Source: a bacterium
GTDB lineage: Bacteria; Bdellovibrionota; Bacteriovoracia; Bacteriovoracales; Bacteriovoracaceae
DNA: 64,000 nucleotides
Assembly (NCBI GenBank): GCA_030425045.1
Contig: JAUHVL010000004.1
Span: 124,001 to 188,000 of the forward strand
Direction: 5' to 3'
The notes beneath the pieces were generated by a model that saw only the letters and a program-made list of their open reading frames with translations, did not search any database and was not told the DNA's origin. Made by a program: the position numbers and the translations under genes. Positions 1-64,000 of this stretch are shown here, in pieces (within the stretch, counting starts at the first letter, position 1; the number at the start of each line of letters is the position of its first letter).

Positions 1-841
1 ATATCCATAATATCCCATATGTCTGAATCAATGTTGCCCCGGGATCTCCTACTAAAACCTTCGAAAAACCCCAGGAAGAAATGAAGGCAAAGGTTCCTAG
101 GAGAGATAACCTCCGTGAGACAAAGTATCGTAAAAGGGCATAAAACGTGAGTAAGAATAAACTTGTTCCTACAAAATAAAAATAAATTGACCAAGCAACT
201 TTAAAAAGATGGGGGTAGCGATAAAAAGGATAATAACTAACTTTTAAAAAAGTCCAAAACTGAGAAGTGATATTATCGTTGGGATCAAATATTAATTTTA
301 ACGCTTCTTGATTATTTAGTTTAGGAAGTTCTGGTAATGAAAAAACCAATAAGGCGATAACGAGACCGACGAGCGTTTTTTCAAAAGAGTCCAAATAACG
401 AAACTCAGAGAAGTTTGTGGAAACTGACTCTTCAATGATCTTTCCTCTTGTTGGCCATGAATAAAAAAGACCCAGAATGACCCACGTTATCCAAAAGAAA
501 TTATAAATCCACTTTGACGGCAACAAGGCCAGCATATTGAAATACAAAACAAAAAAGAACATGCCCAAGTACAGGCGATAAACAACTCGATCGATAGAGG
601 AATTTACTCGGAAATAAATTTTTAAACGGTGATCAATCTCTTTTCCAAGCATGAACCATTGCCCGCATATAAAGAGAGCATAGAGAATCATAATAAATAC
701 TTGAATGCCTTGGTTTAGATAAAGAGACTTCTGAATCCAGACTGGTAATAAGAGAAAACCAAAGTATGTAAGTGCCCGAATTAAAAAGAATTTTGACTTT
801 AAAACGACAATTTTTGACTCTTTTACTAAAGTTTTATCCAT
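1..841 (-). CDS. Integral membrane protein, C-terminus cut by left edge
   Basis: An open minus-strand frame runs from an ATG at 841 to the window edge without a stop, giving about 280 codons, so the 3' end lies outside. The translation begins MDKTLVKESKIVVLK. It shows several hydrophobic stretches separated by short charged loops, for example FGFLLLPVW, IMILYALFICG, LGMFFFVLYFNMLALL and GTSLFLLTFYALL. This is the pattern of a polytopic inner-membrane protein. The last visible residues include GDPGATLIQTYG. I do not recognise the family. It is divergent from fliD. Confidence 0.7.
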   Translation of the reverse strand, partial: MDKTLVKESKIVVLKSKFFLIRALTYFGFLLLPVWIQKSLYLNQGIQVFIMILYALFICGQWFMLGKEIDHRLKIYFRVNSSIDRVVYRLYLGMFFFVLYFNMLALLPSKWIYNFFWITWVILGLFYSWPTRGKIIEESVSTNFSEFRYLDSFEKTLVGLVIALLVFSLPELPKLNNQEALKLIFDPNDNITSQFWTFLKVSYYPFYRYPHLFKVAWSIYFYFVGTSLFLLTFYALLRYFVSRRLSLLGTFAFISSWGFSKVLVGDPGATLIQTYGILWI

Positions 842-894
842 AATTCCCGATCAATTAAGTACACTAACCAAGGTTGGTGTATTCCTCGAATCAC

Positions 895-924
895 AAAAGC
901 CGGTCCCCACAGCCGGCTTTTTTT
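895..924. terminator. Strong intrinsic terminator hairpin in a divergent intergenic region
   Basis: AAAAGCCGG and CCGGCTTTT form a perfect 9-bp stem around a 9-nt loop, and seven T follow CCGGC on the plus strand. It lies between the 5' end of the minus-strand membrane gene and the 5' end of fliD, so no annotated gene ends into it. Confidence 0.65.
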
Positions 925-1050
925 ATTCCCATGCAATTCATGCCCCTTCTAGAGCCTCTTTTGCGCCCCACACAAATCATGTTATTCTGTTTATTGGGGT
1001 ATAGTGCTTAAAGCTATTGTAACCTCAAATGCACTCATGGAGGAGTAAGT

Positions 1051-2448
1051 TTGGGTATTTCTTTTGGTTCCATTAATACCGGTCTTCCCAAAGACATCGT
1101 AAAGCAAATTGTTGCTGCCGAAAAGATTCCTTTGCAAAAAATGGAAGCTCGTAAGGAAAAAATCAAAAATAAGAAAAAGCTCGTTCAAGAACTCATCGAC
1201 ATGATGAAAAACGTCAAAACAAATCTCAATAATAATGCCAGTGCAAGATCACTTAGAGAATTGAAAGTCGACACCAATAGCGACCTCGTTGATGTTGCAT
1301 TCGATAAGAATAAGGTAAACCCAGGTAACTATCGTTTTGAAGTTGTCAGGCTAGCTCAAAAGTCTTCAGCTGTAAGCTCTGGCTTTAGTAGCAAGGATGA
1401 TACATATACCGGTGTTGGTTTTATTCAATACTTTATGCCAAATGGTGATAGCAGAGAAATTTATATCGATGAAAACAATGCTACCCTTCAGGGAATCGCC
1501 AATCTTATTAATAAAGATGCTGACAATGGACTTAATGCAACTGTTATCGATGATGGTTCTGGTAGTGAAACTCCATGGAGATTACTTCTTAGTTTGAATG
1601 GAACCGGAGACAACGAAAGAGCAGAGTTTCCTTACTTTTACTTTGTGGATGGTGAAGAAGATTTTTATATCGATGAAGAAAGGCCTGCTCAGGATGCCAT
1701 TGTTAAGATTGATGGTTTTGAAGTTGAAGTACCTGGTAATAAAGTTGATGAGCTCATTCCTGGAGTCACCCTAGATCTGAAAAAAGCTCAGCCTGGTGAG
1801 GAATTCTCTATTAATATTGCCGATGATGGCGAAGCAGTTTCTGCCAAAATTACAGATTTTGTCGATATCGTGAATGAAGTTTTAAAATTTATTAATGAGC
1901 AAAACAGGCTTGATGAAAACTCCGATACAGCATCAACCCTTGGTGGTGACCTTCTTTTACAAAACCTAGAATCAAGGATTCGCTCTGTCGTTTTTAAAGA
2001 TATAAAAACAAATAGTGGCTTCAAAAGAATTGGTGATCTCGGAATTGTTTTCAACAGAAGTGGTCTTCTTGAGGTTGACCAACAAAAGTTTGATTCTGTT
2101 GTGGCCAAAAGTTATAGCCTTGTTTCAGAAATTTTAGTGGGAACAACTCTAGCTGATGGAACTTATTCCAAAGGATTTATTGGAAATTTTTCAGATGTCG
2201 TTGATGGTGCCCTTAGATATCCAAACGGAATCCTCACCACAAGATCAAAAGGTATCCAAAGTAATATTGATCAAATTGATCGAAGAATAGAACAGAGACA
2301 AAGAGTAATTGACCAAAAAGAGCGAACTTTAAAAGATAAGTTTGCAAGATTAGAAAGTACAATTTCTAGAATCAAAGGTCAGGGGGCAGGAATTGCCGCT
2401 TTAGGGGCTGGAGCAGGGGCTGGCCCACAAATTCCTCAATTAGGTTAA
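1051..2448 (+). CDS. fliD: Flagellar filament capping protein FliD
   Basis: FliD caps the growing flagellar filament and helps flagellin subunits fold and insert at the tip. The 465-residue product has the usual length. It shows the N-terminal heptad-rich segment (about residues 20-60), a variable central region and a C-terminal coiled coil near residues 400-445 rich in Arg, Gln and Lys. It ends in an unusual Gly/Ala-rich tail (GAGAGAGPQIPQLG). The start is TTG at 1051, seven bases after GGAGG at 1039-1043; no in-frame ATG fits as well. fliS follows at once, the standard fliD-fliS order. Confidence 0.9.
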   Translation: MGISFGSINTGLPKDIVKQIVAAEKIPLQKMEARKEKIKNKKKLVQELIDMMKNVKTNLNNNASARSLRELKVDTNSDLVDVAFDKNKVNPGNYRFEVVRLAQKSSAVSSGFSSKDDTYTGVGFIQYFMPNGDSREIYIDENNATLQGIANLINKDADNGLNATVIDDGSGSETPWRLLLSLNGTGDNERAEFPYFYFVDGEEDFYIDEERPAQDAIVKIDGFEVEVPGNKVDELIPGVTLDLKKAQPGEEFSINIADDGEAVSAKITDFVDIVNEVLKFINEQNRLDENSDTASTLGGDLLLQNLESRIRSVVFKDIKTNSGFKRIGDLGIVFNRSGLLEVDQQKFDSVVAKSYSLVSEILVGTTLADGTYSKGFIGNFSDVVDGALRYPNGILTTRSKGIQSNIDQIDRRIEQRQRVIDQKERTLKDKFARLESTISRIKGQGAGIAALGAGAGAGPQIPQLG

Positions 2449-2491
2449 AATAGTTTAGGAGTAACATAATGAATCCATGTAAGGAGGAAAA

Positions 2492-2893
2492 ATGAGTTAC
2501 GGTTTAGGAGCATATAAGAAAACCTCTATACATACAGCAAGTAAAGAGCAGATTCTACTTATGCTGTATCAAGCAGCTATTAAGCACTGTAAAAAAGCAA
2601 TCACTGCTATTGAAGAAAACAATATCGGAAAGAAAGGCGAACATATTGGCAAGCTACAAGATATCGTTATCGAGCTAAATAATAGTCTAGACTTCGAAGT
2701 TGGTGGTGATGTAGCAAAAGAGCTTTCCTCACTTTATGACTATTTAATTTATAGTTCTACTCAAGCGAATATAAAAATAGACAAGGAACCTCTTGAGGGT
2801 GCCCTCAGTGTTCTCAATACTCTTTACGAAGGTTGGTCTGAGGCCATTAAAAACCTTCGAAAAGAAAAGTCTACCACCGAAAAAGCTGGCTAA
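2492..2893 (+). CDS. fliS: Flagellin-specific export chaperone FliS
   Basis: FliS binds the disordered C-terminus of unassembled flagellin, keeps it from polymerising in the cytoplasm and hands it to the export gate. The 133-residue, mostly helical product starts with the family-typical MSYGLGAYKKTSI, followed by ASKEQILLMLYQAAI. Its length matches the family. An AAGGAGG ribosome binding site lies at 2481-2487. It sits between fliD and a FliT-like gene. The two client flagellins lie farther along on the opposite strand. Confidence 0.92.
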   Translation: MSYGLGAYKKTSIHTASKEQILLMLYQAAIKHCKKAITAIEENNIGKKGEHIGKLQDIVIELNNSLDFEVGGDVAKELSSLYDYLIYSSTQANIKIDKEPLEGALSVLNTLYEGWSEAIKNLRKEKSTTEKAG

Positions 2894-2908
2894 AATAAAG
2901 GTATCCTC

Positions 2909-3319
2909 ATGAACTTAATGGAAGAACTAGAAGAGAAAATAATCAGACACCTCTCAAATATTGACCTTGTCAAAATGGCGTCACAAAAACTGCTCAACTC
3001 TTGTATAGAAGGTGACATTGAGCGAATCGATTTCTTTAGTAAAAACAGAGGTCGCTTGGTTAACTTTGTTCAAAACCAGCAAAATGAAATTGAAGGTATA
3101 ATTGACCAATACAATACAGATCTCAGCACTCCAGAAGCAGTAGATATTCTCAAAGCATGGATACATGATATCTCTATCAAAACAAATGACATCGCAAACC
3201 TAGATGAAGACATTTTATCTGAACTAAATAAAGAAAAAGATAAAACTACTCAGGAAATTGCAACGACCTTTAAAAACAAAGATAAGTTTAAAGGTTATAA
3301 TCTTAATAAAGTTAGATAA
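2909..3319 (+). CDS. FliT-like flagellar chaperone (by position)
   Basis: A 136-residue acidic, all-helical protein encoded 15 bases after fliS. In many bacteria this slot holds FliT, the small export chaperone of FliD. The sequence (MNLMEELEEKIIRHLSNIDLVKMASQKLL, then further amphipathic helices and a Lys-rich tail) has the size and helical character of FliT-like proteins, but no diagnostic motif was seen. The assignment rests on position and general character. An unrelated helical flagellar accessory protein would fit equally well. Confidence 0.5.
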   Translation: MNLMEELEEKIIRHLSNIDLVKMASQKLLNSCIEGDIERIDFFSKNRGRLVNFVQNQQNEIEGIIDQYNTDLSTPEAVDILKAWIHDISIKTNDIANLDEDILSELNKEKDKTTQEIATTFKNKDKFKGYNLNKVR

Positions 3320-3474
3320 CAGAGTACCCGACTTAAACATTTTCCTAGACGAAAACAACTCTGTAATTGGTACATCCCAATTGACATCGGTCGCTTATTA
3401 TGAGGAAATATAGGCTAGTAAGGACCAATGAATGGTTTCTTTCTATAACCATAAATTCTTAAGGAAGAGGAGAT

Positions 3475-3546
3475 ATGGTCACCATAGTTCAACTTATAAA
3501 CATTCTAAAAAATATAAAAAACACTCGGAGTGGAAATGTACTCTAA
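3475..3546 (+). CDS. Possible 23-residue leader peptide
   Basis: The ATG at 3475 follows a purine-rich ribosome binding site (AGGAAGAGGAG, 3462-3472). It opens a 23-codon frame, MVTIVQLINILKNIKNTRSG and three more residues, that ends in TAA at 3544-3546. The stop overlaps the start of the next gene (ATG 3536) by 11 bases, which would couple translation of the two. The stretch 3320-3474 before it holds nothing else I can support. It may be a fortuitous frame. Confidence 0.3.
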   Translation: MVTIVQLINILKNIKNTRSGNVL

Positions 3547-4198
3547 TTTTACAATTAATATTAAAGAAACGAGAAGTGGAGACAGGATTCCCGTCATTAA
3601 TGATATTCATCTTCACTCTGCTTATAAGCCCGTTAGTGAAGCTGAAAACTTTGCTGATTTAAAACGAGAAACTCTTGAAGCAAACTCAAACGTCTTAATT
3701 TTTGGCCTTGGTTTTGGTTATCACCTAAGAGCAATTGAAAATATTCTAAAAGAAAATCATAAAAGCTACAGAATCATTGTCATCGAACCTGTTAAAGCAA
3801 TTATCGATGCCTTTTATGAAAATGGTTTTTCAATCGATGACGATCATATTCAAGTTTATAATTTTGAAACCATTGAGGAATATTATCTTACAGAGGACCT
3901 GGTTGAATTTATGGTCAGTAAGCCTGCTGTGATTTCACATCCATCAAGTTTTAAATTATGCCAAGATTTTTATACTTCTTTTATGAAGCATAACGCTTCA
4001 ACGAACATAAGTGATGTCGAAGCTTTAATAAAGAGTGAACCTTTAAAGAAGTATTTTGAAAATATTGAACAAGGTGAACTTCCACAGCTATTGAGAGAGC
4101 TTTCTCAAACTAACAGAATTGAATCGGCTGAAGAGTTTTTACTTATGTCTTACAAAGAAATTGTAACAACAAATAGTACTGGGGAATTAAATGAGTGA
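3536..4198 (+). CDS. Maf/DUF115-like motility-associated protein, short form
   Basis: The 220-residue product contains a nucleotide-binding-like segment, NVLIFGLGFGYHLRAIENIL, followed by IIVIEPVKAIIDAF. This resembles the N-terminal part of Maf (motility accessory factor, MAF_flag10/DUF115) proteins, which transfer nonulosonic-acid sugars to flagellin in Campylobacter and Aeromonas. Full Maf proteins are about 600 residues, so this is only a fragment-sized relative. It is followed by two glycosyltransferases. The start is placed at ATG 3536, five bases after GGAG; a GTG at 3530 is possible. It overlaps the next gene by eight bases (ATGAGTGA). Confidence 0.55.
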   Translation: MYSNFTINIKETRSGDRIPVINDIHLHSAYKPVSEAENFADLKRETLEANSNVLIFGLGFGYHLRAIENILKENHKSYRIIVIEPVKAIIDAFYENGFSIDDDHIQVYNFETIEEYYLTEDLVEFMVSKPAVISHPSSFKLCQDFYTSFMKHNASTNISDVEALIKSEPLKKYFENIEQGELPQLLRELSQTNRIESAEEFLLMSYKEIVTTNSTGELNE

Positions 4199-5846
4199 TA
4201 TACTAATTGTTAACCTAAAGAGGCATGGAGACATATTACAAATGTCTCATCTTATCAATTCAATTCATGAGAACAACCCAAGTTCAAATATAAGTGTATT
4301 AGTTTTTGATGAATTCAAAAAATCAGCGAGTATTATCAATCACGTTAAAAAGGTTTACACAATTCCTAGGAAAAAAATTATTAGTTATCACAAGAATGAT
4401 ATCTATAGTGATGCATGGGGGCTTAATAAATTAACGGAATCTCTCTCTTCGCTTGAAAAAACAACGTGGGATAGAGTCGTTAACTACTCAAACGACAGAA
4501 GTAGTTCTTATATTTGTAGCTATATTGATTTCCAACAAGGTCATGGCGAGATAGCTGGTACATCATTTAATTTAGAAAATAACACTCAAAATTATAATGA
4601 CTGGCAAATTATTTATAATAATACGACTGACCTCATTTCAAACTCCGCCTTCAATATTAACGACCTCACTCACCTTATGACAGATACAGCGCCCGTTACT
4701 GCTGAAGACAAACTCAAAACTAATGCTAATCACAATAAAACGGCTTTTAAGAACTTCAATCAAATTAGAAAAATAAATCAAAATAAGACAAATGATGTTC
4801 AGATTGTTGGAGTTCAGCTTAAATCTTCAATGGCCTCAAAAGATATTCCAGAAGAAGTTCTCGTTAACACTATTAAAAAACTTCATGAAGACAGTCGAAC
4901 GATACCAATCCTACTCCATTCACCTGCCGAAGATGAGAAAGAGTATACGGAAAGAATAAATGCAGAATTTGGGAAAAAATTAATTACCGTTGAATCTGAT
5001 ATTATTGCCCTTACCTCTGTCTTAATTAATATCGATGTTGTCATCACTCCTGATACGCTAACAAAGCACATGGCAGACAATACAGATACTCCTTGTATTG
5101 AGGTATCTCTCGGTCCTGCACCGCTTTTTCTACAAAGTAGTATCAATCAAAGAAGCTTAGTCATTACACTTAACCCCGACACAAGAAATTACGAATCGAA
5201 AGAAGCTCTCTCACCTATTCATTTTGATTCACTAAACGAAACACTCAATAATACGATTGAACACTTTTTAAATCCTAGTATTGAATTAGATATTCCTGGC
5301 CCATGGGCAGTCTTCAAGCCAGTTAAGGATCGTATTGGTACGACACTTATGCCTATTGCAGGCTCGATTAACGATCAATCTGAATATACACGCTTTTTCA
5401 CAAGAGGAATTGTCTCTCAAATGCTGACCGGTATATCTTTTGATATTACCGCTTTTAATGACCTCGATAACCCTAATCTTAATCAATGGGTAGAAGATCA
5501 AAAGCAAAGTTTTACTAATATCTCGAGGACACTTCTCAACACTATCAGAGCTCTTCATCAAATGAAAACTGATCAAGTTAATACCAATACATTTGTAGAG
5601 TGCCTTGATATTCTTTTTGATCATTCAAAAGAAGAGACGCTGGCAAGAATACCACTTCTTATCTTTAAATCTCGACTTGAGTCACTTAGTTCAATAAATA
5701 AAGATCAGGGCGTAAAAGAAGTAAATGAGCTTCTTTTCACTCTTAAAAATGACATCCAACTAATTATAAATGAGCTCAATAAAGTTGGAATGGACGAAGA
5801 AATTGCTGAACTTCAAAGAACAGCTACTGGTGAAACCAATGTCTGA
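4191..5846 (+). CDS. Glycosyltransferase family 9 (heptosyltransferase-like) with C-terminal extension
   Basis: The N-terminus ILIVNLKRHGDILQMSHLIN is the start of a GT9 (ADP-heptose:LPS heptosyltransferase-like) Rossmann domain. The second-domain motif VVITPDTLTKHMADNTDTPCIEV (about residues 282-304) corresponds to the family's Asp-x-x-x-x-His nucleotide-sugar region. About 200 helical C-terminal residues are extra compared with WaaC or WaaF. Its position directly behind fliD-fliS and a Maf-like gene suggests it glycosylates flagellin rather than LPS; that is inference. It overlaps both neighbours by eight bases. Confidence 0.75.
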   Translation: MSDILIVNLKRHGDILQMSHLINSIHENNPSSNISVLVFDEFKKSASIINHVKKVYTIPRKKIISYHKNDIYSDAWGLNKLTESLSSLEKTTWDRVVNYSNDRSSSYICSYIDFQQGHGEIAGTSFNLENNTQNYNDWQIIYNNTTDLISNSAFNINDLTHLMTDTAPVTAEDKLKTNANHNKTAFKNFNQIRKINQNKTNDVQIVGVQLKSSMASKDIPEEVLVNTIKKLHEDSRTIPILLHSPAEDEKEYTERINAEFGKKLITVESDIIALTSVLINIDVVITPDTLTKHMADNTDTPCIEVSLGPAPLFLQSSINQRSLVITLNPDTRNYESKEALSPIHFDSLNETLNNTIEHFLNPSIELDIPGPWAVFKPVKDRIGTTLMPIAGSINDQSEYTRFFTRGIVSQMLTGISFDITAFNDLDNPNLNQWVEDQKQSFTNISRTLLNTIRALHQMKTDQVNTNTFVECLDILFDHSKEETLARIPLLIFKSRLESLSSINKDQGVKEVNELLFTLKNDIQLIINELNKVGMDEEIAELQRTATGETNV

Positions 5847-5973
5847 TGAGAACAAATTACAACAACTCTTTTCTTCATTAGAAGAAAAAGTAAACTCAGG
5901 TAAGCAACTAGTGGAGGATGATTTATACCACTTACTGATTGCCAGCCTCATTCAAGAAGAAATCAATGAGTGA
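5839..5973 (+). CDS. Small 44-residue protein, translationally coupled on both sides
   Basis: The ATG at 5839 sits inside ATGTCTGA, the stop overlap of the upstream glycosyltransferase. Its own stop at 5971-5973 sits inside ATGAGTGA, the start of the next glycosyltransferase. The acidic helical product begins MSDENKLQQLFSSLEEKV and ends QEEINE. The same eight-base overlap occurs at other junctions of this operon, which supports translation. No function is recognised; a subunit or adaptor of the flanking transferases is conceivable. Confidence 0.55.
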   Translation: MSDENKLQQLFSSLEEKVNSGKQLVEDDLYHLLIASLIQEEINE

Positions 5974-7618
5974 CCAAAAAACTAAATGCATCTGTATTGT
6001 TCAGGTCACAAGACTTGGAGACCTCTTACAAACAATGCAAGCCTGTGAAGGGTTAAAAGAAAACCTTCCCCATCTAAAATTAAAACTTGTTGCGAGAGAA
6101 AAATTTGCAAAGCCGCTAGACTTTCTTTTGCGAAAAGTTTTTGATGAAATTTACTATTTAAACTTCAAAGAAGCCTTTGCGAAAGACAATGATCCAGAGA
6201 GTTTAACAAAATATCTTAAGAATTTTGTCTCAAACGTTTCATCTGAAAAAATTGATGCTCTTTTAAATCTCAGCTTTTCTAATAGTGCGAATTATTTATG
6301 TAGCCTCATTCAAGCTGACAATAGACTTGGAACATATTTCAATTTAAACCACGAAATCGTCGTTTATGACCCTTGGTCACAATATTTATACAGCAATGTT
6401 ATGGGTGGATCCTTTAATAGTTTCTCCCTCGTTGATATTTATAAGAAAATTATCGGAAATACGTTTCCAAGAAAACAAACAGAACTTAAAAAGCATGACA
6501 AAAATAAAATTGTCGTCCACCCCTTTGCCAGTTTAGACAAAAAGCATTGGAAGCCTTCAAAGTGGAAGGAAATCATCTACAAACTTTTAAAAAACAATTC
6601 TAACTTAACAGTTCAAATCGTGGGATCACCCCATGAAATGAAGCTTGCAGATGAAATTTTTAATGATCCTATCATTAAGCCTTTTCATGGGCAGTTGATC
6701 AATCTGACTGGAAAAACAAGCATAGAGCAACTTTATAATACAATTGAAGAATCAAGCCATTTTATCGGTCATGACTCAATGGTAAGTCATCTAGCAAAAA
6801 TTGCTCAACTTCCAACTCTTACCTTTTCGCTTGGAACTGTAAGACCAGAAGAAACGATACCGTATGGGGAATACAGCTTTGCTGTATCTCCAAAAACAAG
6901 CTGCTTTCCGTGCTTTCCTGATGATGCCTGTAGCTTTTATCAATGTCATGCCGATATATCTTATCAAGCTGCTTACGAACTCATTGTTTCTTTTGTAAAT
7001 CACAATGAACTTGCCCCTGAAAAGCTAAAGAAAAGTATCTCTGATTTTCATCTCAGTTCACTAAATATTTTTAAAGGAAGATTTACTGAAGATAATAATC
7101 TCTTCCTTGAAAAAATTAATGATCACGAACTAGATTCAAAATCGACAATTAAACTTTTTTTAAGGATGGCTTGGCTTTATCGCCTTTCTGAAGCTGAAGA
7201 GAATCATCGTTTTCCAAAGCTAACCAAACAAACATATAACGAATTGTTTACAACTATCAAAGGGATCAAGTATCTACGCGATCTTTTTATTTTTGGTCAA
7301 AAGTACTCTCAAGAAGTGTTAAATGAACTAAGTGAACAAAGTCCAAATGTGGCAACACTACAAGAGAAATCTGAAAAAATTGATGAGATTGACAAGCTTA
7401 TTTCAATGTTAAAAACAGCTTACCCACTCTTAACACCAATTATCGATTACTCAAACGTTATCAAGGCTAATATCCCAGGTGAAAACCTTGTTGAGCTTTC
7501 ATATGGAAGCTGTATGGCCTATAAAAACAGTGAAACAGTCTTATCAATTGTATATGAACTTCTAGAAAACACTTTGAGAGAATCTAAGTTCTCAAAATCT
7601 GCGCCCAAGGAGAGGTAA
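5966..7618 (+). CDS. Second glycosyltransferase family 9 protein
   Basis: The 550-residue product starts with the GT9 signature CICIVQVTRLGDLLQTMQAC. It carries IVVHPFASLDKKHWKPSKW, which matches the HPFAS.D..HWKP nucleotide-sugar-binding region of heptosyltransferases. SSHFIGHDSMVSHLAKIAQLPTL is the His-containing second-domain motif. A cysteine cluster (CFPCFPDDACSFYQC) follows near residue 315. The C-terminal third is helical and unassigned. The start is ATG 5966, which overlaps the stop of the small upstream gene; an upstream TTG at 5939 is less likely. It is probably a flagellin-modifying transferase. Confidence 0.75.
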   Translation: MSDQKTKCICIVQVTRLGDLLQTMQACEGLKENLPHLKLKLVAREKFAKPLDFLLRKVFDEIYYLNFKEAFAKDNDPESLTKYLKNFVSNVSSEKIDALLNLSFSNSANYLCSLIQADNRLGTYFNLNHEIVVYDPWSQYLYSNVMGGSFNSFSLVDIYKKIIGNTFPRKQTELKKHDKNKIVVHPFASLDKKHWKPSKWKEIIYKLLKNNSNLTVQIVGSPHEMKLADEIFNDPIIKPFHGQLINLTGKTSIEQLYNTIEESSHFIGHDSMVSHLAKIAQLPTLTFSLGTVRPEETIPYGEYSFAVSPKTSCFPCFPDDACSFYQCHADISYQAAYELIVSFVNHNELAPEKLKKSISDFHLSSLNIFKGRFTEDNNLFLEKINDHELDSKSTIKLFLRMAWLYRLSEAEENHRFPKLTKQTYNELFTTIKGIKYLRDLFIFGQKYSQEVLNELSEQSPNVATLQEKSEKIDEIDKLISMLKTAYPLLTPIIDYSNVIKANIPGENLVELSYGSCMAYKNSETVLSIVYELLENTLRESKFSKSAPKER

Positions 7619-8232
7619 TGAGCATCTTTGTAAATAATAATGAATTTGAATCTGATACTACTCCAAATAAATTGTCAGAATTAATTGATATTGTTCTCAA
7701 TAAAAACGAATTTAGTAATAGTGTCATTACACAACTGGAAGTTGATGGAAATACTTATGATCCAAGAGTGGATGATATTCCAATGGAGCTTGCGCTAAGT
7801 GATGCTTCTAAAGTCTCTATTTTCACAAAGAACAATCTTGAACTCACGTTTGAAGCACTCGATTCTTGTAGCGAGTATATTGATATTTTAACAGAGAATA
7901 TAATGGAACTGGTTACTCTCTATAAACAAGATAAAGTAGAAGAGGCTAATGTTCTTTTTTCAGACCTTGTTGATATTTTAGATTTATACATTCAACTCAT
8001 TTCTAGAATTCACAGCACCCTTAAAACAAATTTCAAAAAACAAGTTGAAAACGCCAGTATTCTTCAAGAGTTAGAAATCCATCTCTTATCAGTCATAAAA
8101 GCTATTCTTCCAGCAAAAGAAAATGACGATATTATCATGCTTAGTGACTTGCTTGAGTATGAGCTGGTCGATAATCTAACGCAATGGAAAATAAAAGCAA
8201 TTCCATTGATGAAGCAAATGCAAAACAATTAA
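7618..8232 (+). CDS. Uncharacterised acidic protein in flagellar glycosylation operon
   Basis: A 204-residue protein whose start overlaps the preceding stop (TAATG). The first 75 residues (SIFVNNNEFES... through ELALSDASKVSIFTK) look beta-rich and could be a beta-grasp-like module. The remainder is predicted helical, with an acidic region (ITENIMELVTLYKQDKVEEANVLF is typical in composition). No enzyme motif is visible. It is followed by a histidine kinase whose frame starts 49 bases before this gene ends. No function is assigned. Confidence 0.6.
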   Translation: MSIFVNNNEFESDTTPNKLSELIDIVLNKNEFSNSVITQLEVDGNTYDPRVDDIPMELALSDASKVSIFTKNNLELTFEALDSCSEYIDILTENIMELVTLYKQDKVEEANVLFSDLVDILDLYIQLISRIHSTLKTNFKKQVENASILQELEIHLLSVIKAILPAKENDDIIMLSDLLEYELVDNLTQWKIKAIPLMKQMQNN

Positions 8233-9722
8233 AAAGCTCTTCTAGTGCTGCTCAAAGCTCTATAAACAATGCTCTCATACAGCAAAGTAATCAGATTAAA
8301 CTTCTAGAAAAAAGTTATCATCATTTAGTTTCATCAAATCAGAAAAACATAGAAAAAAGCTTACCTACGTCACCAGAAGCAGCTGATATCCAATCTAAAA
8401 ATAGTTTTTTGTTAAAAAACAGAGCGATTTTTCAAAACCTTCAAACTCTTCCTTCCGTTGTACTCAATATCAAAGAGTTTTCTAATTTTCAGTATTGCCA
8501 GATTATTTCTCACCAAAAAGGAAATCCAACAGCGCAAAGTAATAGCTATGAAAAGATAAATTCGAAACTCTACTCTTCAACTATCAACAGCTCAGAGTTT
8601 AATAATGTTTATCGAACGATCAAAAAAAGTAAAAATAAACTATTCAATCAGATAAATTCTGAAACTCAGTTTTTTAACTGTGTTGGAACATATTTAGCGA
8701 GTATCTTATCTTTTGATACTCATAATATTATTCTCATTCTATCTCATAATGACTTTCTTCCCCCCGGAGATGAAGAGCAAGATATCTTTAATAAAAACGT
8801 ACACCAGCTAAGACCTCTCATTTTTAGTGCACTAAAAAGTGATATGAACAATAGTCGGATTGAGCTACTTAATCTTGCCTTTAAGAACTTTCCTTACCGT
8901 TTGAGAATTACAGATAAAAACGAAATTATACTCTACGAGAATAAACCCATTACACAAAACAGCGCTGAAAAATGCCATGAGTACTGGCTAGACAATAATA
9001 CACTTCTCTCGGTTTACTTACCTGCTGACACAAATAATAGTATCGACATCTATCACAACGAAAGAGTCAGCCTCCTAGGAGAATTAATTAATACTTTAAA
9101 ACACGAACTCAGTAATCCCCTATTTGGGCTGTCATTAACAAGTAAACTACTTACTGATCTAGAGACTGACGAAGACAAAAAAGATATTTTTATTGAAGTT
9201 CAAAAAGGGATCGAGCGATGCCAAACAATTATTAAAAACTTCAGTGATATTTACCGTGAATCAACAGAAGTAAAAAATGTCGAGCTCATTTCTCTGATTA
9301 AGGAAACCATAGTCCTAACAAAATCAGAGTCTAAAAGTGTAGAGAAAAAAATTAATACCGAAGCAGATTTGGAAAATTTAGAAATTCAAACTAACCCAAC
9401 CTGGATTTCTCAGATTATTTTCAATCTCATTATCAACAGTAGCCAAGCCATCAGTTGCTCAAACATACAAAAACCATTAATTAACGTGAATATCAAACGA
9501 TCGCAAAACCTTGTATCAATTGATATCATCGACAATGGTCCAGGTATACCTCCTGAGCTTCACAGTAAAATTTTCAGTCCATTTTTTACAACGAAACAGG
9601 AAGGGACAGGACTTGGATTAAATATCTGCCAAAGGCTGGCAAGAAAACTAGAGGGTGATTTAAGACTTACCAAATCTGATGAAAACGGAACGATCTTTAC
9701 ACTTGATATACCCATCAAATAA
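8184..9722 (+). CDS. Sensor histidine kinase, soluble, with GAF-like N-terminus
   Basis: Autophosphorylating kinase of a two-component pair. The H-box NTLKHELSNPLFGLSLTSKLL places the phospho-acceptor at about His307. The HATPase domain shows an N box (IIFNLIINSSQAI), a G1 box (DIIDNGPGIP), an F box (FSPFFTTK) and a G2 box (GTGLGLNICQRLA) between about residues 390 and 480. Residues 80-215 resemble a GAF sensor fold. No membrane segment is seen, so the signal is cytoplasmic. The start at 8184 overlaps the upstream gene by 49 bases. Its partner regulator follows after 15 bases. Confidence 0.85.
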   Translation: MENKSNSIDEANAKQLKSSSSAAQSSINNALIQQSNQIKLLEKSYHHLVSSNQKNIEKSLPTSPEAADIQSKNSFLLKNRAIFQNLQTLPSVVLNIKEFSNFQYCQIISHQKGNPTAQSNSYEKINSKLYSSTINSSEFNNVYRTIKKSKNKLFNQINSETQFFNCVGTYLASILSFDTHNIILILSHNDFLPPGDEEQDIFNKNVHQLRPLIFSALKSDMNNSRIELLNLAFKNFPYRLRITDKNEIILYENKPITQNSAEKCHEYWLDNNTLLSVYLPADTNNSIDIYHNERVSLLGELINTLKHELSNPLFGLSLTSKLLTDLETDEDKKDIFIEVQKGIERCQTIIKNFSDIYRESTEVKNVELISLIKETIVLTKSESKSVEKKINTEADLENLEIQTNPTWISQIIFNLIINSSQAISCSNIQKPLINVNIKRSQNLVSIDIIDNGPGIPPELHSKIFSPFFTTKQEGTGLGLNICQRLARKLEGDLRLTKSDENGTIFTLDIPIK

Positions 9723-9737
9723 TTTGTAAACTTGGCC

Positions 9738-10121
9738 ATGCGTATTTTATTAGTCGAAGACGAACCTCTGATTCAGAAGTCCCTAAAATTATTACTCGAA
9801 AGACATCAGGCAAGTGTTGATGTCGAGCAAAGTGGAAAAAATGCCATTCAATTAATACTGAGTAATGAGTACGACCGTATTATTTGTGACTTAATGCTTC
9901 AAGACATTACAGGTTTTGATGTCATTGAAGATTCTAAGGCAAAGTTTAGTCCCGAAGAAATAAAACATAAATTTATTATCATTACAGCTTATTCCTCTCC
10001 ACAAGTGCTAGAAAAAGCGGCAGAATATGGATGTAAGCTTATATCAAAACCATTTGAAGATACGACCAAAGCGATTGAAATATTTCTAGGCAAAGATAGT
10101 AATGAGTTACCAAAAAATTAA
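9738..10121 (+). CDS. Receiver-only response regulator
   Basis: A single CheY-like receiver domain of about 127 residues without an output domain. The acidic pocket is LLVEDEP, the phospho-acceptor Asp lies in RIICDLMLQD, the switch Thr in FIIITAYSS and the conserved Lys in LISKPFED. It directly follows a histidine kinase, so the two form a cognate pair. Its output must be a protein interaction, as with CheY-type regulators. The start is ATG 9738; TTG 9732 is an alternative. It overlaps nadK by 20 bases. Confidence 0.85.
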   Translation: MRILLVEDEPLIQKSLKLLLERHQASVDVEQSGKNAIQLILSNEYDRIICDLMLQDITGFDVIEDSKAKFSPEEIKHKFIIITAYSSPQVLEKAAEYGCKLISKPFEDTTKAIEIFLGKDSNELPKN

Positions 10122-11016
10122 AATTAGTCCGAAATCAGTTAGTATTGTCCTCAAACCAAAAGCTACAGCTGTCTTTACTAGTATTCTTCCAAACTTATGC
10201 AGTTGGCTTAATCGAAGAAAAATTTCAGTCAATTTTTTAGAAACAGAAGAAAAACGATTAACGACTATTTTTAAATCACTTCCAAAATATATCAATCTTG
10301 TGAAGATGAAAGAAATTCATACTCAAAGTGATCTCATCATTTCTCTTGGTGGAGATGGCACACTTATCGGCGTCTCAAGGTTGTGTACAAATAAATCTCC
10401 TCCTGTGCTTGGTGTAAATATGGGGCGACTCGGTTTTATTACGGAATTTTCTCGAGCCGAACTCTATGACCAACTAGAACTTGTTTTAAAAGAGAAAGTC
10501 GAAATAGCCAAAATCAATCTCTACAAAACAATTGTTACCAGAAAAGATAAAAAAATATTCCAAGGTTTTTTCTTAAATGATGCTGTCGTTTCTAAAAACG
10601 AAATCAGTCGTATGTTCTCTTTAACTGTTGAAAGTAATGATGAGCACCTTTACGATCTTTCAGGAGATGGGTTAATTGTTTCTAGCCCAATAGGATCAAC
10701 AGCTTACTCACTTGCAGCTGGTGGACCCATTTTACATCCTTTTGTTGGCGGCATAACGCTAACTCCAATTTGTCCTCACAGCTTGACTCACAGGCCACTC
10801 ATTGTGCCGGACAATTTAAATATTGATATCAGAATTCCACCTAACTCAGATATGATTAATTTAACTTTGGATGGGCAAGAATTCGTCAATGTTCAAAGTC
10901 GAGACACAATAAAAATTCAAAAAAGTAATTCTCGCTATATTAAGTTGATTAACAATCCTGAACGAACCTATTTTCAAACTCTAAAAGAAAAGTTTACACA
11001 CGGGAGAAGAAATTAA
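10102..11016 (+). CDS. nadK: NAD kinase
   Basis: Phosphorylates NAD to NADP, the only route to NADP in bacteria. The 304-residue protein has the catalytic GGDGT motif at about residues 83-87 and NMGRLGF near 106. The NAD-binding segment includes SGDGLIVSSPIGSTAYSLAAG, and CPHSLTHRPL follows. Length and motif order match the family. It overlaps the response regulator by 20 bases, and its last base is the first base of recN, a nadK-recN neighbourhood common in bacteria. Confidence 0.95.
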   Translation: MSYQKIKISPKSVSIVLKPKATAVFTSILPNLCSWLNRRKISVNFLETEEKRLTTIFKSLPKYINLVKMKEIHTQSDLIISLGGDGTLIGVSRLCTNKSPPVLGVNMGRLGFITEFSRAELYDQLELVLKEKVEIAKINLYKTIVTRKDKKIFQGFFLNDAVVSKNEISRMFSLTVESNDEHLYDLSGDGLIVSSPIGSTAYSLAAGGPILHPFVGGITLTPICPHSLTHRPLIVPDNLNIDIRIPPNSDMINLTLDGQEFVNVQSRDTIKIQKSNSRYIKLINNPERTYFQTLKEKFTHGRRN

Positions 11017-12653
11017 TGAAAAAAGATCAAAGCATTTTTTTAGAAAGCATTTCTCTTAGTAATTTTGCCACTTTTGAAAATCAGATTATCTATTTTGATC
11101 AAAAGTTTAATGCCATAATCGGTGAAACAGGAGCTGGTAAAAGTTTAATTGTCGATGCTTTCCAAATTATTCTTGGATCAAGAACCACTCGTGAGATGGT
11201 AAGAAAAGGTTCTAAACTTGCCGTTGTTGAAGCCATTTTTAAGTGCCACGACAATCGCATCACTTCTTTTTTAGAAGAAGAAGGATTTCCTGTCTCAGAA
11301 GAAGAAATTATTATCAAAAAAACAATTTCTTCCGAAGGAAAATCAAAATCTTATTTAAATCTTCAAAGCTGTCCTGCTAATTTACTTCAAAAGTTTGCTC
11401 GTAATTATGTCGATCTTGTAGGCCAATTTGATAACCAAAAGCTTCTCACCAATGAATACCAACTCTCATTGGTAGACACTTTTGGAAAACTTAGTAACCC
11501 ACTCGATAAATATCAAAAATCATATAATGAATTCCTCTCGATAGCTCAAGAGATTGAAAATCTAAGTGATAGAGCGGAAACTTCAACAGTTCGAAAAGAG
11601 TATCTTGAGTTTCAAATTAAATTACTTGCCAAAATCAATCCTTCTAAAGAGAGAGAAACAGAACTGATCAATAAAAAAGAAGAATTATTAGCTCAAGAGA
11701 AAAGACAAAAAACACTTCTGGAAGTTAAATATTTGATGGAAGACTCTCCAGAAAACATTCTTCAGTTTGTTGGTAAAGCTTCTAAACTTTCTAATATGGC
11801 CTCAGATGAAATACCTCAAGCGACACTTGAAAAGATACTTGATGCCGAACAATTACTTTCAGATTTTTCTTTTGAGGTTTCGAAACTTCTCAATAATCAA
11901 GCTGAAAACCTCGAACAAAATCTAGAAACTGTTTTAGATGAGCTTAACCAATACCAAGAACTCAAAAGAAAGTTTTCTTGCTCAACAGATGATTTAGAGC
12001 AAAAGCTCTCAGCCTTTGAACATGAACTAGAAGAACTTAATTCTCTCGAAAGAAACCTTGCTGAACTGCTAAAACAAAAAGATAAACTCTATAATCGATG
12101 TCTAAAAATGGCAGAAGAATTACATCAATCGAGAGTGAGTATTTCTGAAAAGGTTGAAGGTAAACTGACAAAGCTTCTTCGCAAACTAAATATGGAAGAC
12201 GCTACTTTTAAAATAATTGTTGATACATGTGAACAATTAGGACCAAATGGCATCACTCAACTTTCATTTATGGCCGAAACAAATAAGGGTGAAGGTATTC
12301 ATCCGATTGCTAAAATTGCATCAGGTGGTGAGCTAAGTAGGATTCTTCTCGCTGTAAGACAAATTGTTTCTGAGGGACAATCCATTTCTATTTTCTTCTT
12401 TGATGAAATTGATACAGGAATTGGTGGCAAAACAGCTGTTAAAATTGCCGACACTTTAAATGAAATTTCTACGAGTGGACAAGTCATTACCGTTACCCAC
12501 TTACCTCAAATCGCAAAAGTCGCAACAAAACTTGTCTATGTTGAAAAAGAAACTATTGAGATAGACAATATCACAAGAACAAAATCTATAGCTCGTGCTA
12601 TTTTTGATGATGAAAGAGTGAAAACACTTCAAGAGATGGCAGGCTTACAGTAG
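11016..12653 (+). CDS. recN: DNA repair protein RecN
   Basis: An SMC-like ATPase that acts at DNA double-strand breaks. The Walker A motif GETGAGKS lies at residues 36-43. A long coiled coil (about 160-390) rich in Glu, Lys and Gln separates the ATPase halves. The ABC signature SGGELSR is near 436 and Walker B FFDEIDTGIGG near 458, followed by VTHLPQIA. The length of 545 residues is typical. It ends one base before the stop of a convergent gene. Confidence 0.95.
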   Translation: MKKDQSIFLESISLSNFATFENQIIYFDQKFNAIIGETGAGKSLIVDAFQIILGSRTTREMVRKGSKLAVVEAIFKCHDNRITSFLEEEGFPVSEEEIIIKKTISSEGKSKSYLNLQSCPANLLQKFARNYVDLVGQFDNQKLLTNEYQLSLVDTFGKLSNPLDKYQKSYNEFLSIAQEIENLSDRAETSTVRKEYLEFQIKLLAKINPSKERETELINKKEELLAQEKRQKTLLEVKYLMEDSPENILQFVGKASKLSNMASDEIPQATLEKILDAEQLLSDFSFEVSKLLNNQAENLEQNLETVLDELNQYQELKRKFSCSTDDLEQKLSAFEHELEELNSLERNLAELLKQKDKLYNRCLKMAEELHQSRVSISEKVEGKLTKLLRKLNMEDATFKIIVDTCEQLGPNGITQLSFMAETNKGEGIHPIAKIASGGELSRILLAVRQIVSEGQSISIFFFDEIDTGIGGKTAVKIADTLNEISTSGQVITVTHLPQIAKVATKLVYVEKETIEIDNITRTKSIARAIFDDERVKTLQEMAGLQ

Positions 12654-13517
12654 CTATTTAATTCTTAACTCTTTTTTCCAGTTTTCGGGATTACAATAAT
12701 AATCTTCAGGTAGAGCTTCTTCTCTTGTCCCATAAACAAAATAGAATGATCCACCCATTCTTTTTTCTTTTACATAAGCTGGTAGGTGACCGCCGAATCC
12801 CCTTATTTGTGAAATCAATTTATTTACATAGCTATAATCAAGCATAGGACAACCACTACTCATTTTATTTACGCCAGCATATGATCCATTTTCATTGATA
12901 TAACTATTACCATAAATCACCGTGGCCCTAGCACACGAATTATCATTTATCCCTTGTTCGATACCATGAAGAACCATAGATTGCTTTTTATTATCAGCAC
13001 CACTCCACTTTCCAATATAACTATGTCCTGTAATATGAAGTCCTGAAGAGGAAGCATTACTTCCTGGCTTATTACTATAAAGAGCAATCTCTTTAATTGA
13101 ATTGGAAAGAGATCTTAAGACAGTATTACTTCTAGAGGTATTTCCAAAACGACCATGACTTACATAATAATAGCGCGTTTTATCGTTTTTATAATCTAGT
13201 ATATAAAACCGTCTTTTAACTGACGTCTTAGTATAATCAACGATAATAGAAACATCATCTCGATTGATTGTAATATCTCGCCCATCACCTTCAATGGCAT
13301 TACATCGATTTGCCAAGGTATAAACATTAGACTTATCGCCTTTTACCTCTTTTAATCTAAATGTCTGTTGAGAAAGATAGTTTCTTATGCATTGAAGATG
13401 GGCCAAGGCCTTTGGATTACCTTCTCTTTCAAAGTAGTCTTTTATTACCTGTGGTTCTGCATAAGACTTAAAAATAACCAATTGAAATAAAATGACCAAT
13501 AGTGCTCTTAGTTTCAT
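12654..13517 (-). CDS. Exported L,D-transpeptidase-like protein (YkuD_2 type)
   Basis: The 287-residue protein begins with a signal peptide ending near YAEPQ. The catalytic-domain pattern of murein L,D-transpeptidases is present: GLHITGHSYIG, SMVLHGIEQG with the HG pair near residue 184, and MSSGCPML with the likely nucleophile at about Cys223. This matches the 'L,D-transpeptidase catalytic domain' family PF13645 better than canonical YkuD. Such enzymes cross-link or edit peptidoglycan; predatory bacteria use many to modify prey and their own walls. A second relative is at 24828-25991. Confidence 0.75.
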   Translation of the reverse strand: MKLRALLVILFQLVIFKSYAEPQVIKDYFEREGNPKALAHLQCIRNYLSQQTFRLKEVKGDKSNVYTLANRCNAIEGDGRDITINRDDVSIIVDYTKTSVKRRFYILDYKNDKTRYYYVSHGRFGNTSRSNTVLRSLSNSIKEIALYSNKPGSNASSSGLHITGHSYIGKWSGADNKKQSMVLHGIEQGINDNSCARATVIYGNSYINENGSYAGVNKMSSGCPMLDYSYVNKLISQIRGFGGHLPAYVKEKRMGGSFYFVYGTREEALPEDYYCNPENWKKELRIK

Positions 13518-13602
13518 TGCTGCATCTTAACAGCTTTATCATTTCACACAATTGATTTAAAAATTTACAAACACAAGGTGCTAAAATGGGACTAAAACAG
13601 CA

Positions 13603-14340
13603 TTAAAGCTGCTCTAAAACAGGCAGACCATTTTCAATTTTTACAAATTTTTTGGTTCTCAACGACATTCCATTATTTATATAAACTTTATTAGAAAACT
13701 CATAATAGTCTTCGATATGACTATGGCCTGAAATAACGATATCAGCTTGAAAACGACCTGCTTCATAAGAAGCTATCTCTCGATACTTATCTTTAATCTC
13801 TTGTTTAATTTCATATGATGATGAATATTTACGACTTTTTTTCGAGGCCCAAACACCAATACTATCGACAATTTTATAAGGAACGACATTGGTACTTAAC
13901 TGCTTAATAAACCCTGAACGAATAAAACCTTTATACAGCTTATAATCGACATTTTCTTTCGAGCTATTATCTCCATGTGAAAAAAGTATTTTTTTATTAT
14001 CGAAGTTTAGTAATAATTCATTTTCTACATAATGAACTTCTGGTGTTTGAAATCTCATAGAAAATGAATTCCATAATTCTTTTAAATGAAAATCATGGTT
14101 TCCCTCAAAGAAATAAAATGATTGTCCTTCTTTTTGTCCTTTTGCTATGGCGCCAAATATTTCAGGATACTGATCTAGGTATTCGTCATGACTTCCTACC
14201 ATCAAATCAAAAATATCTCCCAACAAAAAAACTTTTTCAGCTTTTAAAGAAGAGGACTTTTTTAAAAACTCGATTAAGATTTCCTGAGAGCTCTCATCGT
14301 TTGGCTTTATGTGAATGTCAGAGATTGAAGTCCAGATCAT
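13603..14340 (-). CDS. Calcineurin-like phosphoesterase, LpxH-like
   Basis: A dinuclear-metal phosphoesterase. Its motif series is SDIHIKPND, FLLGDIFDLMVGSHD, FFEGNHDFHLKE, FSHGDN and VISGHSHIEDY, in the order of UDP-2,3-diacylglucosamine hydrolases (LpxH), which act in lipid A synthesis on the cytoplasmic face of the inner membrane. The length of about 245 residues fits. LpxH itself is possible but not proven, because other Ser/Thr-phosphatase-like relatives share the motifs. The start is placed at ATG 14340; a TTG at 14358 would add six residues. Confidence 0.75.
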   Translation of the reverse strand: MIWTSISDIHIKPNDESSQEILIEFLKKSSSLKAEKVFLLGDIFDLMVGSHDEYLDQYPEIFGAIAKGQKEGQSFYFFEGNHDFHLKELWNSFSMRFQTPEVHYVENELLLNFDNKKILFSHGDNSSKENVDYKLYKGFIRSGFIKQLSTNVVPYKIVDSIGVWASKKSRKYSSSYEIKQEIKDKYREIASYEAGRFQADIVISGHSHIEDYYEFSNKVYINNGMSLRTKKFVKIENGLPVLEQL

Positions 14341-14378
14341 AGTGCCATAGTAGGCCAAGGTGCAATGTTAGACAAGCT

Positions 14379-14421
14379 AAGCCCCAATAACCCCCTCGAC
14401 AGTGCCGAGGGGGATGGGCTT
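14379..14421. repeat. GC-rich nested inverted repeat
   Basis: CCCCCTCG (14391-14398) pairs with CGAGGGGG (14406-14413), and outside it AAGCCC pairs with GGGCTT, separated by a small internal loop. It stands out in AT-rich surroundings. No T-run follows on either strand, so it is not a standard intrinsic terminator. It lies between the flagellin 1 terminator and the start of the LpxH-like gene. Confidence 0.5.
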
Positions 14422-14509
14422 AATGGGAATAGTTGAAACATTGCCAATCAAAAATTCCCAAAATTCCGTTATATATTGAAAATAATAATTAAAGCTTCGT
14501 TTAGTTTTA

Positions 14510-14538
14510 TAAAAGGGAGGATCATTTGACCCTCCCCT
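14510..14538 (-). terminator. Intrinsic terminator of flagellin 1
   Basis: Read on the minus strand, GGGAGG and CCTCCC form a stem with a 10-nt loop followed by TTTTA. It begins six bases after the flagellin stop codon. Confidence 0.75.
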
Positions 14539-14544
14539 TATTAA

Positions 14545-15375
14545 TTACCCTACTAATCTAAGGGCAGCGTTTGGTATATTGTTAGCTTGCGCTAATGTAG
14601 AGATACCAGCATTCTTGATCACCTGACCGGCAGCAAGGTTGGCTGACTCTTGAGCAACATCCACATCTTGGATAACAGATCTTGCACTATCTTGGTTAAT
14701 CGTTTGAACTTCTAAGTTCGAAACAGTTGACTGAAGTCTTGACTGGATCGCACCAAGTTCGGCCCTTTGACTTGAGATATTATTGATTGCCTCGTCAATA
14801 ACCTCAATTGATCCTAGAGCATCACTCTTTTCAGTGATCCCAGTTCCAGATACCCCAATTGATGAAGCAGTTGCGTTTGTTACATCAGATTGGAATGTAA
14901 TTCTGTTTTGTTCTCCAGCGAAAGATCCAACTTGAAAGTCGAGCGATTCACCTTCACCATTTAATAGGTTAGACCCGTTAAATGTTGTTGATTGTGAAAT
15001 ACGATCAATTTCTGTTGTCAGCTGTTGGTATTCTTTATCCAGCAACCCTCTTTCATTTTCACCTACAGTATCCGATGCGGCCTGAACAGTAAGCTCTCTC
15101 ATTCTAATAAGAATGTTTGAAACCTCATTCAACCCACCTTCTGCAGTTTGCACTAGTGAGATACCATCGTTAGCATTCCGAGTAGCTTGTCTTAAACCTT
15201 TGGTTTGCGCTTCTAAGTTTTTAGAGATCGCAAGACCAGCGGCATCGTCAGCTGCTTTGGTAATACGTTTACCTGATGACAACTTGTCTAGTGACTTGTC
15301 TGTCTGGTTAGACACTTCTCGCAAGTTCTTTTGAACTGACTGCGAGGCAATGTTCGTAGCAATTCTTAAGCCCAT
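14545..15375 (-). CDS. fliC: Flagellin 1
   Basis: Filament subunit of 276 residues. It has the conserved N-terminal D0/D1 block (MGLRIATNIASQSVQKNLRE, LSSGKRITKAADDAAGLAIS, NDGISLVQTAEGGLNEVSNI) and the C-terminal block (RAELGAIQSRLQSTVSNLE, ending AQANNIPNAALRLVG). The short central region means there is almost no surface D2/D3 domain, typical of compact flagellins. It is transcribed alone from a sigma-28-like promoter into its own terminator. A paralogue of 277 residues lies at 20748-21581. Confidence 0.95.
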   Translation of the reverse strand: MGLRIATNIASQSVQKNLREVSNQTDKSLDKLSSGKRITKAADDAAGLAISKNLEAQTKGLRQATRNANDGISLVQTAEGGLNEVSNILIRMRELTVQAASDTVGENERGLLDKEYQQLTTEIDRISQSTTFNGSNLLNGEGESLDFQVGSFAGEQNRITFQSDVTNATASSIGVSGTGITEKSDALGSIEVIDEAINNISSQRAELGAIQSRLQSTVSNLEVQTINQDSARSVIQDVDVAQESANLAAGQVIKNAGISTLAQANNIPNAALRLVG

Positions 15376-15427
15376 TTTTGACTCCTGTTAAAAGTTATAT
15401 CCGACTATTTCTACCGGACATAAAACC

Positions 15428-15454
15428 TATCGTTCGAGTCAGTTATTTACTTTA
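15428..15454 (-). promoter_or_regulatory. Sigma-28-like promoter of flagellin 1
   Basis: On the minus strand TAAAG is followed 18 bases after TAAA by CGATAGG, close to the flagellar sigma-28 pattern (TAAA, about 17 bases, CGAT). It lies about 53 bases upstream of the flagellin start. The promoter region of flagellin 2 shows nearly the same string. Confidence 0.6.
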
Positions 15455-15577
15455 GCGTTTCACACGGGTAAGACGTAAAAATATTGCATTTTCACGTAAT
15501 TTCAATAGTTTAAAAATGAAAAAAGAGGGCAATATTCAGGCCAATTTAAAACTTTTTAATTCTAGTCAGTTAGAAAT

Positions 15578-15595
15578 GACCTCAAAAATGAGGCC
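15578..15595 (-). terminator. Weak terminator-like hairpin after the serine protease gene
   Basis: On the minus strand GGCCTCA and TGAGGTC form a seven-pair stem (one G-U) around a T-rich loop, four bases after the protease stop. Only a short, mixed T-rich tract follows. Confidence 0.35.
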
Positions 15596-15598
15596 AAA

Positions 15599-16459
15599 TT
15601 AATCAATAAATTGTCTTAACCAATCCCTATATGCCTGAATATTTGTAAAGCCTGCGATTCCTTTACATAAAACCGAGCCTCCAGCGGCATAAGACGTTAT
15701 ACCAACCAATAGAGGATCCTTACCTTGCTCATAGTAGACAAGTGGACCACCACTATCTCCAAGGCAATTGCCAGTTTCAGGAATCATCCCTGTCGTGATG
15801 AGAACATTCGGACTATGGTTGAGAAGAAACTCAATCATCTCATCACTCATATTAAAATCTTGAATTAGGTTTTGATTAAAAACATTATCATTCATATCAA
15901 AAGTTGTCGTACCAATTGCCTTAACTTCAACTTCCATAAGCTCTTTAGAAAAAATTGGAAAATTACTTGGTGGTTCTTTTGAACCCCAACCACTTGAGAT
16001 TAATTTTCCATCAATACCTTTAAAGTTTTCAGAGAAGTTAAAATCATTCTTTGTATTATCAGGAATACGAATTGTCTTAACTTCTGAACTTAAAGATATT
16101 GGTCTTTTTAATTTTAGTATGGCGATATCGTGGGCCAAATTCTTCTCTTTGAAATCAGGATGAATATGAATACTCTTTACTCTTGCTAACCTTCTAAGTT
16201 TTTTCATTTCTCCAGTTGAAGACTTACCGTAGATGCGAAAGTCTCTTGCACCAAATGCATCCACACAGTGAGCAGCTGTAATAACAAGATCATTACGAAT
16301 TAAACTTGCCCCACAGAGATGTCCACCAAAACGTGTTTGTAATGATAACTGCCAGGGGTGTTCCTTATTAGTAGTTTGTGTTCCTCCAATGACTCTATCA
16401 GAAGCATATGAAGTAAACATGATAAATGAAATGAGGAGAGAAAATATAAGTCGATCCAT
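15599..16459 (-). CDS. Secreted chymotrypsin-fold serine protease (S1 family)
   Basis: A signal peptide (residues 1-19, ending SYA) is followed by SDR and then VIGG, the classical S1 activation site. The catalytic triad is His64 (VITAAHC), Asp111 (AHDIAIL) and Ser235 (CLGDSGGPL). The position equivalent to trypsin Asp189, six residues before the Ser, is Gly229. Trypsin-like Arg/Lys preference is therefore not predicted. Exported S1 proteases are abundant in predatory Bdellovibrionota, where they help digest prey protein. Confidence 0.9.
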   Translation of the reverse strand: MDRLIFSLLISFIMFTSYASDRVIGGTQTTNKEHPWQLSLQTRFGGHLCGASLIRNDLVITAAHCVDAFGARDFRIYGKSSTGEMKKLRRLARVKSIHIHPDFKEKNLAHDIAILKLKRPISLSSEVKTIRIPDNTKNDFNFSENFKGIDGKLISSGWGSKEPPSNFPIFSKELMEVEVKAIGTTTFDMNDNVFNQNLIQDFNMSDEMIEFLLNHSPNVLITTGMIPETGNCLGDSGGPLVYYEQGKDPLLVGITSYAAGGSVLCKGIAGFTNIQAYRDWLRQFID

Positions 16460-16527
16460 AACTTATCCTTTAATTGATTACATCCAAGTAAACTAAATTT
16501 AAGCTCTAAATTTTAAAAATGTAAATT

Positions 16528-17298
16528 TTAAAAGAGGAAGCCAAATCCCAAACTAAAAGACAGATCATTTTGCTCAAACTCTGCTGGCTCAGTAATATTA
16601 ATCTCTCTCGCGCCCTGCTTAGCAAATACTGACAAATCGTCACTTTGATTTTGCAAGTAATCAACAGAAATAAATGACATCAAACTTTTACTTTCATCCA
16701 TCATTCTCACACCAAGAGAATGCTGCAATGATGTTCTTTTATTATTATACGTTAACTGAATAGGAACCACGCCCCCGTTTACCTGTCCGTAAGAAAGAGC
16801 GTATTCAATATCGTGAACTATATATTGAGTACCAACAAATGGTTGAATTCTTAACCCCAAACCTTTCATATTTAAGTTAGCAGTTAGCCCTCCTCCATAA
16901 ACATTCCCGCTAGCACTATCTTCAAATTGAATATTTTCAGTATTAAGAACATCACTATCAGAACCACGAATCAATCCATATCGCCCTGTGGCCGTAAACG
17001 AGATATAGTTACTGGCCATAATTTCTTTATTAACCTGAAGTGACATCACATGCATTGTAAGATCACTTTCATACCCCATTGGAAAAAACGATTCCGAATC
17101 TGATTTTTCACCATGAGCAATTTTTGTTCCTAGGTTTTGATAACCACCAGCAATCGACCATGTCGAAGGCTCTTCAGGCTTAGAGATTTTTTTACTTACT
17201 AAAAAATCATGAATATCAACTCTTTTAGCTTTCTTCTTTTGCTCAGCAAATGTACTCACCATAAAAAGTGACAATACTAAAACCTTAAAGATGTTCAT
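16528..17298 (-). CDS. Probable outer-membrane beta-barrel protein, unknown function
   Basis: A 256-residue protein with a signal peptide (residues 1-18, ending TFA). A Lys-rich linker follows, then alternating hydrophobic and polar strands such as ISFTATGRYGLIRG, VYGGGLTANLNMKGLGLRIQPFVG and SLQHSLGVRMM. It ends in LSFSLGFGFLF, with a terminal Phe typical of outer-membrane barrels recognised by BamA. No family is recognised. It is encoded 68 bases upstream of the protease gene and may be cotranscribed with it. Confidence 0.6.
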   Translation of the reverse strand: MNIFKVLVLSLFMVSTFAEQKKKAKRVDIHDFLVSKKISKPEEPSTWSIAGGYQNLGTKIAHGEKSDSESFFPMGYESDLTMHVMSLQVNKEIMASNYISFTATGRYGLIRGSDSDVLNTENIQFEDSASGNVYGGGLTANLNMKGLGLRIQPFVGTQYIVHDIEYALSYGQVNGGVVPIQLTYNNKRTSLQHSLGVRMMDESKSLMSFISVDYLQNQSDDLSVFAKQGAREINITEPAEFEQNDLSFSLGFGFLF

Positions 17299-17419
17299 TT
17301 TAAACTCCTATTGTCTAAAAATTAGACAAATCTACGCCTTAAACTAGCGATTTTAATTAATATGGTGATTAATATGCATGAATAATGCCAAAGGAAGTTT
17401 TTAGGCTACAATAGATGAA

Positions 17420-18493
17420 GTGAAGTTTATCTTATCGTTATTTATCTTATTTTTAACTCTGGAACTTATCGGCTATATCGGTACGCATATACTTCATCAT
17501 CAAATCACAATACTTAGAAACCAAAATTACTCTCAAAAAGAAATTAACAAATATAAAAGGATTTACAGTTTTGAACGTGGATGGATAGCAAGTAAGTCGA
17601 GGTCAAATAATAACTGGGATTCAGATATTTTTTGTTATGGAGATTCTTTTACCTATGGTGACGATGTCGAACAAGATCAAACATGGAGCTATTTTCTCGA
17701 AAATAGTTTAAATAAATCTGTAAATAACTTAGGCGTCAACGGCTATGGGTTAGATCAAATCTACTATTCACTAAAAGCAGATATCTCTAAAATTAATAAT
17801 AAAATTATAATCATTTCTTTTATCTCTAATGATATTAGACGCTCTGTATCCGTTTACCGAAAGTTTTTAAGTCCTCTATCTCAAAATCCTCTAACAAAAC
17901 CTCGAGTTATCTATGACAAAGATAAAAAGATGCTTATTAAAATAGCTAACCCTATTAAAAGTATTCGTGACGTCAGCAAGATCAAAAAATCTAGTTTTTA
18001 TCTCAATATCGTTGAACAAGATTTTTGGGCAAAACAAATCCCCCCCTTTCAAGCTTCATTTCCCTTTAGCAGACTATTAGTTCACCCTTCTCTTTTAAAT
18101 GAGCTTAAATATATTTTTCTCAACAAAGAATCTCTTTGGGAAAAGAGATCAAATAATTGGTTTTTTAAACAAGGAGAAGCTCAGGATATTTTTTCATCTT
18201 TGTTAAAATCTATGGAGAAATTAAGTAAAGATCATGGTAACCAAATAATATTCAATTATTTACCGAAACAAAGTGAAGTAGACAAGGTAAGTGAAACGAT
18301 TGTGCCTTTAAATAATTTTCTAGAGATTTGCCGTAAAAACAATTTTATATGCACCTCTCCACTGCTTTCAAAAAATATCAAACTTAATAAAGATTTAGAT
18401 TTCTCTAAAAGGTTGCACTACAATGCAAAGGGAAATAAAAAAGTTGCTCAGTATTTGTCGAGCAAGCTAAATACATTAACGAAAAATGATTAA
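17420..18493 (+). CDS. SGNH/GDSL-type hydrolase, membrane-anchored
   Basis: The 357-residue protein has an N-terminal hydrophobic anchor (residues 2-22). SGNH block I is CYGDSFTYGDDVE with Ser76, a Gly-containing block is NNLGVNGYGLDQ near 103-113, block III Asn is in SFISNDIRRS (about Asn137) and the C-terminal His is in LHYNAKGNKKVAQYL. Such hydrolases usually remove or transfer acetyl groups on glycans, outside the cytoplasm. The start is GTG 17420. It overlaps the radical SAM gene by eight bases. A paralogue is at 19637-20689. Confidence 0.75.
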   Translation: MKFILSLFILFLTLELIGYIGTHILHHQITILRNQNYSQKEINKYKRIYSFERGWIASKSRSNNNWDSDIFCYGDSFTYGDDVEQDQTWSYFLENSLNKSVNNLGVNGYGLDQIYYSLKADISKINNKIIIISFISNDIRRSVSVYRKFLSPLSQNPLTKPRVIYDKDKKMLIKIANPIKSIRDVSKIKKSSFYLNIVEQDFWAKQIPPFQASFPFSRLLVHPSLLNELKYIFLNKESLWEKRSNNWFFKQGEAQDIFSSLLKSMEKLSKDHGNQIIFNYLPKQSEVDKVSETIVPLNNFLEICRKNNFICTSPLLSKNIKLNKDLDFSKRLHYNAKGNKKVAQYLSSKLNTLTKND

Positions 18494-19631
18494 TAAAGAT
18501 AACAAAAGCTATTGCTCACTTCTCTGGAATGGAATAACAATAAATGCGAATGGAGTTATTCGTCCCTGCTGTCGTTTTGATGTTTATGATACTTCTATTA
18601 AAGAGCTTTCAACTACTAACCTTTTAGAAAGCTATAATACTTCTTTTTTTGAATCTGTAAGAAAAAACGCATTAGAAGATAAAACAATTTCTGCTTGTCA
18701 TAAATGTTACAAAGAAGAAAAGCACGGCATTACAAGTCTTAGAGAACATCATAATAAACTTGCATATAATACTCATTCAAATCTCTTCACATCAGCCGAA
18801 AATATTGAATATATCGAATTATTCTTGGGAAGAGAATGCAATTTAGCATGTCACACTTGTAAACCTCTTCTTAGTTCAACTTGGGAAAAAGAAGTCAAAA
18901 AACTAGGCTGGACACAGGAACTTGTTGATTTAAACTGGAAATCTCAAGATTTTGACTTCAAAACAAGATCGTTTTCACTAGCGGGATATGAAAACTTAAA
19001 AGAAATTAAATTTGTTGGCGGTGAAACACTCATTAACGATCGTCATTTAGAGATTTTAAACACTATTCCTAGTCAAACTCGCAAAAATATTATTGTTGAT
19101 TATTATACAAATGGAACTATTCCATTTAAGGACTCTTACTATAATACGTGGAAGCATTTCAAGCAGGTTAAAGTCAGATTTAGTATCGATGGCCATAAAG
19201 AACTTAACGAATACATACGTTATCCTTCAAAATGGAATGTTATTGAAAGTAATATTAAGGATTGCTTATCAACTTACAGAGAGAATGTTCACTTTAGGCT
19301 TCATACAACAGTCAGCATTCTAAATATTTTTTCGCTTAATAAAATAAGTGAGTGGTGGGATGAAATCTCTAAAAACTCTCCATGCTCCACAGAAGAGGTT
19401 AAGTTTAATCTTTTACATGATCCAAGCTTTTTATCTATTGCAACTCTTAAACAATTGACAACCAGTTACGATAAACTCGTTCAATCAGAAAAATGGCTCT
19501 CTTTCATTGAACATTCCGTTATAGAAGAAAAACATCTGAAGCTATTGAAACACTTCTTGAACAATCTTGATCAGCAAAGAGGTAACAGTTTGAAGGGTGT
19601 GATTCCAGACCTTTCAGACATCCTATTTTAA
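18486..19631 (+). CDS. Radical SAM protein with N-terminal twitch-like cysteine region
   Basis: Binds a [4Fe-4S] cluster through CNLACHTC (Cys118, Cys122, Cys125). The other barrel motifs are IKFVGGETLIN (the GGE SAM-binding motif) and VRFSIDGHKELNEYIR. Ahead of the core lie CSLLWNG, GVIRPCCRF and ACHKCYKEE (Cys10, 28, 29, 71, 74), which resemble an auxiliary cluster placed N-terminally, as in the 'twitch domain-containing radical SAM' group. Substrate unknown. It is cotranscribed with an SGNH hydrolase and ends five bases from a convergent paralogue of that hydrolase. Confidence 0.85.
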   Translation: MINKDNKSYCSLLWNGITINANGVIRPCCRFDVYDTSIKELSTTNLLESYNTSFFESVRKNALEDKTISACHKCYKEEKHGITSLREHHNKLAYNTHSNLFTSAENIEYIELFLGRECNLACHTCKPLLSSTWEKEVKKLGWTQELVDLNWKSQDFDFKTRSFSLAGYENLKEIKFVGGETLINDRHLEILNTIPSQTRKNIIVDYYTNGTIPFKDSYYNTWKHFKQVKVRFSIDGHKELNEYIRYPSKWNVIESNIKDCLSTYRENVHFRLHTTVSILNIFSLNKISEWWDEISKNSPCSTEEVKFNLLHDPSFLSIATLKQLTTSYDKLVQSEKWLSFIEHSVIEEKHLKLLKHFLNNLDQQRGNSLKGVIPDLSDILF

Positions 19632-19636
19632 TGGAG

Positions 19637-20689
19637 TTAAATATATTCCAATAAATACTGAGCAACTTTTTTATTGCCATTCTTATTTAAATGTCCATTT
19701 TTTGCATAATCATTCTTATCCAGCTTAACCTCACTACTTCCTTTAAAAAAATCAACACACTTCATCTTTTCTCTTCTACAAATATTTTTAAAAACGCTTA
19801 AGGGCAGATATTTTTCATCTTTTAAGCTCAGCTCGTTTTTTTTTGGAATATATACAAAAACAAGTTCGTTGTTATTAACCGAGGCAGTTTTTTTAAATTC
19901 TTTTAATAAAAATTCCAACAGCTCTACAGCCTCTTCTTTTGAATATACCTGAGCCATATCTCTCAACTCCCCACTATATCCACTTAGTAACCTTTGCTTC
20001 ACTAATTTAACCAAAGTTTCATTAATGTAATATCTAGAGAAAGGGAATTCTTTTTTAACAGGAGGATATAGGGTACCCCAATAATCATATTTTACTAAAC
20101 CCATTACATATTTTGATTTCGTTACATTCTTTATTTTCCCAACATCCTTTATTGGATTTTGAAAAATAGTATAACTATCATCATTATATTCTTTTAAAAA
20201 TCGAGGCTTAGTTAAGACAAATTTTGTTTTCGGCTGTACAAACTTTCTGTAAACGGACAATGATCTTCCCAAACTATTTGTTATTATTGTTATAACAACT
20301 TTTTTTCCTTGAAGGCGAGATAAATTGTTTTTATACCTTAAAAGAGACTGATCTAGACCATAACCTCTTACACCGAGATTACTTGTTTTAACACTGCTCA
20401 ATTTCTCATAAAAATACGGAAATGATTCATTATATTCAACTTCGTCACCGTAGGTAAAAGAATCACCAAAGAAATAAACTTCAGAAAGCCAATTCACATC
20501 TTCCCTGGTTCTACTTTCTCTCCACCCCAAGTTAAAATCATATATTTTTTCAAATTTCTTTAATGTAGATCGATTTAACGCTTTATCATCTAGAAATACA
20601 ATTTCATCTTTTAAAATTTTCGGCATAAAAAATGCTGAAAATTCAAGGGCAACAAGTATCGAAAATATATAAATAAAAGCTTTCCTCAT
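19637..20689 (-). CDS. SGNH/GDSL-type hydrolase, paralogue of 17420-18493
   Basis: A 350-residue protein with an N-terminal anchor, FFGDSFTYGDEVE (Ser77), NLGVRGYGLDQ, a conserved SVYRKF segment, PPVKKEFPFSR and NGHLNKNGNKKVAQYL with the catalytic His. It aligns with the other SGNH protein along its whole length. The Asp after the block III Asn is replaced (ITNSLGRS instead of ISNDIRRS). It lies 58 bases downstream of flagellin 2 on the same strand and starts five bases after that gene's terminator. Confidence 0.75.
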   Translation of the reverse strand: MRKAFIYIFSILVALEFSAFFMPKILKDEIVFLDDKALNRSTLKKFEKIYDFNLGWRESRTREDVNWLSEVYFFGDSFTYGDEVEYNESFPYFYEKLSSVKTSNLGVRGYGLDQSLLRYKNNLSRLQGKKVVITIITNSLGRSLSVYRKFVQPKTKFVLTKPRFLKEYNDDSYTIFQNPIKDVGKIKNVTKSKYVMGLVKYDYWGTLYPPVKKEFPFSRYYINETLVKLVKQRLLSGYSGELRDMAQVYSKEEAVELLEFLLKEFKKTASVNNNELVFVYIPKKNELSLKDEKYLPLSVFKNICRREKMKCVDFFKGSSEVKLDKNDYAKNGHLNKNGNKKVAQYLLEYI

Positions 20690-20693
20690 TAAG

Positions 20694-20722
20694 TAAAAAG
20701 AAGCCCCTCTTTTCAGAGGGGC
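20694..20722 (-). terminator. Intrinsic terminator of flagellin 2
   Basis: On the minus strand GCCCCTCT and AGAGGGGC form a perfect eight-pair stem with a GAAA tetraloop, followed by TTCTTTTT. The T-run ends five bases before the start codon of the SGNH paralogue, so readthrough would be needed to express that gene from the flagellin promoter. Confidence 0.85.
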
Positions 20723-20747
20723 ACTGTAATGGTTTTAATTAGTTTTC

Positions 20748-21581
20748 TTATCCAAGTAGTCCAAGAGCTTGGTTACCAGATGTGTTCGCTTGAGCTAATA
20801 CTGAAGTACCAGAAGCTGATAAGATATTTTGCTTTGCTAGTTCAGCAGATTGCTTAGCGATATCTGTATCACGAATTCTTGAGTTCGCCGCAGACATATT
20901 CTCTGTTTGAATCTCTAAGTTTCTCACAGTAGATTGTAATCTGTTTTGAAGGGCACCAAGTTGGGCACGGTTCGTGTTTACAGAGTTAATCGCCTGGTCA
21001 ATTTTCTCAAGGTTTTCCTGTGAAGAACCTTTCGTGAGAACATTTAAACCTTGAATTCCAATTGCTTCAGTTTTTACACTTTGTGTAGCTGGATTGTATT
21101 GGATTCTGTCATTAGCTGGAACATTGTTAATCCCAATTTGAAAATCCATCGATTCACCTTGTCCATTTAACAATTGTTTCTCGTTAAATGTCGTCGACGT
21201 AGCAATTCTTTCAACCTCAGTTACTAGTTGTTGAAATTCCATATCACTATAAGCTCTTTCTTTGTCACCAATTGTATCTGATGCAGATTGAACTGATAGT
21301 TCTCTTAGTCTAATAAGGATATTATTTACTTCGTTTAGTCCACCTTCAGCAGTCTGAATTAATGAGATACCGTCACCAGCGTTTCTTGTCGCTTGTTGAG
21401 TACCACGAATATTTGACTTTAACTTTTCTGAAATCGCTAAACCAGCAGCATCGTCACCGGCTTTATTGATTCGACTTCCTGAAGCTAATTTTTCTAGTGC
21501 TGAACTTTGTTGTCTTTTGGTTGCACCCAAACTTCTTTGAGCTGCTAATGATTGGACGTTAGTTGCAATTCTTAAACCCAT
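20748..21581 (-). CDS. Flagellin 2
   Basis: Filament subunit of 277 residues and paralogue of flagellin 1. The N-terminal block is MGLRIATNVQSLAAQRSLGA, LASGSRINKAGDDAAGLAIS and GDGISLIQTAEGGLNEVNNI. The C-terminal block is RAQLGALQNRLQSTVRNLEI, ending ANTSGNQALGLLG. The central region differs most (for example NGQGESMDFQIGINNVPAND). A long leader of about 100 bases with two hairpins and two purine-rich Shine-Dalgarno-like sites precedes the start, unlike flagellin 1. Confidence 0.95.
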   Translation of the reverse strand: MGLRIATNVQSLAAQRSLGATKRQQSSALEKLASGSRINKAGDDAAGLAISEKLKSNIRGTQQATRNAGDGISLIQTAEGGLNEVNNILIRLRELSVQSASDTIGDKERAYSDMEFQQLVTEVERIATSTTFNEKQLLNGQGESMDFQIGINNVPANDRIQYNPATQSVKTEAIGIQGLNVLTKGSSQENLEKIDQAINSVNTNRAQLGALQNRLQSTVRNLEIQTENMSAANSRIRDTDIAKQSAELAKQNILSASGTSVLAQANTSGNQALGLLG

Positions 21582-21687
21582 TGTTTACTCCTCGAATTCT
21601 ATGACATCCTCCTTGGTTTCATTTAAATTCTAAACGCCCATGTTTAGAGTTGTTTTTTAACAGCACCCACATGCTGTGTAATAACAA

Positions 21688-21713
21688 TATCGTCTACTCT
21701 GTTTTTTACTTGA
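21688..21713 (-). promoter_or_regulatory. Sigma-28-like promoter of flagellin 2
   Basis: On the minus strand TCAAGTAAAAAAC precedes ACGATATTG with 17 bases between TCAA and CGAT. This mirrors the flagellin 1 promoter string (TAAAGTAAATAAC, then ACGATAGG). It lies about 107 bases upstream of the flagellin 2 start. Confidence 0.6.
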
Positions 21714-21774
21714 GGAAAAAATAGGAATTTTTTTCCCTTTTTTTAGGCACTTATCCGAGCTTAAGACTCGGGCA

Positions 21775-22236
21775 TTAATGTATTTTTAAGATCTTATCGA
21801 TAACGGACGTGGTAGAGAAGCCATCTTTAAAACTCAAGCTTTTTACTTCACCACCATTTTTCATGACAAAGTCAGAACCAACAATCTGGTCAGGCTTCCA
21901 ATCCCCACCTTTAACAAGGAGGCTTGGCCTTACTTCTTTAATAAGATTAAGCGGAGTATCCTCATGAAAAATTTCTACAAAGTCGACCCACTTTAATGAC
22001 TCCAAGATATACTTTCTCTCCCTCTCATCATTTATAGGTCTTTTATCACCTTTAAGTCTTTTCACCGAGCTATCACTATTAAGGCCAATAAATAAAAGGT
22101 CCCCCTGCTCCCTAGCTTCTTTTAAATAACTAATATGACCAGAGTGAAGGATGTCAAAACAGCCATTAGTAAAAACAATTTTTTTATCTTTATTGTTCTC
22201 TAAGAAAGATAGAGCATCTTTAGTTAGTTGGTGCAT
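21775..22236 (-). CDS. rfaE2: D-glycero-beta-D-manno-heptose 1-phosphate adenylyltransferase
   Basis: Makes ADP-heptose precursor from heptose 1-phosphate and ATP. The 153-residue protein is the stand-alone nucleotidyltransferase half of HldE. It has TNGCFDILHSGHISYL (HxGH-type motif), GLNSDSSVKRLKGDKRPI, and LVKGGDWKPDQIVGSD with FSTTSVIDKIL near the end. The kinase half must be encoded elsewhere. Its product would feed the heptosyltransferase-like GT9 enzymes near the window start as well as LPS core synthesis. It overlaps the RDD gene by 13 bases. Confidence 0.9.
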   Translation of the reverse strand: MHQLTKDALSFLENNKDKKIVFTNGCFDILHSGHISYLKEAREQGDLLFIGLNSDSSVKRLKGDKRPINDERERKYILESLKWVDFVEIFHEDTPLNLIKEVRPSLLVKGGDWKPDQIVGSDFVMKNGGEVKSLSFKDGFSTTSVIDKILKIH

Positions 22237-22979
22237 ACTTTTGTATCAGATAATTTTCCCTGAAAATCCAAAACGAGAGGAAAGCCAAGAAGTAATAATG
22301 AGGCGAGTCCAATAAAACTTCTAATAAAGCTTTGTCTTATTGTAATCGGCTCATCATTCGTTCCTACGGTCTTTATTCCCATAACAAGCTTTCCAAAAGT
22401 TTTTTGGAGATCAAAAATTGTAAAGTAGAATAAGTAAAAACATGTATAAATAACTGCTAAGTAAAAATAGACTTCATTAGGAATTCTATTCACGGTCTCG
22501 AGAGTTAGGGGAATTGAAACAATAAATGCAGCAGCAGCGATGGTTGCAGCAAATAAAACACTTATCGTTATAAAATCAATAATCCAAGCAACAAACTTCA
22601 CTTCAACTTCAGCTTCTGCCAAAGATCTTTTGGTTACGTTCACCCTAGGAGAAGGTTTTATTGTCGTTTGGCTTTTTTGTACTTGTTTTTCTAACTTACT
22701 ATCTTGATAAAATGATGACAGCCCACTCGTTGAGACACTTTTCGTTTGTGCTCTTTTTTCGAAGTCTTCTTTTCTTAATACAGGTTTAGGCGTGATAACA
22801 GGCTGTACTTTTGTCTCAGCTTGTTTTTTAACGACAATATTTTCTCTTTTTCTATTTTGGTTATTAAAGCCAAGGCCTTCAGTAAGAGGCTCAAAGTCAT
22901 AATTCTCTAAATCAAAATCATCGATATTAAACTTTATATCAGGAACTTTCTCTTCGTTTTTTGTGGTACGAATATCCAT
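22224..22979 (-). CDS. RDD-family membrane protein with long cytoplasmic N-terminus
   Basis: The first 125 residues are polar and charged, probably disordered. They are followed by the RDD domain: VEVKFVAWIIDFITISVLFAA (Arg replaced by Lys at the first RDD position, with the Asp kept), two further hydrophobic segments, FDLQKTFGKLVMGIKTV and IRSFIGLASLLLLGFPLVLD. RDD proteins are inner-membrane proteins of mostly unknown role. It overlaps rfaE2 by 13 bases. Confidence 0.75.
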   Translation of the reverse strand: MDIRTTKNEEKVPDIKFNIDDFDLENYDFEPLTEGLGFNNQNRKRENIVVKKQAETKVQPVITPKPVLRKEDFEKRAQTKSVSTSGLSSFYQDSKLEKQVQKSQTTIKPSPRVNVTKRSLAEAEVEVKFVAWIIDFITISVLFAATIAAAAFIVSIPLTLETVNRIPNEVYFYLAVIYTCFYLFYFTIFDLQKTFGKLVMGIKTVGTNDEPITIRQSFIRSFIGLASLLLLGFPLVLDFQGKLSDTKVCTN

Positions 22980-23034
22980 GATCAGCCTCGCTTAGATTTA
23001 TCTTTGTGTGCCTCATCATTGTGACATAATTTAT

Positions 23035-23703
23035 TCAGCGAGTATAGCCCATAAGATAGCCAATTCCAGTGGGAACGGCAGATGTTGCTCTTAAGATTGG
23101 CGTCTTCAATTCTAAACAACTTAGGTCCTTAAACTTCTCTCTCTCTGCATTTGAAAATCCAGCCTCAGGGCCAACAAACAAGATTGTTTTTTCAAGGACG
23201 ATATTTTCAATACTTTTCCCCACAGAAAAGTCCATCGGTATAACTGTTTTTTCAAGGTTAAGGAGGTTATCCACATTATCAATTGACACTATCTCAGGAA
23301 GCCATGGGTTATTAGATTGAAGACAAGCTGAAATTAATATTTTATCCAGTCTTTCACTATGCTTATAGCTCCATTGTGAATAATCACATTTAACAGCATA
23401 AATTTTTTCAACTCCTAGCTCTGTTGCAACCCTACAAATATCTTCGAAGTTCTCTTTTTTAGGAATACCAACGGCCAACTCCAAAGAAGAAGCCTTAGGA
23501 ACTAGATTTTTTTCCAAAACGACTAGCTCTATATTTTTCTTATTTATTTTTTCTAACGAAGCTTTTGCTTTTAAACCCTTTCCATTAAGAACAAGAACGT
23601 CATCACCTTCTTTTAGACGTAAAACATTTTTTAAGTGATGAACTTGCTCATCTTCAATAACTAAGGAATCGGAAAAATCTTTCGAGTAATAAACGGATCT
23701 CAA
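23035..23703 (-). CDS. rsmE: 16S rRNA (uracil(1498)-N(3))-methyltransferase
   Basis: A SPOUT-class methyltransferase acting on the small ribosomal subunit. The 222-residue protein has the N-terminal PUA-like region (EQVHHLKNVLRLKEGDDVLVLNGKG). The SAM-binding knot is LFVGPEAGFSNAEREKF, with the family-typical GPEGG here GPEAG, and ILRATSAVPTGIGYLMG (usually LRxETA) follows. The first base overlaps the prmA stop. rsmE directly after prmA is a common arrangement. Confidence 0.9.
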   Translation of the reverse strand: MRSVYYSKDFSDSLVIEDEQVHHLKNVLRLKEGDDVLVLNGKGLKAKASLEKINKKNIELVVLEKNLVPKASSLELAVGIPKKENFEDICRVATELGVEKIYAVKCDYSQWSYKHSERLDKILISACLQSNNPWLPEIVSIDNVDNLLNLEKTVIPMDFSVGKSIENIVLEKTILFVGPEAGFSNAEREKFKDLSCLELKTPILRATSAVPTGIGYLMGYTR

Positions 23704-24647
23704 TTTTTCCTCAACAAGATTGCAATCCAGCCATTTTTTTCTAGTGTTTTTACTTTTCGAAAACCTTGGTAATGTTTTAGAACTTCATTTTCTTGTTCTA
23801 CCAGTAAACCAGAAAGAACAAGGAAGCCATTTTCATCGACAGAGTTAATAATAACATCTGATTCTTCTTTTAATATATCCATAAGGATATTTGCAAAAAC
23901 CAGCTTATATTTTTTAAAGGTCATTCTCTCACGTAAAACGATCTCATGACCTTCACAATAGGATTCATAATCATTTAATAAAATATTTTGGTGGGTATTT
24001 TCTAGCGCATGAGCATCTACATCGCAAAAATCAACTAACATTTTTTTCTTTTTAATAGTTGCTATTCCCAATATCCCAGAACCACAACCAAAATCTAGAC
24101 ACAAATTTTCTGGAGAAAATTCATCTTTTATTTCCATGAACATTTTTAAACACAAAAACGTTGTTTCATGTGTTCCCGTCCCAAAGCCCATACCTGGGTA
24201 AATGAAAACCTTAGAAGCGTCATCATTCTCTTTTTCCCATGCAGGAACGACTTCTAAGTCATCTGTAACAAATATTTTTTGATAGTTTTTTTTCCACTCA
24301 CTATTCCAATCATCAAGCTCAATATCTTCACGATCAAACACAATACCTCTTCTTTCTAATTCACTGGTGAAAAGATCGCCATCTCCTTCTACAAAAAAGT
24401 ATCCCCAGCTTGTTTCACTTGCTGCAGATTCCATTTTTTCAATACGATCATCAGTGATTTGAGCAGAGGTAAAAGCATCTTCTTTCAAGATATGGTCGAT
24501 ATCATGATCAGATAATTCAAAACAATGTTTTCCCTGACAGTTAAACTTATCAAAGGCTAACTCATCTAGTTTTTCAAACTCTTCTGGCGTTAAGGCATCA
24601 TGCTTCAAAACGATATTGATAAATTTATTACTAATTTGATTATTCAT
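23700..24647 (-). CDS. prmA: Ribosomal protein L11 methyltransferase
   Basis: Trimethylates ribosomal protein L11 with SAM as donor. The C-terminal class I methyltransferase domain shows FIYPGMGFGTGTHETTFLCL, CLDFGCGSGILGIATIKK (motif I) and KLVFANILMDIL (NIL motif). The N-terminal domain of about 150 residues binds the substrate. The length of 315 residues is typical. The following 24648-24827 stretch, between divergent genes, holds no further feature I can support. Confidence 0.92.
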   Translation of the reverse strand: MNNQISNKFINIVLKHDALTPEEFEKLDELAFDKFNCQGKHCFELSDHDIDHILKEDAFTSAQITDDRIEKMESAASETSWGYFFVEGDGDLFTSELERRGIVFDREDIELDDWNSEWKKNYQKIFVTDDLEVVPAWEKENDDASKVFIYPGMGFGTGTHETTFLCLKMFMEIKDEFSPENLCLDFGCGSGILGIATIKKKKMLVDFCDVDAHALENTHQNILLNDYESYCEGHEIVLRERMTFKKYKLVFANILMDILKEESDVIINSVDENGFLVLSGLLVEQENEVLKHYQGFRKVKTLEKNGWIAILLRKN

Positions 24648-24827
24648 GACCCATTGCTTAACGCCGATGGCCTAAGAGGTCAATGTCTTTATCGTAAACA
24701 CATCATATCCTGTTGAAATTACACGACAAAAACTAAGCATAATGACCCTACGGCCTTATAAATTCTTCCCCTCATCTTGATAAAAATTCGACACTTGCTA
24801 AGTTTAATTTAACAACAGGGAATTAAG

Positions 24828-25991
24828 ATGAATCACTTTTTATTACTATTATTTTTTATATCACTATCCATTTGTTCTCATGCCACAAGCTGGACAGTTA
24901 TGAATCTTGATATCGAAGCCACTCTTCGGTCTGAAGTTAATGGTGTTTTAGAAAAAGAAATCGTGCTGCCAAAAGAGAGTATCCTAAAGTTTGCTCTCTC
25001 TGTAGGCAGCCGAAAATATAGAAAGTCTGACGGATCAATCGCAACGTCGAGAAAGGGTTGGTATCGTTATATCTTATTACAAACAATTCCTGGTTTAGAT
25101 CAAAATCAAATTGATGAGCTTAACAAGAAAAAACTTTATATTTCAAAAACTGTTACGGCCGGTCTCTCAAATACAGTAATCAGTAATACTAATGGTTCCC
25201 CAAGTGATCGTATTGCTAGCAATAGTGATTATGAAGCATCAACAGATGAAAAAACTGAAGCTTGTAACTTAGAATCAATGGATCAAACTTGGAAAAATCG
25301 CTGCCTAGAACTTTTTAATCAAATTCCTCATGATGCTCTTTTATTTACTTTAAAAACGATGAAGCTCAATGAAACAGAGTTTAAATCAGATAAATGTTAT
25401 AAGATGAGAGATTCTAATGGCACAGCAATGGCAGGAGTCACAAAACAAAACTTTCAAGACCAAATGGCAAATGGTCTGCCAAATAAATGTCAATTTATCA
25501 TCAATGATACCAGAGACAAATTAGCACAATGTCGAGGTCGTATGTACTACGTGGATCTTTGTCGAGATAGTGAAAAGCTTGTTGTGAAAGACTTTTTTAA
25601 TATTGGTACAGGTACATGTCGAAAAGGTAGAGGTTTTCGAAATTATGCCAACCAAAATACAACTGTGCTCGGAGCTTTTTTTACAAACTATAAAGCCGTC
25701 AACTTTTACAACTCCAATAGCAAGTATAATGGGCTGAGAACAAAAATTAAAAATGTGACTGGACGTTACTGGGCTCCCGCTCTCATGCTCTTTGGTCTTC
25801 AAAACACTAACAACAATGCTTCGCTCAATGGAAAGTATATGCATGTTTCTCCCTATATCTCTTCACAAGGGTGTCCCTCAGTTAGTTGGCAAAATGGATA
25901 TATGGTTGAAGCCCTTGCTAATAATGGGCCTAGCTTAATGGTTAATTTTGGCCATCAAATGGAAGACATCGGAGCATGTACGAGAGAGTAA
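24828..25991 (+). CDS. Exported YkuD_2-like L,D-transpeptidase-related protein
   Basis: A 387-residue protein with a signal peptide (to about SHATSW). The C-terminal half shows CRGRMYYVDLCRDSEK, FNIGTGTCRKGRGF, KYMHVSPYISSQGCPSVSW and GPSLMVNFGH. SSQGCPS near residue 345 parallels the SSGCPM nucleophile motif of the L,D-transpeptidase-like protein at 12654-13517, and a His lies shortly before it. The N-terminal 150 residues are unassigned. Peptidoglycan editing is the likely role, inferred from the motif only. Confidence 0.6.
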   Translation: MNHFLLLLFFISLSICSHATSWTVMNLDIEATLRSEVNGVLEKEIVLPKESILKFALSVGSRKYRKSDGSIATSRKGWYRYILLQTIPGLDQNQIDELNKKKLYISKTVTAGLSNTVISNTNGSPSDRIASNSDYEASTDEKTEACNLESMDQTWKNRCLELFNQIPHDALLFTLKTMKLNETEFKSDKCYKMRDSNGTAMAGVTKQNFQDQMANGLPNKCQFIINDTRDKLAQCRGRMYYVDLCRDSEKLVVKDFFNIGTGTCRKGRGFRNYANQNTTVLGAFFTNYKAVNFYNSNSKYNGLRTKIKNVTGRYWAPALMLFGLQNTNNNASLNGKYMHVSPYISSQGCPSVSWQNGYMVEALANNGPSLMVNFGHQMEDIGACTRE

Positions 25992-26012
25992 ATCTCATGT
26001 TATAGTTTCACT

Positions 26013-27572
26013 ATGTCTTTGAAACTAACACCACTAGGAGGTCTTGGTCAGATTGGATCAAATATGATCCTTCTCGAATCACTCTCCAAAAAAATCATCA
26101 TCGATGCAGGAATTCTTTTTCCCTACGAACGTTTTTTCGATATCAATTATCTCATACCTGATTATCGAGAACTTGAAGGGGTTGAAACTCTTGTTATCAC
26201 CCATTGTCACGAAGATCATATTGGTGCTATCTCTCATCTTGTAAGACAATTTCCTCAAATTGATATTCATGCACCTGCTTTTGCCAAAAAATTAATTTTA
26301 AATAAAAACCCAGGTCTTAAAATCCAAGAATACAAAGAATCCCATATCTTAGATTTTGAAGACTTCGAAATACATCCTGTTCATGTTAATCATTCGATTC
26401 CCGATACCTTTGGCTTTTTTATTTTTGATAAACAAACAGAAGATGGACTCTTTTACGCTTCTGACTTCAAAGTTGATGAATCAGGATTTTACGAGCCTGT
26501 TTTCAATTTCAACAAGCTAGAAACACTAGCAAAGAAAAGTAAAAGAAAGTTTCTTTTTCTAGATTCTACAAATATTTTATCGAGTACAGAGAAAACGCCA
26601 AGTGAGTCTGAGCTTATACCTTCTTTTGAAGAACTCTTTTCTCTCAATTATAAACGGTTTTTTGTCACCACCTTCGCTTCGAATATCCACCGACTCAAAA
26701 CGATTTACAATACTGCCGTAGATAAAAACAAAAAAGTTCTCATGTGCGGTCGCTCTGTAGAGTTTTATTCCCACACAGCCAAGGACCTTGGTCTCTTTAG
26801 TGAATGGGAAGATAAAATACAAGACCTTGATAAAAAAGATCTCGCTAAAAGAGATGACCTTGTGGTGATTGTATCTGGCTGTCAGGCAGATTTTAAGTCG
26901 GCCCTTCGTCGGATAACCAGTGGTTCTGATCCTTTCTTTAAACCAACTACAGGAGATCTTTTTGTCTTTAGTAGTAAGGCCATACCCGGCAATGAAAAAT
27001 ATATCTCACTAGTTAAAAATCAAATCTATACCACTGGAGCTGAAGTCTACAACGATGCTCAAAACCTCATTCATGTTTCAGGACATGCGGGAAGAGATGA
27101 CTTAAAAATGGTTATTGAGTCTTTTAAGCCAGACTATCTCATCCCGATTCATGGAGAGACTTATTTTTTAAATTCTTTTAAGGATCAATTTGAGCCTCTT
27201 TTTCCAAGTATTAACTTTCTCGTTCTAACAAATCATTCATCTCTAGATATTAAAAAGACAAAAGTAATCCCAGCAGAAGTTGCGAAAGAGCCTCTCCTGA
27301 TTCACGGTAAAAATATTATTCTCGAAAAAGAAAAAGTTTCAGAGAGAAGAAAACTTTCAAATAATGGCCTTATTGTTTGTCATATTAATCATAAACATAT
27401 TGATCTTAAAACGATGGGCCTTCCCCATGCTTTTGATCACCACCTTGCATCTCTAGAAAAGAGTATCTCACGTCAACTTGCTAAAAGCTCTGACTATGAA
27501 GAACTTCGAATTTTTATCAGAAAATACGCAAACAATATTTTAGGCTACAAACCTATAACAATGGTTATCTAA
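26013..27572 (+). CDS. rnj: Ribonuclease J
   Basis: An RNase of the beta-CASP metallo-beta-lactamase group that matures and degrades RNA. Features: LTPLGGLGQIGSNM at the N-terminus, metal motif VITHCHEDHIGAI (residue Cys where Gly is usual in HGHEDH), ASDFKVDE, the beta-CASP region with IVSGCQADFKSALRRI, and IHVSGHAGRDDLKMVI plus LIPIHGETYFL near the end of the catalytic part. At 519 residues it is slightly short at the C-terminus. The stop overlaps the start of the next gene. Confidence 0.85.
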   Translation: MSLKLTPLGGLGQIGSNMILLESLSKKIIIDAGILFPYERFFDINYLIPDYRELEGVETLVITHCHEDHIGAISHLVRQFPQIDIHAPAFAKKLILNKNPGLKIQEYKESHILDFEDFEIHPVHVNHSIPDTFGFFIFDKQTEDGLFYASDFKVDESGFYEPVFNFNKLETLAKKSKRKFLFLDSTNILSSTEKTPSESELIPSFEELFSLNYKRFFVTTFASNIHRLKTIYNTAVDKNKKVLMCGRSVEFYSHTAKDLGLFSEWEDKIQDLDKKDLAKRDDLVVIVSGCQADFKSALRRITSGSDPFFKPTTGDLFVFSSKAIPGNEKYISLVKNQIYTTGAEVYNDAQNLIHVSGHAGRDDLKMVIESFKPDYLIPIHGETYFLNSFKDQFEPLFPSINFLVLTNHSSLDIKKTKVIPAEVAKEPLLIHGKNIILEKEKVSERRKLSNNGLIVCHINHKHIDLKTMGLPHAFDHHLASLEKSISRQLAKSSDYEELRIFIRKYANNILGYKPITMVI

Positions 27573-28006
27573 TGAAAGAATTCTTTTTTTTTGTTTTAAT
27601 TTCTTCCGCTTACTCTAGTGATTTCACTTACAAATCAACGGACAATACTGGCTTAAATAAATTTGATCGTATTAATCAAATTGAGAAGTTTTTATCAACG
27701 CTCGATAAAGGCATCGGCAAAGTACAAAAAGATCTTAACTCTACAGATTCTCTAATCTTAAAAGACCTTCAAGCAACGAAAAAAAACCTCAAAAACCTAG
27801 AGCAACAATATCGTGAGCTTAGCCAAAGCATCCCCAAAGAAAACAAAAAACAAGACACGCCAAAACTTCAAAAAGAACTTGATGACTTAAAAAAGAAAAA
27901 CGAGACATTAGAAAACAAAGTTAATGAACTTGAGATTTCCCTTAAAACATTAAAAGAACTTTTTGATCGTAATCAAGAATTGAAGCAAAGAACAAATTCG
28001 CCATAA
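27572..28006 (+). CDS. Small exported coiled-coil protein
   Basis: A 144-residue product. The hydrophobic N-terminus (KEFFFFVLISSAYSS) looks like a short signal peptide. Nearly all the rest is charged and helical, with heptad-like Leu spacing (LQKELDDLKKKNETLENKVN, then LEISLKTLKELF), which predicts a coiled coil. It starts inside the stop codon of the RNase J gene (TAATG) and ends at a bidirectional terminator. No family is recognised; it may be periplasmic. Confidence 0.6.
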   Translation: MKEFFFFVLISSAYSSDFTYKSTDNTGLNKFDRINQIEKFLSTLDKGIGKVQKDLNSTDSLILKDLQATKKNLKNLEQQYRELSQSIPKENKKQDTPKLQKELDDLKKKNETLENKVNELEISLKTLKELFDRNQELKQRTNSP

Positions 28007-28032
28007 AAAAAGGGCCTATAAAGGCCCTTTTC
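28005..28032. terminator. Bidirectional intrinsic terminator
   Basis: AAAGGGCC and GGCCCTTT form an eight-pair stem around TATAAA, with A-rich sequence on the left and T-rich sequence on the right. It separates the plus-strand coiled-coil gene from the convergent ftsZ gene and can serve both. Confidence 0.85.
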
Positions 28033-28054
28033 ACTTTTTTAATTTAAAAAATTA

Positions 28055-29497
28055 CTAAGCATCCATCGGTCTTTCAGCTGGACGAGGTCTTGACTCTGTT
28101 TGTTCGCGATCTTCATTTCTTAAAAATGTAGGTGTATCGAGTTCTTCTTCGTCAAAGTTAATAAACCCTAGCTTTTCTGCAATACTTCTCGCTCTTCTCA
28201 CCTTTGGAGTCGCTTCAGTTGAAGTCTCTGGCTTTTGCTCTGTGGCCCTAGGTGCTGAAGTTTGAGCTGCCGCTGGTCTTACAGATTCTCTGTATTCATT
28301 AGCCGCTTTTTTAATATTGTTTACCAGTTCAGAAGTTGGAGCTGTTTCTTCTCTTTCGTTTCCAAAAGAATAGGTTTCTCTTTCTCTGCTCACCTCTTCA
28401 GTAGTAATAGTATTTTCAACTGTCATTCCACTAGCTTCAGCCTCAACGACCGTATCTCTTGTTGAGATTTCTGGAGTTAAGCTGGGCTCTGGTGCTGTTC
28501 TTGTTTGTTTTCTCGAACTCACAAGTACTCTATCTTCTCCACCAAGTCCTGTAGCAATAACAGTGATCTTAATTTCATCTTGCATACTATCGTCAATAAC
28601 GGTTCCAAAGATAATTTCTGCATCATCATCCGCTGCTTCCATAATCAATGTAACAGCTTCATTTGTTTCATGCATAGTGAGGTTTTCATCACCAGTAATA
28701 TTGATGATGATTCCCGTAGCTCCATCAATTGTAATATCTTCAAGAAGTGGTGAGCTAATTGCTTCTGTCGCAGCTTTAATTGCTCTATCTTGTCCTGAAG
28801 CAAAACCAGTTCCCATAAGAGCAAGGCCCTTATTGGCCATGACCGTACTTACGTCAGCAAAGTCGGCATTAATATGACCTGTATTATTAATCAGATCACT
28901 AATACCTCTTACAGCGTTTAAAAGAACTTCATCAGCTTTTTTGAAAGTATCAACTAATGATAAATTTTCACCAGCGATATAAAGAAGTCTTTGGTTTGGA
29001 ATTGTAATCAATGAATCAACATTTTCTTCAAGTGTTTCAATTCCTGTTTCAGCTTGTCTAAACCTTTTCTTTCCTTCAAAAAGAAATGGCTTTGTGACAA
29101 CACCAACAGTAAGAGCACCTAACTCTTTACTAAGTTTAGCAATAACTGGAGCAGCTCCCGTTCCTGTTCCACCACCCATTCCGGCAGTAACAAAAACCAT
29201 GTCCGCACCCTGTAGTACTTCACCTAATTTTTCATATTCATCTAGAGCAGCTTTTCTTCCAACTTCGGGATTAGCACCTGCACCTAGACCTTTTGTAATA
29301 TCAACTCCAAGTTGTACCTTTGTCGCTGCTAAGCTGGCAGACAAAGCTTGAGAATCTGTATTCGCAACAATATATTCAACACCGCTTAATCCGGCTTTGA
29401 TCATCGTATTAACGGCATTACATCCGCCACCACCGACGCCAACGACTTTTATTCTTGCACCTTCCTGGAATTCGTTTTTTTCTGCTATCTCAAACAT
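28055..29497 (-). CDS. ftsZ: Cell division protein FtsZ
   Basis: Tubulin-like GTPase that forms the division ring. The N-terminus [15 protein letters not shown] is the first nucleotide loop, and the tubulin signature [11 protein letters not shown] is near residue 107. [11 protein letters not shown] is the synergy T7 region. A long disordered linker rich in Glu, Thr and Arg (about 330-440) leads to the conserved tail peptide DTPTFLR, which binds FtsA. An extra 18 charged residues follow the tail. It is the last gene of the cell-wall cluster, eight bases after ftsA. Confidence 0.97.
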
Positions 29498-29505
29498 ATT
29501 GCCTC

Positions 29506-30741
29506 CTAAAATATTTCCTTGAAAACAGACCTTAAAGAGTCTCCCAATCGCCCTACTAGATCACTCGATGTCGGCTGTTCTGAGATATCTTCAATTTTAT
29601 TTCTACTATAACTATCTAATAATAATCCTAATACTGTCGAGTACTTTGGGTTTTGCATAATATTACTCATGCCCCCAATTGATGTTGGATAACCAATCTT
29701 AGTTGGTATACCCATAATAAATTCCCCTAACTCAGGAAAACCTTTAATGAGGGCACCACCACCAGTTAAGACTACACCACCATTAATCTCTTCTTCTAAA
29801 TTACGATCTTTAATACAACTTATAATTAATTCAAAAAGCTCATTCGCTCTCGCACCTAATACTTTTGCAATATCACCAAGAGCAATTTTTCTTTCACTTG
29901 TTCCCGGTAATCCTTGAACTGAAATCATTGTCGATTCATCGTGAAGATTTTTATAAAGAACAGATCCGTGATTTATTTTTATTCTTTCTGCTTCAGCATG
30001 AGGTACTTTAAGAGCGACTGCTAAATCGTTAGTAAAGTGGTTTCCACCAACAGGAATAATTTGAGAAAAAATTAAACTTCCCTCTTTCCAAATTGCAATA
30101 TCAGTTGTTCCACCACCAATATCGACAAGGATAACACCCATCTCTTTTTCTTCATCACTGAGAACTGCCTGCGAAGAAGCAATTGGCTGAAGAGTTATAT
30201 GTTCCGCAAGTAATCCTGTTTGCTCTACACACTTCACCAAGTTTTGAATAAGTGAAATTGCACCTGTTACGATATGAACTTGTGCCTCTAGACGAACACC
30301 GTACATTCCAATTGGGTTTTTAATTCCAGGAATATTATCGACTTTAAACTCTTGTGGAATAGCATGAATAATTTCACGATCACTTGGTATAACGACAGCT
30401 TTAGCAGCTTCTAAAACACGGTTTACATCTTCTTCTGTAATTTCTTGATTTTTAACAGCAACAACACCTGAGCTATTAAAAGAATAAATATGACTTCCAG
30501 CAATTCCAATTGTTGCTTTTGAGATATTTACTCCAGCGCTAAGCCTTGCTTCTTCAAGAGAACTTCTTATGGAATGAACTGTTTTATTAATATTAACAAC
30601 GGAACCTTTTTTAAGGCCATGAGATGGATGAGTACCTATACCAATGATTTCCGGTTCTGTTGAGCCAGGATTTTGCTTACCAACGATTGTACAAACCTTG
30701 GTAGTTCCGACGTCTAAACCTACAAAGACTTCATTTTCCAT
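29506..30741 (-). CDS. ftsA: Cell division protein FtsA
   Basis: Actin-like ATPase that tethers FtsZ to the membrane. Its phosphate loops are [15 protein letters not shown] and [17 protein letters not shown], and [16 protein letters not shown] is the adenosine-binding segment. The C-terminus [16 protein letters not shown] forms the amphipathic membrane-targeting helix. The length of 411 residues is typical. It lies directly upstream of ftsZ. Confidence 0.96.
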
Positions 30742-30819
30742 GAGATTCCCTTCTCACTCTAATTAGATTCCATTCTAATTAGCAATATGGTCCACTATTG
30801 GACCTATGCATTTAAAATA

Positions 30820-31587
30820 TTAAAATTTGTCACTAAACTTGACAACTATTTTTTCCAAGTTGGTAAGATTTATAACCGCTGGGATACGTTCTTTAGATTC
30901 CATATAATCGACAATTTTAATCAGCTTCTCTAGTTTATTATCCCAAAACTGATCACCGAGAAAAACACTAGAAGGGTTTCCTTTGATACTAAGGATGATT
31001 GTGAGCTCATTATTCGTATCAAGGATGACTTCCGATAACCTCTTTCTAAACTGCGGTTTTAAGTTCTTGACCATTTCAGTAATCTTTAACTGGAAGTCTT
31101 TATCCATTTCTCCAACAGGTATAGCAAGAAAAGGTAACTCACCCGTTAATCTATTTTCGGCCCTTAATAAAACTTCATAAGTTGGATCTAGTAGCTCACC
31201 ATTTTCAGCTAAAATAGCTTCATAAGAATCGCTACCATTTTCTTTATAGATTTGAACTTTCATCAAAGGCTCAGGACACTCAAACTTAAAGTGAACAGAA
31301 CCTTCTAATGGATTGTAATCAATTTTATATTCCGATATAAAATGCTTTTCATCGAGATCATGATCAATAATCTCTTTTTTCATCGATCTAAGTGATCCTT
31401 CTTTTTCAAAAACCTTAATCAAACGTAGAGCAAGAGAACCCACAGTTCTAGAAGGGCATTGACCAAAACTTGTTTTGTATTTTTGTTTTTTCTTGTAACC
31501 GATTGCTGTATGGGCAGTATCAATAAGAAAAGAGCTGAAAAAAAGAATAAGCGGAGTCGTTAATAAAATGATCTGTCTCTTCTTCAT
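30820..31587 (-). CDS. ftsQ: FtsQ/DivIB-like cell division protein
   Basis: A 255-residue bitopic protein with an N-terminal membrane segment (ILLTTPLILFFSSFL) followed by an extracytoplasmic part. Its C-terminal strand, PAVINLTNLEKIVVKF, resembles the end of the FtsQ beta domain. The position between murB and ftsA is the standard place of ftsQ. The POTRA region is too diverged to point out. FtsQ bridges early and late division proteins. The identification rests mainly on gene order and topology. Confidence 0.7.
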   Translation of the reverse strand: MKKRQIILLTTPLILFFSSFLIDTAHTAIGYKKKQKYKTSFGQCPSRTVGSLALRLIKVFEKEGSLRSMKKEIIDHDLDEKHFISEYKIDYNPLEGSVHFKFECPEPLMKVQIYKENGSDSYEAILAENGELLDPTYEVLLRAENRLTGELPFLAIPVGEMDKDFQLKITEMVKNLKPQFRKRLSEVILDTNNELTIILSIKGNPSSVFLGDQFWDNKLEKLIKIVDYMESKERIPAVINLTNLEKIVVKFSDKF

Positions 31588-32496
31588 CTAGTCTTCAAAT
31601 CGCCTTACTTCAGTTTCTAGGTCTATGCCTAGCTGAAGTTTTACTTCCTCTTGTATCGCCTCTATAAGCGGAAGCATTGTTTCGAGGTCTGCTTCACCAA
31701 AATTTTCGATAAAATTCCCGTGCACTGTGCTAACCCTTAAGTCGCCCAAAGTCAAACCCTTTAATCCAATTATATCAATTATTTGTCCAGCATGGCAACT
31801 AGCATTAGCATACACCGGGTTTTTGTAAACACAGCCACATGTTCTTTTATCTAAAGGTTGGTTCTGTGATCGCTTTTTAAGATAATCTTTAATCAGTGGG
31901 CCAATCTCTTCAGACTGCCCCTTATGAGAAAGGGAAACCTCAACAATAATATCACCGTCATTAACAAAATGATTTTTACGATAAGAAAACTTTAAATCAT
32001 CTTTAGATAATATTCGTAATTCTCCTTGCGAGTTAACCAATTTAACTTCTTCAACCAGTTCACCAATTTCACCTAAATTTGTTCCGGCATTCATGAAAAC
32101 AGCTCCGGCCAATGAAGCAGGAATCCCCGTAAAGACTTCCCACCCCTTTAAGCCAAATTTAATCGCACAAGCTGTTAACTGATTTAAGGCGACTGATCCA
32201 GGAAGTACATAGACCTCTCTTAATTCTGATAGATATTTTTTATCAAACTCGAAATCTAACTTAAGACATAGCGACTCAATTTGCTTAGGCAGCAAGAGAT
32301 TTGCTCCCCAACCTAAAATTGAATAGTGAATTTCTTTTTCATTACATTTTTTTAACAACTGCCTTAAAGCATTAACTGTCTTCACGAGAACAAAGTTTCC
32401 GTGAGATTTTAATTTTAGTGTTGAAAAGTTTGATAAGTCTTTATCTGGAAAGAATTCTATGTCTTCTATTTCGTTAAGAAAATCAAGATTGGCCAT
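31588..32496 (-). CDS. murB: UDP-N-acetylenolpyruvoylglucosamine reductase
   Basis: A flavoenzyme that makes UDP-MurNAc. FAD-binding and substrate motifs are LGWGANLLLP, FTGIPASLAGAVFMNAGTN and LKFSYRKNHFV. The C-terminal motif reads TCGCVYKNP, where the family usually has a serine (CGSVF or AGSFF) that protonates the flavin adduct, so Cys stands at the catalytic proton-donor position. The length of 302 residues is that of the shorter MurB type. It overlaps murC by 14 bases. Confidence 0.93.
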   Translation of the reverse strand: MANLDFLNEIEDIEFFPDKDLSNFSTLKLKSHGNFVLVKTVNALRQLLKKCNEKEIHYSILGWGANLLLPKQIESLCLKLDFEFDKKYLSELREVYVLPGSVALNQLTACAIKFGLKGWEVFTGIPASLAGAVFMNAGTNLGEIGELVEEVKLVNSQGELRILSKDDLKFSYRKNHFVNDGDIIVEVSLSHKGQSEEIGPLIKDYLKKRSQNQPLDKRTCGCVYKNPVYANASCHAGQIIDIIGLKGLTLGDLRVSTVHGNFIENFGEADLETMLPLIEAIQEEVKLQLGIDLETEVRRFED

Positions 32497-33889
32497 TCTC
32501 TAATTCTACCCATTCTCGAATATTACGGCCAATGCTTCCCGCTCCGAGAGTTAAAACCGTGCATTTGTCATTTTTATAATCACTCAACAATCGATACATC
32601 TGTTTGTGATCATCTAGTGATCGTACAAGATGAGGATGGATTTTATTTATATCCCGGCATAAGTTTTCACTTGTTATTCCAGAGATCGGAGATTCACTCG
32701 CTGGGTAAATTGGCAAAATAAAAACCTGATCAGCCCCATTAAAACAATGAAAGAATTGTTCCCAACAATCTTTTGTTCTCGAAAAGCGATGAGGTTCAAA
32801 AACCACAACAAGCTCTTTATCTTTCAAGGCCGTTTTTGCTGCACTAATTGTTGCTTGAATTTCAGTCGGGTGATGTCCGTAATCGTCAAATACTTTGAAC
32901 TCACCTTTTTCATAAAGCTTTTGAAATCTTCTTTTCACCCCTTGGAACTTTTCCAAAGAGGCGGCAATATCATCAAACTCAATTCCCATTTTATGGGCCA
33001 TTGAAACAGCCCCTAGTGCATTATAAACATTATGTTTTCCAGGGAGATGAACCACAAAATCTCGAACAAATTCATTATTATAAAATAATTTAAAACGTGA
33101 CTTACTTAACGTCTCTTCTAATATTTCACCTCTATACTCAATGGCCATATCTTTATTTTCAATGCCGTAAGTAATATAAGGCTTTTTCATATTCTCTAAA
33201 ATGATATCAGTATGAATATCGTCGGCATTAATAGAACAAAAGCCATAGAAGGGAATTTTATTTGAAAACTCACTAAAAGCATTGATGATATTTTCTTTAG
33301 AGCCATAAAAATCTAAATGATCATCATCGATATTTGTTATTAATGAATAAACTGGATTTAATAATAAAAATGAACCATCGGACTCATCAGCTTCAACCGT
33401 TAAGAAACGTCCATCACCAACACTTGCATGTCCTTTTAAGTTAGCAACGATTCCCCCAATAATATAAGTCGGATTGTATTTATTTTCTTGCATGATTGTC
33501 GTGAGCATACTTGTGGTGGTGGTTTTTCCATGAGTACCAGCAATAGCAATACCTTCTTTTAAACGCATTAACTCAGCAATCATCTCCGCTCTTTTCATGA
33601 GTGGAACTTTATTTTCTTTCGCCCAAACAATCTCTGGATTTGAATCATTAATAGCTGAACTATAAACAACAACACTAGCACCTGTAGCATTATCGTAGTG
33701 GTGACCTTTAAAAACTTTTGCGCCAAGATCTTGAAGTCGTTTTGTTACTGAAGACTCTGAGACATCAGAACCCGAAACGTTATAACCCATCTTAAGTAAA
33801 ACCTCAGCGATCCCGGACATGCCGATACCGCCGATTCCAATAAAATGAACTGTGATTTCTTTATTAATAGTTTGGGGTCTGTTGTGCAT
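32483..33889 (-). CDS. murC: UDP-N-acetylmuramate--L-alanine ligase
   Basis: Adds the first amino acid to UDP-MurNAc. Features: VHFIGIGGIGMSGIAEVL at the N-terminus, the ATP loop IAGTHGKTTTTSML, EADESDGSFL and the C-terminal DDYGHHPTEIQAT motif (DYGHHP is diagnostic of MurC). It has 468 residues. It overlaps both ftsW (26 bases) and murB (14 bases). In most bacteria murG lies between ftsW and murC; here it does not. Confidence 0.96.
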   Translation of the reverse strand: MHNRPQTINKEITVHFIGIGGIGMSGIAEVLLKMGYNVSGSDVSESSVTKRLQDLGAKVFKGHHYDNATGASVVVYSSAINDSNPEIVWAKENKVPLMKRAEMIAELMRLKEGIAIAGTHGKTTTTSMLTTIMQENKYNPTYIIGGIVANLKGHASVGDGRFLTVEADESDGSFLLLNPVYSLITNIDDDHLDFYGSKENIINAFSEFSNKIPFYGFCSINADDIHTDIILENMKKPYITYGIENKDMAIEYRGEILEETLSKSRFKLFYNNEFVRDFVVHLPGKHNVYNALGAVSMAHKMGIEFDDIAASLEKFQGVKRRFQKLYEKGEFKVFDDYGHHPTEIQATISAAKTALKDKELVVVFEPHRFSRTKDCWEQFFHCFNGADQVFILPIYPASESPISGITSENLCRDINKIHPHLVRSLDDHKQMYRLLSDYKNDKCTVLTLGAGSIGRNIREWVELENGQS

Positions 33890-35033
33890 AACCGGAAGTT
33901 CCTAGAAAATCTCTTAATTTCGTGTTTTGGATTTTCTGAAACTTTACCGCAGAGGCAATTAATCCGATAGCGAAAAAATTTGCTATCAAAGAGGAACCAC
34001 CTGAACTAATAAAAGGAAGATTAAGTCCTTTGGTTGGCAATAAGCCTAAAACCACTCCCATATTTAATAAGATTTGAATGGTTAAAGCTGAAACTAAAGC
34101 CGCCACAAGGATATGAACTTTTTTCTCTTTCATTAAGAGCGCTAGGCTAAATCCCAGAAAACTCAAAATGAGAAATAGACTTATAATGACGAGCACCCCG
34201 ACAAAACCAGTCTCTTCTCCAATGACGGAGAATATAAAGTCATTATGGGCCTCAGGCAAGTAAAACAGCTTTTCATTACTGTTGCCGAGCCCTTGACCAA
34301 AAATCGATCCATTAGCAAAGGCCATATAAGATTGGATAATTTGAAAACCTGTCGTTTTGGCATTTTTCCAAGGATCGAGATAAGAGAAAAGCCTTCTCAC
34401 TCTATAAGGCTGAGATATTAAGATTGGAATAATGGCCAAAATTCCCGCTATTAAAAACGAGTAAAAATACTTTCTTGGAAAGGTACTAAAATAACACACC
34501 ACAGCTATAGAGATAAAACAGATCATGAAACTACCAAAGTCTGGCTGAAATAAGAGCAGAAAAATTGGTGTATATAAAATGAATGTTTGCTCGATTCGCT
34601 TTTTAAAATCGACATTAAAAAAGTTTTCAAAGTAATTTATCGACATCAATAACGTAGAATATTTTAAAAACTCTCCTGGTTGAAAGCGAAAACCTGCGAC
34701 TTGAATCCATCTGGTCGCTCCTTTAATTTCAACACCAATGCCGGGAAATAAAGTAGCTGCACAACAAAATCCGATAAAGAGATGTATTAAAGGGGCGTAC
34801 TTAATCCAAAAAGTAATTTTTGTTTTATAAAAAAAGATCACCATGCCTATCGACATCAATAAATAAATCAGCTGTTTTTTTACGTAGAATGCGCTATCGC
34901 CATAGACTTCTTGTGACAGTATAAAACTTGAGGAATAAACCATGATAAGGCCAATCAACGTAATGACAGAAAGTACGTACAAAAAGTATCGAAATGTTCT
35001 ATCTAGGCCAAATGAAAATGATAATCCCCGCAT
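33864..35033 (-). CDS. ftsW: Septal peptidoglycan polymerase FtsW
   Basis: SEDS-family glycan polymerase of the divisome. The 389 residues have about ten membrane segments. Motifs include AGFRFQPGEFLKYS (family QPSE here QPGE), LFQPDFGSFMI, GQGLGNSNEKLFYLPEAHNDFIFSVIGEETGFVG and GLLPTKGLNLPFISSGGSS. These match FtsW better than RodA through the PxxxxDFIFS-type region and cluster position. It overlaps murC by 26 bases. Confidence 0.93.
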   Translation of the reverse strand: MRGLSFSFGLDRTFRYFLYVLSVITLIGLIMVYSSSFILSQEVYGDSAFYVKKQLIYLLMSIGMVIFFYKTKITFWIKYAPLIHLFIGFCCAATLFPGIGVEIKGATRWIQVAGFRFQPGEFLKYSTLLMSINYFENFFNVDFKKRIEQTFILYTPIFLLLFQPDFGSFMICFISIAVVCYFSTFPRKYFYSFLIAGILAIIPILISQPYRVRRLFSYLDPWKNAKTTGFQIIQSYMAFANGSIFGQGLGNSNEKLFYLPEAHNDFIFSVIGEETGFVGVLVIISLFLILSFLGFSLALLMKEKKVHILVAALVSALTIQILLNMGVVLGLLPTKGLNLPFISSGGSSLIANFFAIGLIASAVKFQKIQNTKLRDFLGTSGYAQQTPNY

Positions 35034-35117
35034 ATTAACATTTTAACACGACTGCAAAATCTTACAATGAAGTAATAGTATTTTCTTGAAGCTTTGCTTC
35101 TTGAGTTTTTTACAAAC

Positions 35118-35501
35118 TTATTTATTGATTTTTATTTTGTTACCTTGCTTATCAAGAGCAACCATAATGACTTTAGCGCTTGTCGCTTGAAATTCTTGTC
35201 TTGAAGTTACGTCAACTTTAAAAACATCAACATCAATGACCATTGAAGTATTTCCAACACTAGAAACTTTTCCACGTAAACAAATTTGATCTCCAACTTT
35301 CATGGGAAGATGAAACTCAACCGCTTCAATTTTTGCCGTAACAACATTGTGTCCGCAGTATCGACTAGCACTCATAACAGCAACTAAATCAATCCAGCCA
35401 AGAATGACTCCCCCAAACACCGACCCCAAAGGATTGGCGTGCTCGGGCATAACGATATGATTAACTTCTACAACAGATGGGCAAGGATTAGATTCTGCCA
35501 T
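35118..35501 (-). CDS. Acyl-CoA thioesterase, hotdog fold (YciA-like)
   Basis: A 127-residue single hotdog domain. HIVMPEHANPLGSVFGGVILGWIDLVAVMSA contains the Asn/Gly-rich active-site loop and central helix of the YciA/BACH acyl-CoA hydrolases, and IEAVEFHLPMKVGDQICLRGKV is the second half of the fold. It sits between murD and ftsW inside the cell-wall cluster, where such a gene is not standard. It lies three bases after murD, so it is probably cotranscribed. Confidence 0.85.
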   Translation of the reverse strand: MAESNPCPSVVEVNHIVMPEHANPLGSVFGGVILGWIDLVAVMSASRYCGHNVVTAKIEAVEFHLPMKVGDQICLRGKVSSVGNTSMVIDVDVFKVDVTSRQEFQATSAKVIMVALDKQGNKIKINK

Positions 35502-35504
35502 TGA

Positions 35505-36887
35505 TTAAAGTTGATAAACGAGTTTTTTAAAGTAATTCCCACGTTCCTCGTAGTCTCTAAAAAAGTCTGTGGCAGGCGCACCAGGAGAAAGAACGATCTT
35601 ATCACCCGTTCTTGATTTTTGATAAGCAAGAAGTACGGACTCTTCGAAACTACCAACAATAAAGGTTTGAGAGTGAGCACCAAGAGCCCTATTAAGTCCT
35701 TCTTTGTTTTCACCAACAAGAACAAGCACTCTAGCATGATCGATAATATCATCTACATAATTTTCGTACTCAATACCTTCGATTTCTTTACCACCAGCGA
35801 TTAAAATCACAGGGTTTTTAAAAGACTTAATCCCTTCAACCATTTCACCAATTTTTTCCGACTTAGAATCGTTATAGAAAGAAACACCATTTTTTTCCAT
35901 TAAGAATTCTAAACGATGAGGAATTCCTGGAAATTTCTCTATTGTTTTTTGAATTGATGAGTCGGAAACATCTAAGGCCTTACAAGCAGTCGTTGCCGCA
36001 AGTAAGTTTTCTCGGTTACTTTGACCAACGATTCTCATCGAGCCAACTTTAAATTCTGAGTGGTAATTAATATTGGAATGAATTCTTCTATTGTGAAAGT
36101 GTGTCCCTTGAACTTCATTCATTACACCAATCGTAACGAACGATTTTCTTGAGTACCAATACGTTTGGCAATTGGCATTTCTAAAGAATGTATTATTTGC
36201 CAGTCGATCAAAGTTAACAATCAAGGTGTCATCTGGTGATAACATTTTTACAATGGATAATTTCGCTTCGATATACTCACCCACTGAAGCAAAGAATTGA
36301 AGCTTTGGATTTTCAGCAATATTAGTAAAAACAACAAGCTTAGGATGAAAATCTTCTAACTTTCTCATTTGAATAGCTGAAACCTCAACAACAACATAGT
36401 CAGTTTTCTCATAGTCCTTTTGCATACTGTATTCAATAAACGGACTATCGCTGGTTCCACCAACGAAAACATTTTTTCCATCTTGCTTAAGAGCAAAGCC
36501 AATCATATGAGCAACAGTTGTTCTCCCATGGCTTCCACAAACGGCGATAATAGGTTTACGACAAAGTTTATTCGCAAGAGCGAATTCACTATAAACTTCA
36601 CGTCCATTTCTTCTTGCAAGTTCTAATTGTGGTAACTCAGGATTAACAGCGGGTGAATAAACAACCACGTCAGCTTCGAGAAAGTCTTCGTCTTTATGCT
36701 CACCAAAAGTCATTTGTGGAGTTGGTTGAATCTTCTTTAACTTTTTTATCGCTTTATTGAGGTCGAAGATCGGCTTAATATCGGTCACTCTAATTTCACA
36801 ATCTAAACGATTGAAAAAATTGATTAGAGTAAATCCAGTTTTGCCAATACCAACAATTAAGATTTTTTTGTTTCTAAATCGATCCAC
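35505..36887 (-). CDS. murD: UDP-N-acetylmuramoylalanine--D-glutamate ligase
   Basis: Adds D-glutamate to the muropeptide precursor. Features: ILIVGIGKTGFTLINFF (N-terminal UDP loop), VCGSHGRTTVAHMIG (ATP loop, with GRTT in place of the usual GKTT), GIPHRLEFL and YNDSKSEKI (family HR and NDSKATN-like motif). C-terminal VLSPGAPATDFF fits the MurD SPGxxSFDxF motif. The length is 460 residues. The Lys-to-Arg change in the P-loop is noteworthy. Confidence 0.9.
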   Translation of the reverse strand: MDRFRNKKILIVGIGKTGFTLINFFNRLDCEIRVTDIKPIFDLNKAIKKLKKIQPTPQMTFGEHKDEDFLEADVVVYSPAVNPELPQLELARRNGREVYSEFALANKLCRKPIIAVCGSHGRTTVAHMIGFALKQDGKNVFVGGTSDSPFIEYSMQKDYEKTDYVVVEVSAIQMRKLEDFHPKLVVFTNIAENPKLQFFASVGEYIEAKLSIVKMLSPDDTLIVNFDRLANNTFFRNANCQTYWYSRKSFVTIGVMNEVQGTHFHNRRIHSNINYHSEFKVGSMRIVGQSNRENLLAATTACKALDVSDSSIQKTIEKFPGIPHRLEFLMEKNGVSFYNDSKSEKIGEMVEGIKSFKNPVILIAGGKEIEGIEYENYVDDIIDHARVLVLVGENKEGLNRALGAHSQTFIVGSFEESVLLAYQKSRTGDKIVLSPGAPATDFFRDYEERGNYFKKLVYQL

Positions 36888-36890
36888 AAT

Positions 36891-37967
36891 TTACCTCATT
36901 TTTAATGTAGCTATTGATACAAGGGCCAAAAAAATACTAATAATCCAAAAGCGTACGATCACTTTTGGCTCAGGCCAACCCAATAACTCAAAATGGTGAT
37001 GAATAGGCGCCATTTTGAATATTCTCTTTTTTCGCGTCTTATAAGAAGCGACTTGTAAAATAACAGAAAATGTCTCAACAACAAAGACCCCGCCAATAAT
37101 GCTGAATAATAATTCGCTCTTACAAAGTACGGCCATAATGCCTAGCATGCCGCCAAGCGACAATGAGCCAACATCACCCATAAAAATTTGAGCAGGATAT
37201 GAGTTGTACCATAAGAACCCGACACCGGCGCCGAAAACGGCCATGGCCAGTACAGCAAGCTCCCCTGAGTTTTCAACATATGGAATGTATAAATAATTTG
37301 AAATCTCTGAGTGACCTGACGCATAGGAAATCACCCCTAAGGCCAAAACACTCGTCATAATGGGGCCAATGGCAAGCCCATCTAAACCATCGGTTAAATT
37401 GACCGCATTACTAGAACCCACAATGACAAACATAATAAAAGGAACAAAAAACCAGCCGAGCTGATAATTCACTCCTTTTAGAAAAGGAACATGAAGAGTT
37501 GAATCAACAACATTAAATTTCAAAAGAAAAAATCCTGCGAGACCTGCAGTTATCAATTGCCACAAAAGCTTCCCTCTTGCAGAAATGCCCTTGGTGTTTT
37601 TCTTTCCAATTTTTAAAAAGTCATCCAAGAAACCTAAGCAAAAATAAGAAACTAAAACAAACAAAGTAATAAGCAGAGGATGCGAGTTAAAATTTCCGGT
37701 AATTAATAATGCACCAACCACAGAGCCAACGAGAAATACGCCACCCATGGTAGGAGTTCCCGCTTTTTTGAAGTGAGACTCTGGCCCATCATCTCTTACG
37801 ATTTGACCAAACTGCTTTCTTTTCATCCAAGAGATAAAGTATTTTCCCCATAAAATACTTATCGTAGCGGCAACAGCAAATGACACGATTGATCGAAATG
37901 TAATATACCTAAAGAGGTTAAAAAAGCTGATTTGCTCGCTAAGTGGATACAACAAATGATAAAGCAT
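36891..37967 (-). CDS. mraY: Phospho-N-acetylmuramoyl-pentapeptide-transferase
   Basis: Makes lipid I from UDP-MurNAc-pentapeptide and undecaprenyl phosphate at the inner membrane. Motifs: KKAGTPTMGGVFL, CLGFLDDFLKI (first Asp pair), VNLTDGLDGLAIGP, QIFMGDVGSLSLGG and APIHHHFELLGW (the HHHxE loop). It has 358 residues and about ten membrane segments. It lies three bases before murD. Confidence 0.97.
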   Translation of the reverse strand: MLYHLLYPLSEQISFFNLFRYITFRSIVSFAVAATISILWGKYFISWMKRKQFGQIVRDDGPESHFKKAGTPTMGGVFLVGSVVGALLITGNFNSHPLLITLFVLVSYFCLGFLDDFLKIGKKNTKGISARGKLLWQLITAGLAGFFLLKFNVVDSTLHVPFLKGVNYQLGWFFVPFIMFVIVGSSNAVNLTDGLDGLAIGPIMTSVLALGVISYASGHSEISNYLYIPYVENSGELAVLAMAVFGAGVGFLWYNSYPAQIFMGDVGSLSLGGMLGIMAVLCKSELLFSIIGGVFVVETFSVILQVASYKTRKKRIFKMAPIHHHFELLGWPEPKVIVRFWIISIFLALVSIATLKMR

Positions 37968-38042
37968 ATTATCCCAAATTAATTGAGGTCAATTGTTAGT
38001 TATACCCATATTAATGTGAATTTCATAGACTAGCGCGCAGCG

Positions 38043-39434
38043 CTATTGAAAATAATCTATTAGTTTCTCAAGTGCAAGAGAGCGGCTTGCTTTAATTAAA
38101 ATATATTTATTTTCAATTTTTTCACTCTTTAAATTCTCAATCAGAATATTAACGTCACTAAACTTTTTAACGTTCTCTAATCTTCGTTCAAAAGGCACAC
38201 CCATTTCGCCAACAAAAAAGATGTTTTCAAAGTTTTTTTGATGGATATATTCACCAAGCTCTTCATGAAAACGGATACTATCTGTTCCCAACTCCTTCAT
38301 ATCTCCTAAAATTAAAAGGGAGTTCTTTTTATCTTGTCCCTCTCGCTTGAGAAGTCTTTCAAAAGTATCAATGGCAACCTTCATTGAAAGAGGATTGGCA
38401 TTATAGGCATCGAGATAAATTTTGTGTTTTTGAGTTTCAATAACTTCGCTACGATTTTTTTGTTTAGGCGAATAGGTCAACGCTGCTTCAAACAACTCAT
38501 TGGTTTTTTCGGAAAACATTGTTCTTAATAAAATAAATGCCTGTGCTAAATTTTTTAAGAGATGATGTTCAACAATCTCATTAGTAAAAAGCCAAGAAGA
38601 ATTACCTTTACTAAGTTCAAGCCCTTCATTGGTAAAAGAAACTTTATAATGTCCATCGCGACCAAAGGTAATAACGCCAGGAAAATCTTTTAAACGATTA
38701 AGATAAATATCATCGGAAGGTAAAATTACGATTCCCTTTCCTTCAGTTGTCTCATTTATTACATGATAAAGTGATGACTTTTCTTTAAAAACTCCCTCCA
38801 AATCAATTAATCTTTCTAAATGAGCTGCTCCAACATTTGTGATAAGGCCAGTATCTGGCAGAGCTGTTTCTGCTAAAAGACGTATTTCACTGGGAGCATT
38901 TGTACCCATTTCAACAATGGCAAAATCGTGCTCTTCAGTTAAGCGAAAAAGAGTTAAGGGGACGCCGATATGATTATTTAAATTCCCTTTCGTTGCTAAA
39001 ACTTTTCCTGGGAATACCGAGTTTAAAATATGAAAAAGTGCTTCTTTAGAGGAAGTTTTTCCGGCACTTCCCGTAAGGCCAATTATTTTTTTATGATCAA
39101 CTTTCCAATACTTAACACATTCACTGGCCAGTTCACGAATATAGACAAAAATATCTTCAACTAAAACAAAAGTGATCTTATGATCTTCTACAAATGGCCT
39201 TAGAACTTCCGGAAATGTTCTCTTTTTTTCTGCAATGATTACTTTTATCGAGCTATGCTCAACAATATTTTCAAGCATTGAGTGAGCATCGAAATTTTCA
39301 CCGTAAAGACAAATAAAAGCATTTTCATCAGCAATATTTCTCGTATCCGTTGAAACCACCAGATCTGAGTCAATCTCCTTTCCGAGAATCTCTTTAAAGG
39401 TTTTAGGTAATTGAATTAAGCTTTTTGAAATCAT
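38043..39434 (-). CDS. murF: UDP-N-acetylmuramoyl-tripeptide--D-alanyl-D-alanine ligase
   Basis: Completes the pentapeptide precursor. The ATP loop is IGLTGSAGKTSSKEAL, followed by ATKGNLNNHIGVPLTLF (the NxNNxIGxP motif of MurF), IVEMGTNAPSEI and YLDAYNANPLSMKVAI (AYNANP is diagnostic). The length is 463 residues. It overlaps murE by four bases. Confidence 0.95.
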   Translation of the reverse strand: MISKSLIQLPKTFKEILGKEIDSDLVVSTDTRNIADENAFICLYGENFDAHSMLENIVEHSSIKVIIAEKKRTFPEVLRPFVEDHKITFVLVEDIFVYIRELASECVKYWKVDHKKIIGLTGSAGKTSSKEALFHILNSVFPGKVLATKGNLNNHIGVPLTLFRLTEEHDFAIVEMGTNAPSEIRLLAETALPDTGLITNVGAAHLERLIDLEGVFKEKSSLYHVINETTEGKGIVILPSDDIYLNRLKDFPGVITFGRDGHYKVSFTNEGLELSKGNSSWLFTNEIVEHHLLKNLAQAFILLRTMFSEKTNELFEAALTYSPKQKNRSEVIETQKHKIYLDAYNANPLSMKVAIDTFERLLKREGQDKKNSLLILGDMKELGTDSIRFHEELGEYIHQKNFENIFFVGEMGVPFERRLENVKKFSDVNILIENLKSEKIENKYILIKASRSLALEKLIDYFQ

Positions 39435-40783
39435 ATTAAGGATTTTACAATATCTTGATCGGAAAAATAACTTCTAATGCTATTTACTTCTTGGTATTTT
39501 TCGTGACCTTTGCCAGCAATAACAATAATATCTCCAGTCGAACTTTCGGCATATGAAGTTCTGATGGCCTCTTCTCTATTGTTAATAATTTTATAATCTT
39601 TCTCGACAGCACTAGCTATCATTTGTGTGATAACTTCAGGATCTTCTGTTCTAGGATTGTCATCCGTTAAATAAATTGAATCAGCAAACTGAGAAGCAAT
39701 TTTTCCCATTATTGCTCTTTTTTCTTTATCACGATCTCCACCACAGCCAAAAACTACATTTAGTTTTCTATCAGAGAAATTATTTTTTATTTCACTTAAC
39801 AATTTCTCTAATGCATCTGGTGTATGAGCATAGTCGATAACAAACATTCGCCCATCAATGTCGAAAATTTCAAAGCGTCCCTCAGGATAACTTATTTCTT
39901 TTAAATCAATTCCAGTTTTAATAGCAAGAACTTCAGAGACGAGACCATAAGCAAGTTCAAAGTTTTCTTTATGGTACTTAATATCAAAATATGAATTCAA
40001 ATGATCTAACTTAAGTTTATCAAAGCCTTTAACTTTTTTATGAGGAATTTTCTTTTCTTCAAGCAAACTTATGATCTCTAAGTTGTGAGGAATAAGAAGA
40101 GGTCTCTTTGTATAATTAAGTATTTTTGCCTTAGCTTTAAAATACTCTTCCATCGACTTGTGATAATCGAGGTGGTCCTGAGTAAAATTTGTCCAACCAG
40201 CAATATCTAACTTGAGATCACCTAGTCTTTTCTGTTCAAGGCCATGACTAGAAACTTCCATCGCCAAAACTTTTACATTATCAGAAAGTAACGATAATCC
40301 TCTTCTTAATTCTATATACCCCGGCGTGGTCATTTTAAAATCATGAACAAGCTCACCATTTTCTAGTAAACCTAAAGTGCCTAGTGTTGCTACGGGTATT
40401 TTATTTTGTTTTAAAATTTCTGTAATAAAACTAACCGTAGATGTTTTGCCATTTGTCCCCGTGACACCAATTATTTTTATATCCCTTAGAGGATATATTG
40501 TATTCGCTAGGTTTATTTGTAACTTTTCAAAGTCTTCTTCACCAACTGATATAACTTTAGGATGGTTATAACCTCCTAAGACAATTACACAACCAGCTAA
40601 ACTTTGCTCCAATCTTTTTTCAAATATTTCTTTTGACTTGGGATCATTTGATAAACGATAGAAAGCAATTGTCTCGTCATCAGCTCTATCTAAATAACTT
40701 GTTAATTGATTTAACTTTTCGAAATTAACATTGTTTTCTTTTTTGAGATAAGGCGCGAGGTATGATGAAACTGTATTAGTCAT
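39431..40783 (-). CDS. murE: UDP-N-acetylmuramoyl-tripeptide synthetase (meso-DAP type)
   Basis: Adds the third residue of the stem peptide. The ATP loop is GVTGTNGKTSTVSFI, with MEVSSHGLEQKRL and FVIDYAHTPDAL following. The C-terminal TDDNPRTEDP carries the DNPR signature that recognises meso-diaminopimelate, so the peptidoglycan is predicted to be the Gram-negative DAP type. The length of 450 residues is slightly short. It overlaps ftsI by eight bases. Confidence 0.95.
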   Translation of the reverse strand: MTNTVSSYLAPYLKKENNVNFEKLNQLTSYLDRADDETIAFYRLSNDPKSKEIFEKRLEQSLAGCVIVLGGYNHPKVISVGEEDFEKLQINLANTIYPLRDIKIIGVTGTNGKTSTVSFITEILKQNKIPVATLGTLGLLENGELVHDFKMTTPGYIELRRGLSLLSDNVKVLAMEVSSHGLEQKRLGDLKLDIAGWTNFTQDHLDYHKSMEEYFKAKAKILNYTKRPLLIPHNLEIISLLEEKKIPHKKVKGFDKLKLDHLNSYFDIKYHKENFELAYGLVSEVLAIKTGIDLKEISYPEGRFEIFDIDGRMFVIDYAHTPDALEKLLSEIKNNFSDRKLNVVFGCGGDRDKEKRAIMGKIASQFADSIYLTDDNPRTEDPEVITQMIASAVEKDYKIINNREEAIRTSYAESSTGDIIVIAGKGHEKYQEVNSIRSYFSDQDIVKSLI

Positions 40784-42683
40784 AAGAAGGCGGGCTATAT
40801 TCTATATTAATAATTGTTTTACTCGTAATTTTCGTTCCCGCCGGAGGTGACTGACTTTCTACAATCCCAATCCCTGTTTCACGAAAGTTTACATTCATTT
40901 TCTCTAATAGTTTTTTCACACTTCTTTTATCAAGGCCAATAAAATTTGGAACATCTCCATCTTTTATTTTTCTTGGGGAACTTTGTCTTACTTTTACGGT
41001 ATCAAGCACACCATTTGTTTCGGTTTCATCATCTAATGCCAGCTTATCAAATTCTTTTTTTCTATAGAGAATATGAGACATAACCTCTCTCACCACTGGA
41101 GCAGCGACAACACTTCCATAATAATGTTCTTTTGGATTATCGACATAAGCGTAAACAACAAATCTATTTTTTACATTGACGGGGTAGCCAATAAAGCCGG
41201 AAACATATCCTTTATAACCTCCGTTATTATCTACTCTCTGAGCAGTAGAGGTTTTACCCGCAATGTTAAAAAATTTAATTTTTGCACTTCCCCCGGTACC
41301 ATTTTCAACAACACTTTCAAGTATTTTCTCGAGCTCAACTGCTGTATCGATCGACAGCACTCTTCTTTTCTCTGTTTTCTTACCTTTAATAATTGTGGGC
41401 TGAACATAGACACCATTATTAGCAAGTGCTCCATAGGCGGCCATCATCTGTAAACCTGTTGTTGCGATTCCTTGCCCAAAACTGATATTTGACAGAGATA
41501 GTGGTGTCACTTGATCTTTGTCTGTCATGATTCCCCGAGACTCTCCGGGAAGTTCAATTCCCGTTTTCTTTCCAAAACCAAAATCTAAAAATGTTTTTTT
41601 AAGTTTGGGATACGTTAAATCAAAAGCAATTTTTGTTGTCCCAATATTTGAACTATGCTCTAAAATTTCTTTTACACTTAACCATTCAAATTTCTTCTTT
41701 GATTCAGCTTCAGAAATAACATGTCCATTAATTTCAAAAGCTCCCCTTTCACAATAATAACTCGTCTCAGGTGTGGATATTTTATTTTCAAAAGCAGAAG
41801 CGACTGTAATTGACTTCATTGTTGATCCCGGCTCAAAAGGACTAGCAATAAAAGATAATCCTCTATCTCTTGCCTTTGACTTACCAACTTCATTGGGATC
41901 AAAACTTGGATAATTGGCCATGGCAAGGATTTCACCTGTTTCAACATCCATCACACCAACACCGCCGTGATCTGCACCAAACTTTTCAATGGATTGTTTT
42001 AAGTATTTTTCCGCTACGGATTGTATTTCTTTATCTATTGAAAGGTATAAATCTTTACTAAGTTTTGACTTAGTTTCTCTTTCAAACTTTACGGCCCTCC
42101 CCTTGGCGTCCTTTATGTAACGTATAACGGTCGGCTCACCTCTTAATTCTTTATCAAAAGAATACTCAACTCCAGAGAGGCCAATATTATCGACCCCGAC
42201 AAAACCTAAGATTTGCGAGCCAACTTCATGATTTGGATAAACTCTTTTAGGAACAGAGTCTATATAGATTCCCTCAAGTTTTTTTATCTTTTTGACTTGT
42301 TCTTTTGTTAATTCAATTTTTCTGGCTAACCACGTATAGTTTTTACGATTTGAAATTCTTTTTTTAATAAAGTTTAAACTCAATCGTGGTTCTATTTTCG
42401 ATAACTCTCTATAGGGTTTCCACTTATTCTTTTTAATATTTTTTGGAATGGTAAAAATACTATAGGTTTGAATATTAATGGCCAGAGGGTTTCCATTACG
42501 GTCATAAATATTACCCCTTTTGGGATAAACTTTTGCTTCTCTAAAAAATTGACTTTTAGATCTTGCAATCAATTCTTTACGATCTAAGACCTGAACCTTA
42601 AACGCTTTTCCAACAACCAGCAAAAACATTGTTGAAAAAACAAAGAAAAGAAATTTAACTCTTTTTTTAGAGCCTACTTCCAT
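40776..42683 (-). CDS. ftsI: Septal transpeptidase FtsI (PBP3) with one PASTA domain
   Basis: Class B penicillin-binding protein that cross-links septal peptidoglycan. An N-terminal membrane anchor is followed by the dimerisation domain (REAKVYPKRGNIYDRNGNPLA). The transpeptidase motifs are PGSTMKS (active-site Ser), HSSNIG (SxN) and AGKTSTAQ, where the usual KTGT reads KTST. The C-terminal 60 residues (VPNFIGLDKRSVKKLL onward) form a PASTA domain. It has 635 residues. It lies between ftsL and murE. Confidence 0.93.
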   Translation of the reverse strand: MEVGSKKRVKFLFFVFSTMFLLVVGKAFKVQVLDRKELIARSKSQFFREAKVYPKRGNIYDRNGNPLAINIQTYSIFTIPKNIKKNKWKPYRELSKIEPRLSLNFIKKRISNRKNYTWLARKIELTKEQVKKIKKLEGIYIDSVPKRVYPNHEVGSQILGFVGVDNIGLSGVEYSFDKELRGEPTVIRYIKDAKGRAVKFERETKSKLSKDLYLSIDKEIQSVAEKYLKQSIEKFGADHGGVGVMDVETGEILAMANYPSFDPNEVGKSKARDRGLSFIASPFEPGSTMKSITVASAFENKISTPETSYYCERGAFEINGHVISEAESKKKFEWLSVKEILEHSSNIGTTKIAFDLTYPKLKKTFLDFGFGKKTGIELPGESRGIMTDKDQVTPLSLSNISFGQGIATTGLQMMAAYGALANNGVYVQPTIIKGKKTEKRRVLSIDTAVELEKILESVVENGTGGSAKIKFFNIAGKTSTAQRVDNNGGYKGYVSGFIGYPVNVKNRFVVYAYVDNPKEHYYGSVVAAPVVREVMSHILYRKKEFDKLALDDETETNGVLDTVKVRQSSPRKIKDGDVPNFIGLDKRSVKKLLEKMNVNFRETGIGIVESQSPPAGTKITSKTIINIEYSPPSYD

Positions 42684-42685
42684 AC

Positions 42686-42985
42686 TTACCTAATAATAAT
42701 AATTTGATCTTGCTTCGGCTTATAAAGGCCATGTTTTCTAGCGAGTGCTCTCAACTTTCTGATTGATAACAATTTCGCTTTTTTTGCTTTGAGCTCTTTG
42801 TTTTCAAAAACGACTCTTTCTATGTCTTTATTAAGTGCTGATATTTTATAATCCATTTCAACACCTTTCATTCTAAATAAGACAAACAAAACACCAAACA
42901 TTGTAAAAGCTAAGACGAATGGTAATACTCTTGAACTTAGTAATAGTGATTTGAGTTTGGCAATAAATCCTTTAGTTGCACTCAT
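42686..42985 (-). CDS. ftsL: FtsL-like cell division protein
   Basis: A 99-residue bitopic protein. A short cytoplasmic N-terminus is followed by one membrane segment (VLPFVLAFTMFGVLFVLF) and a leucine-zipper-like extracytoplasmic coiled coil (ISALNKDIERVVFENKELKA). It ends in an Arg/Lys-rich stretch. FtsL is poorly conserved in sequence; topology, size and the slot between rsmH and ftsI identify it. Confidence 0.8.
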   Translation of the reverse strand: MSATKGFIAKLKSLLLSSRVLPFVLAFTMFGVLFVLFRMKGVEMDYKISALNKDIERVVFENKELKAKKAKLLSIRKLRALARKHGLYKPKQDQIIIIR

Positions 42986-43000
42986 CGAAAAAGTCCTTTT

Positions 43001-43912
43001 TTACACTTTTTTTTCTATCACTCTTAGTTTAGCACTTCTTGAGCGAGAGTTCTCTTCAATTTCTTCATTTGAAGGTATTCTAGGCTTTTTTGTCAGTATG
43101 CGCAAAGTAGAGTCGTCAACTACTGCTTTTTTAAATTGATGTTTCACCACTCTGTCTTCTAAAGAATGGAAACTTATGACCGCAATCATTCCGCCTGGAG
43201 TTAGATATGAATACAAACTTGGTAACGTTTTTTCTACTACTTCAAGCTCTTTATTAACAGCAATTCTCAAAGCCTGAAATGTTTTCGTAGCGGGGTGAAT
43301 ACGACCAAATCGTAATTTTTTTGGATAGGCGTGAAATACAATATTTTCTAACTGCTTAGTATTTTCGATTCTTCCTTCTTCTCTTTGAAAATTTCTGATG
43401 TTTTCCACAATCTGTTTGGAAAACCTCTCTTCACCATAGGTATAAAGAATTTCTAATAATTCTTCATCATCTAAACTTTCTAACAGATCACTTGCTGTAT
43501 CAATTTCACTTGAAGGATTCATTCTCATATCAAGTGGCCCTTCAAAACGAAAAGAAAATCCTCTTTCGGGACTATCAAAATGATGACTAGAAACTCCTAG
43601 ATCCATTAAGATACCATCAAATTTTTTTTCTTTAGTTTCACTTTGCTGATCAAATGATGAGAAGTTTACAGGACAAATCGTAAGACGATCTTGGAGTTCA
43701 TCCGGTACTGTATTTTTTGCATTTTTTACAGCATCAGGGTCTTGATCAAAAGCGATGACTTTTGATTTTGGAAAATTCCTTAATAGGCTACATGTATGCC
43801 CAGCAGCTCCTAAGGTTAAATCCGCAAACAAAAGTTCTGCATTTTTATCGAATCTCGAAAAGAACTCAAGAACGTCCTTTTCCATCACCGAGTAATGTTC
43901 TTTATACTGCAC
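43001..43912 (-). CDS. rsmH: 16S rRNA (cytosine(1402)-N(4))-methyltransferase
   Basis: SAM-dependent methyltransferase (MraW) acting in the decoding centre. Features: EHYSVMEKDVLEFF, DLTLGAAGHTCSLL (motif I), DGILMDLGVSSHHFDSPERGFSF (diagnostic), GRIHPATKTFQALRIAVNKEL and ISFHSLEDRVVKHQF. The length is 303 residues. It normally follows mraZ; here it follows mtnP with the stop and start sharing a base. Confidence 0.96.
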   Translation of the reverse strand: MQYKEHYSVMEKDVLEFFSRFDKNAELLFADLTLGAAGHTCSLLRNFPKSKVIAFDQDPDAVKNAKNTVPDELQDRLTICPVNFSSFDQQSETKEKKFDGILMDLGVSSHHFDSPERGFSFRFEGPLDMRMNPSSEIDTASDLLESLDDEELLEILYTYGEERFSKQIVENIRNFQREEGRIENTKQLENIVFHAYPKKLRFGRIHPATKTFQALRIAVNKELEVVEKTLPSLYSYLTPGGMIAVISFHSLEDRVVKHQFKKAVVDDSTLRILTKKPRIPSNEEIEENSRSRSAKLRVIEKKV

Positions 43913-44751
43913 TAGCTTTTTAACACCTTTACAATTTCTTTTTGTTCAGACGAAAGTCTCTCTTCTGGAGTTAAAATCGCATCAATATTTTCTTTTTTAT
44001 AATCAAACTTATTTTTATCGAGGTTGGGAATGAGATCTTTTAAGAGAAGATGGGCATTTTTATTGTTTTCTTTCATTACTTTCATAATTTCATCTAACGT
44101 ACAATGCTCTTCTTTCCAGCAATCATAATCAGTCACCATAGCAATTGTTGCGTAGGCCATGCCAGCCTCTTTTGCAAGATAAGATTCAGGAACATTGGTC
44201 ATTCCAATTACACTCGCGCCAAATCCACGATAAATTTCTGACTCCGCTTTTGAAGAAAACTGTGGTCCTTCAATACAAATATAACTGCCGCCTTTACTAT
44301 ACTTCACTCCAACTTTCTCACAACTTTGAACCATTACTTCTTGAAGTTTAGCCTCCACAGGATTGGCAACTGAAACGTGTCCGACAATTCCATCTCCAAA
44401 AAATGATCTCTCTCTTTTTCCCTTGGTCCAATCAATAAACTGATCCACTAAAACAAACGTCGTTGGATTGAATTCTTCTTTCAAAGAACCTACTGCTGAT
44501 ACAGAGACCAAGTAATTAACGCCCAGCTTCTTTAAGGCATAAATATTGGCACGATAGTTAATTTCATGGGGCAATAACTTATGACCCTCTCCATGTCTGG
44601 CAAGAAAAAAGCAAGTTGAACCATCGACAACACCCTCTACAATTTCTCCACTTGGGCTACCGTAAGGTGTTTCAACATTGTGTTTTTTAACAACTTCCAC
44701 TCCCTCAAGTTGATAAAGACCACTTCCACCAATTATTCCAATATTGCTCAT
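43912..44751 (-). CDS. mtnP: S-methyl-5'-thioadenosine phosphorylase (MtnP-like)
   Basis: Cleaves methylthioadenosine in methionine salvage. Features: IGIIGGSGLYQL, ETPYGSPSGEI, FLARHGEGHKLLPHEINYRANIYAL, LVSVSAVGSLKEE and YICIEGPQFSSKAESEIYR, then VIGMTNVPESYLAKEAGMAYATIAMVTDYDCW, all typical of the MTAP branch of purine nucleoside phosphorylases. It has 279 residues. It occupies the first place of the cell-wall cluster, where mraZ is usual. AGGAGG precedes the ATG. Confidence 0.9.
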   Translation of the reverse strand: MSNIGIIGGSGLYQLEGVEVVKKHNVETPYGSPSGEIVEGVVDGSTCFFLARHGEGHKLLPHEINYRANIYALKKLGVNYLVSVSAVGSLKEEFNPTTFVLVDQFIDWTKGKRERSFFGDGIVGHVSVANPVEAKLQEVMVQSCEKVGVKYSKGGSYICIEGPQFSSKAESEIYRGFGASVIGMTNVPESYLAKEAGMAYATIAMVTDYDCWKEEHCTLDEIMKVMKENNKNAHLLLKDLIPNLDKNKFDYKKENIDAILTPEERLSSEQKEIVKVLKS

Positions 44752-44782
44752 TTTGCCTCCTAAAATCTTTTAAACCTCACGG

Positions 44783-44811
44783 AGTATACCGATCTTTACA
44801 ATAATAGAAAA
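44783..44811 (-). promoter_or_regulatory. Possible promoter of the mtnP and cell-wall cluster
   Basis: On the minus strand a good -10 box TATACT (44788-44783) lies 17 bases after a poor -35 candidate (TTTTCT) and about 30 bases upstream of the mtnP start. The region separates divergent genes, so a promoter is expected here. Confidence 0.35.
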
Positions 44812-44840
44812 GTCACATCAGTTTGTGGTACCCTTTGGAG

Positions 44841-46004
44841 ATGATAAGGGATTATCGCAAAAGAAAATTACAGCAAGCTTTTGATCTGAGTGTTGATGAT
44901 TTACAAAATCAAGTTAAAGATCTGATCGATACCAAAGATCCGGCAAAGGTACTTCACTTAGTTAAAAATACTATTAACTCCACGGTTTGGATTGGAAGAA
45001 ATGCCATTGATTACGGTGCCTCTCACCTTAATCCTGAAAAGCATAATGAAAAAATCATTCCGCCGACCTCGTTAGAAATAGAGCTACTCGAAGATATTAC
45101 AAATAAAAAAAATATCTCTCCAACGAGGGCAACTTTCTCTGAAATTTTTAAAGTAATATTTAATGAGAGAATTTTTTCTCACTATGATCATTCATATCAG
45201 CCTATTACGACGATACCAAAAATCTCATCAACTCTAGTTCTTGTTCCTGGAGTCTTCAATGAAGTTTTTTCTTCAGCTGCTTTTGAAAGAGGTGCAAAAC
45301 ATCTTGAAAAAAGCTTTGGTATTAAATACTTTTCTCCCAAAGTTAAGGGAACGAAAAGTGCTGAAGAAAATGCTCATCAATTAGCTGAACAGATCATTCA
45401 TTACTCAGAAAAAAACTCTGACGAACGCCTTTGGGTATTGGCATTTTCAAAAGGTGGTATTGATTGTTTTCGTTTTCTAAAAGATCATCATGAATTTGCT
45501 TCAAATAATATTGATGGAATCTCAACAATAGCAACTCCCATTATGGGTACATCACATTTCGAACATCGCTTAATAAAAATAGCTAATAAAATTCATGAAT
45601 ATGATGACAACTTTCTTTATAAGACGATCGATGATCGTCTTGATATTCTTTTTAAGGACATTCAAAAATCTTTAGCAAGTGATTATCAAGTTAAATGGTT
45701 TGAAAATAATTACGACAAACTTCCGCCAAATTTATTTTACACCGCCTTAGCTCTTGAATCTGATTGGTATGATAGTCATATCTGGATGATCATCACGAAA
45801 GCTTTTCTTCAAAGTAAAAGTATAAATGATGGCGTAGTTGATATTGAAAATGCTTTTTTTCCTGAATATTTTAATGGTATCAATTTAGGAGTAATTTCAG
45901 GACATCACCTTGTCGGTAATCGATCAAGTAAATTCAATCAAGAAGCTCTTCTTGAAACTTTTATCATTTTTTTGGAATACTGCGGACTACTTAAGGAGAA
46001 GTAG
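44841..46004 (+). CDS. Alpha/beta-hydrolase-like (lipase-like) protein
   Basis: A protein of about 387 residues. The central strand LVLVPGVFNEVF resembles the oxyanion loop of lipases. LAFSKGGIDCF is a nucleophile elbow (A-x-S-x-G form). A likely acid and base follow in SINDGVVDIE and ISGHHLVGNR near the C-terminus. The first 120 residues are helical and unassigned, and no signal peptide is seen. The start is placed at ATG 44841; TTG 44823 is an alternative. The 3' end overlaps the convergent mglA gene by 14 bases. Confidence 0.65.
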   Translation: MIRDYRKRKLQQAFDLSVDDLQNQVKDLIDTKDPAKVLHLVKNTINSTVWIGRNAIDYGASHLNPEKHNEKIIPPTSLEIELLEDITNKKNISPTRATFSEIFKVIFNERIFSHYDHSYQPITTIPKISSTLVLVPGVFNEVFSSAAFERGAKHLEKSFGIKYFSPKVKGTKSAEENAHQLAEQIIHYSEKNSDERLWVLAFSKGGIDCFRFLKDHHEFASNNIDGISTIATPIMGTSHFEHRLIKIANKIHEYDDNFLYKTIDDRLDILFKDIQKSLASDYQVKWFENNYDKLPPNLFYTALALESDWYDSHIWMIITKAFLQSKSINDGVVDIENAFFPEYFNGINLGVISGHHLVGNRSSKFNQEALLETFIIFLEYCGLLKEK

Positions 46005-46602
46005 AATTCTCGTTAATAGCCCCACCTTTGATATTCATCAGCACTTGTTTCGAAACAGCCTTTAATGTTTCAAAGACGCCCTCTCCACTTATGGCCACAG
46101 ATGAAAAAGATGGAACGTTCCACTTATTAAGTTTTTCATTCATGTCTTCTTCACTCATAACGTTTGAGAGATCTCTTTTATTCCATTGCATAACGAGAGG
46201 GATCGTATTGATATCATAACCTTGCTCTGCGAGGTTCGCTTCAAGAGAAGCTAAGCTCTTTAAGTTTTCTTCTAGTTTTTCGACTTGAGAATCTGCAACG
46301 AAAATTAATCCATCAACTCCTCTCAACACTAATTTTCTACTAGCCTCATAAAAAACCTGTCCCGGAACAGTATAGAGATGGAATCTCGTTTTAAAACCTC
46401 TGATTTCCCCTAGATTTAACGGTAGAAAATCAAAAAACAATGTTCGCTCATTATCGGAGTTTAAACTAATCACCTGGCCTTTATGATCACCACTTGTTTT
46501 CTTGTAAATGTATTGAATATTTGTTGTTTTTCCACCAAGACCTGGCCCGTAATAAACAATTTTACAATTTATCTCTTTAGAAATGTAATTTACAAATGAC
46601 AT
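45991..46602 (-). CDS. mglA: Ras-like polarity GTPase MglA
   Basis: Small GTPase that sets cell polarity and motility in Myxococcus; in Bdellovibrio an MglA homologue is needed for efficient prey invasion. The 203 residues show the P-loop YYGPGLGGKTTNI, the PM3 region HLYTVPGQVFYEASRKLVLRGVDG (Thr where Ras has Asp, as is typical of MglA) and the base-specificity motif QWNKRDL. It follows its roadblock partner with a shared base. Confidence 0.92.
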   Translation of the reverse strand: MSFVNYISKEINCKIVYYGPGLGGKTTNIQYIYKKTSGDHKGQVISLNSDNERTLFFDFLPLNLGEIRGFKTRFHLYTVPGQVFYEASRKLVLRGVDGLIFVADSQVEKLEENLKSLASLEANLAEQGYDINTIPLVMQWNKRDLSNVMSEEDMNEKLNKWNVPSFSSVAISGEGVFETLKAVSKQVLMNIKGGAINENSTSP

Positions 46603-47081
46603 TAAAGCCTCACTTCTTTAAACAACTGATCAATTTCATGATCTTTGATATCGTTGAATAAAAATTCTTCTTTTAGTTTAGTTTCAAAAATTTCTTTATG
46701 GTCGACAAGATGATTAACAAGTGATCGAAAAACGATTTTATTCATACCTGGATTCATGTGATTTCTATATAGATTAATTAAAAAATATTCATGATCTTTT
46801 ACAGGGATAGGTAAAATAAACAAGCCATTATTAGATGAAGAAAAATCTAATCTAAAGTCTTCTGCTCCATCAAGTTTATACATCGTTGCAAGCTGGACCG
46901 CAGCCTGACACAATCCTCCCGAAAGAGCACCTAACTCTTGTCCTGATCTAATTTCATCTGACAGGTTTTTATAGACGATTATCCCATCTCTACTAAAGAT
47001 GAAAAAATCGCAGTCCATAATTTTTTCAAGTCCTTTGAAATTCTTTATTGCATTAAATAACTTTTCGTTTAACGTTTTCAT
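46602..47081 (-). CDS. Roadblock/LC7 protein, MglB-like
   Basis: A 159-residue protein with a roadblock-type alternation of strands and helices (DCDFFIFSRDGIIVY, then ALSGGLCQAAVQLA and NNGLFILPIPVKDHEYFLINLY). MglB-type roadblock proteins act as GAPs for MglA. It directly precedes mglA with a one-base overlap, which makes a functional pair likely. The sequence is diverged, so another roadblock role, such as the RomR/RomX type of MglA regulation, is not excluded. Confidence 0.7.
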   Translation of the reverse strand: MKTLNEKLFNAIKNFKGLEKIMDCDFFIFSRDGIIVYKNLSDEIRSGQELGALSGGLCQAAVQLATMYKLDGAEDFRLDFSSSNNGLFILPIPVKDHEYFLINLYRNHMNPGMNKIVFRSLVNHLVDHKEIFETKLKEEFLFNDIKDHEIDQLFKEVRL

Positions 47082-47084
47082 CTT

Positions 47085-47681
47085 CTACATCTGCTTTCTA
47101 TTTTCTAATGCTTTACTAATTGTTAAACCATCTAGGTACTCAAGTGAACCGCCAACTGGTATACCAAAGCCGATACGATCAATGACAATATCCTGACTAA
47201 CGATTTGTCTGATATATGAGCATGTCGCATCTCCCTCGACCGAAGGATTTATCGCAAGAATAATATTTTTAACATTGTGGCTTTCTATTCTTTTCACCAA
47301 GAGATCTAAATTGAGTTCATTAGGCCCAATTCCTAAAAGAGGATTCAGTACTCCACCAAGAATATGATATGTCCCTTGGTAGTTATCACTTTTTTCGATG
47401 GCCAAAGCGTCTATAATATTTTCGACCACACAAATTGTTCCTTGAGATACACGCTCTTCAGAGCTGCATATACTACAAATTTTTTCATCGGCGTACATGC
47501 CACAACTTTCACATTTTTGAATATTCAAAAGATCATCAAAACTTTGAGAAAAGTCTTTAATCTCCTCAGCCCTCCAATTTAGAAGCGCAAGAACCTGTCT
47601 CGTAGCTGTTTTTTCACCAACTCCGGGAATCCGTGACAATTGTGCAATAGCTTCTTTAATAGAATCGGGGAGATCAAACAT
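47085..47681 (-). CDS. recR: Recombination protein RecR
   Basis: Part of the RecFOR pathway that loads RecA on gapped DNA. The 198 residues have the helix-hairpin-helix (LSRIPGVGEKTATRQVLALL), a four-Cys zinc finger (CESCGMYADEKICSIC), a Toprim domain (GTICVVENIIDALAIE) and the C-terminal INPSVEGDATCSYI plus IGFGIPVGGSLEYLD. It overlaps ybaB by one base, in the classic dnaX-ybaB-recR order. Confidence 0.96.
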   Translation of the reverse strand: MFDLPDSIKEAIAQLSRIPGVGEKTATRQVLALLNWRAEEIKDFSQSFDDLLNIQKCESCGMYADEKICSICSSEERVSQGTICVVENIIDALAIEKSDNYQGTYHILGGVLNPLLGIGPNELNLDLLVKRIESHNVKNIILAINPSVEGDATCSYIRQIVSQDIVIDRIGFGIPVGGSLEYLDGLTISKALENRKQM

Positions 47682-47995
47682 TAAAACATTCCAGGTATAT
47701 TAATCCCACCAGTTACTTTAGACATAGCACTTGAAACCATATCTTGAGATTCTCTTACTGCTTGATTAACTGCTGTTTTAACAAGTTCTTCTAACATTCC
47801 GACATCTGTAGGATCAACACATTCTTTATCAATCGTAATTTCTAGAATTTCTTGTTTACCATTAACTTTAATCTTAATCATTCCACCACCAGATGAAATA
47901 TCTAACTCACGTGCCTCTAATTCTTTTTGAAGCGTTGTGATTTTTTGCTGCATTTGTTGAGCTTGCTTTAAAAGATTATTCATGTTCTTGGCCAT
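47681..47995 (-). CDS. YbaB/EbfC nucleoid-associated protein
   Basis: A 104-residue DNA-binding protein. MNNLLKQAQQMQQKITTLQKEL is the N-terminal helix, and GGGMIKIKVNGKQEILEITID is the central sheet. The C-terminal helix ends VTGGINIPGMF, typical of the family. It lies between dnaX and recR, the standard position. Confidence 0.93.
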   Translation of the reverse strand: MAKNMNNLLKQAQQMQQKITTLQKELEARELDISSGGGMIKIKVNGKQEILEITIDKECVDPTDVGMLEELVKTAVNQAVRESQDMVSSAMSKVTGGINIPGMF

Positions 47996-48002
47996 AACTA
48001 CC

Positions 48003-49550
48003 TCATTCCTTAAGTTTTATATTTTCAATTTTTGTATCAAATATTTTTTGTGCATGTTTTATCATTGAGTGACTTGCAATTTTTTCTTTCTTCTCTTTTT
48101 CAATGGTCAGTCTCTTATCTTCTTCAACTTCAGCAACAGTCTTAAACTCTGACTCGTCTTCTCTCACCAAAGAAACAACATTAATCTTATTTTCAATATT
48201 TTCATCTTCAACATACTCACTCAACAGTTGAGATAATTTACTTCTACTATCTTTTTCATCTAAGTAATCAAAGAAAACCTTCGATTCTTTTGGAAAGCCG
48301 ATTTCAAAATAAACATTTTCCTCTGTCACAAGAGTCTTATCTGTGCTGTTACCATGCTCAAGATTTGTATAAAGACCAGGTGAACGCTCTTTCACAAAGT
48401 TTAAAAAGTCTCTATAACTGAGTACTTTTTTTTCAACAATGGGTTCAGGTTCACTTATTACAGGTTCATCGCTTTGAACTGTTTTTTTTTCTGGAGCTTC
48501 ATGCTGAGTATTAAAAAACTCTCTTCGTAGCGCAATTTTTTTCAACACAATCATCACAACTTTTTCAGCATATGAGTTTTCTAAGGCCCACTGAAATTCT
48601 TTTGACATGGTCTCGTAAATCCAAAAAAGTTCTGCATTAGGATTTTTTGAATCTTCTGCAAGAAGTCTCTTATACATTTGATTTAATAAATCACGACAAA
48701 TATTTTCAACAGCAATATTTTCTGAAAGCAGACTGAAATAAGTACTTTGAGCGGTTTCAATATTTCCGCTATAGAGAGCATCTAAAATCGAATGAATTGT
48801 TCCCTCTTTGGCAATCCCCAAAGCTGTCGCAACAGAAGCTTCATCTATTTTTCCCGTGAGTGAAAAACTTAAAACTTGATCAAGTAGAGAGAGAGTATCT
48901 CGAAATGAACCTTCTCCCATTTCACAGATTCCCTCTAAAAGAGAGTCTCTTTCTATTTCAACATTTTCTTTTTCACAAATAGATTTTGCATGTTTAAACA
49001 ATGTCTCAACAGAAGCATTTCTAAAGTCGAAGCGTAAACATCGTGAAAGAACAGTACTTAAAAGCTTATGCGGCTCTGTCGTCGCAAAAATAAAAACAAC
49101 ATGCTTTGGCGGTTCTTCTAACGTTTTCAAAAGAGCGTTGAAGGCACTAGTAGAAAGCATATGAACTTCATCGATGATATAAACTTTATATTCACCAAAC
49201 GAAGGAAGTCCTCGTACCGTTTGCACAAGTTCTCTAATATCATCAACGCTATTGTTTGAAGCACCATCTATTTCAAAAACATTTAATGAACTTCCACTAT
49301 CGAAATCGATACACCCATTACAAGAATTACAAGGGTTACTATCAGCAGTTAAATTTTCACAACGAAGGGCCTTAGCAAACAATCTAGCGACAGATGTTTT
49401 TCCAATCCCTCTTGTCCCCGTGAGAAGATAGGCATGACCCACTCTTTTTCGTGATAAAGCATTTTGCAATGACCTCGTTATATGATCTTGGCCTATGACT
49501 TCACTAAATTTACTAGGTCTCCATTTACGAGACAGAACTTGATACGACAC
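48003..49550 (-). CDS. dnaX: DNA polymerase III subunit tau/gamma
   Basis: Clamp-loader ATPase. Walker A is LLTGTRGIGKTSVARL (about 43-58), the four-Cys zinc module is CENLTADSNPCNSCNGC (64-80), Walker B is VYIIDEVHML (123-132) and the sensor arginine lies in LSRCLRFDF. Domain III ends near residue 345. A Glu/Lys-rich linker and a diverged tau tail follow, to 515 residues in total. A run of nine A in codons 354-357 could allow slippage to a short gamma-like product. Confidence 0.95.
   Translation of the reverse strand: MSYQVLSRKWRPSKFSEVIGQDHITRSLQNALSRKRVGHAYLLTGTRGIGKTSVARLFAKALRCENLTADSNPCNSCNGCIDFDSGSSLNVFEIDGASNNSVDDIRELVQTVRGLPSFGEYKVYIIDEVHMLSTSAFNALLKTLEEPPKHVVFIFATTEPHKLLSTVLSRCLRFDFRNASVETLFKHAKSICEKENVEIERDSLLEGICEMGEGSFRDTLSLLDQVLSFSLTGKIDEASVATALGIAKEGTIHSILDALYSGNIETAQSTYFSLLSENIAVENICRDLLNQMYKRLLAEDSKNPNAELFWIYETMSKEFQWALENSYAEKVVMIVLKKIALRREFFNTQHEAPEKKTVQSDEPVISEPEPIVEKKVLSYRDFLNFVKERSPGLYTNLEHGNSTDKTLVTEENVYFEIGFPKESKVFFDYLDEKDSRSKLSQLLSEYVEDENIENKINVVSLVREDESEFKTVAEVEEDKRLTIEKEKKEKIASHSMIKHAQKIFDTKIENIKLKE
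48482..48490 (-). other. Nine-A slippery tract inside dnaX
   Basis: On the coding strand G is followed by nine A, read GAA AAA AAA A. A -1 shift gives N-S-S-K-R then TGA, and a +1 (or -2) shift gives Q-F-K-A-M-N-L then TAA. Either would end the protein at about 361-363 residues, just after domain III. Confidence 0.45.
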
Positions 49551-49620
49551 GTTATAACCTATTCATTCATTCGAAAATATGATCATACTTGCGCGAGAAA
49601 AGACTGGAAAGGCTTAGAGT

Positions 49621-49722
49621 GAAAAAGCGGCAGTCAGAACTGACACAATAGCTCAAAGCTACCGTTGCTTCCTTCCGGACCTGGCGGAGTTCACCCGAAA
49701 CTACTCGCCAGCCTGACTACCG
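49621..49722 (-). ncRNA. ffs: Signal recognition particle 4.5S RNA (small bacterial type)
   Basis: The minus strand contains the conserved apical core, CAGGTCCGGAAGGAAGCA, which binds Ffh. The RNA closes with CGGTAGTCAG (5' end at 49722) pairing with CTGACTGCCG (to 49628), giving about 95 nt. A short T-run (CTTTTTC) ends it at about 49621. It lies between dnaX and a radical SAM gene; ffs next to dnaX is a known arrangement. Confidence 0.95.
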
Positions 49723-49730
49723 TTTGAAGT

Positions 49731-49757
49731 TTTATAAATAACTTAGGGTGCTGTCAA
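49731..49757 (-). promoter_or_regulatory. Promoter of the SRP RNA gene
   Basis: On the minus strand a perfect -35 TTGACA (49757-49752) is followed after 15 bases by TATAAA (49736-49731). Transcription starting about seven bases downstream would begin at 49724, matching the 5' end deduced from the RNA's closing helix. Confidence 0.65.
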
Positions 49758-49780
49758 CAAATAACGCACAGCTGCAAGAC

Positions 49781-50878
49781 TTAGAGCTCCTCAAAGCTGC
49801 GGTTTTTTTCGCTCGAGCTGGTATAACTTATCTCTCCACAATTCATAGCACAGACTGATGACTTCTTTTTGTCGATATGATCGAAGTCACGCCAGCTTTT
49901 AACCAACTCTTTTTTAAACCATTTATTATTGAGAACTTCTTTTAGAGACTTTGACTTAAGACAATTGAAGTATTCTCCGTATTCCGTCACTAAATTTTTA
50001 TGCATTTGTTCTGTTCTTTTATCAAGAGGCTTATATCCAATGCCAGCTAACCAAGTGCAAGGCCAAAGTTTTCCTTCAAAATCTAGAAACAAGCCATCTC
50101 CATGAGCCTTAAACTTACAATTAATTGATGTTTTATCTACGTACTCATTCCAATCTTTATAAGTTTCTTTTACCTTTTCAAGTTCTTTAACAACCGAGCC
50201 TTTGTTTTTTTCCTCTTTCGGTTTTTCTACTTTTTCTTTTAATTCTTCAAAATCTTTAATTTCAACAAAACGATTTGTTCTTTTAACTGAAAAACGAATA
50301 AAACCCATTTCCTTAGCAAGCTTCCTAACGTCTTCAACTTGATGCTCGTTATGTTTAAAAACAAGCATATCCCATCGGGCCCTTCCACCTGTTTCGATAA
50401 AAGCCGTAACGTTTCTCATTATCGTTTTCCAATTAGAATTCACTCGATAGATATGATTTGTATCCTCTAGCCCATCGATTGAAAAAACGACTAAATCTTT
50501 TTTCCCATTTAAAACTTTTGCTACTTCTCTCCACCAGTCAGCATCTCGCATACTTCCACTTGTCACAAGATCTATACGCTCAAGACCAAGTGTCTTTAAA
50601 TATTTTAACGCTGGTAAAAAAGTATCACTGGCAATAGCGTCCCCAAAGTTTCCACAAAAAAACACTCTTTTTAAATTGGGAAAGTTATCTCTATTAATAA
50701 TTTTTTTGTAATCATCTAAAGATAATTCTTTTCGAGGTAAAACAGAATCAAACTTACCGTTGTATACTCTTCCACATTGAGGACAAAGTAGGTTGCAAAA
50801 CGTTGTATGATCGACTTGAAGATATTCAACCTTCTTTGCATCTGCATATCTATAATCTTTAAAAAGATCCTTGAGCAT
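49781..50878 (-). CDS. Radical SAM protein with SPASM-like C-terminus
   Basis: The 365-residue protein has the [4Fe-4S] motif FCNLLCPQCGR (Cys28, Cys32, Cys35), RVFFCGNFGDAIAS as the SAM-contact region, and LVVFSIDGLED. C-terminal cysteines (INCKFKAHG, LWPCTWLAG, SSVCAMNCGE) fit an auxiliary-cluster SPASM domain, as in peptide-modifying or sugar-modifying enzymes. Residues 205-235 form a Lys/Glu-rich insertion. Substrate unknown. It ends four bases from the next upstream gene, an SDR-like protein. Confidence 0.82.
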   Translation of the reverse strand: MLKDLFKDYRYADAKKVEYLQVDHTTFCNLLCPQCGRVYNGKFDSVLPRKELSLDDYKKIINRDNFPNLKRVFFCGNFGDAIASDTFLPALKYLKTLGLERIDLVTSGSMRDADWWREVAKVLNGKKDLVVFSIDGLEDTNHIYRVNSNWKTIMRNVTAFIETGGRARWDMLVFKHNEHQVEDVRKLAKEMGFIRFSVKRTNRFVEIKDFEELKEKVEKPKEEKNKGSVVKELEKVKETYKDWNEYVDKTSINCKFKAHGDGLFLDFEGKLWPCTWLAGIGYKPLDKRTEQMHKNLVTEYGEYFNCLKSKSLKEVLNNKWFKKELVKSWRDFDHIDKKKSSVCAMNCGEISYTSSSEKNRSFEEL

Positions 50879-50882
50879 ATTT

Positions 50883-51452
50883 TTAATTCTTTTTTAACTG
50901 AACGGGATCAATCGACATCTCATTAATATTTACCGTTAAAGGCTGTGCCAAAAGCCACGAGATAACTTCTGTTATATAATTTAAATCAAGCTTATCAACA
51001 TCAGGATGCTTATCATTTGCTTTGATCGTATTGAGATGGCCTACAGATAAATAGGTAATTCTAAAATTTATAGGTTTTTCAGAATGCCCGCCACTACAGA
51101 GGTTTCCAAGATTTCGACAATAAGCTTTTAATGCTTTTTTCTCAATTGGGTAGATCCACTTGGTGCCTTTTACAGGAGTATCAGCACTACTGCCCATAAC
51201 AACAATTCTTCCAGCATGCTCATTTTCGACCCAAGCATTAATCACTTTTTCAAGAAGCTTGACCTGATTAAAACTATGAAGCGTACTACAACTGATATAG
51301 ACATCATGATTAAGTGTTTCTTTTGCAAACCGATCTTGATCATCTTCTTTTTGAAGCTTCCAATCATTAGACCTACTAGCAAACATTGCTTCAGGATATT
51401 TTTCTTTGATAGCACTTGCTAAACCATACTCTCCATTTCCACTTACAATCAT
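50883..51452 (-). CDS. Short SDR-like NAD(P)-binding protein
   Basis: A 189-residue Rossmann-fold protein: MIVSGNGEYGLASAIKEKYP (a dinucleotide loop lacking the full TGxxxGIG), DVYISCSTLHSFNQV (NNAG-like strand) and RIVVMGSSADTPVKG, then a Tyr/Lys pair in WIYPIEKKALKAY and INFRITYLSVGHLNT. These follow the order of short-chain dehydrogenases, but at about three quarters of the usual length. Together with the radical SAM gene it probably forms a two-gene operon acting on the same unknown substrate. Confidence 0.6.
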   Translation of the reverse strand: MIVSGNGEYGLASAIKEKYPEAMFASRSNDWKLQKEDDQDRFAKETLNHDVYISCSTLHSFNQVKLLEKVINAWVENEHAGRIVVMGSSADTPVKGTKWIYPIEKKALKAYCRNLGNLCSGGHSEKPINFRITYLSVGHLNTIKANDKHPDVDKLDLNYITEVISWLLAQPLTVNINEMSIDPVQLKKN

Positions 51453-51497
51453 ATTACTTCTCCATGTAAAACTGTGGTTCAGTAGGATAACAAAAGA

Positions 51498-51585
51498 TGG
51501 CGGAGGACAGGAGATTCGAACTCCCGAAGAGTTGCCCCTTACACGCTTTCCAAGCGTGCGCCTTCGACCACTCGGCCAATCCTCC
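51498..51585 (-). tRNA. tRNA-Ser (anticodon GGA)
   Basis: On the minus strand a 7-bp acceptor stem (GGAGGAT with GTCCTCC), discriminator G and an encoded CCA are visible. The anticodon arm is ACGCT-TGGAAAG-CGT with GGA, the variable arm is long as in serine tRNAs, and the T-arm is GGAGTTCGAATCTCC. Total 88 nt. Confidence 0.95.
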
Positions 51586-51661
51586 GTTTGTATTATTGAG
51601 TAGTTAACATTCTTATTTTAAGCTGTCTATACATTATAATTTGTGCGTGATAGCTGGAACT

Positions 51662-52222
51662 ATGAAAAAGTTAATCTTAGTTTTTGCTTTTATTCATTCT
51701 GTTTTTGCCTCTGAAAAGCTTGAGGTCTTAAACATTGACCCAGAAACGAGAACTTATCTCTTTGTAAAAGCTCAACGGTATTCAGGTCTCTTTAGTGCAA
51801 ACGAGACGATGCTTCCTCCACTCTACTCCGTTTCTAAAAAACAAATGGGTAAAATAGTTTGTCCAGAGAGACCGTTTGATTGCGACAAGCTAGCTGCCGT
51901 TTTCGATGATATTGGTTATCGAATTTTAATTTTAGATAGCTTTGATATTTCATCCAATTTCAAACCTTTCGATTATTCTTTTTTAATTCATGAAATCATT
52001 CACGCTCTTCAATTCTATGAAAGAGGTCCTGAAATTTTTAAAGATTGCCAAGAGATTTATCTCACAGAAGAGCAAGCCTATCGAGCACAAGATCATTATT
52101 TAAAAGATGAAGGCGAATTCTTTCGAGCAAGTATGGCCTTAAAATTTTTCTATTGTGATGAAGTTGAAGCGGCTAAAGATTATCAAGAAAGTTTAAATCA
52201 TTGGCTTAAAAAGAATAAGTAA
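51662..52222 (+). CDS. Exported protein with HExxH metalloprotease-like motif
   Basis: The 187-residue product starts with a signal peptide (MKKLILVFAFIHSVFAS). The segment FLIHEIIHALQFYERG carries an HExxH zinc-binding motif on a predicted helix, followed by EEQAYRAQDHYL, which could supply a third ligand. The remainder is unassigned; Cys residues suggest a periplasmic or secreted location. ATG 51662 is chosen because the signal peptide begins there. Peptidase activity is inferred from the motif only. Confidence 0.6.
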   Translation: MKKLILVFAFIHSVFASEKLEVLNIDPETRTYLFVKAQRYSGLFSANETMLPPLYSVSKKQMGKIVCPERPFDCDKLAAVFDDIGYRILILDSFDISSNFKPFDYSFLIHEIIHALQFYERGPEIFKDCQEIYLTEEQAYRAQDHYLKDEGEFFRASMALKFFYCDEVEAAKDYQESLNHWLKKNK

Positions 52223-52226
52223 ATAT

Positions 52227-52697
52227 CTATCTGTTTGAGCCTCTTCTTTGTTTAAAAAACTGCGACAAAATTTTAGAACATCGGTAATGAGCCAAGCCTC
52301 CAACAATGGAAAACTTATGGTTAAGTTTTGAATTATTGTGAATGTCATAACCAAGAGAAAGGGCACCACCCTTTGGATCATAGGCACCAAAAACCAGCTT
52401 CTCAATTCTGGCTTGAATCATCGCTCCCATGCACATCACACAAGGCTCTAATGTCACCACAAGAGTATGACCGTTCAATCTCCAGTTCTTTAACTCGCTC
52501 GCTGATTTTTTTAAAACTTCAATCTCTGCATGACCACAAGGATTATATTCTTTTTCTTTGTTATTATGGGCCTTTGCGATTACTTTACCAGACCCATCGA
52601 TAAGGACGGCCCCTACGGGAACTTCATTTTCTTGATAAGCTTTTTCCGCTTCCTCAAGGGCCAATTTCATATAATAATCGTAATCAGTTAGCTTCAA
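52227..52697 (-). CDS. tadA: tRNA-specific adenosine deaminase TadA
   Basis: Converts A34 to inosine in tRNA-Arg(ACG). The zinc-dependent deaminase motifs are CGHAEIEVL (His56, Glu58) and LEPCVMCMGAMIQARI (Cys86, Cys89), with VFGAYDPKGGALSL following. The length of 156 residues is typical. The predicted substrate tRNA-Arg(ACG) is encoded about 2 kb away at 54626-54702. It overlaps the PilZ-like gene by 14 bases. Confidence 0.94.
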   Translation of the reverse strand: MKLTDYDYYMKLALEEAEKAYQENEVPVGAVLIDGSGKVIAKAHNNKEKEYNPCGHAEIEVLKKSASELKNWRLNGHTLVVTLEPCVMCMGAMIQARIEKLVFGAYDPKGGALSLGYDIHNNSKLNHKFSIVGGLAHYRCSKILSQFFKQRRGSNR

Positions 52698-53412
52698 CTG
52701 CCTGTTCCTCTTTGGTGAACTTCTTTTTCATGATTACTTTCTTTTTAGACTTCCACTTTGAAAAAAGTGTTCTCAGTTTTATTTTGTCTTCACTAGAGTT
52801 TGAAACAAATTTTATCCCATAATGAAGAGGTCGCCCCAATGAGTATTCTCTTCTACTCATAATTTCAGCTTTGTAATTATTTCCCTCTGCCTCAATATCA
52901 ACAGTCGCTCCAATATCCAAAACTTCAAAGCAAGACAGACAGCCAGCCTCTCTTCTTAAATCAGACAAGCGCCCTTTATAACTTTGTTCATCAATTTTTA
53001 CATCTGCTTTAATATCGTCTCGGTAGCGAAAGTCATACTCCCACCAATTAACCCTCGGGTAAAAAATGGGAGATAAAAGAATATACATTTCCATCGAAAG
53101 AAATACAGAACTACATAAGTAAAAGAAGCCTGTCCAACTAGATAATGAATTAAAAATACCCGTTAGAAAATATATCTGAAATACACCGGCGAATGTCCAA
53201 AAACTATAATAAAGCTTCACTCTTGTTAGAGTTAAAAGGTAATAACAACCTGAGGCTGCCAATAATTTAAAAATTGAATAGAAAAACCCATTTTCATCAG
53301 AAAAAAACTCACTCAAGATAGCGAGGATAAAAAATCCGAAAAAGCTCCAGTGCAAACTTTTAATTTTATCGAATTCATACTGGAGTTTAAAACTATAGAG
53401 ATTTATTTTCAT
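52684..53412 (-). CDS. Membrane protein with PilZ-like C-terminal domain
   Basis: A 242-residue protein with four hydrophobic segments in the first 120 residues (for example [16 protein letters not shown] and [17 protein letters not shown]). About 90 soluble residues follow, of the pattern [31 protein letters not shown] and LHYGIKFVS, which resembles a PilZ beta-barrel. The c-di-GMP-binding RxxxR and D/NxSxxG motifs are not intact, so ligand binding is uncertain. It overlaps msrAB by four bases and tadA by 14. Confidence 0.55.
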
Positions 53413-54467
53413 TTCTTAAATAGTTTAACAAATTCTCCATAACCTTGCTCATCTAATTTTTTGACCGGCACGAAACGCAACGCAGCCGAGTTTATACAAT
53501 ATCTTAAACCTGTAGGCTTTGGTCCATCATTAAAAACATGCCCCAAATGAGAGTCACCATGCTTTGAACGCACTTCTGTTCTAACCGTAAAAAGCTTACG
53601 ATCTTCTTTTTCAACAATATTGCTATTAACCAATGGTCTGGTAAATGAAGGCCATCCGGTACCTGATCTATATTTGTCTTTTGAACTAAAAAGAGGCTCT
53701 CCTGAAACAATATCAACATAAATTCCCTCTTTTTTATTATCCCAGTATTTGTTATCAAACGGTTTTTCCGTTCCATCTTCTTGAGTAATTTTGTACTGAA
53801 GTGGCGTGAGCTTACGCTTTAATTCTTCTTTGCTAGGTTTTGCATATTTTTTATTCTTTTTAATGAAAGGATCTTTGCTCCAATACTTATTAATAAAATC
53901 ATCCCTTCCGGATGCATTTCTATAATATTTATACTTTGTTGAGGTAATAAGATTTTTTTTGTAATAGTCCTGATGATAATCTTCTGCTGGATAAAACGTT
54001 GTAAAAGGAACAATTCTCGTTACAATTTTTTTAGGTAAAACCTTCTTGTTGTCTAGATAGTTTTTAGTTTTCTCAGATAACTCTCGCTCTTTTTCATTTC
54101 TATAGAAAATAGCCGTTGAATATTGAAATCCCCTATCGACAAACTGCCCTTCACCATCCGTTGGGTCAATATTTGTCCAAAACACGTGCAAAAGTTTTTC
54201 ATAGGAAATAATGTTTGCATCATATAAAACTTCCACAGCTTCAACGTGTTTCGTTTTTCCAGAAGCAACTTCTTTATAAGCAGGGTTTTTCTTTACTCCA
54301 CCGGCATAACCAGAAATAACTTCTTTAACGCCGTCCAGTTTTTCAAAGGGTGGCTCCATACACCAAAAGCATCCACCAGCGAACGTTGCTTTTTGCAGAT
54401 TTTCAGCTCTCACAAAAGAAGTAAATAATAGAAAAGTTACGATTATAAATTTTGATTTCATGGTCAT
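53409..54467 (-). CDS. msrAB: Exported bifunctional methionine sulfoxide reductase MsrA/MsrB
   Basis: Repairs oxidised methionine in envelope proteins. A signal peptide (about 20 residues, ending VRAEN) is followed by MsrA with [12 protein letters not shown] and the GYAGG segment. MsrB follows with [30 protein letters not shown] and the catalytic [12 protein letters not shown]. Both S and R epimers would be reduced. The start is placed at ATG 54467 because GAGGG lies six bases upstream. A fused exported MsrAB is known from Neisseria. Confidence 0.9.
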
Positions 54468-54625
54468 ATTATACCCTCGCCCCAAATTGAAGTTTTCCAA
54501 GTATTGTCATTTTATTGTGAGTTCTTATGTCCGATTTTCCAAAAAGATCTCGAATTATTAGACACTTAGCATCTAAGCCATTGACTTTTAAGCATTTAAC
54601 TAGCTATAAACTCTTTTACCCATAC

Positions 54626-54702
54626 GCAGCCGTAGCTCAGCTGGATAGAGTATTTGACTACGAATCAAAGGGTCGCAGGTTCGAATCCTGCCGGCTGCGC
54701 CA
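54626..54702 (+). tRNA. tRNA-Arg (anticodon ACG)
   Basis: The acceptor stem GCAGCCG pairs with CGGCTGC, followed by discriminator G and an encoded CCA. The D-arm is AGCTCAGCTGGATAGAG, the anticodon loop CTACGAA has ACG, and the T-arm is GCAGGTTCGAATCCTGC. Total 77 nt. The A34 wobble base would be deaminated by TadA. Confidence 0.96.
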
Positions 54703-54788
54703 TCTCATAATTACGTTCCGGCTACGCCACTATTGCATTCCCTCCAAATTACTATAAATTAGATATAAATTCATTTCACGGAGGAAAT

Positions 54789-55082
54789 ATGAAAGTTCTT
54801 TTATCACTTATTTTGCTATATCTTTCCCTAGCAGCTCATTCAAAAGGTGAGATGTTTCAAAAGCGTAAAGACTTTAGAGTTTCACATATTGGAAAGAAAA
54901 TCTCTGTCATGCAAACCGCTCAATCGTGCTATCGTTCGGCAAGTGACAACAAGGCCATGAAAGCTTGTAATGAAGCGAAAAAAAGCTCTATGGAATCACT
55001 TAAAAAAGAAGGGGAAGCCTTTAAAAGCTCAATGAAAACTGAGAGAGAAAAAAGAAAAGCTGAAAAAAAATCTAAAAAATAG
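54789..55082 (+). CDS. Small exported Lys-rich protein
   Basis: A 97-residue product with a signal peptide (MKVLLSLILLYLSLAAHSKG). The mature part is basic and helical and ends in a Lys/Glu-rich tail (EREKRKAEKKSKK). Two cysteines (SCYRSAS, KACNEAKK) could pair. GGAGG precedes the ATG. A terminator follows. No family is recognised. Confidence 0.6.
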   Translation: MKVLLSLILLYLSLAAHSKGEMFQKRKDFRVSHIGKKISVMQTAQSCYRSASDNKAMKACNEAKKSSMESLKKEGEAFKSSMKTEREKRKAEKKSKK

Positions 55083-55093
55083 GCCCTAACATA

Positions 55094-55120
55094 CTGATAC
55101 CATTAAGTTGGTATCAGTTT
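55094..55120 (+). terminator. Intrinsic terminator
   Basis: CTGATACCA and TGGTATCAG form a perfect nine-pair stem with a six-base loop, followed by TTTGCCTTTT. It follows the small Lys-rich protein gene by 11 bases. Confidence 0.8.
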
Positions 55121-55207
55121 GCCTTTTCACTTTTTGAAATAAATCCATCCCTATAGTCATACCCTGTCTCCATCGATAATTTCTTGAAAGCCGAAAGGGA
55201 GAGGGTC

Positions 55208-55714
55208 ATGAAAATTTATTTTGCAGTCATTATCTTAAGTCTTATTATCAGCTCATCATATAAAACGTTCGGTCAAGAAATCGAAGGATCAAGTCAACTT
55301 GCTCCCGTTTGTTCGGAGCTCTCCTATGAAATGGTCAAAGACTGTTCAAATTCAACAAGTAACGACGGTGTCATTGGGTGTACATTTTCGAGAAAAATTA
55401 TTCCTTGTTCAACCGATAGAGCGGCCACATGTCACTTCGATTATACAGAAGTAAACTCTAATCAATTAGAAATTACTCTCAATGGAGAACGAGGTTACTT
55501 TCAATTTAATATAGCTAAAAATAAAATTTCACCAAAAGGCTTTAAATTAATAAGAACCACTCATAATGAATTTTGGTCAAAATCTATTATCGAAGTTCTC
55601 GTAAAACTAAATGGATCACTAGATCGCCCTGTAGAAGTTAAGGCGATTGAATATGAGAAAAATAAGTTAACTGGAAAAATTCAATACTCAGATAAAGTTC
55701 ATTGCCTATTTTAA
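55208..55714 (+). CDS. Exported protein of unknown function
   Basis: A product of about 168 residues beginning with a signal peptide (MKIYFAVIILSLIISSSYKTFGQ). The mature part contains six cysteines, with beta-rich stretches such as LEITLNGERGYFQFNIA and VEVKAIEYEKNKLTGKIQYS. No family is recognised. ATG 55208 is preferred over an upstream TTG because GGGAGAGGG precedes it and the signal peptide starts there. It abuts the convergent DUF1552 gene. Confidence 0.55.
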   Translation: MKIYFAVIILSLIISSSYKTFGQEIEGSSQLAPVCSELSYEMVKDCSNSTSNDGVIGCTFSRKIIPCSTDRAATCHFDYTEVNSNQLEITLNGERGYFQFNIAKNKISPKGFKLIRTTHNEFWSKSIIEVLVKLNGSLDRPVEVKAIEYEKNKLTGKIQYSDKVHCLF

Positions 55715-55715
55715 A

Positions 55716-57314
55716 TCAAGCCCCTCTTAAAAAACGAGGTAAAGCCGAATCCAGATTGGCTGTATTATAGTCTCTGTTAACTCTCGTAGCATCGGTTCCA
55801 AAATAGTCTCCATAACCAGTAAGAGTTCCCTTTCTATTTACCACTTCATAATCATTTGGTTGAAGGCCAACCGCTTGCATGAGAGATACCCACCAACGGT
55901 TCATCAAAATTCCACTCTTATTTAAGTTATCATTTTGAAGAGCTGTTCTTCTACCGTTAACAGTTCCATACTCGGCATGAATTATTTTTCCATGCTCTCT
56001 ATTTGAGTAGTCGATATAACGGCCAGTATGAATTCTTCCGCTGGCACCACCAAAAGTAATAATATGATTATTATGACTTGAATGAGTCATTGAACTTTCT
56101 GGCATTATATTTACGAGAGTATTATCAAGATAAGTTGTAGAACCATACTCAACCTGACTCAAGCTATTTAATAACTCTGCAGTAAAATGAATATGAAAAT
56201 TTTCAGCATGTGAAGTTAGCTCCGCTTGTTTGTTAGCAAAATCGTGAGCATGACCATGCCAATCATGTTGATTATTTCCAGCGACACTATTTAAATAACA
56301 ATTTACATCATAAGTAATAATCTTAGTTGCATTTGTTTTAATTGCAATGGCAGCTACTCTCGCAAAGTCTCTTGCAACATCAAAACGCTCCTGCTGACTA
56401 CTAATATTATAAGTATGCTTATCAATTAAATCCGCGTCGGTATAACCGATACTATTTCGAAAATTCGTATCACTTGCATAGTTATGCTGAAGCGCCACTC
56501 TTGATTCAAGCTCACTATACTCTTGCATAATTCGATCAATTTTATCTCTGTCTTCTTGTGATAAACTTGGGTCATTTCTCAGTGAGCGGTATTCATTCAA
56601 TACTCTATCAACGACTTTTTGCTCGGCCCTAAAGCTAACACCGATACCAAAAAGTTTTCTAAACATATCATAAGGTGTACCAGCAGTTGTTTGCTGAGAC
56701 GTAACCTCACCTGTTAAGCTCGTTGGTTGTAAAAATGTATAGGAAATTCTTCCTGAGTTTGTAATTGACCTAAAAGGCGGTGGATTTGTATAAAATCCCG
56801 GCGTGTAGGCCATAATCTGATCAATTGTCGGCATCTTTGTTAGACCTGTTTTTGATCCATTTGAGTTTGCATGAATATTACCAAGGGTTGCTCCTTGCTG
56901 ATGACCCAAGTAATGATCGATATCTAACCCTCTAATCAAATTCATTTGACTTAGGTAGGGATTAAGCGCTGCAGGTAAGGCCGCCGACAATCTATTTTGA
57001 CCGCCAATATTTGAAAGAAATTGATTTAAATTTCCATGTCTCATTAAGTGACTAGGTAACGATCCACTACCTCCAAAAATTTGGGTTGTCGCAAGCTTAT
57101 TTCCCTCTACCACAGCCGAGGGGTAAAACGTCGAGTTCCATAAACCACCATGGCCATATGTCGCTGAAATAAATCTCGTTTCATTGATTGCTTGAGCATA
57201 AGCTTTCTCACTTAAAAGAGAAGGCAAAAATGGTAATGATAAGGCGAAACCTGAAGCACTCCTTAAAAAAGTCCTTCTTGAAACTTTATCGTATTTTACG
57301 TTTTTCTTACTCAT
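55716..57314 (-). CDS. Tat-exported DUF1552-family protein
   Basis: A 532-residue protein with a twin-arginine signal (SRRTFLRSASGFALSLPFLP, then an AYA-like cleavage site). The family-like regions include ATYGHGGLWNSTFYP, LIRGLDIDHYLGHQQGATLG, MPTIDQIMAYTPGF and NQHDWHGHAHDF. DUF1552 proteins in planctomycetes, myxobacteria and Bdellovibrionota are paired with DUF1592/DUF1588 cytochrome-like proteins, as here, with only two bases between the genes. Function unknown. Tat export suggests folding with a cofactor or metal in the cytoplasm. Confidence 0.8.
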   Translation of the reverse strand: MSKKNVKYDKVSRRTFLRSASGFALSLPFLPSLLSEKAYAQAINETRFISATYGHGGLWNSTFYPSAVVEGNKLATTQIFGGSGSLPSHLMRHGNLNQFLSNIGGQNRLSAALPAALNPYLSQMNLIRGLDIDHYLGHQQGATLGNIHANSNGSKTGLTKMPTIDQIMAYTPGFYTNPPPFRSITNSGRISYTFLQPTSLTGEVTSQQTTAGTPYDMFRKLFGIGVSFRAEQKVVDRVLNEYRSLRNDPSLSQEDRDKIDRIMQEYSELESRVALQHNYASDTNFRNSIGYTDADLIDKHTYNISSQQERFDVARDFARVAAIAIKTNATKIITYDVNCYLNSVAGNNQHDWHGHAHDFANKQAELTSHAENFHIHFTAELLNSLSQVEYGSTTYLDNTLVNIMPESSMTHSSHNNHIITFGGASGRIHTGRYIDYSNREHGKIIHAEYGTVNGRRTALQNDNLNKSGILMNRWWVSLMQAVGLQPNDYEVVNRKGTLTGYGDYFGTDATRVNRDYNTANLDSALPRFLRGA

Positions 57315-57316
57315 AA

Positions 57317-60300
57317 TTACCTCAATCTTCTCATTTTAAAAGAAGGGTGTTTTACAACTTCAGTAAATGTATCTAATAAATTACCGTTTCTTGATTTTAG
57401 ATAAACTTGCTCTTGTACACATTGGTCAACAGGGTTACTTCCGTCTCGACCATGAGAATAGACAAATAGTTTTTTAGCAAAACAGGCATGGGCCTTCCCA
57501 TCTTGTGCAAGGACAGTTGAGAATTCAATAGGACTATTAACTACTGTACCAGGACTTCCAGAGTCGATCATTGGATCAATACCCGTAGATGGAATTGAAA
57601 CATTATGAAATCCCCCACTTTCTGTAATTTCTGATGTTCTAAAAATCGCATTTGGTCCATATACTTCAAAGATGTTTCCGAGAGGATTAATAAGAGCGTG
57701 ACAACCCATACAAGTTGGATCTTGTACTTTTGTATTAAATCTCTCTAATGTCGATTTAGTATGATCTCTAGGAGGCGGGGCCAGCGCAACTAATTGCTGT
57801 TGTACTGTTAAAACATTTTCAGGCGGTGTTAAAGTATCACAAAGAATTTCTTCACGAATCTTTGCTCCTTTAGAAATTGGGTTCGTCGTTGTACCACCAG
57901 TAAAATTCATAACAACTCTCGTAAGAAGACCTGAGTATTTCGTGTTATCAAGCCTACCAAAGTTCTCAGTTGTGAGAGGAGTTACTTTATAAATAGAAGC
58001 CAATGTTCTATCGGAAGTAAAATACTTGTCTGTTGTTAAAACATCTGAAAATGTTCCTTGTGTTGAGAACATATGGTAACTAAAGAGATCATACACTTCA
58101 TCTTTTTGCGCCTGAACAAAGGCATTTGCATCTCTATAATCTCTAAAAGGAAGAATACCAGCATCTGTTTGAAGTTGTTGTTTCCAGCCATTATTCATCC
58201 AACCAAAGTTTCTGGCTTTTTTACTTAAATGATAATTCTGATCAATGAATGATTTAAAAGCATGAGAAAAGTTCCCCGCTTTAGTTACAGTCAACTTACT
58301 CGCTGGCATACCAAAATCTTTATTAATCATATGAGTAATAACATCATTAAATTGAGCTGCCGAAGCATCGTGATTAAGATGTCCGCTCGCTGCAAAATTT
58401 AATAACGTTTGATCGGGATGCCTTTTCCAAAAGAAATAAGACAGCTTATTAGCAAGCTGATGAGGTGTTAAATAATGATACCCCGGTCGTCCTGGAACCT
58501 GAGGTCCAAGCTCATTCGTATGAAATAAAAAGTGATTCGACTGCAGCATCTGACTAAGGAAATTACGAAGCGCTCTTGCTGGAGTTTCTGATGCTATTTC
58601 ATTTTGATAATCTGTATAGAAATCATCTCTCATCTGCTGAGTAGCAGGCTTTCTAAATATTTTCAATGAAAGTTGATCAAATGCTGTATCAAAACATGAC
58701 CTATTCATATTTTGTACACCTCGACTTGAATTACATAAACAGCTATAGGCAGCAGAATTCACAATATTTTGCAGTCCGCTTCGACAACGGCTCCCTCCCT
58801 CCGTCATATAGTTCGCCATTTCATTGGCCGTATCAAAATAAGCAATAAGAGAGTTGGCATTAATACGGTTATCTTCGGAATCAAAATATTTACCGTCATC
58901 TGAAGGAATTAAGTTAATTTCTCCATGGATAAAACCTTCCCATGAACCAGATCCACCGATTTCCCATATAAGATGATAAATTGTTCCTCTAATTTCTTCT
59001 TTACTTAGTCTTTTCAAAGAAGGAGTCACTGGCAACTCAGCATTTTCGTTACACGAAAAAGGAGTATTACTCGCAACGTTTCTTGATGGAGGTGTTAAAC
59101 CTTCAACCCATACTTTTAAGTTATCATAGTGCTGTTGACTCCAATTCGTTCCGCCAATAGGCATATTAGAGTTAGCTCCACCATGACCAATAGTTCTTGC
59201 TAAGAGAAGTGAGTTAGCTGGATCATTTGAGTTATAATATTTAGAGTTTAAGAATTCATCCTCATCGGCAAAATCAATATCATGCTGAGATGCAAACCCA
59301 CCTGAACCATGACAATTCAAACAACTTCCCTGAATAAGCGCAATTCCATTTGTGGGAATTGGCTGTGGTGCTGGCTGATTCACGGTACAAGAAGAATGAA
59401 TAAACGAGCCTGTGAAATTACTAAAAGATCCATTGGTACACGTTCTTGTTTGTGTTTCAGATACACAGTTTGCCGGAGCTGTTACAGAAGAACTTTGATA
59501 ACGTGTTCTTGTCTCAGTTTGACCATGTCGAATACTTCCACAATTTAATGCTGGTTGAACAGAACATGAATCGAACTGAAAACTGCCCGAGTAATTAGTA
59601 AAACTTCCGTTATTACATGTTCTTGATTGTCTCTCTGATGTACAAGTCGAACCAAAAGGCACAATCATTGCTTGATAACGAGTTCTCGATTGTGTTTGAT
59701 TATGGGCCACATTTCCACAGTTTGCTGCTGGATCGACAGAACAACTTGTTTGATTAAATGTTCCTGAAAAGCTTGATAGCTGGCCATTATTACAAGTTCT
59801 CGTTTGCATTTCAGACTGACAAGTTTGTCCAAATGGTACCGTTGCCGTTTGAAACATAATTCTACTATCAGTATCACCATGGGCGACATTTCCACAATTA
59901 GCAGGAGGCAGCACTATACAACTACTATTTGTAAATGTTCCCGAGTAAGCAGAGAAAATTCCGTTTTGACATGTTCTTCTTTGTGTTTCTGATTCACAAG
60001 TATTTCCATGTGGAACAGAAGAAGTTCTAAACATTGTTCTCGACTGTGTTTGACCATCAGAAAAGTTTCCACAACTCGCAGGTTGAGAAACAGAACATGA
60101 ATTAAAATTAAATGTTCCACTGAAGCTAGTAAAATTACCATTCACACACGTTCTCGTTTGAGTTTCACTTACACAAGTTGACCCAAAGGGAACTGTTGAT
60201 GTTTGATACATTGTTCTTGATTGAGTTTGTCCACTGGCTAAGTTTCCACAACTAGCCGCTTGCTGAACAACACAACTCGCTTGAGTAAAGGTTCCAGAGA

Positions 60301-61141
60301 AATTTGTAAATGTACCATTATTACAAATTCGCGTTTGTACTTCTGACATACAAGTTCCACCAAAAGGAACCGATGCCGATTGAAATCTTTTTCTTCTATC
60401 AAGTCCGCCATGAGGAGTATTCCCACAACTTGCAGGGGCCCTCACACTACAGCTTGAAAATAAATATGAACCTGAATACTCGCTAAAAGATCCATTATCA
60501 CAAGTACGAGTTTGTACTTCTGAAACACATGCACCACCAAAAGGAACATCTGCATCTCGATACATTATTCTACTTTCATTCATGCCATGACCGACATTCC
60601 CACAGTCTCTATTAGCAGGGGTTAACGAAAAAACCCAATTGGCCACTGCTTGAAACTCTGCTCTATCAAATGTTTGTGAGTTTAAATTTAAAGGCATATT
60701 CGAGTTTGCAGAGTTACCTGGATAGTGAATTAATCTATTAACAATTTTTGAAGCATCCATATCACCAGGAACAATCAATCCTGCCGGAGTTCTACTTAGC
60801 CACTCGTTTTCATCAGAGTTACGATCGACTCCCCAACTCAAACTGCCTCCATTGGCATGGCAATTTAAACATCGGCTATCAAATACACTTTTTGCTTGAG
60901 CAAAAAGACTCACAGGAACAGGTGTTGGTGTAGGCGGACTTGGCCTAGGCGTTGGAGCAGGATTATCGTTTTGATTATTATTACTTTGCTCTTTATCTGA
61001 TTGAATTTTATCGGCTAAATCTTCAAACTCGACTTCTGTTTCTTCAATTTCTTCTTTATCAACTGGAGCAGGAATACATCCAACAGTCGCAAAGCCGATT
61101 AAGACAACAAGAACTCTAAATATATGTAATTTCGACTGCAT
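57317..61141 (-). CDS. DUF1592/DUF1588-type multidomain protein with heme-like motifs and cysteine repeats
   Basis: A 1274-residue exported protein. A signal with a possible lipid-anchor Cys22 (TVGCIPA) and a proline-rich linker (about 61-77) come first. CxxCH motif 1 is CLNCHANGG at Cys91. Seven repeats of about 59 residues span about 178-592, then CxxCH motif 2 (CLNCHGSGG, about 612). The C-terminal half has the DUF1587/1595/1592/1588/1585 order, with CxxCH motif 3 (CMGCHALINPLG) near 1142. These regions match planctomycete-type cytochrome-like proteins. Three c-type hemes are possible. Substrate unknown; partner of the DUF1552 protein. Confidence 0.8.
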   Translation of the reverse strand: MQSKLHIFRVLVVLIGFATVGCIPAPVDKEEIEETEVEFEDLADKIQSDKEQSNNNQNDNPAPTPRPSPPTPTPVPVSLFAQAKSVFDSRCLNCHANGGSLSWGVDRNSDENEWLSRTPAGLIVPGDMDASKIVNRLIHYPGNSANSNMPLNLNSQTFDRAEFQAVANWVFSLTPANRDCGNVGHGMNESRIMYRDADVPFGGACVSEVQTRTCDNGSFSEYSGSYLFSSCSVRAPASCGNTPHGGLDRRKRFQSASVPFGGTCMSEVQTRICNNGTFTNFSGTFTQASCVVQQAASCGNLASGQTQSRTMYQTSTVPFGSTCVSETQTRTCVNGNFTSFSGTFNFNSCSVSQPASCGNFSDGQTQSRTMFRTSSVPHGNTCESETQRRTCQNGIFSAYSGTFTNSSCIVLPPANCGNVAHGDTDSRIMFQTATVPFGQTCQSEMQTRTCNNGQLSSFSGTFNQTSCSVDPAANCGNVAHNQTQSRTRYQAMIVPFGSTCTSERQSRTCNNGSFTNYSGSFQFDSCSVQPALNCGSIRHGQTETRTRYQSSSVTAPANCVSETQTRTCTNGSFSNFTGSFIHSSCTVNQPAPQPIPTNGIALIQGSCLNCHGSGGFASQHDIDFADEDEFLNSKYYNSNDPANSLLLARTIGHGGANSNMPIGGTNWSQQHYDNLKVWVEGLTPPSRNVASNTPFSCNENAELPVTPSLKRLSKEEIRGTIYHLIWEIGGSGSWEGFIHGEINLIPSDDGKYFDSEDNRINANSLIAYFDTANEMANYMTEGGSRCRSGLQNIVNSAAYSCLCNSSRGVQNMNRSCFDTAFDQLSLKIFRKPATQQMRDDFYTDYQNEIASETPARALRNFLSQMLQSNHFLFHTNELGPQVPGRPGYHYLTPHQLANKLSYFFWKRHPDQTLLNFAASGHLNHDASAAQFNDVITHMINKDFGMPASKLTVTKAGNFSHAFKSFIDQNYHLSKKARNFGWMNNGWKQQLQTDAGILPFRDYRDANAFVQAQKDEVYDLFSYHMFSTQGTFSDVLTTDKYFTSDRTLASIYKVTPLTTENFGRLDNTKYSGLLTRVVMNFTGGTTTNPISKGAKIREEILCDTLTPPENVLTVQQQLVALAPPPRDHTKSTLERFNTKVQDPTCMGCHALINPLGNIFEVYGPNAIFRTSEITESGGFHNVSIPSTGIDPMIDSGSPGTVVNSPIEFSTVLAQDGKAHACFAKKLFVYSHGRDGSNPVDQCVQEQVYLKSRNGNLLDTFTEVVKHPSFKMRRLR
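59360..60610 (-). repeat. Seven tandem 59-codon cysteine-rich repeats within the DUF1592-family gene
   Basis: Seven consecutive units follow the pattern CGN-x2-HG-x2-QSR-x-(Y/F)Q, then VPFG-x-TC-x-SE-x-QTRTC-x-NG-x-F, then SG(T/S)F and a closing SCSV. Each unit holds four cysteines, enough for two disulfides. The DNA units are about 177 bp and clearly related but not identical. The last unit loses the VPFG motif. Confidence 0.9.
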
Positions 61142-61175
61142 AGCGCCCCACCCATAGTATTAATCTCTTACCAAA

Positions 61176-61181
61176 ATTATA
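61176..61181 (-). promoter_or_regulatory. Consensus -10 box upstream of the DUF1592-family gene
   Basis: A perfect TATAAT on the minus strand lies 35 bases upstream of the start codon, but no good -35 hexamer is spaced correctly. GGTGGGG serves as ribosome binding site. The gene may therefore have its own weak or activated promoter. Confidence 0.35.
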
Positions 61182-61240
61182 TTAGCAGCTGATCAAACTT
61201 GAGCTTAATACTTTGTTAAAGGAGACTAACCGATTGAAAT

Positions 61241-61265
61241 CAAAACAAAAAACGCACTTTGCGTT
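61241..61265 (-). terminator. Intrinsic terminator upstream of the DUF1592-family gene
   Basis: On the minus strand AACGCA and TGCGTT form a perfect six-pair stem with an AAG loop, followed by TTTTGTTTTG. It lies 100 bases before the coding sequence and on the same strand, where a terminator is unexpected. Confidence 0.6.
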
Positions 61266-61331
61266 CTGAGAATACGCCATATGCTTTTGGCAGCTTGAAC
61301 ATAAACAACTGAAATTGCTGATGTTAAATCT
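61245..61331 (-). ncRNA. Candidate small RNA or attenuated leader, about 87 nt
   Basis: The unit is bounded by a promoter candidate (61365-61338) and an intrinsic terminator (61265-61241) on the minus strand. No convincing coding frame is present. It may be an independent small RNA, or the terminated leader of the DUF1592/DUF1552 operon whose readthrough is regulated. Confidence 0.4.
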
Positions 61332-61337
61332 GCTTAA

Positions 61338-61365
61338 AATATAGCTTGAAACTAACTTTGCACAA
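61338..61365 (-). promoter_or_regulatory. Promoter candidate of the small RNA or leader
   Basis: TTGTGC (61365-61360) and TATATT (61343-61338) on the minus strand are separated by 16 bases. The predicted start is near 61331. The -10 box matches consensus at five of six positions; the -35 box only in TTG. Confidence 0.4.
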
Positions 61366-61520
61366 CGGGTTTTCAAAAACTTAGACTATCCCAAGGGCGA
61401 ATCAATAATTCTTTGTATAAAGACAAAACACCCATTTATCATTTTTTCAAAAAGAGCTTTTGCGCACCTTACCCGTCTATACTCAAGAAATATATTTTAG
61501 TTTTTTTTGAGGAGTATGTT

Positions 61521-61991
61521 TTGAAATCTCTCTTAATCGCTATTAGTTTTGTTTTTTTATCAAGCTCATTTGCTCAAAAGATAGCACATCCCGATGCAGA
61601 AGTTGGTTACAACGGGCAGAATTACAAGTTTTATATTTATGCAGAAGGTGTTGTTATCCATGAAAAAAGATCTCAACGAGAAGAGTTCAGAAGATGGAAT
61701 CTTGGTAAAATGGGAAAAGACTTTTTTGTCATCGGTGAAGAAAGCTTTCGTGAAGTTCAAACAGGTTTTTGTGAACTAGACATTACAGAAAGAACAGACG
61801 GCTTTTACACTTTTCTTTATTCCTACACGAAGAAAAGAAGAATTAGCTTTCGCCCCAAAGTGGTTTCGATTGAGGAAGAAGGCGGCTGTATGGCCATTCT
61901 CTTTGATTTTGAAAATAGTAATAGCTATTCCATTACTCCGGCGAATAATGACAGAGGAATGCTTGATCTGCTTTATGAAATTACTGAATAA
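61521..61991 (+). CDS. Exported protein of unknown function
   Basis: A product of about 156 residues. The start is placed at TTG 61521 because GAGGAG lies six bases upstream and the translation then opens with a signal peptide (KSLLIAISFVFLSSSFAQ). A longer frame opening at 61413 has no ribosome binding site and would bury the signal peptide. The mature protein is beta-rich with two cysteines (TGFCELDI, GGCMAILF). No family is recognised. Confidence 0.55.
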   Translation: MKSLLIAISFVFLSSSFAQKIAHPDAEVGYNGQNYKFYIYAEGVVIHEKRSQREEFRRWNLGKMGKDFFVIGEESFREVQTGFCELDITERTDGFYTFLYSYTKKRRISFRPKVVSIEEEGGCMAILFDFENSNSYSITPANNDRGMLDLLYEITE

Positions 61992-62076
61992 TTCAAACTG
62001 ATTTACTTAAATGGATATGTTTCATTTTTGAAATTTAACATATTTTTGATGATCCTATAAAAACGTCCCTGTTTTT

Positions 62077-62201
62077 AGACATTTAAAATGCTCCCGTCGT
62101 GGTCGCACCCACTTCGTGGGCAAGTTTTAAACATCCTTTTTTTAAATAGGAGATGACCAATACTTGCCCGAAGGCTCGGGGCAGGATGACCCGATATTGG
62201 T
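62077..62201. other. Noncoding segment with several competing helices
   Basis: The gap 61992-62315 has no supported gene. It contains CCCAC/GTGGG (62108-62120), GGGCAAGT (62118-62125) complementary to ACTTGCCC (62162-62169), and TGCCCGA with TCGGGGCA (62165-62183). TCGGG with CCCGA (62176-62194) and an outer ACCAATA/TATTGGT pair (62156-62201) complete the set. Several of these exclude each other. The strand and function are unknown. Confidence 0.4.
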
Positions 62202-62315
62202 TATCGCAAAACATGGAAGTTTTATTTTATTTTTTGTTAATATTTGGAGCTTAATAAATGTTACTAGTTTACGACGAAAACTTATCTTCAATTAAGGGGA
62301 TCAGTTTATGAATAA

Positions 62316-62885
62316 TTAACTATTGCTCCAAAGAATTTCTTCTTCACCCTCAAGTTTATTGCAATATCTCGATACGACAAAAAGATAATCACTGAGACGA
62401 TTGAAGTATTGAATATATTCATCTTCAAGGTCCCCGGGATTATTCTTGGCAAAGTGAACAATTTTTCTCTCAACCATTCTGCAAGTGGTTCTTGCTATAT
62501 GAAGAAATGAAGCGGCTTTCCCACCACCGGGAAGAATAAAATTCTTTAACGTCGGCAGTGTCGATTCCATTTTATCGATAGACTCTTCCAAAAATTTAAT
62601 TTTCTCTTCTGATAATTTTGCAAGCTGAAAGGTTTCTCTTTTGTCTGTAGGGCATGCCAAGTTAGAGCCAATATCAAAAAGAATATTTTGAATACTTTTC
62701 AACTCGTTTTCCACACCTTTAGATTTATCAGTTAAAAAACTTATCGCCAGACCTATGTGAGAATTCAGATGATCAACATCTCCATAAAGATCAATGCGCT
62801 CATTAAATTTTGCTACACGATCTCCACCTAAAAGAGCCGTTTCACCCTTATCACCTGTCTTTGTATAAACTTTAAAATCACTCAT
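62316..62885 (-). CDS. Cob(I)alamin adenosyltransferase, PduO type
   Basis: Makes adenosylcobalamin from cob(I)alamin and ATP. The 189 residues show the N-terminal ATP-binding motif YTKTGDKGETALLGGDRV, FDIGSNLACP, FILPGGGKAASFLHIARTTCRMVERKIV and FNRLSDYLFVVSR, all typical of PduO/MMAB. It lies 20 bases downstream of an adenosylcobalamin-dependent mutase gene, so it probably supplies that enzyme's cofactor. Confidence 0.93.
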   Translation of the reverse strand: MSDFKVYTKTGDKGETALLGGDRVAKFNERIDLYGDVDHLNSHIGLAISFLTDKSKGVENELKSIQNILFDIGSNLACPTDKRETFQLAKLSEEKIKFLEESIDKMESTLPTLKNFILPGGGKAASFLHIARTTCRMVERKIVHFAKNNPGDLEDEYIQYFNRLSDYLFVVSRYCNKLEGEEEILWSNS

Positions 62886-62905
62886 ATTAAAACCTTTGAG
62901 TCCCT

Positions 62906-64000
62906 CTACATACTTCGTCGATACTGACCACCGACTTCGTAAAGAACCTTACTTATTTGTCCCAGACTACAGTAGTTCACTGTTACAAGCAATTGTTCGA
63001 AAACGTTTTTGCCATCAAGTACAGCTTGTCTAAGATCATTCAGTGCTTTTTCTGAGTGGTCTTTATTTCTATCTTTGAATTTATTGAGTCTCTTTATTTG
63101 GTCATTTTTTTCTTCATCAGAACAACGAGAAAGCTCAATCTCTTGATTAAGTTGTTCATCAATATTATCTGCAATATAAGTATTCACCCCAATAATTGGT
63201 AATTCTCCACTATCCTTTTGGCTTTCATAATAAAGTGACTCTTCTTGAATCTTGCCACGCTGATACATCGACTCCATCGCACCAAGAACTCCACCTTTAT
63301 CACTAATTCTCTCAAACTCTGAAAGAATACCTTCTTCGACAATGTCAAAAAGCTCATCAAGTAAGAATGATCCTTGCATCGGATTATCAGATTTATTTAA
63401 ACCAAATTCTCTATTGATAATCATCTGAATCGCCATCGCTCTTCTCACACTTTCCTCAGTGGGAGTGGTAATCGCTTCATCGTAAGCATTGGTGTGAAGA
63501 GAATTACAATTATCACTTAAGGCCAAATAAGCCTGAAGAGTTGTTCTTATATCATTAAAATCAATTTCTTGTGCGTGAAGTGATCTTCCCGAAGTTTGAA
63601 TATGGTACTTAAATTTTTGAGATTTAGTATTAGCTCCATACTTATCTCTTAGAGTAATGGCCCATATTTTTCTCGCTACGGCACCAATGACAGCATACTC
63701 AGGGTCAAGGCCGTTACTAAAAAAGAAAGATAAGTTTCCAGCGAACTCATCAATTTTCATACCTCTACTCAAATAATATTCAACATAAGTAAAACCATTT
63801 GAAAGAGTTAACGCCGTTTGTGTAATTGGATTCGCTCCCGCTTCAGCAATATGATAACCAGAAATCGAAACAGAATAATAATTTCTTATGGCATTTCTAC
63901 AAAAGTACTCCTGCATATCACCCATAAGTTTCAAACTAAACTCAAGAGAAAAAATACATGTATTTTGTGCCTGATCTTCTTTTAAGATATCAGCCTGAAC
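62906..64000 (-). CDS. icmF: Fused isobutyryl-CoA mutase IcmF, C-terminal part
   Basis: An open minus-strand frame runs to the right window edge without a start, giving 364 visible codons. The visible part begins [15 protein letters not shown]. It continues [55 protein letters not shown] and [24 protein letters not shown], and ends [19 protein letters not shown]. These match the substrate-binding barrel of IcmF better than methylmalonyl-CoA mutase large subunits, notably at the EVGGQYRR end. The B12-binding and GTPase parts would lie beyond the edge. Confidence 0.88.

Follow-up and report, generated by a model that had tools for sequence, protein, structure and literature searches.

We found that three tightly packed genes in the window, the whole 64,000-nucleotide stretch of DNA analyzed here, encode two SGNH proteins and a radical SAM enzyme. 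We tentatively favor the explanation that this trio is a small, lineage-specific cassette for tailoring an envelope glycan. The initial annotation had proposed a system tailoring a surface glycan or a flagellin glycan. A surface glycan is still the best reading; the flagellin part did not survive the analysis below. We prefer an envelope or surface role because SGNH genes and genes of the same radical SAM class, which have an N-terminal twitch domain (N-twitch genes), are repeatedly neighbors, mostly in glycan islands. The host genome (3.97 Mb, Bdellovibrionota) is the sole member of its genus among the relatives searched.

SGNH1 (17420-18493, forward strand) starts with GTG and encodes 357 amino acids, comprising an anchor helix at residues 2-25 and an SGNH hydrolase domain. 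The radical SAM gene (18486-19631, forward strand) encodes 381 amino acids. SGNH2 (19637-20689, reverse strand; 350 amino acids), the sister paralogue of SGNH1, is convergent with the radical SAM gene. All three reading frames are open and full-length. SGNH1 and the radical SAM gene overlap by 8 bases, which suggests that the two are translationally coupled and counts in favor of a cassette. The ends of the radical SAM gene and SGNH2 are separated by a convergent gap of 5 bases. Both distances had been given exactly in the initial annotation. Its description of two full-length SGNH paralogues is also correct: the proteins are 35% identical over 346 aligned residues (E = 6e-76), and the segments that it listed as shared (GDSFTYGD, GYGLDQ, SVYRKF, FPFSR and NKKVAQYL) all fall among the identical columns. 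As it stated, the trio lies between flagellin 1 (FLA1, 14545-15375) and flagellin 2 (FLA2, 20748-21581), both on the reverse strand.

The same region contains features that the initial annotation had passed over. Between flagellin 1 and the trio are two reverse-strand genes, one for a trypsin-like protease (15599-16459) that is outside the proposed system, and one for a 256-residue signal-peptide protein of no family (16528-17298) that is divergent from SGNH1. Between flagellin 2 and SGNH2 is the intrinsic terminator of flagellin 2 (20703-20722 on the reverse strand, thus read 20722-20703).

We found that the location between two flagellin genes says little about function. The gene order LpxH, flagellin 1, flagellin 2, RfaE2, RDD, RsmE, PrmA is retained in five relatives from the same family (G014, G002, G027, G022 and G033), as far as their contigs reach; except for flagellin and RDD, these names are our reading of the sequences. 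In four of the five relatives the flagellin genes, which border the insertion site in this syntenic block, are directly adjacent; the two pairs that were measured are 224 and 282 bases apart. At this site the fifth relative, G014, carries a third flagellin gene plus two unrelated genes. In the window, 5372 bases and five genes separate the flagellin genes. The flagellin-2 terminator marks the edge of the insert, 14 bases before the start of SGNH2, and a similar stem-loop is found behind flagellin 2 in G002. SGNH1 and SGNH2 have the lowest G+C content among the larger genes of the window (29-30%; z of -2.0 and -2.3). The trio therefore belongs to a set of five genes inserted later, directly behind the terminator of flagellin 2, and its position is a poor guide to what it does. 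In 16 genomes, N-twitch genes were not enriched near flagellin genes (1 observed versus 1.2 expected within 5 kb, and 2 versus 2.25 within 10 kb). The link to flagellin drawn in the initial annotation was therefore not upheld, and the position among flagellum genes looks accidental. A conserved linkage of the kind expected for a flagellin-glycosylation set was considered and is ruled out by the synteny and the counts. More generally, a striking neighborhood can be an insertion site and no functional clue.

SGNH1 and SGNH2 both have a Pfam GDSL lipase domain, scored above the PF00657 cut-off in SGNH1 and below both cut-offs in SGNH2. An AlphaFold2 model of SGNH1 (pLDDT 88.9) has the three-layer SGNH fold (best Z 19.1), and a fold search with it returned 199 of 999 chains at Z of 8 or more. 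Block-I Ser76 and block-V His333 of SGNH1 are invariant or nearly so, Asn137 was also assigned, and both proteins keep the catalytic Ser and His. The block-V Asp (DxxH or DxH) is absent from SGNH1 and SGNH2, which have Lys at -3. It is missing through most of the clade that contains the window proteins and is kept in the outgroup SGNH rows. The missing Asp may mean that hydrolysis is weak or zero, which counts against the cassette. A Ser-His dyad can work in CE2 esterases, some of which lack the block-V Asp (PMC9487903).

The SGNH proteins are likely to be periplasmic. Residues 1-25 of the SGNH1 model form a hydrophobic helix and SGNH2 has a similar N-terminal stretch, which points to this location and counts in favor of the cassette. 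The radical SAM protein has no N-terminal hydrophobic segment. Because only the SGNH proteins appear anchored, the two steps would be separated by the inner membrane. In the tree, SGNH1 and SGNH2 are sisters (support 100/97). One SGNH relative (L073, in G019) adjoins an MBOAT acyltransferase gene, a point in favor of the cassette; no MBOAT gene was found beside the trio among the neighbor genes scanned, a point against it.

The radical SAM protein is a full-length match to NF033640 (N_Twi_rSAM, NCBIfam), at 272.6 bits with a cut-off of 170, and Pfam places a SPASM iron-sulfur domain at its N-terminus. The core motif CxxxCxxC is CNLACHTC (C118, C122 and C125). The N-terminal auxiliary-cysteine region noticed in the initial annotation is indeed present and has four cysteines (C10, C28, C71 and C74). 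Across 30 relatives, the three core cysteines and C10, C71 and C74 never vary, and C28 is almost invariant. A structure model of the protein is confident (pLDDT 86.7).

Comparisons with characterized enzymes point in more than one direction. By profile, the N-terminal domain resembles BtrN's twitch domain (E = 4-5e-5), a likeness of one domain that does not fix the substrate. BtrN is a sugar-alcohol dehydrogenase of butirosin biosynthesis, where its substrate is an aminoglycoside precursor, and the match counts in favor of the cassette. The fold search counts against it, since DesII, BlsE, viperin and peptide maturases are within about 1 Z unit; the radical SAM core fits the peptide enzymes SuiB, SkfB and anSME about as well as the sugar and nucleotide enzymes DesII, BlsE and viperin, and no sugar enzyme stands out. 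Because so many radical SAM folds tie, the fold search did not settle on a substrate. The match to the defense enzyme viperin (pVip) in PADLOC is weak and partial (E = 1.1e-6, 26.3 bits), covering the radical SAM core only. Neither the family record nor the literature was found to assign a reaction or substrate to NF033640. The case that the initial annotation had named against itself, a radical SAM gene from a characterized family with a different substrate, thus did not arise.

Close relatives of the trio are rare. In 59 relatives' genomes, no relative of the radical SAM protein exceeded 36% identity, a peptide-pattern search of GTDB genomes found no close relatives, and phage records contained no close relative, just distant Vibrio phage radical SAM proteins at 23-27% identity. 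SGNH1 has no orthologue in 129 family genomes; besides SGNH2, the sole long match there is 27% identical (G117), and the rest are short stretches. In trees, the SGNH proteins have their nearest relatives in G222, G247 and G225, all of other families. For the radical SAM protein, a tree built by a quick method, with support no higher than 94, points to G222 and G247. This sharing of G222 and G247, both outside the family, by SGNH1 and the radical SAM protein counts in favor of the cassette, as does the presence in G247 of both enzyme kinds on one island contig. The initial annotation had asked about linkage of the SGNH/radical SAM pair in related genomes. The scattering without linkage that it had named as refuting holds for the exact pair, which has no orthologues there (59 relatives for the radical SAM protein, 129 family genomes for SGNH1), but not at the level of the two protein classes, where linkage is found.

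We found that this class-level association does hold in bacteria. The host genome has 12 N-twitch genes above the NF033640 cut-off and a second SGNH cassette on contig C79 (L062), with the order N-twitch, SGNH (convergent), N-twitch, SGNH. SGNH and N-twitch genes are direct neighbors in five Bdellovibrionota genomes: the host (the window and L062), G002 (L075), G027 (L164), G225 (L171) and G247 (L150). Across 16 genomes, 7 SGNH genes are within 500 bp of an N-twitch gene and 0.28 are expected assuming uniform placement, a count that favors the cassette but is biased upward, since an SGNH search brought in G247 and the SGNH profile was seeded in part from N-twitch loci. Leaving out the host genome, there are 3 such genes versus 0.22 expected. 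Both kinds of gene favor glycan islands, so part of the excess reflects a shared neighborhood. The paired genes come from different SGNH clades and from N-twitch branches that are unrelated (7 label changes in 7 rows), and their placement on separate branches in both trees suggests that pairing arose repeatedly. In G247, an SGNH gene of the same clade as those in the window is a few bases after an N-twitch gene, in an island of at least 10 N-twitch genes; this partner, which has a masked gap, seems by eye to belong to a different N-twitch branch. N-twitch genes are found in islands with glycosyltransferases and carbamoyltransferases, which also counts in favor of the cassette.

A similar association was found in viruses. 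Searching IMG/VR with the SGNH pair alone gave 23 contigs, some of them near copies of each other, of which 15 have between one and five N-twitch genes no more than 8 kb away and several carry NodU/CmcH-type carbamoyltransferases. Searching with N-twitch only, we kept 80 loci, 75 of which have more than one N-twitch gene; in the flanks fetched, 23 of the 80 have an SGNH gene and 15 have a carbamoyltransferase gene. We then used 27 virus records picked by N-twitch alone and taken as whole contigs, with at least about 150 N-twitch places. Among the matches listed, 48 of 57 SGNH genes have an N-twitch gene no more than 10 kb away, compared with 26 expected, and none of 1000 rotations reached the observed number; a few of the 57 may be fragments of a single gene counted as two. 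This counts in favor of the cassette. Direct adjacency in the same records, again among the matches listed, is at chance (8 versus 6.3 at 300 bp) and counts against it. Because there is no excess at 300 bases, the link in viruses is at the level of islands.

Our results are most consistent with an envelope-glycan tailoring cassette, and we infer its substrate, chemistry and order of steps as follows. The trio would have been recruited from the pool of N-twitch and SGNH genes that Bdellovibrionota carry in glycan islands. Two unrelated genes were inserted with it, at a place where relatives have the two flagellin genes side by side. A cytoplasmic radical SAM enzyme with a SAM cluster and, probably, one auxiliary N-terminal cluster could oxidize or epimerize a carbon of a sugar precursor. 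After export, the SGNH proteins, anchored in the inner membrane and facing the periplasm, might remove or transfer an acyl group of the glycan, using the Ser-His pair. Against the cassette is the lack of a glycosyltransferase gene next to the trio; glycosyltransferase-like genes come no closer than 3530-7618.

Other explanations account for some of the same observations. It is unlikely, in our estimate, that the three genes are a passenger insert that arrived together from an island and has no joint function here. The absence of orthologues in the family, the low G+C of SGNH1 and SGNH2 and the finding that G014 has unrelated genes in this place would all fit a passenger. However, the three frames are intact and their ligands conserved, the genes are packed tightly by an overlap and a convergent end, the duplicated SGNH genes have been retained despite being just 35% identical, and SGNH/N-twitch pairing recurs elsewhere. 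Modification of flagellin specifically, with the trio acting on a sugar on both neighboring flagellins, is quite improbable. Insertion into an otherwise adjacent flagellin pair, with unrelated genes at this site in G014, argues against it, as do the terminator between flagellin 2 and SGNH2 and the finding of one N-twitch gene near flagellin where 1.2 are expected at 5 kb. What speaks for it is the place between two flagellin genes and the company in the window: FliD, FliS, two GT9 genes and a protein resembling Maf_flag10_N that scores 21.4 bits, below the cut-off of 23.5 (1051-7618). Elsewhere, the N-twitch/SGNH pair of G027 is 7-9 kb from a flagellin gene, and an SGNH gene of G247 adjoins one.

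The trio might also mature a peptide, with the radical SAM enzyme modifying a peptide or protein and a CgnD-type SGNH protein cutting or trimming the product, but we regard this as decidedly unlikely. CgnD frees the core scaffold of a RiPP from its leader (PMC10070186). The alignment of SGNH1 with CgnD (Z 18.3 over 214 residues) is the longest among the top ten; many SGNH folds score similarly, however, and Z does not single out CgnD. Likewise, the radical SAM protein also matches PapB, Nif11-peptide maturases, and SkfB and TigE chains, but its N-terminus is a twitch domain rather than one for precursor recognition. No open reading frame of at least 20 amino acids that could encode a precursor occurs in the gaps of 121, 5 and 58 bases around the trio, and the SGNH proteins appear to be anchored outside the cytoplasm.

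The tailoring cassette could be part of something larger. N-twitch and SGNH proteins would then form an undescribed modular decoration system, in which carbamoyltransferases and further radical SAM enzymes often take part. It would have arrays of at least 10 N-twitch genes in Bdellovibrionota and similar arrays in large aquatic viruses, and the trio would be its smallest unit, acting on one surface molecule through a radical step and an acyl step. We consider this wider proposal possible but doubtful. NF033640 has no known reaction, and yet several Bdellovibrionota genomes carry it many times over and aquatic virus records contain arrays of it. A compact unit outside the large islands, with one N-twitch copy and two coupled SGNH partners, offers an easier route to its substrate. 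Of these findings, it is the association of N-twitch with SGNH genes in the islands of bacteria and viruses that deserves follow-up.

Several known systems resemble parts of the trio. Published work reports radical SAM cassettes in pelagimyophages, where they occupy hypervariable, glycosyltransferase-rich host-recognition islands, and 12 radical SAM genes in the genome of a T4-like virus (PMC7029224, PMC5332604). These marine-virus arrays are like those in our virus loci L108-L130 and L179-L258; the pertinent passages of the two papers mention no N-twitch subfamily, SGNH association or Bdellovibrionota arrays. We found no literature joining carbamoyltransferase, radical SAM and cyanophage. NF033640 proteins share the N-terminal auxiliary-cluster region and the CxxxCxxC core with the window enzyme, which forms a long branch and shares no more than 32% identity with the nearest tree rows. 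In BtrN, the twitch domain is C-terminal, whereas that of the window enzyme is N-terminal. The SGNH proteins share the fold, block-I Ser and block-V His of SGNH/GDSL hydrolases (Lipase_GDSL, Lipase_GDSL_2, CE2), but differ in having an N-terminal membrane anchor, a central insert and, in most of their clade, no block-V Asp; their identity to every solved structure is low. CgnD, from crocagin biosynthesis, has Ser79 and His328 at positions like those of Ser76 and His333 in SGNH1. Unlike SGNH1, which has Lys330 there, CgnD has Asp325 (PMC10070186), and it works in a RiPP cluster. MBOAT-SGNH pairs (PatA/PatB, AlgI/AlgJ/AlgX) also have an anchored, periplasmic SGNH partner and serve envelope polymers, but in the trio there is no adjoining MBOAT gene and the partner is a radical SAM enzyme.

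Behind FliD and FliS, at window positions 3530-7618, are genes that encode a Maf_flag10_N-like protein and two GT9 glycosyltransferases. For a role in glycosylating flagellin, these genes are stronger candidates than the SGNH-radical SAM-SGNH trio. GT9 genes were found at the equivalent place in three relatives of the same family that share the gene order flanking the flagellins (G002, G014 and G022). In G247, a member of Bdellovibrionota from another family, a flagellin gene has an SGNH gene directly upstream (L268, G247:C2:40001-52134), and approximately 570 bases separate the SGNH match from the flagellin match.

Genes for radical SAM enzymes with an N-terminal twitch domain (N-twitch; NF033640) form dense arrays in G247 (approximately 10 genes on the 55-kb contig C275; L173-L174) and in G225, also of another family (more than 10 genes inside 30 kb; L171-L172, C1:740001-780000). 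Elsewhere in the genome holding the window, on contig C9, such a gene is immediately preceded by a carbamoyltransferase gene (L065 5106-8164). Within the window, a short unassigned gene of 189 aa adjoins a radical SAM gene (49781-51452), and the N-twitch island of G014 contains a pair that, by eye, resembles it (L092 13622-15317).

N-twitch and other radical SAM genes also occur in tandem arrays, accompanied by SGNH and carbamoyltransferase genes, on IMG/VR contigs of large aquatic viruses (L108-L130 and L179-L258). Two virus contigs each carry an ORF of ~850 aa that, by appearance, is a putative double N-twitch radical SAM fusion (L130 1673-4222 and L122 1114-3672). Several gene types of an island in the window's own genome (C34:160-193 kb; L060 and L061) are, as matched by eye, also present in virus contigs (e.g., L061 compared with L207).
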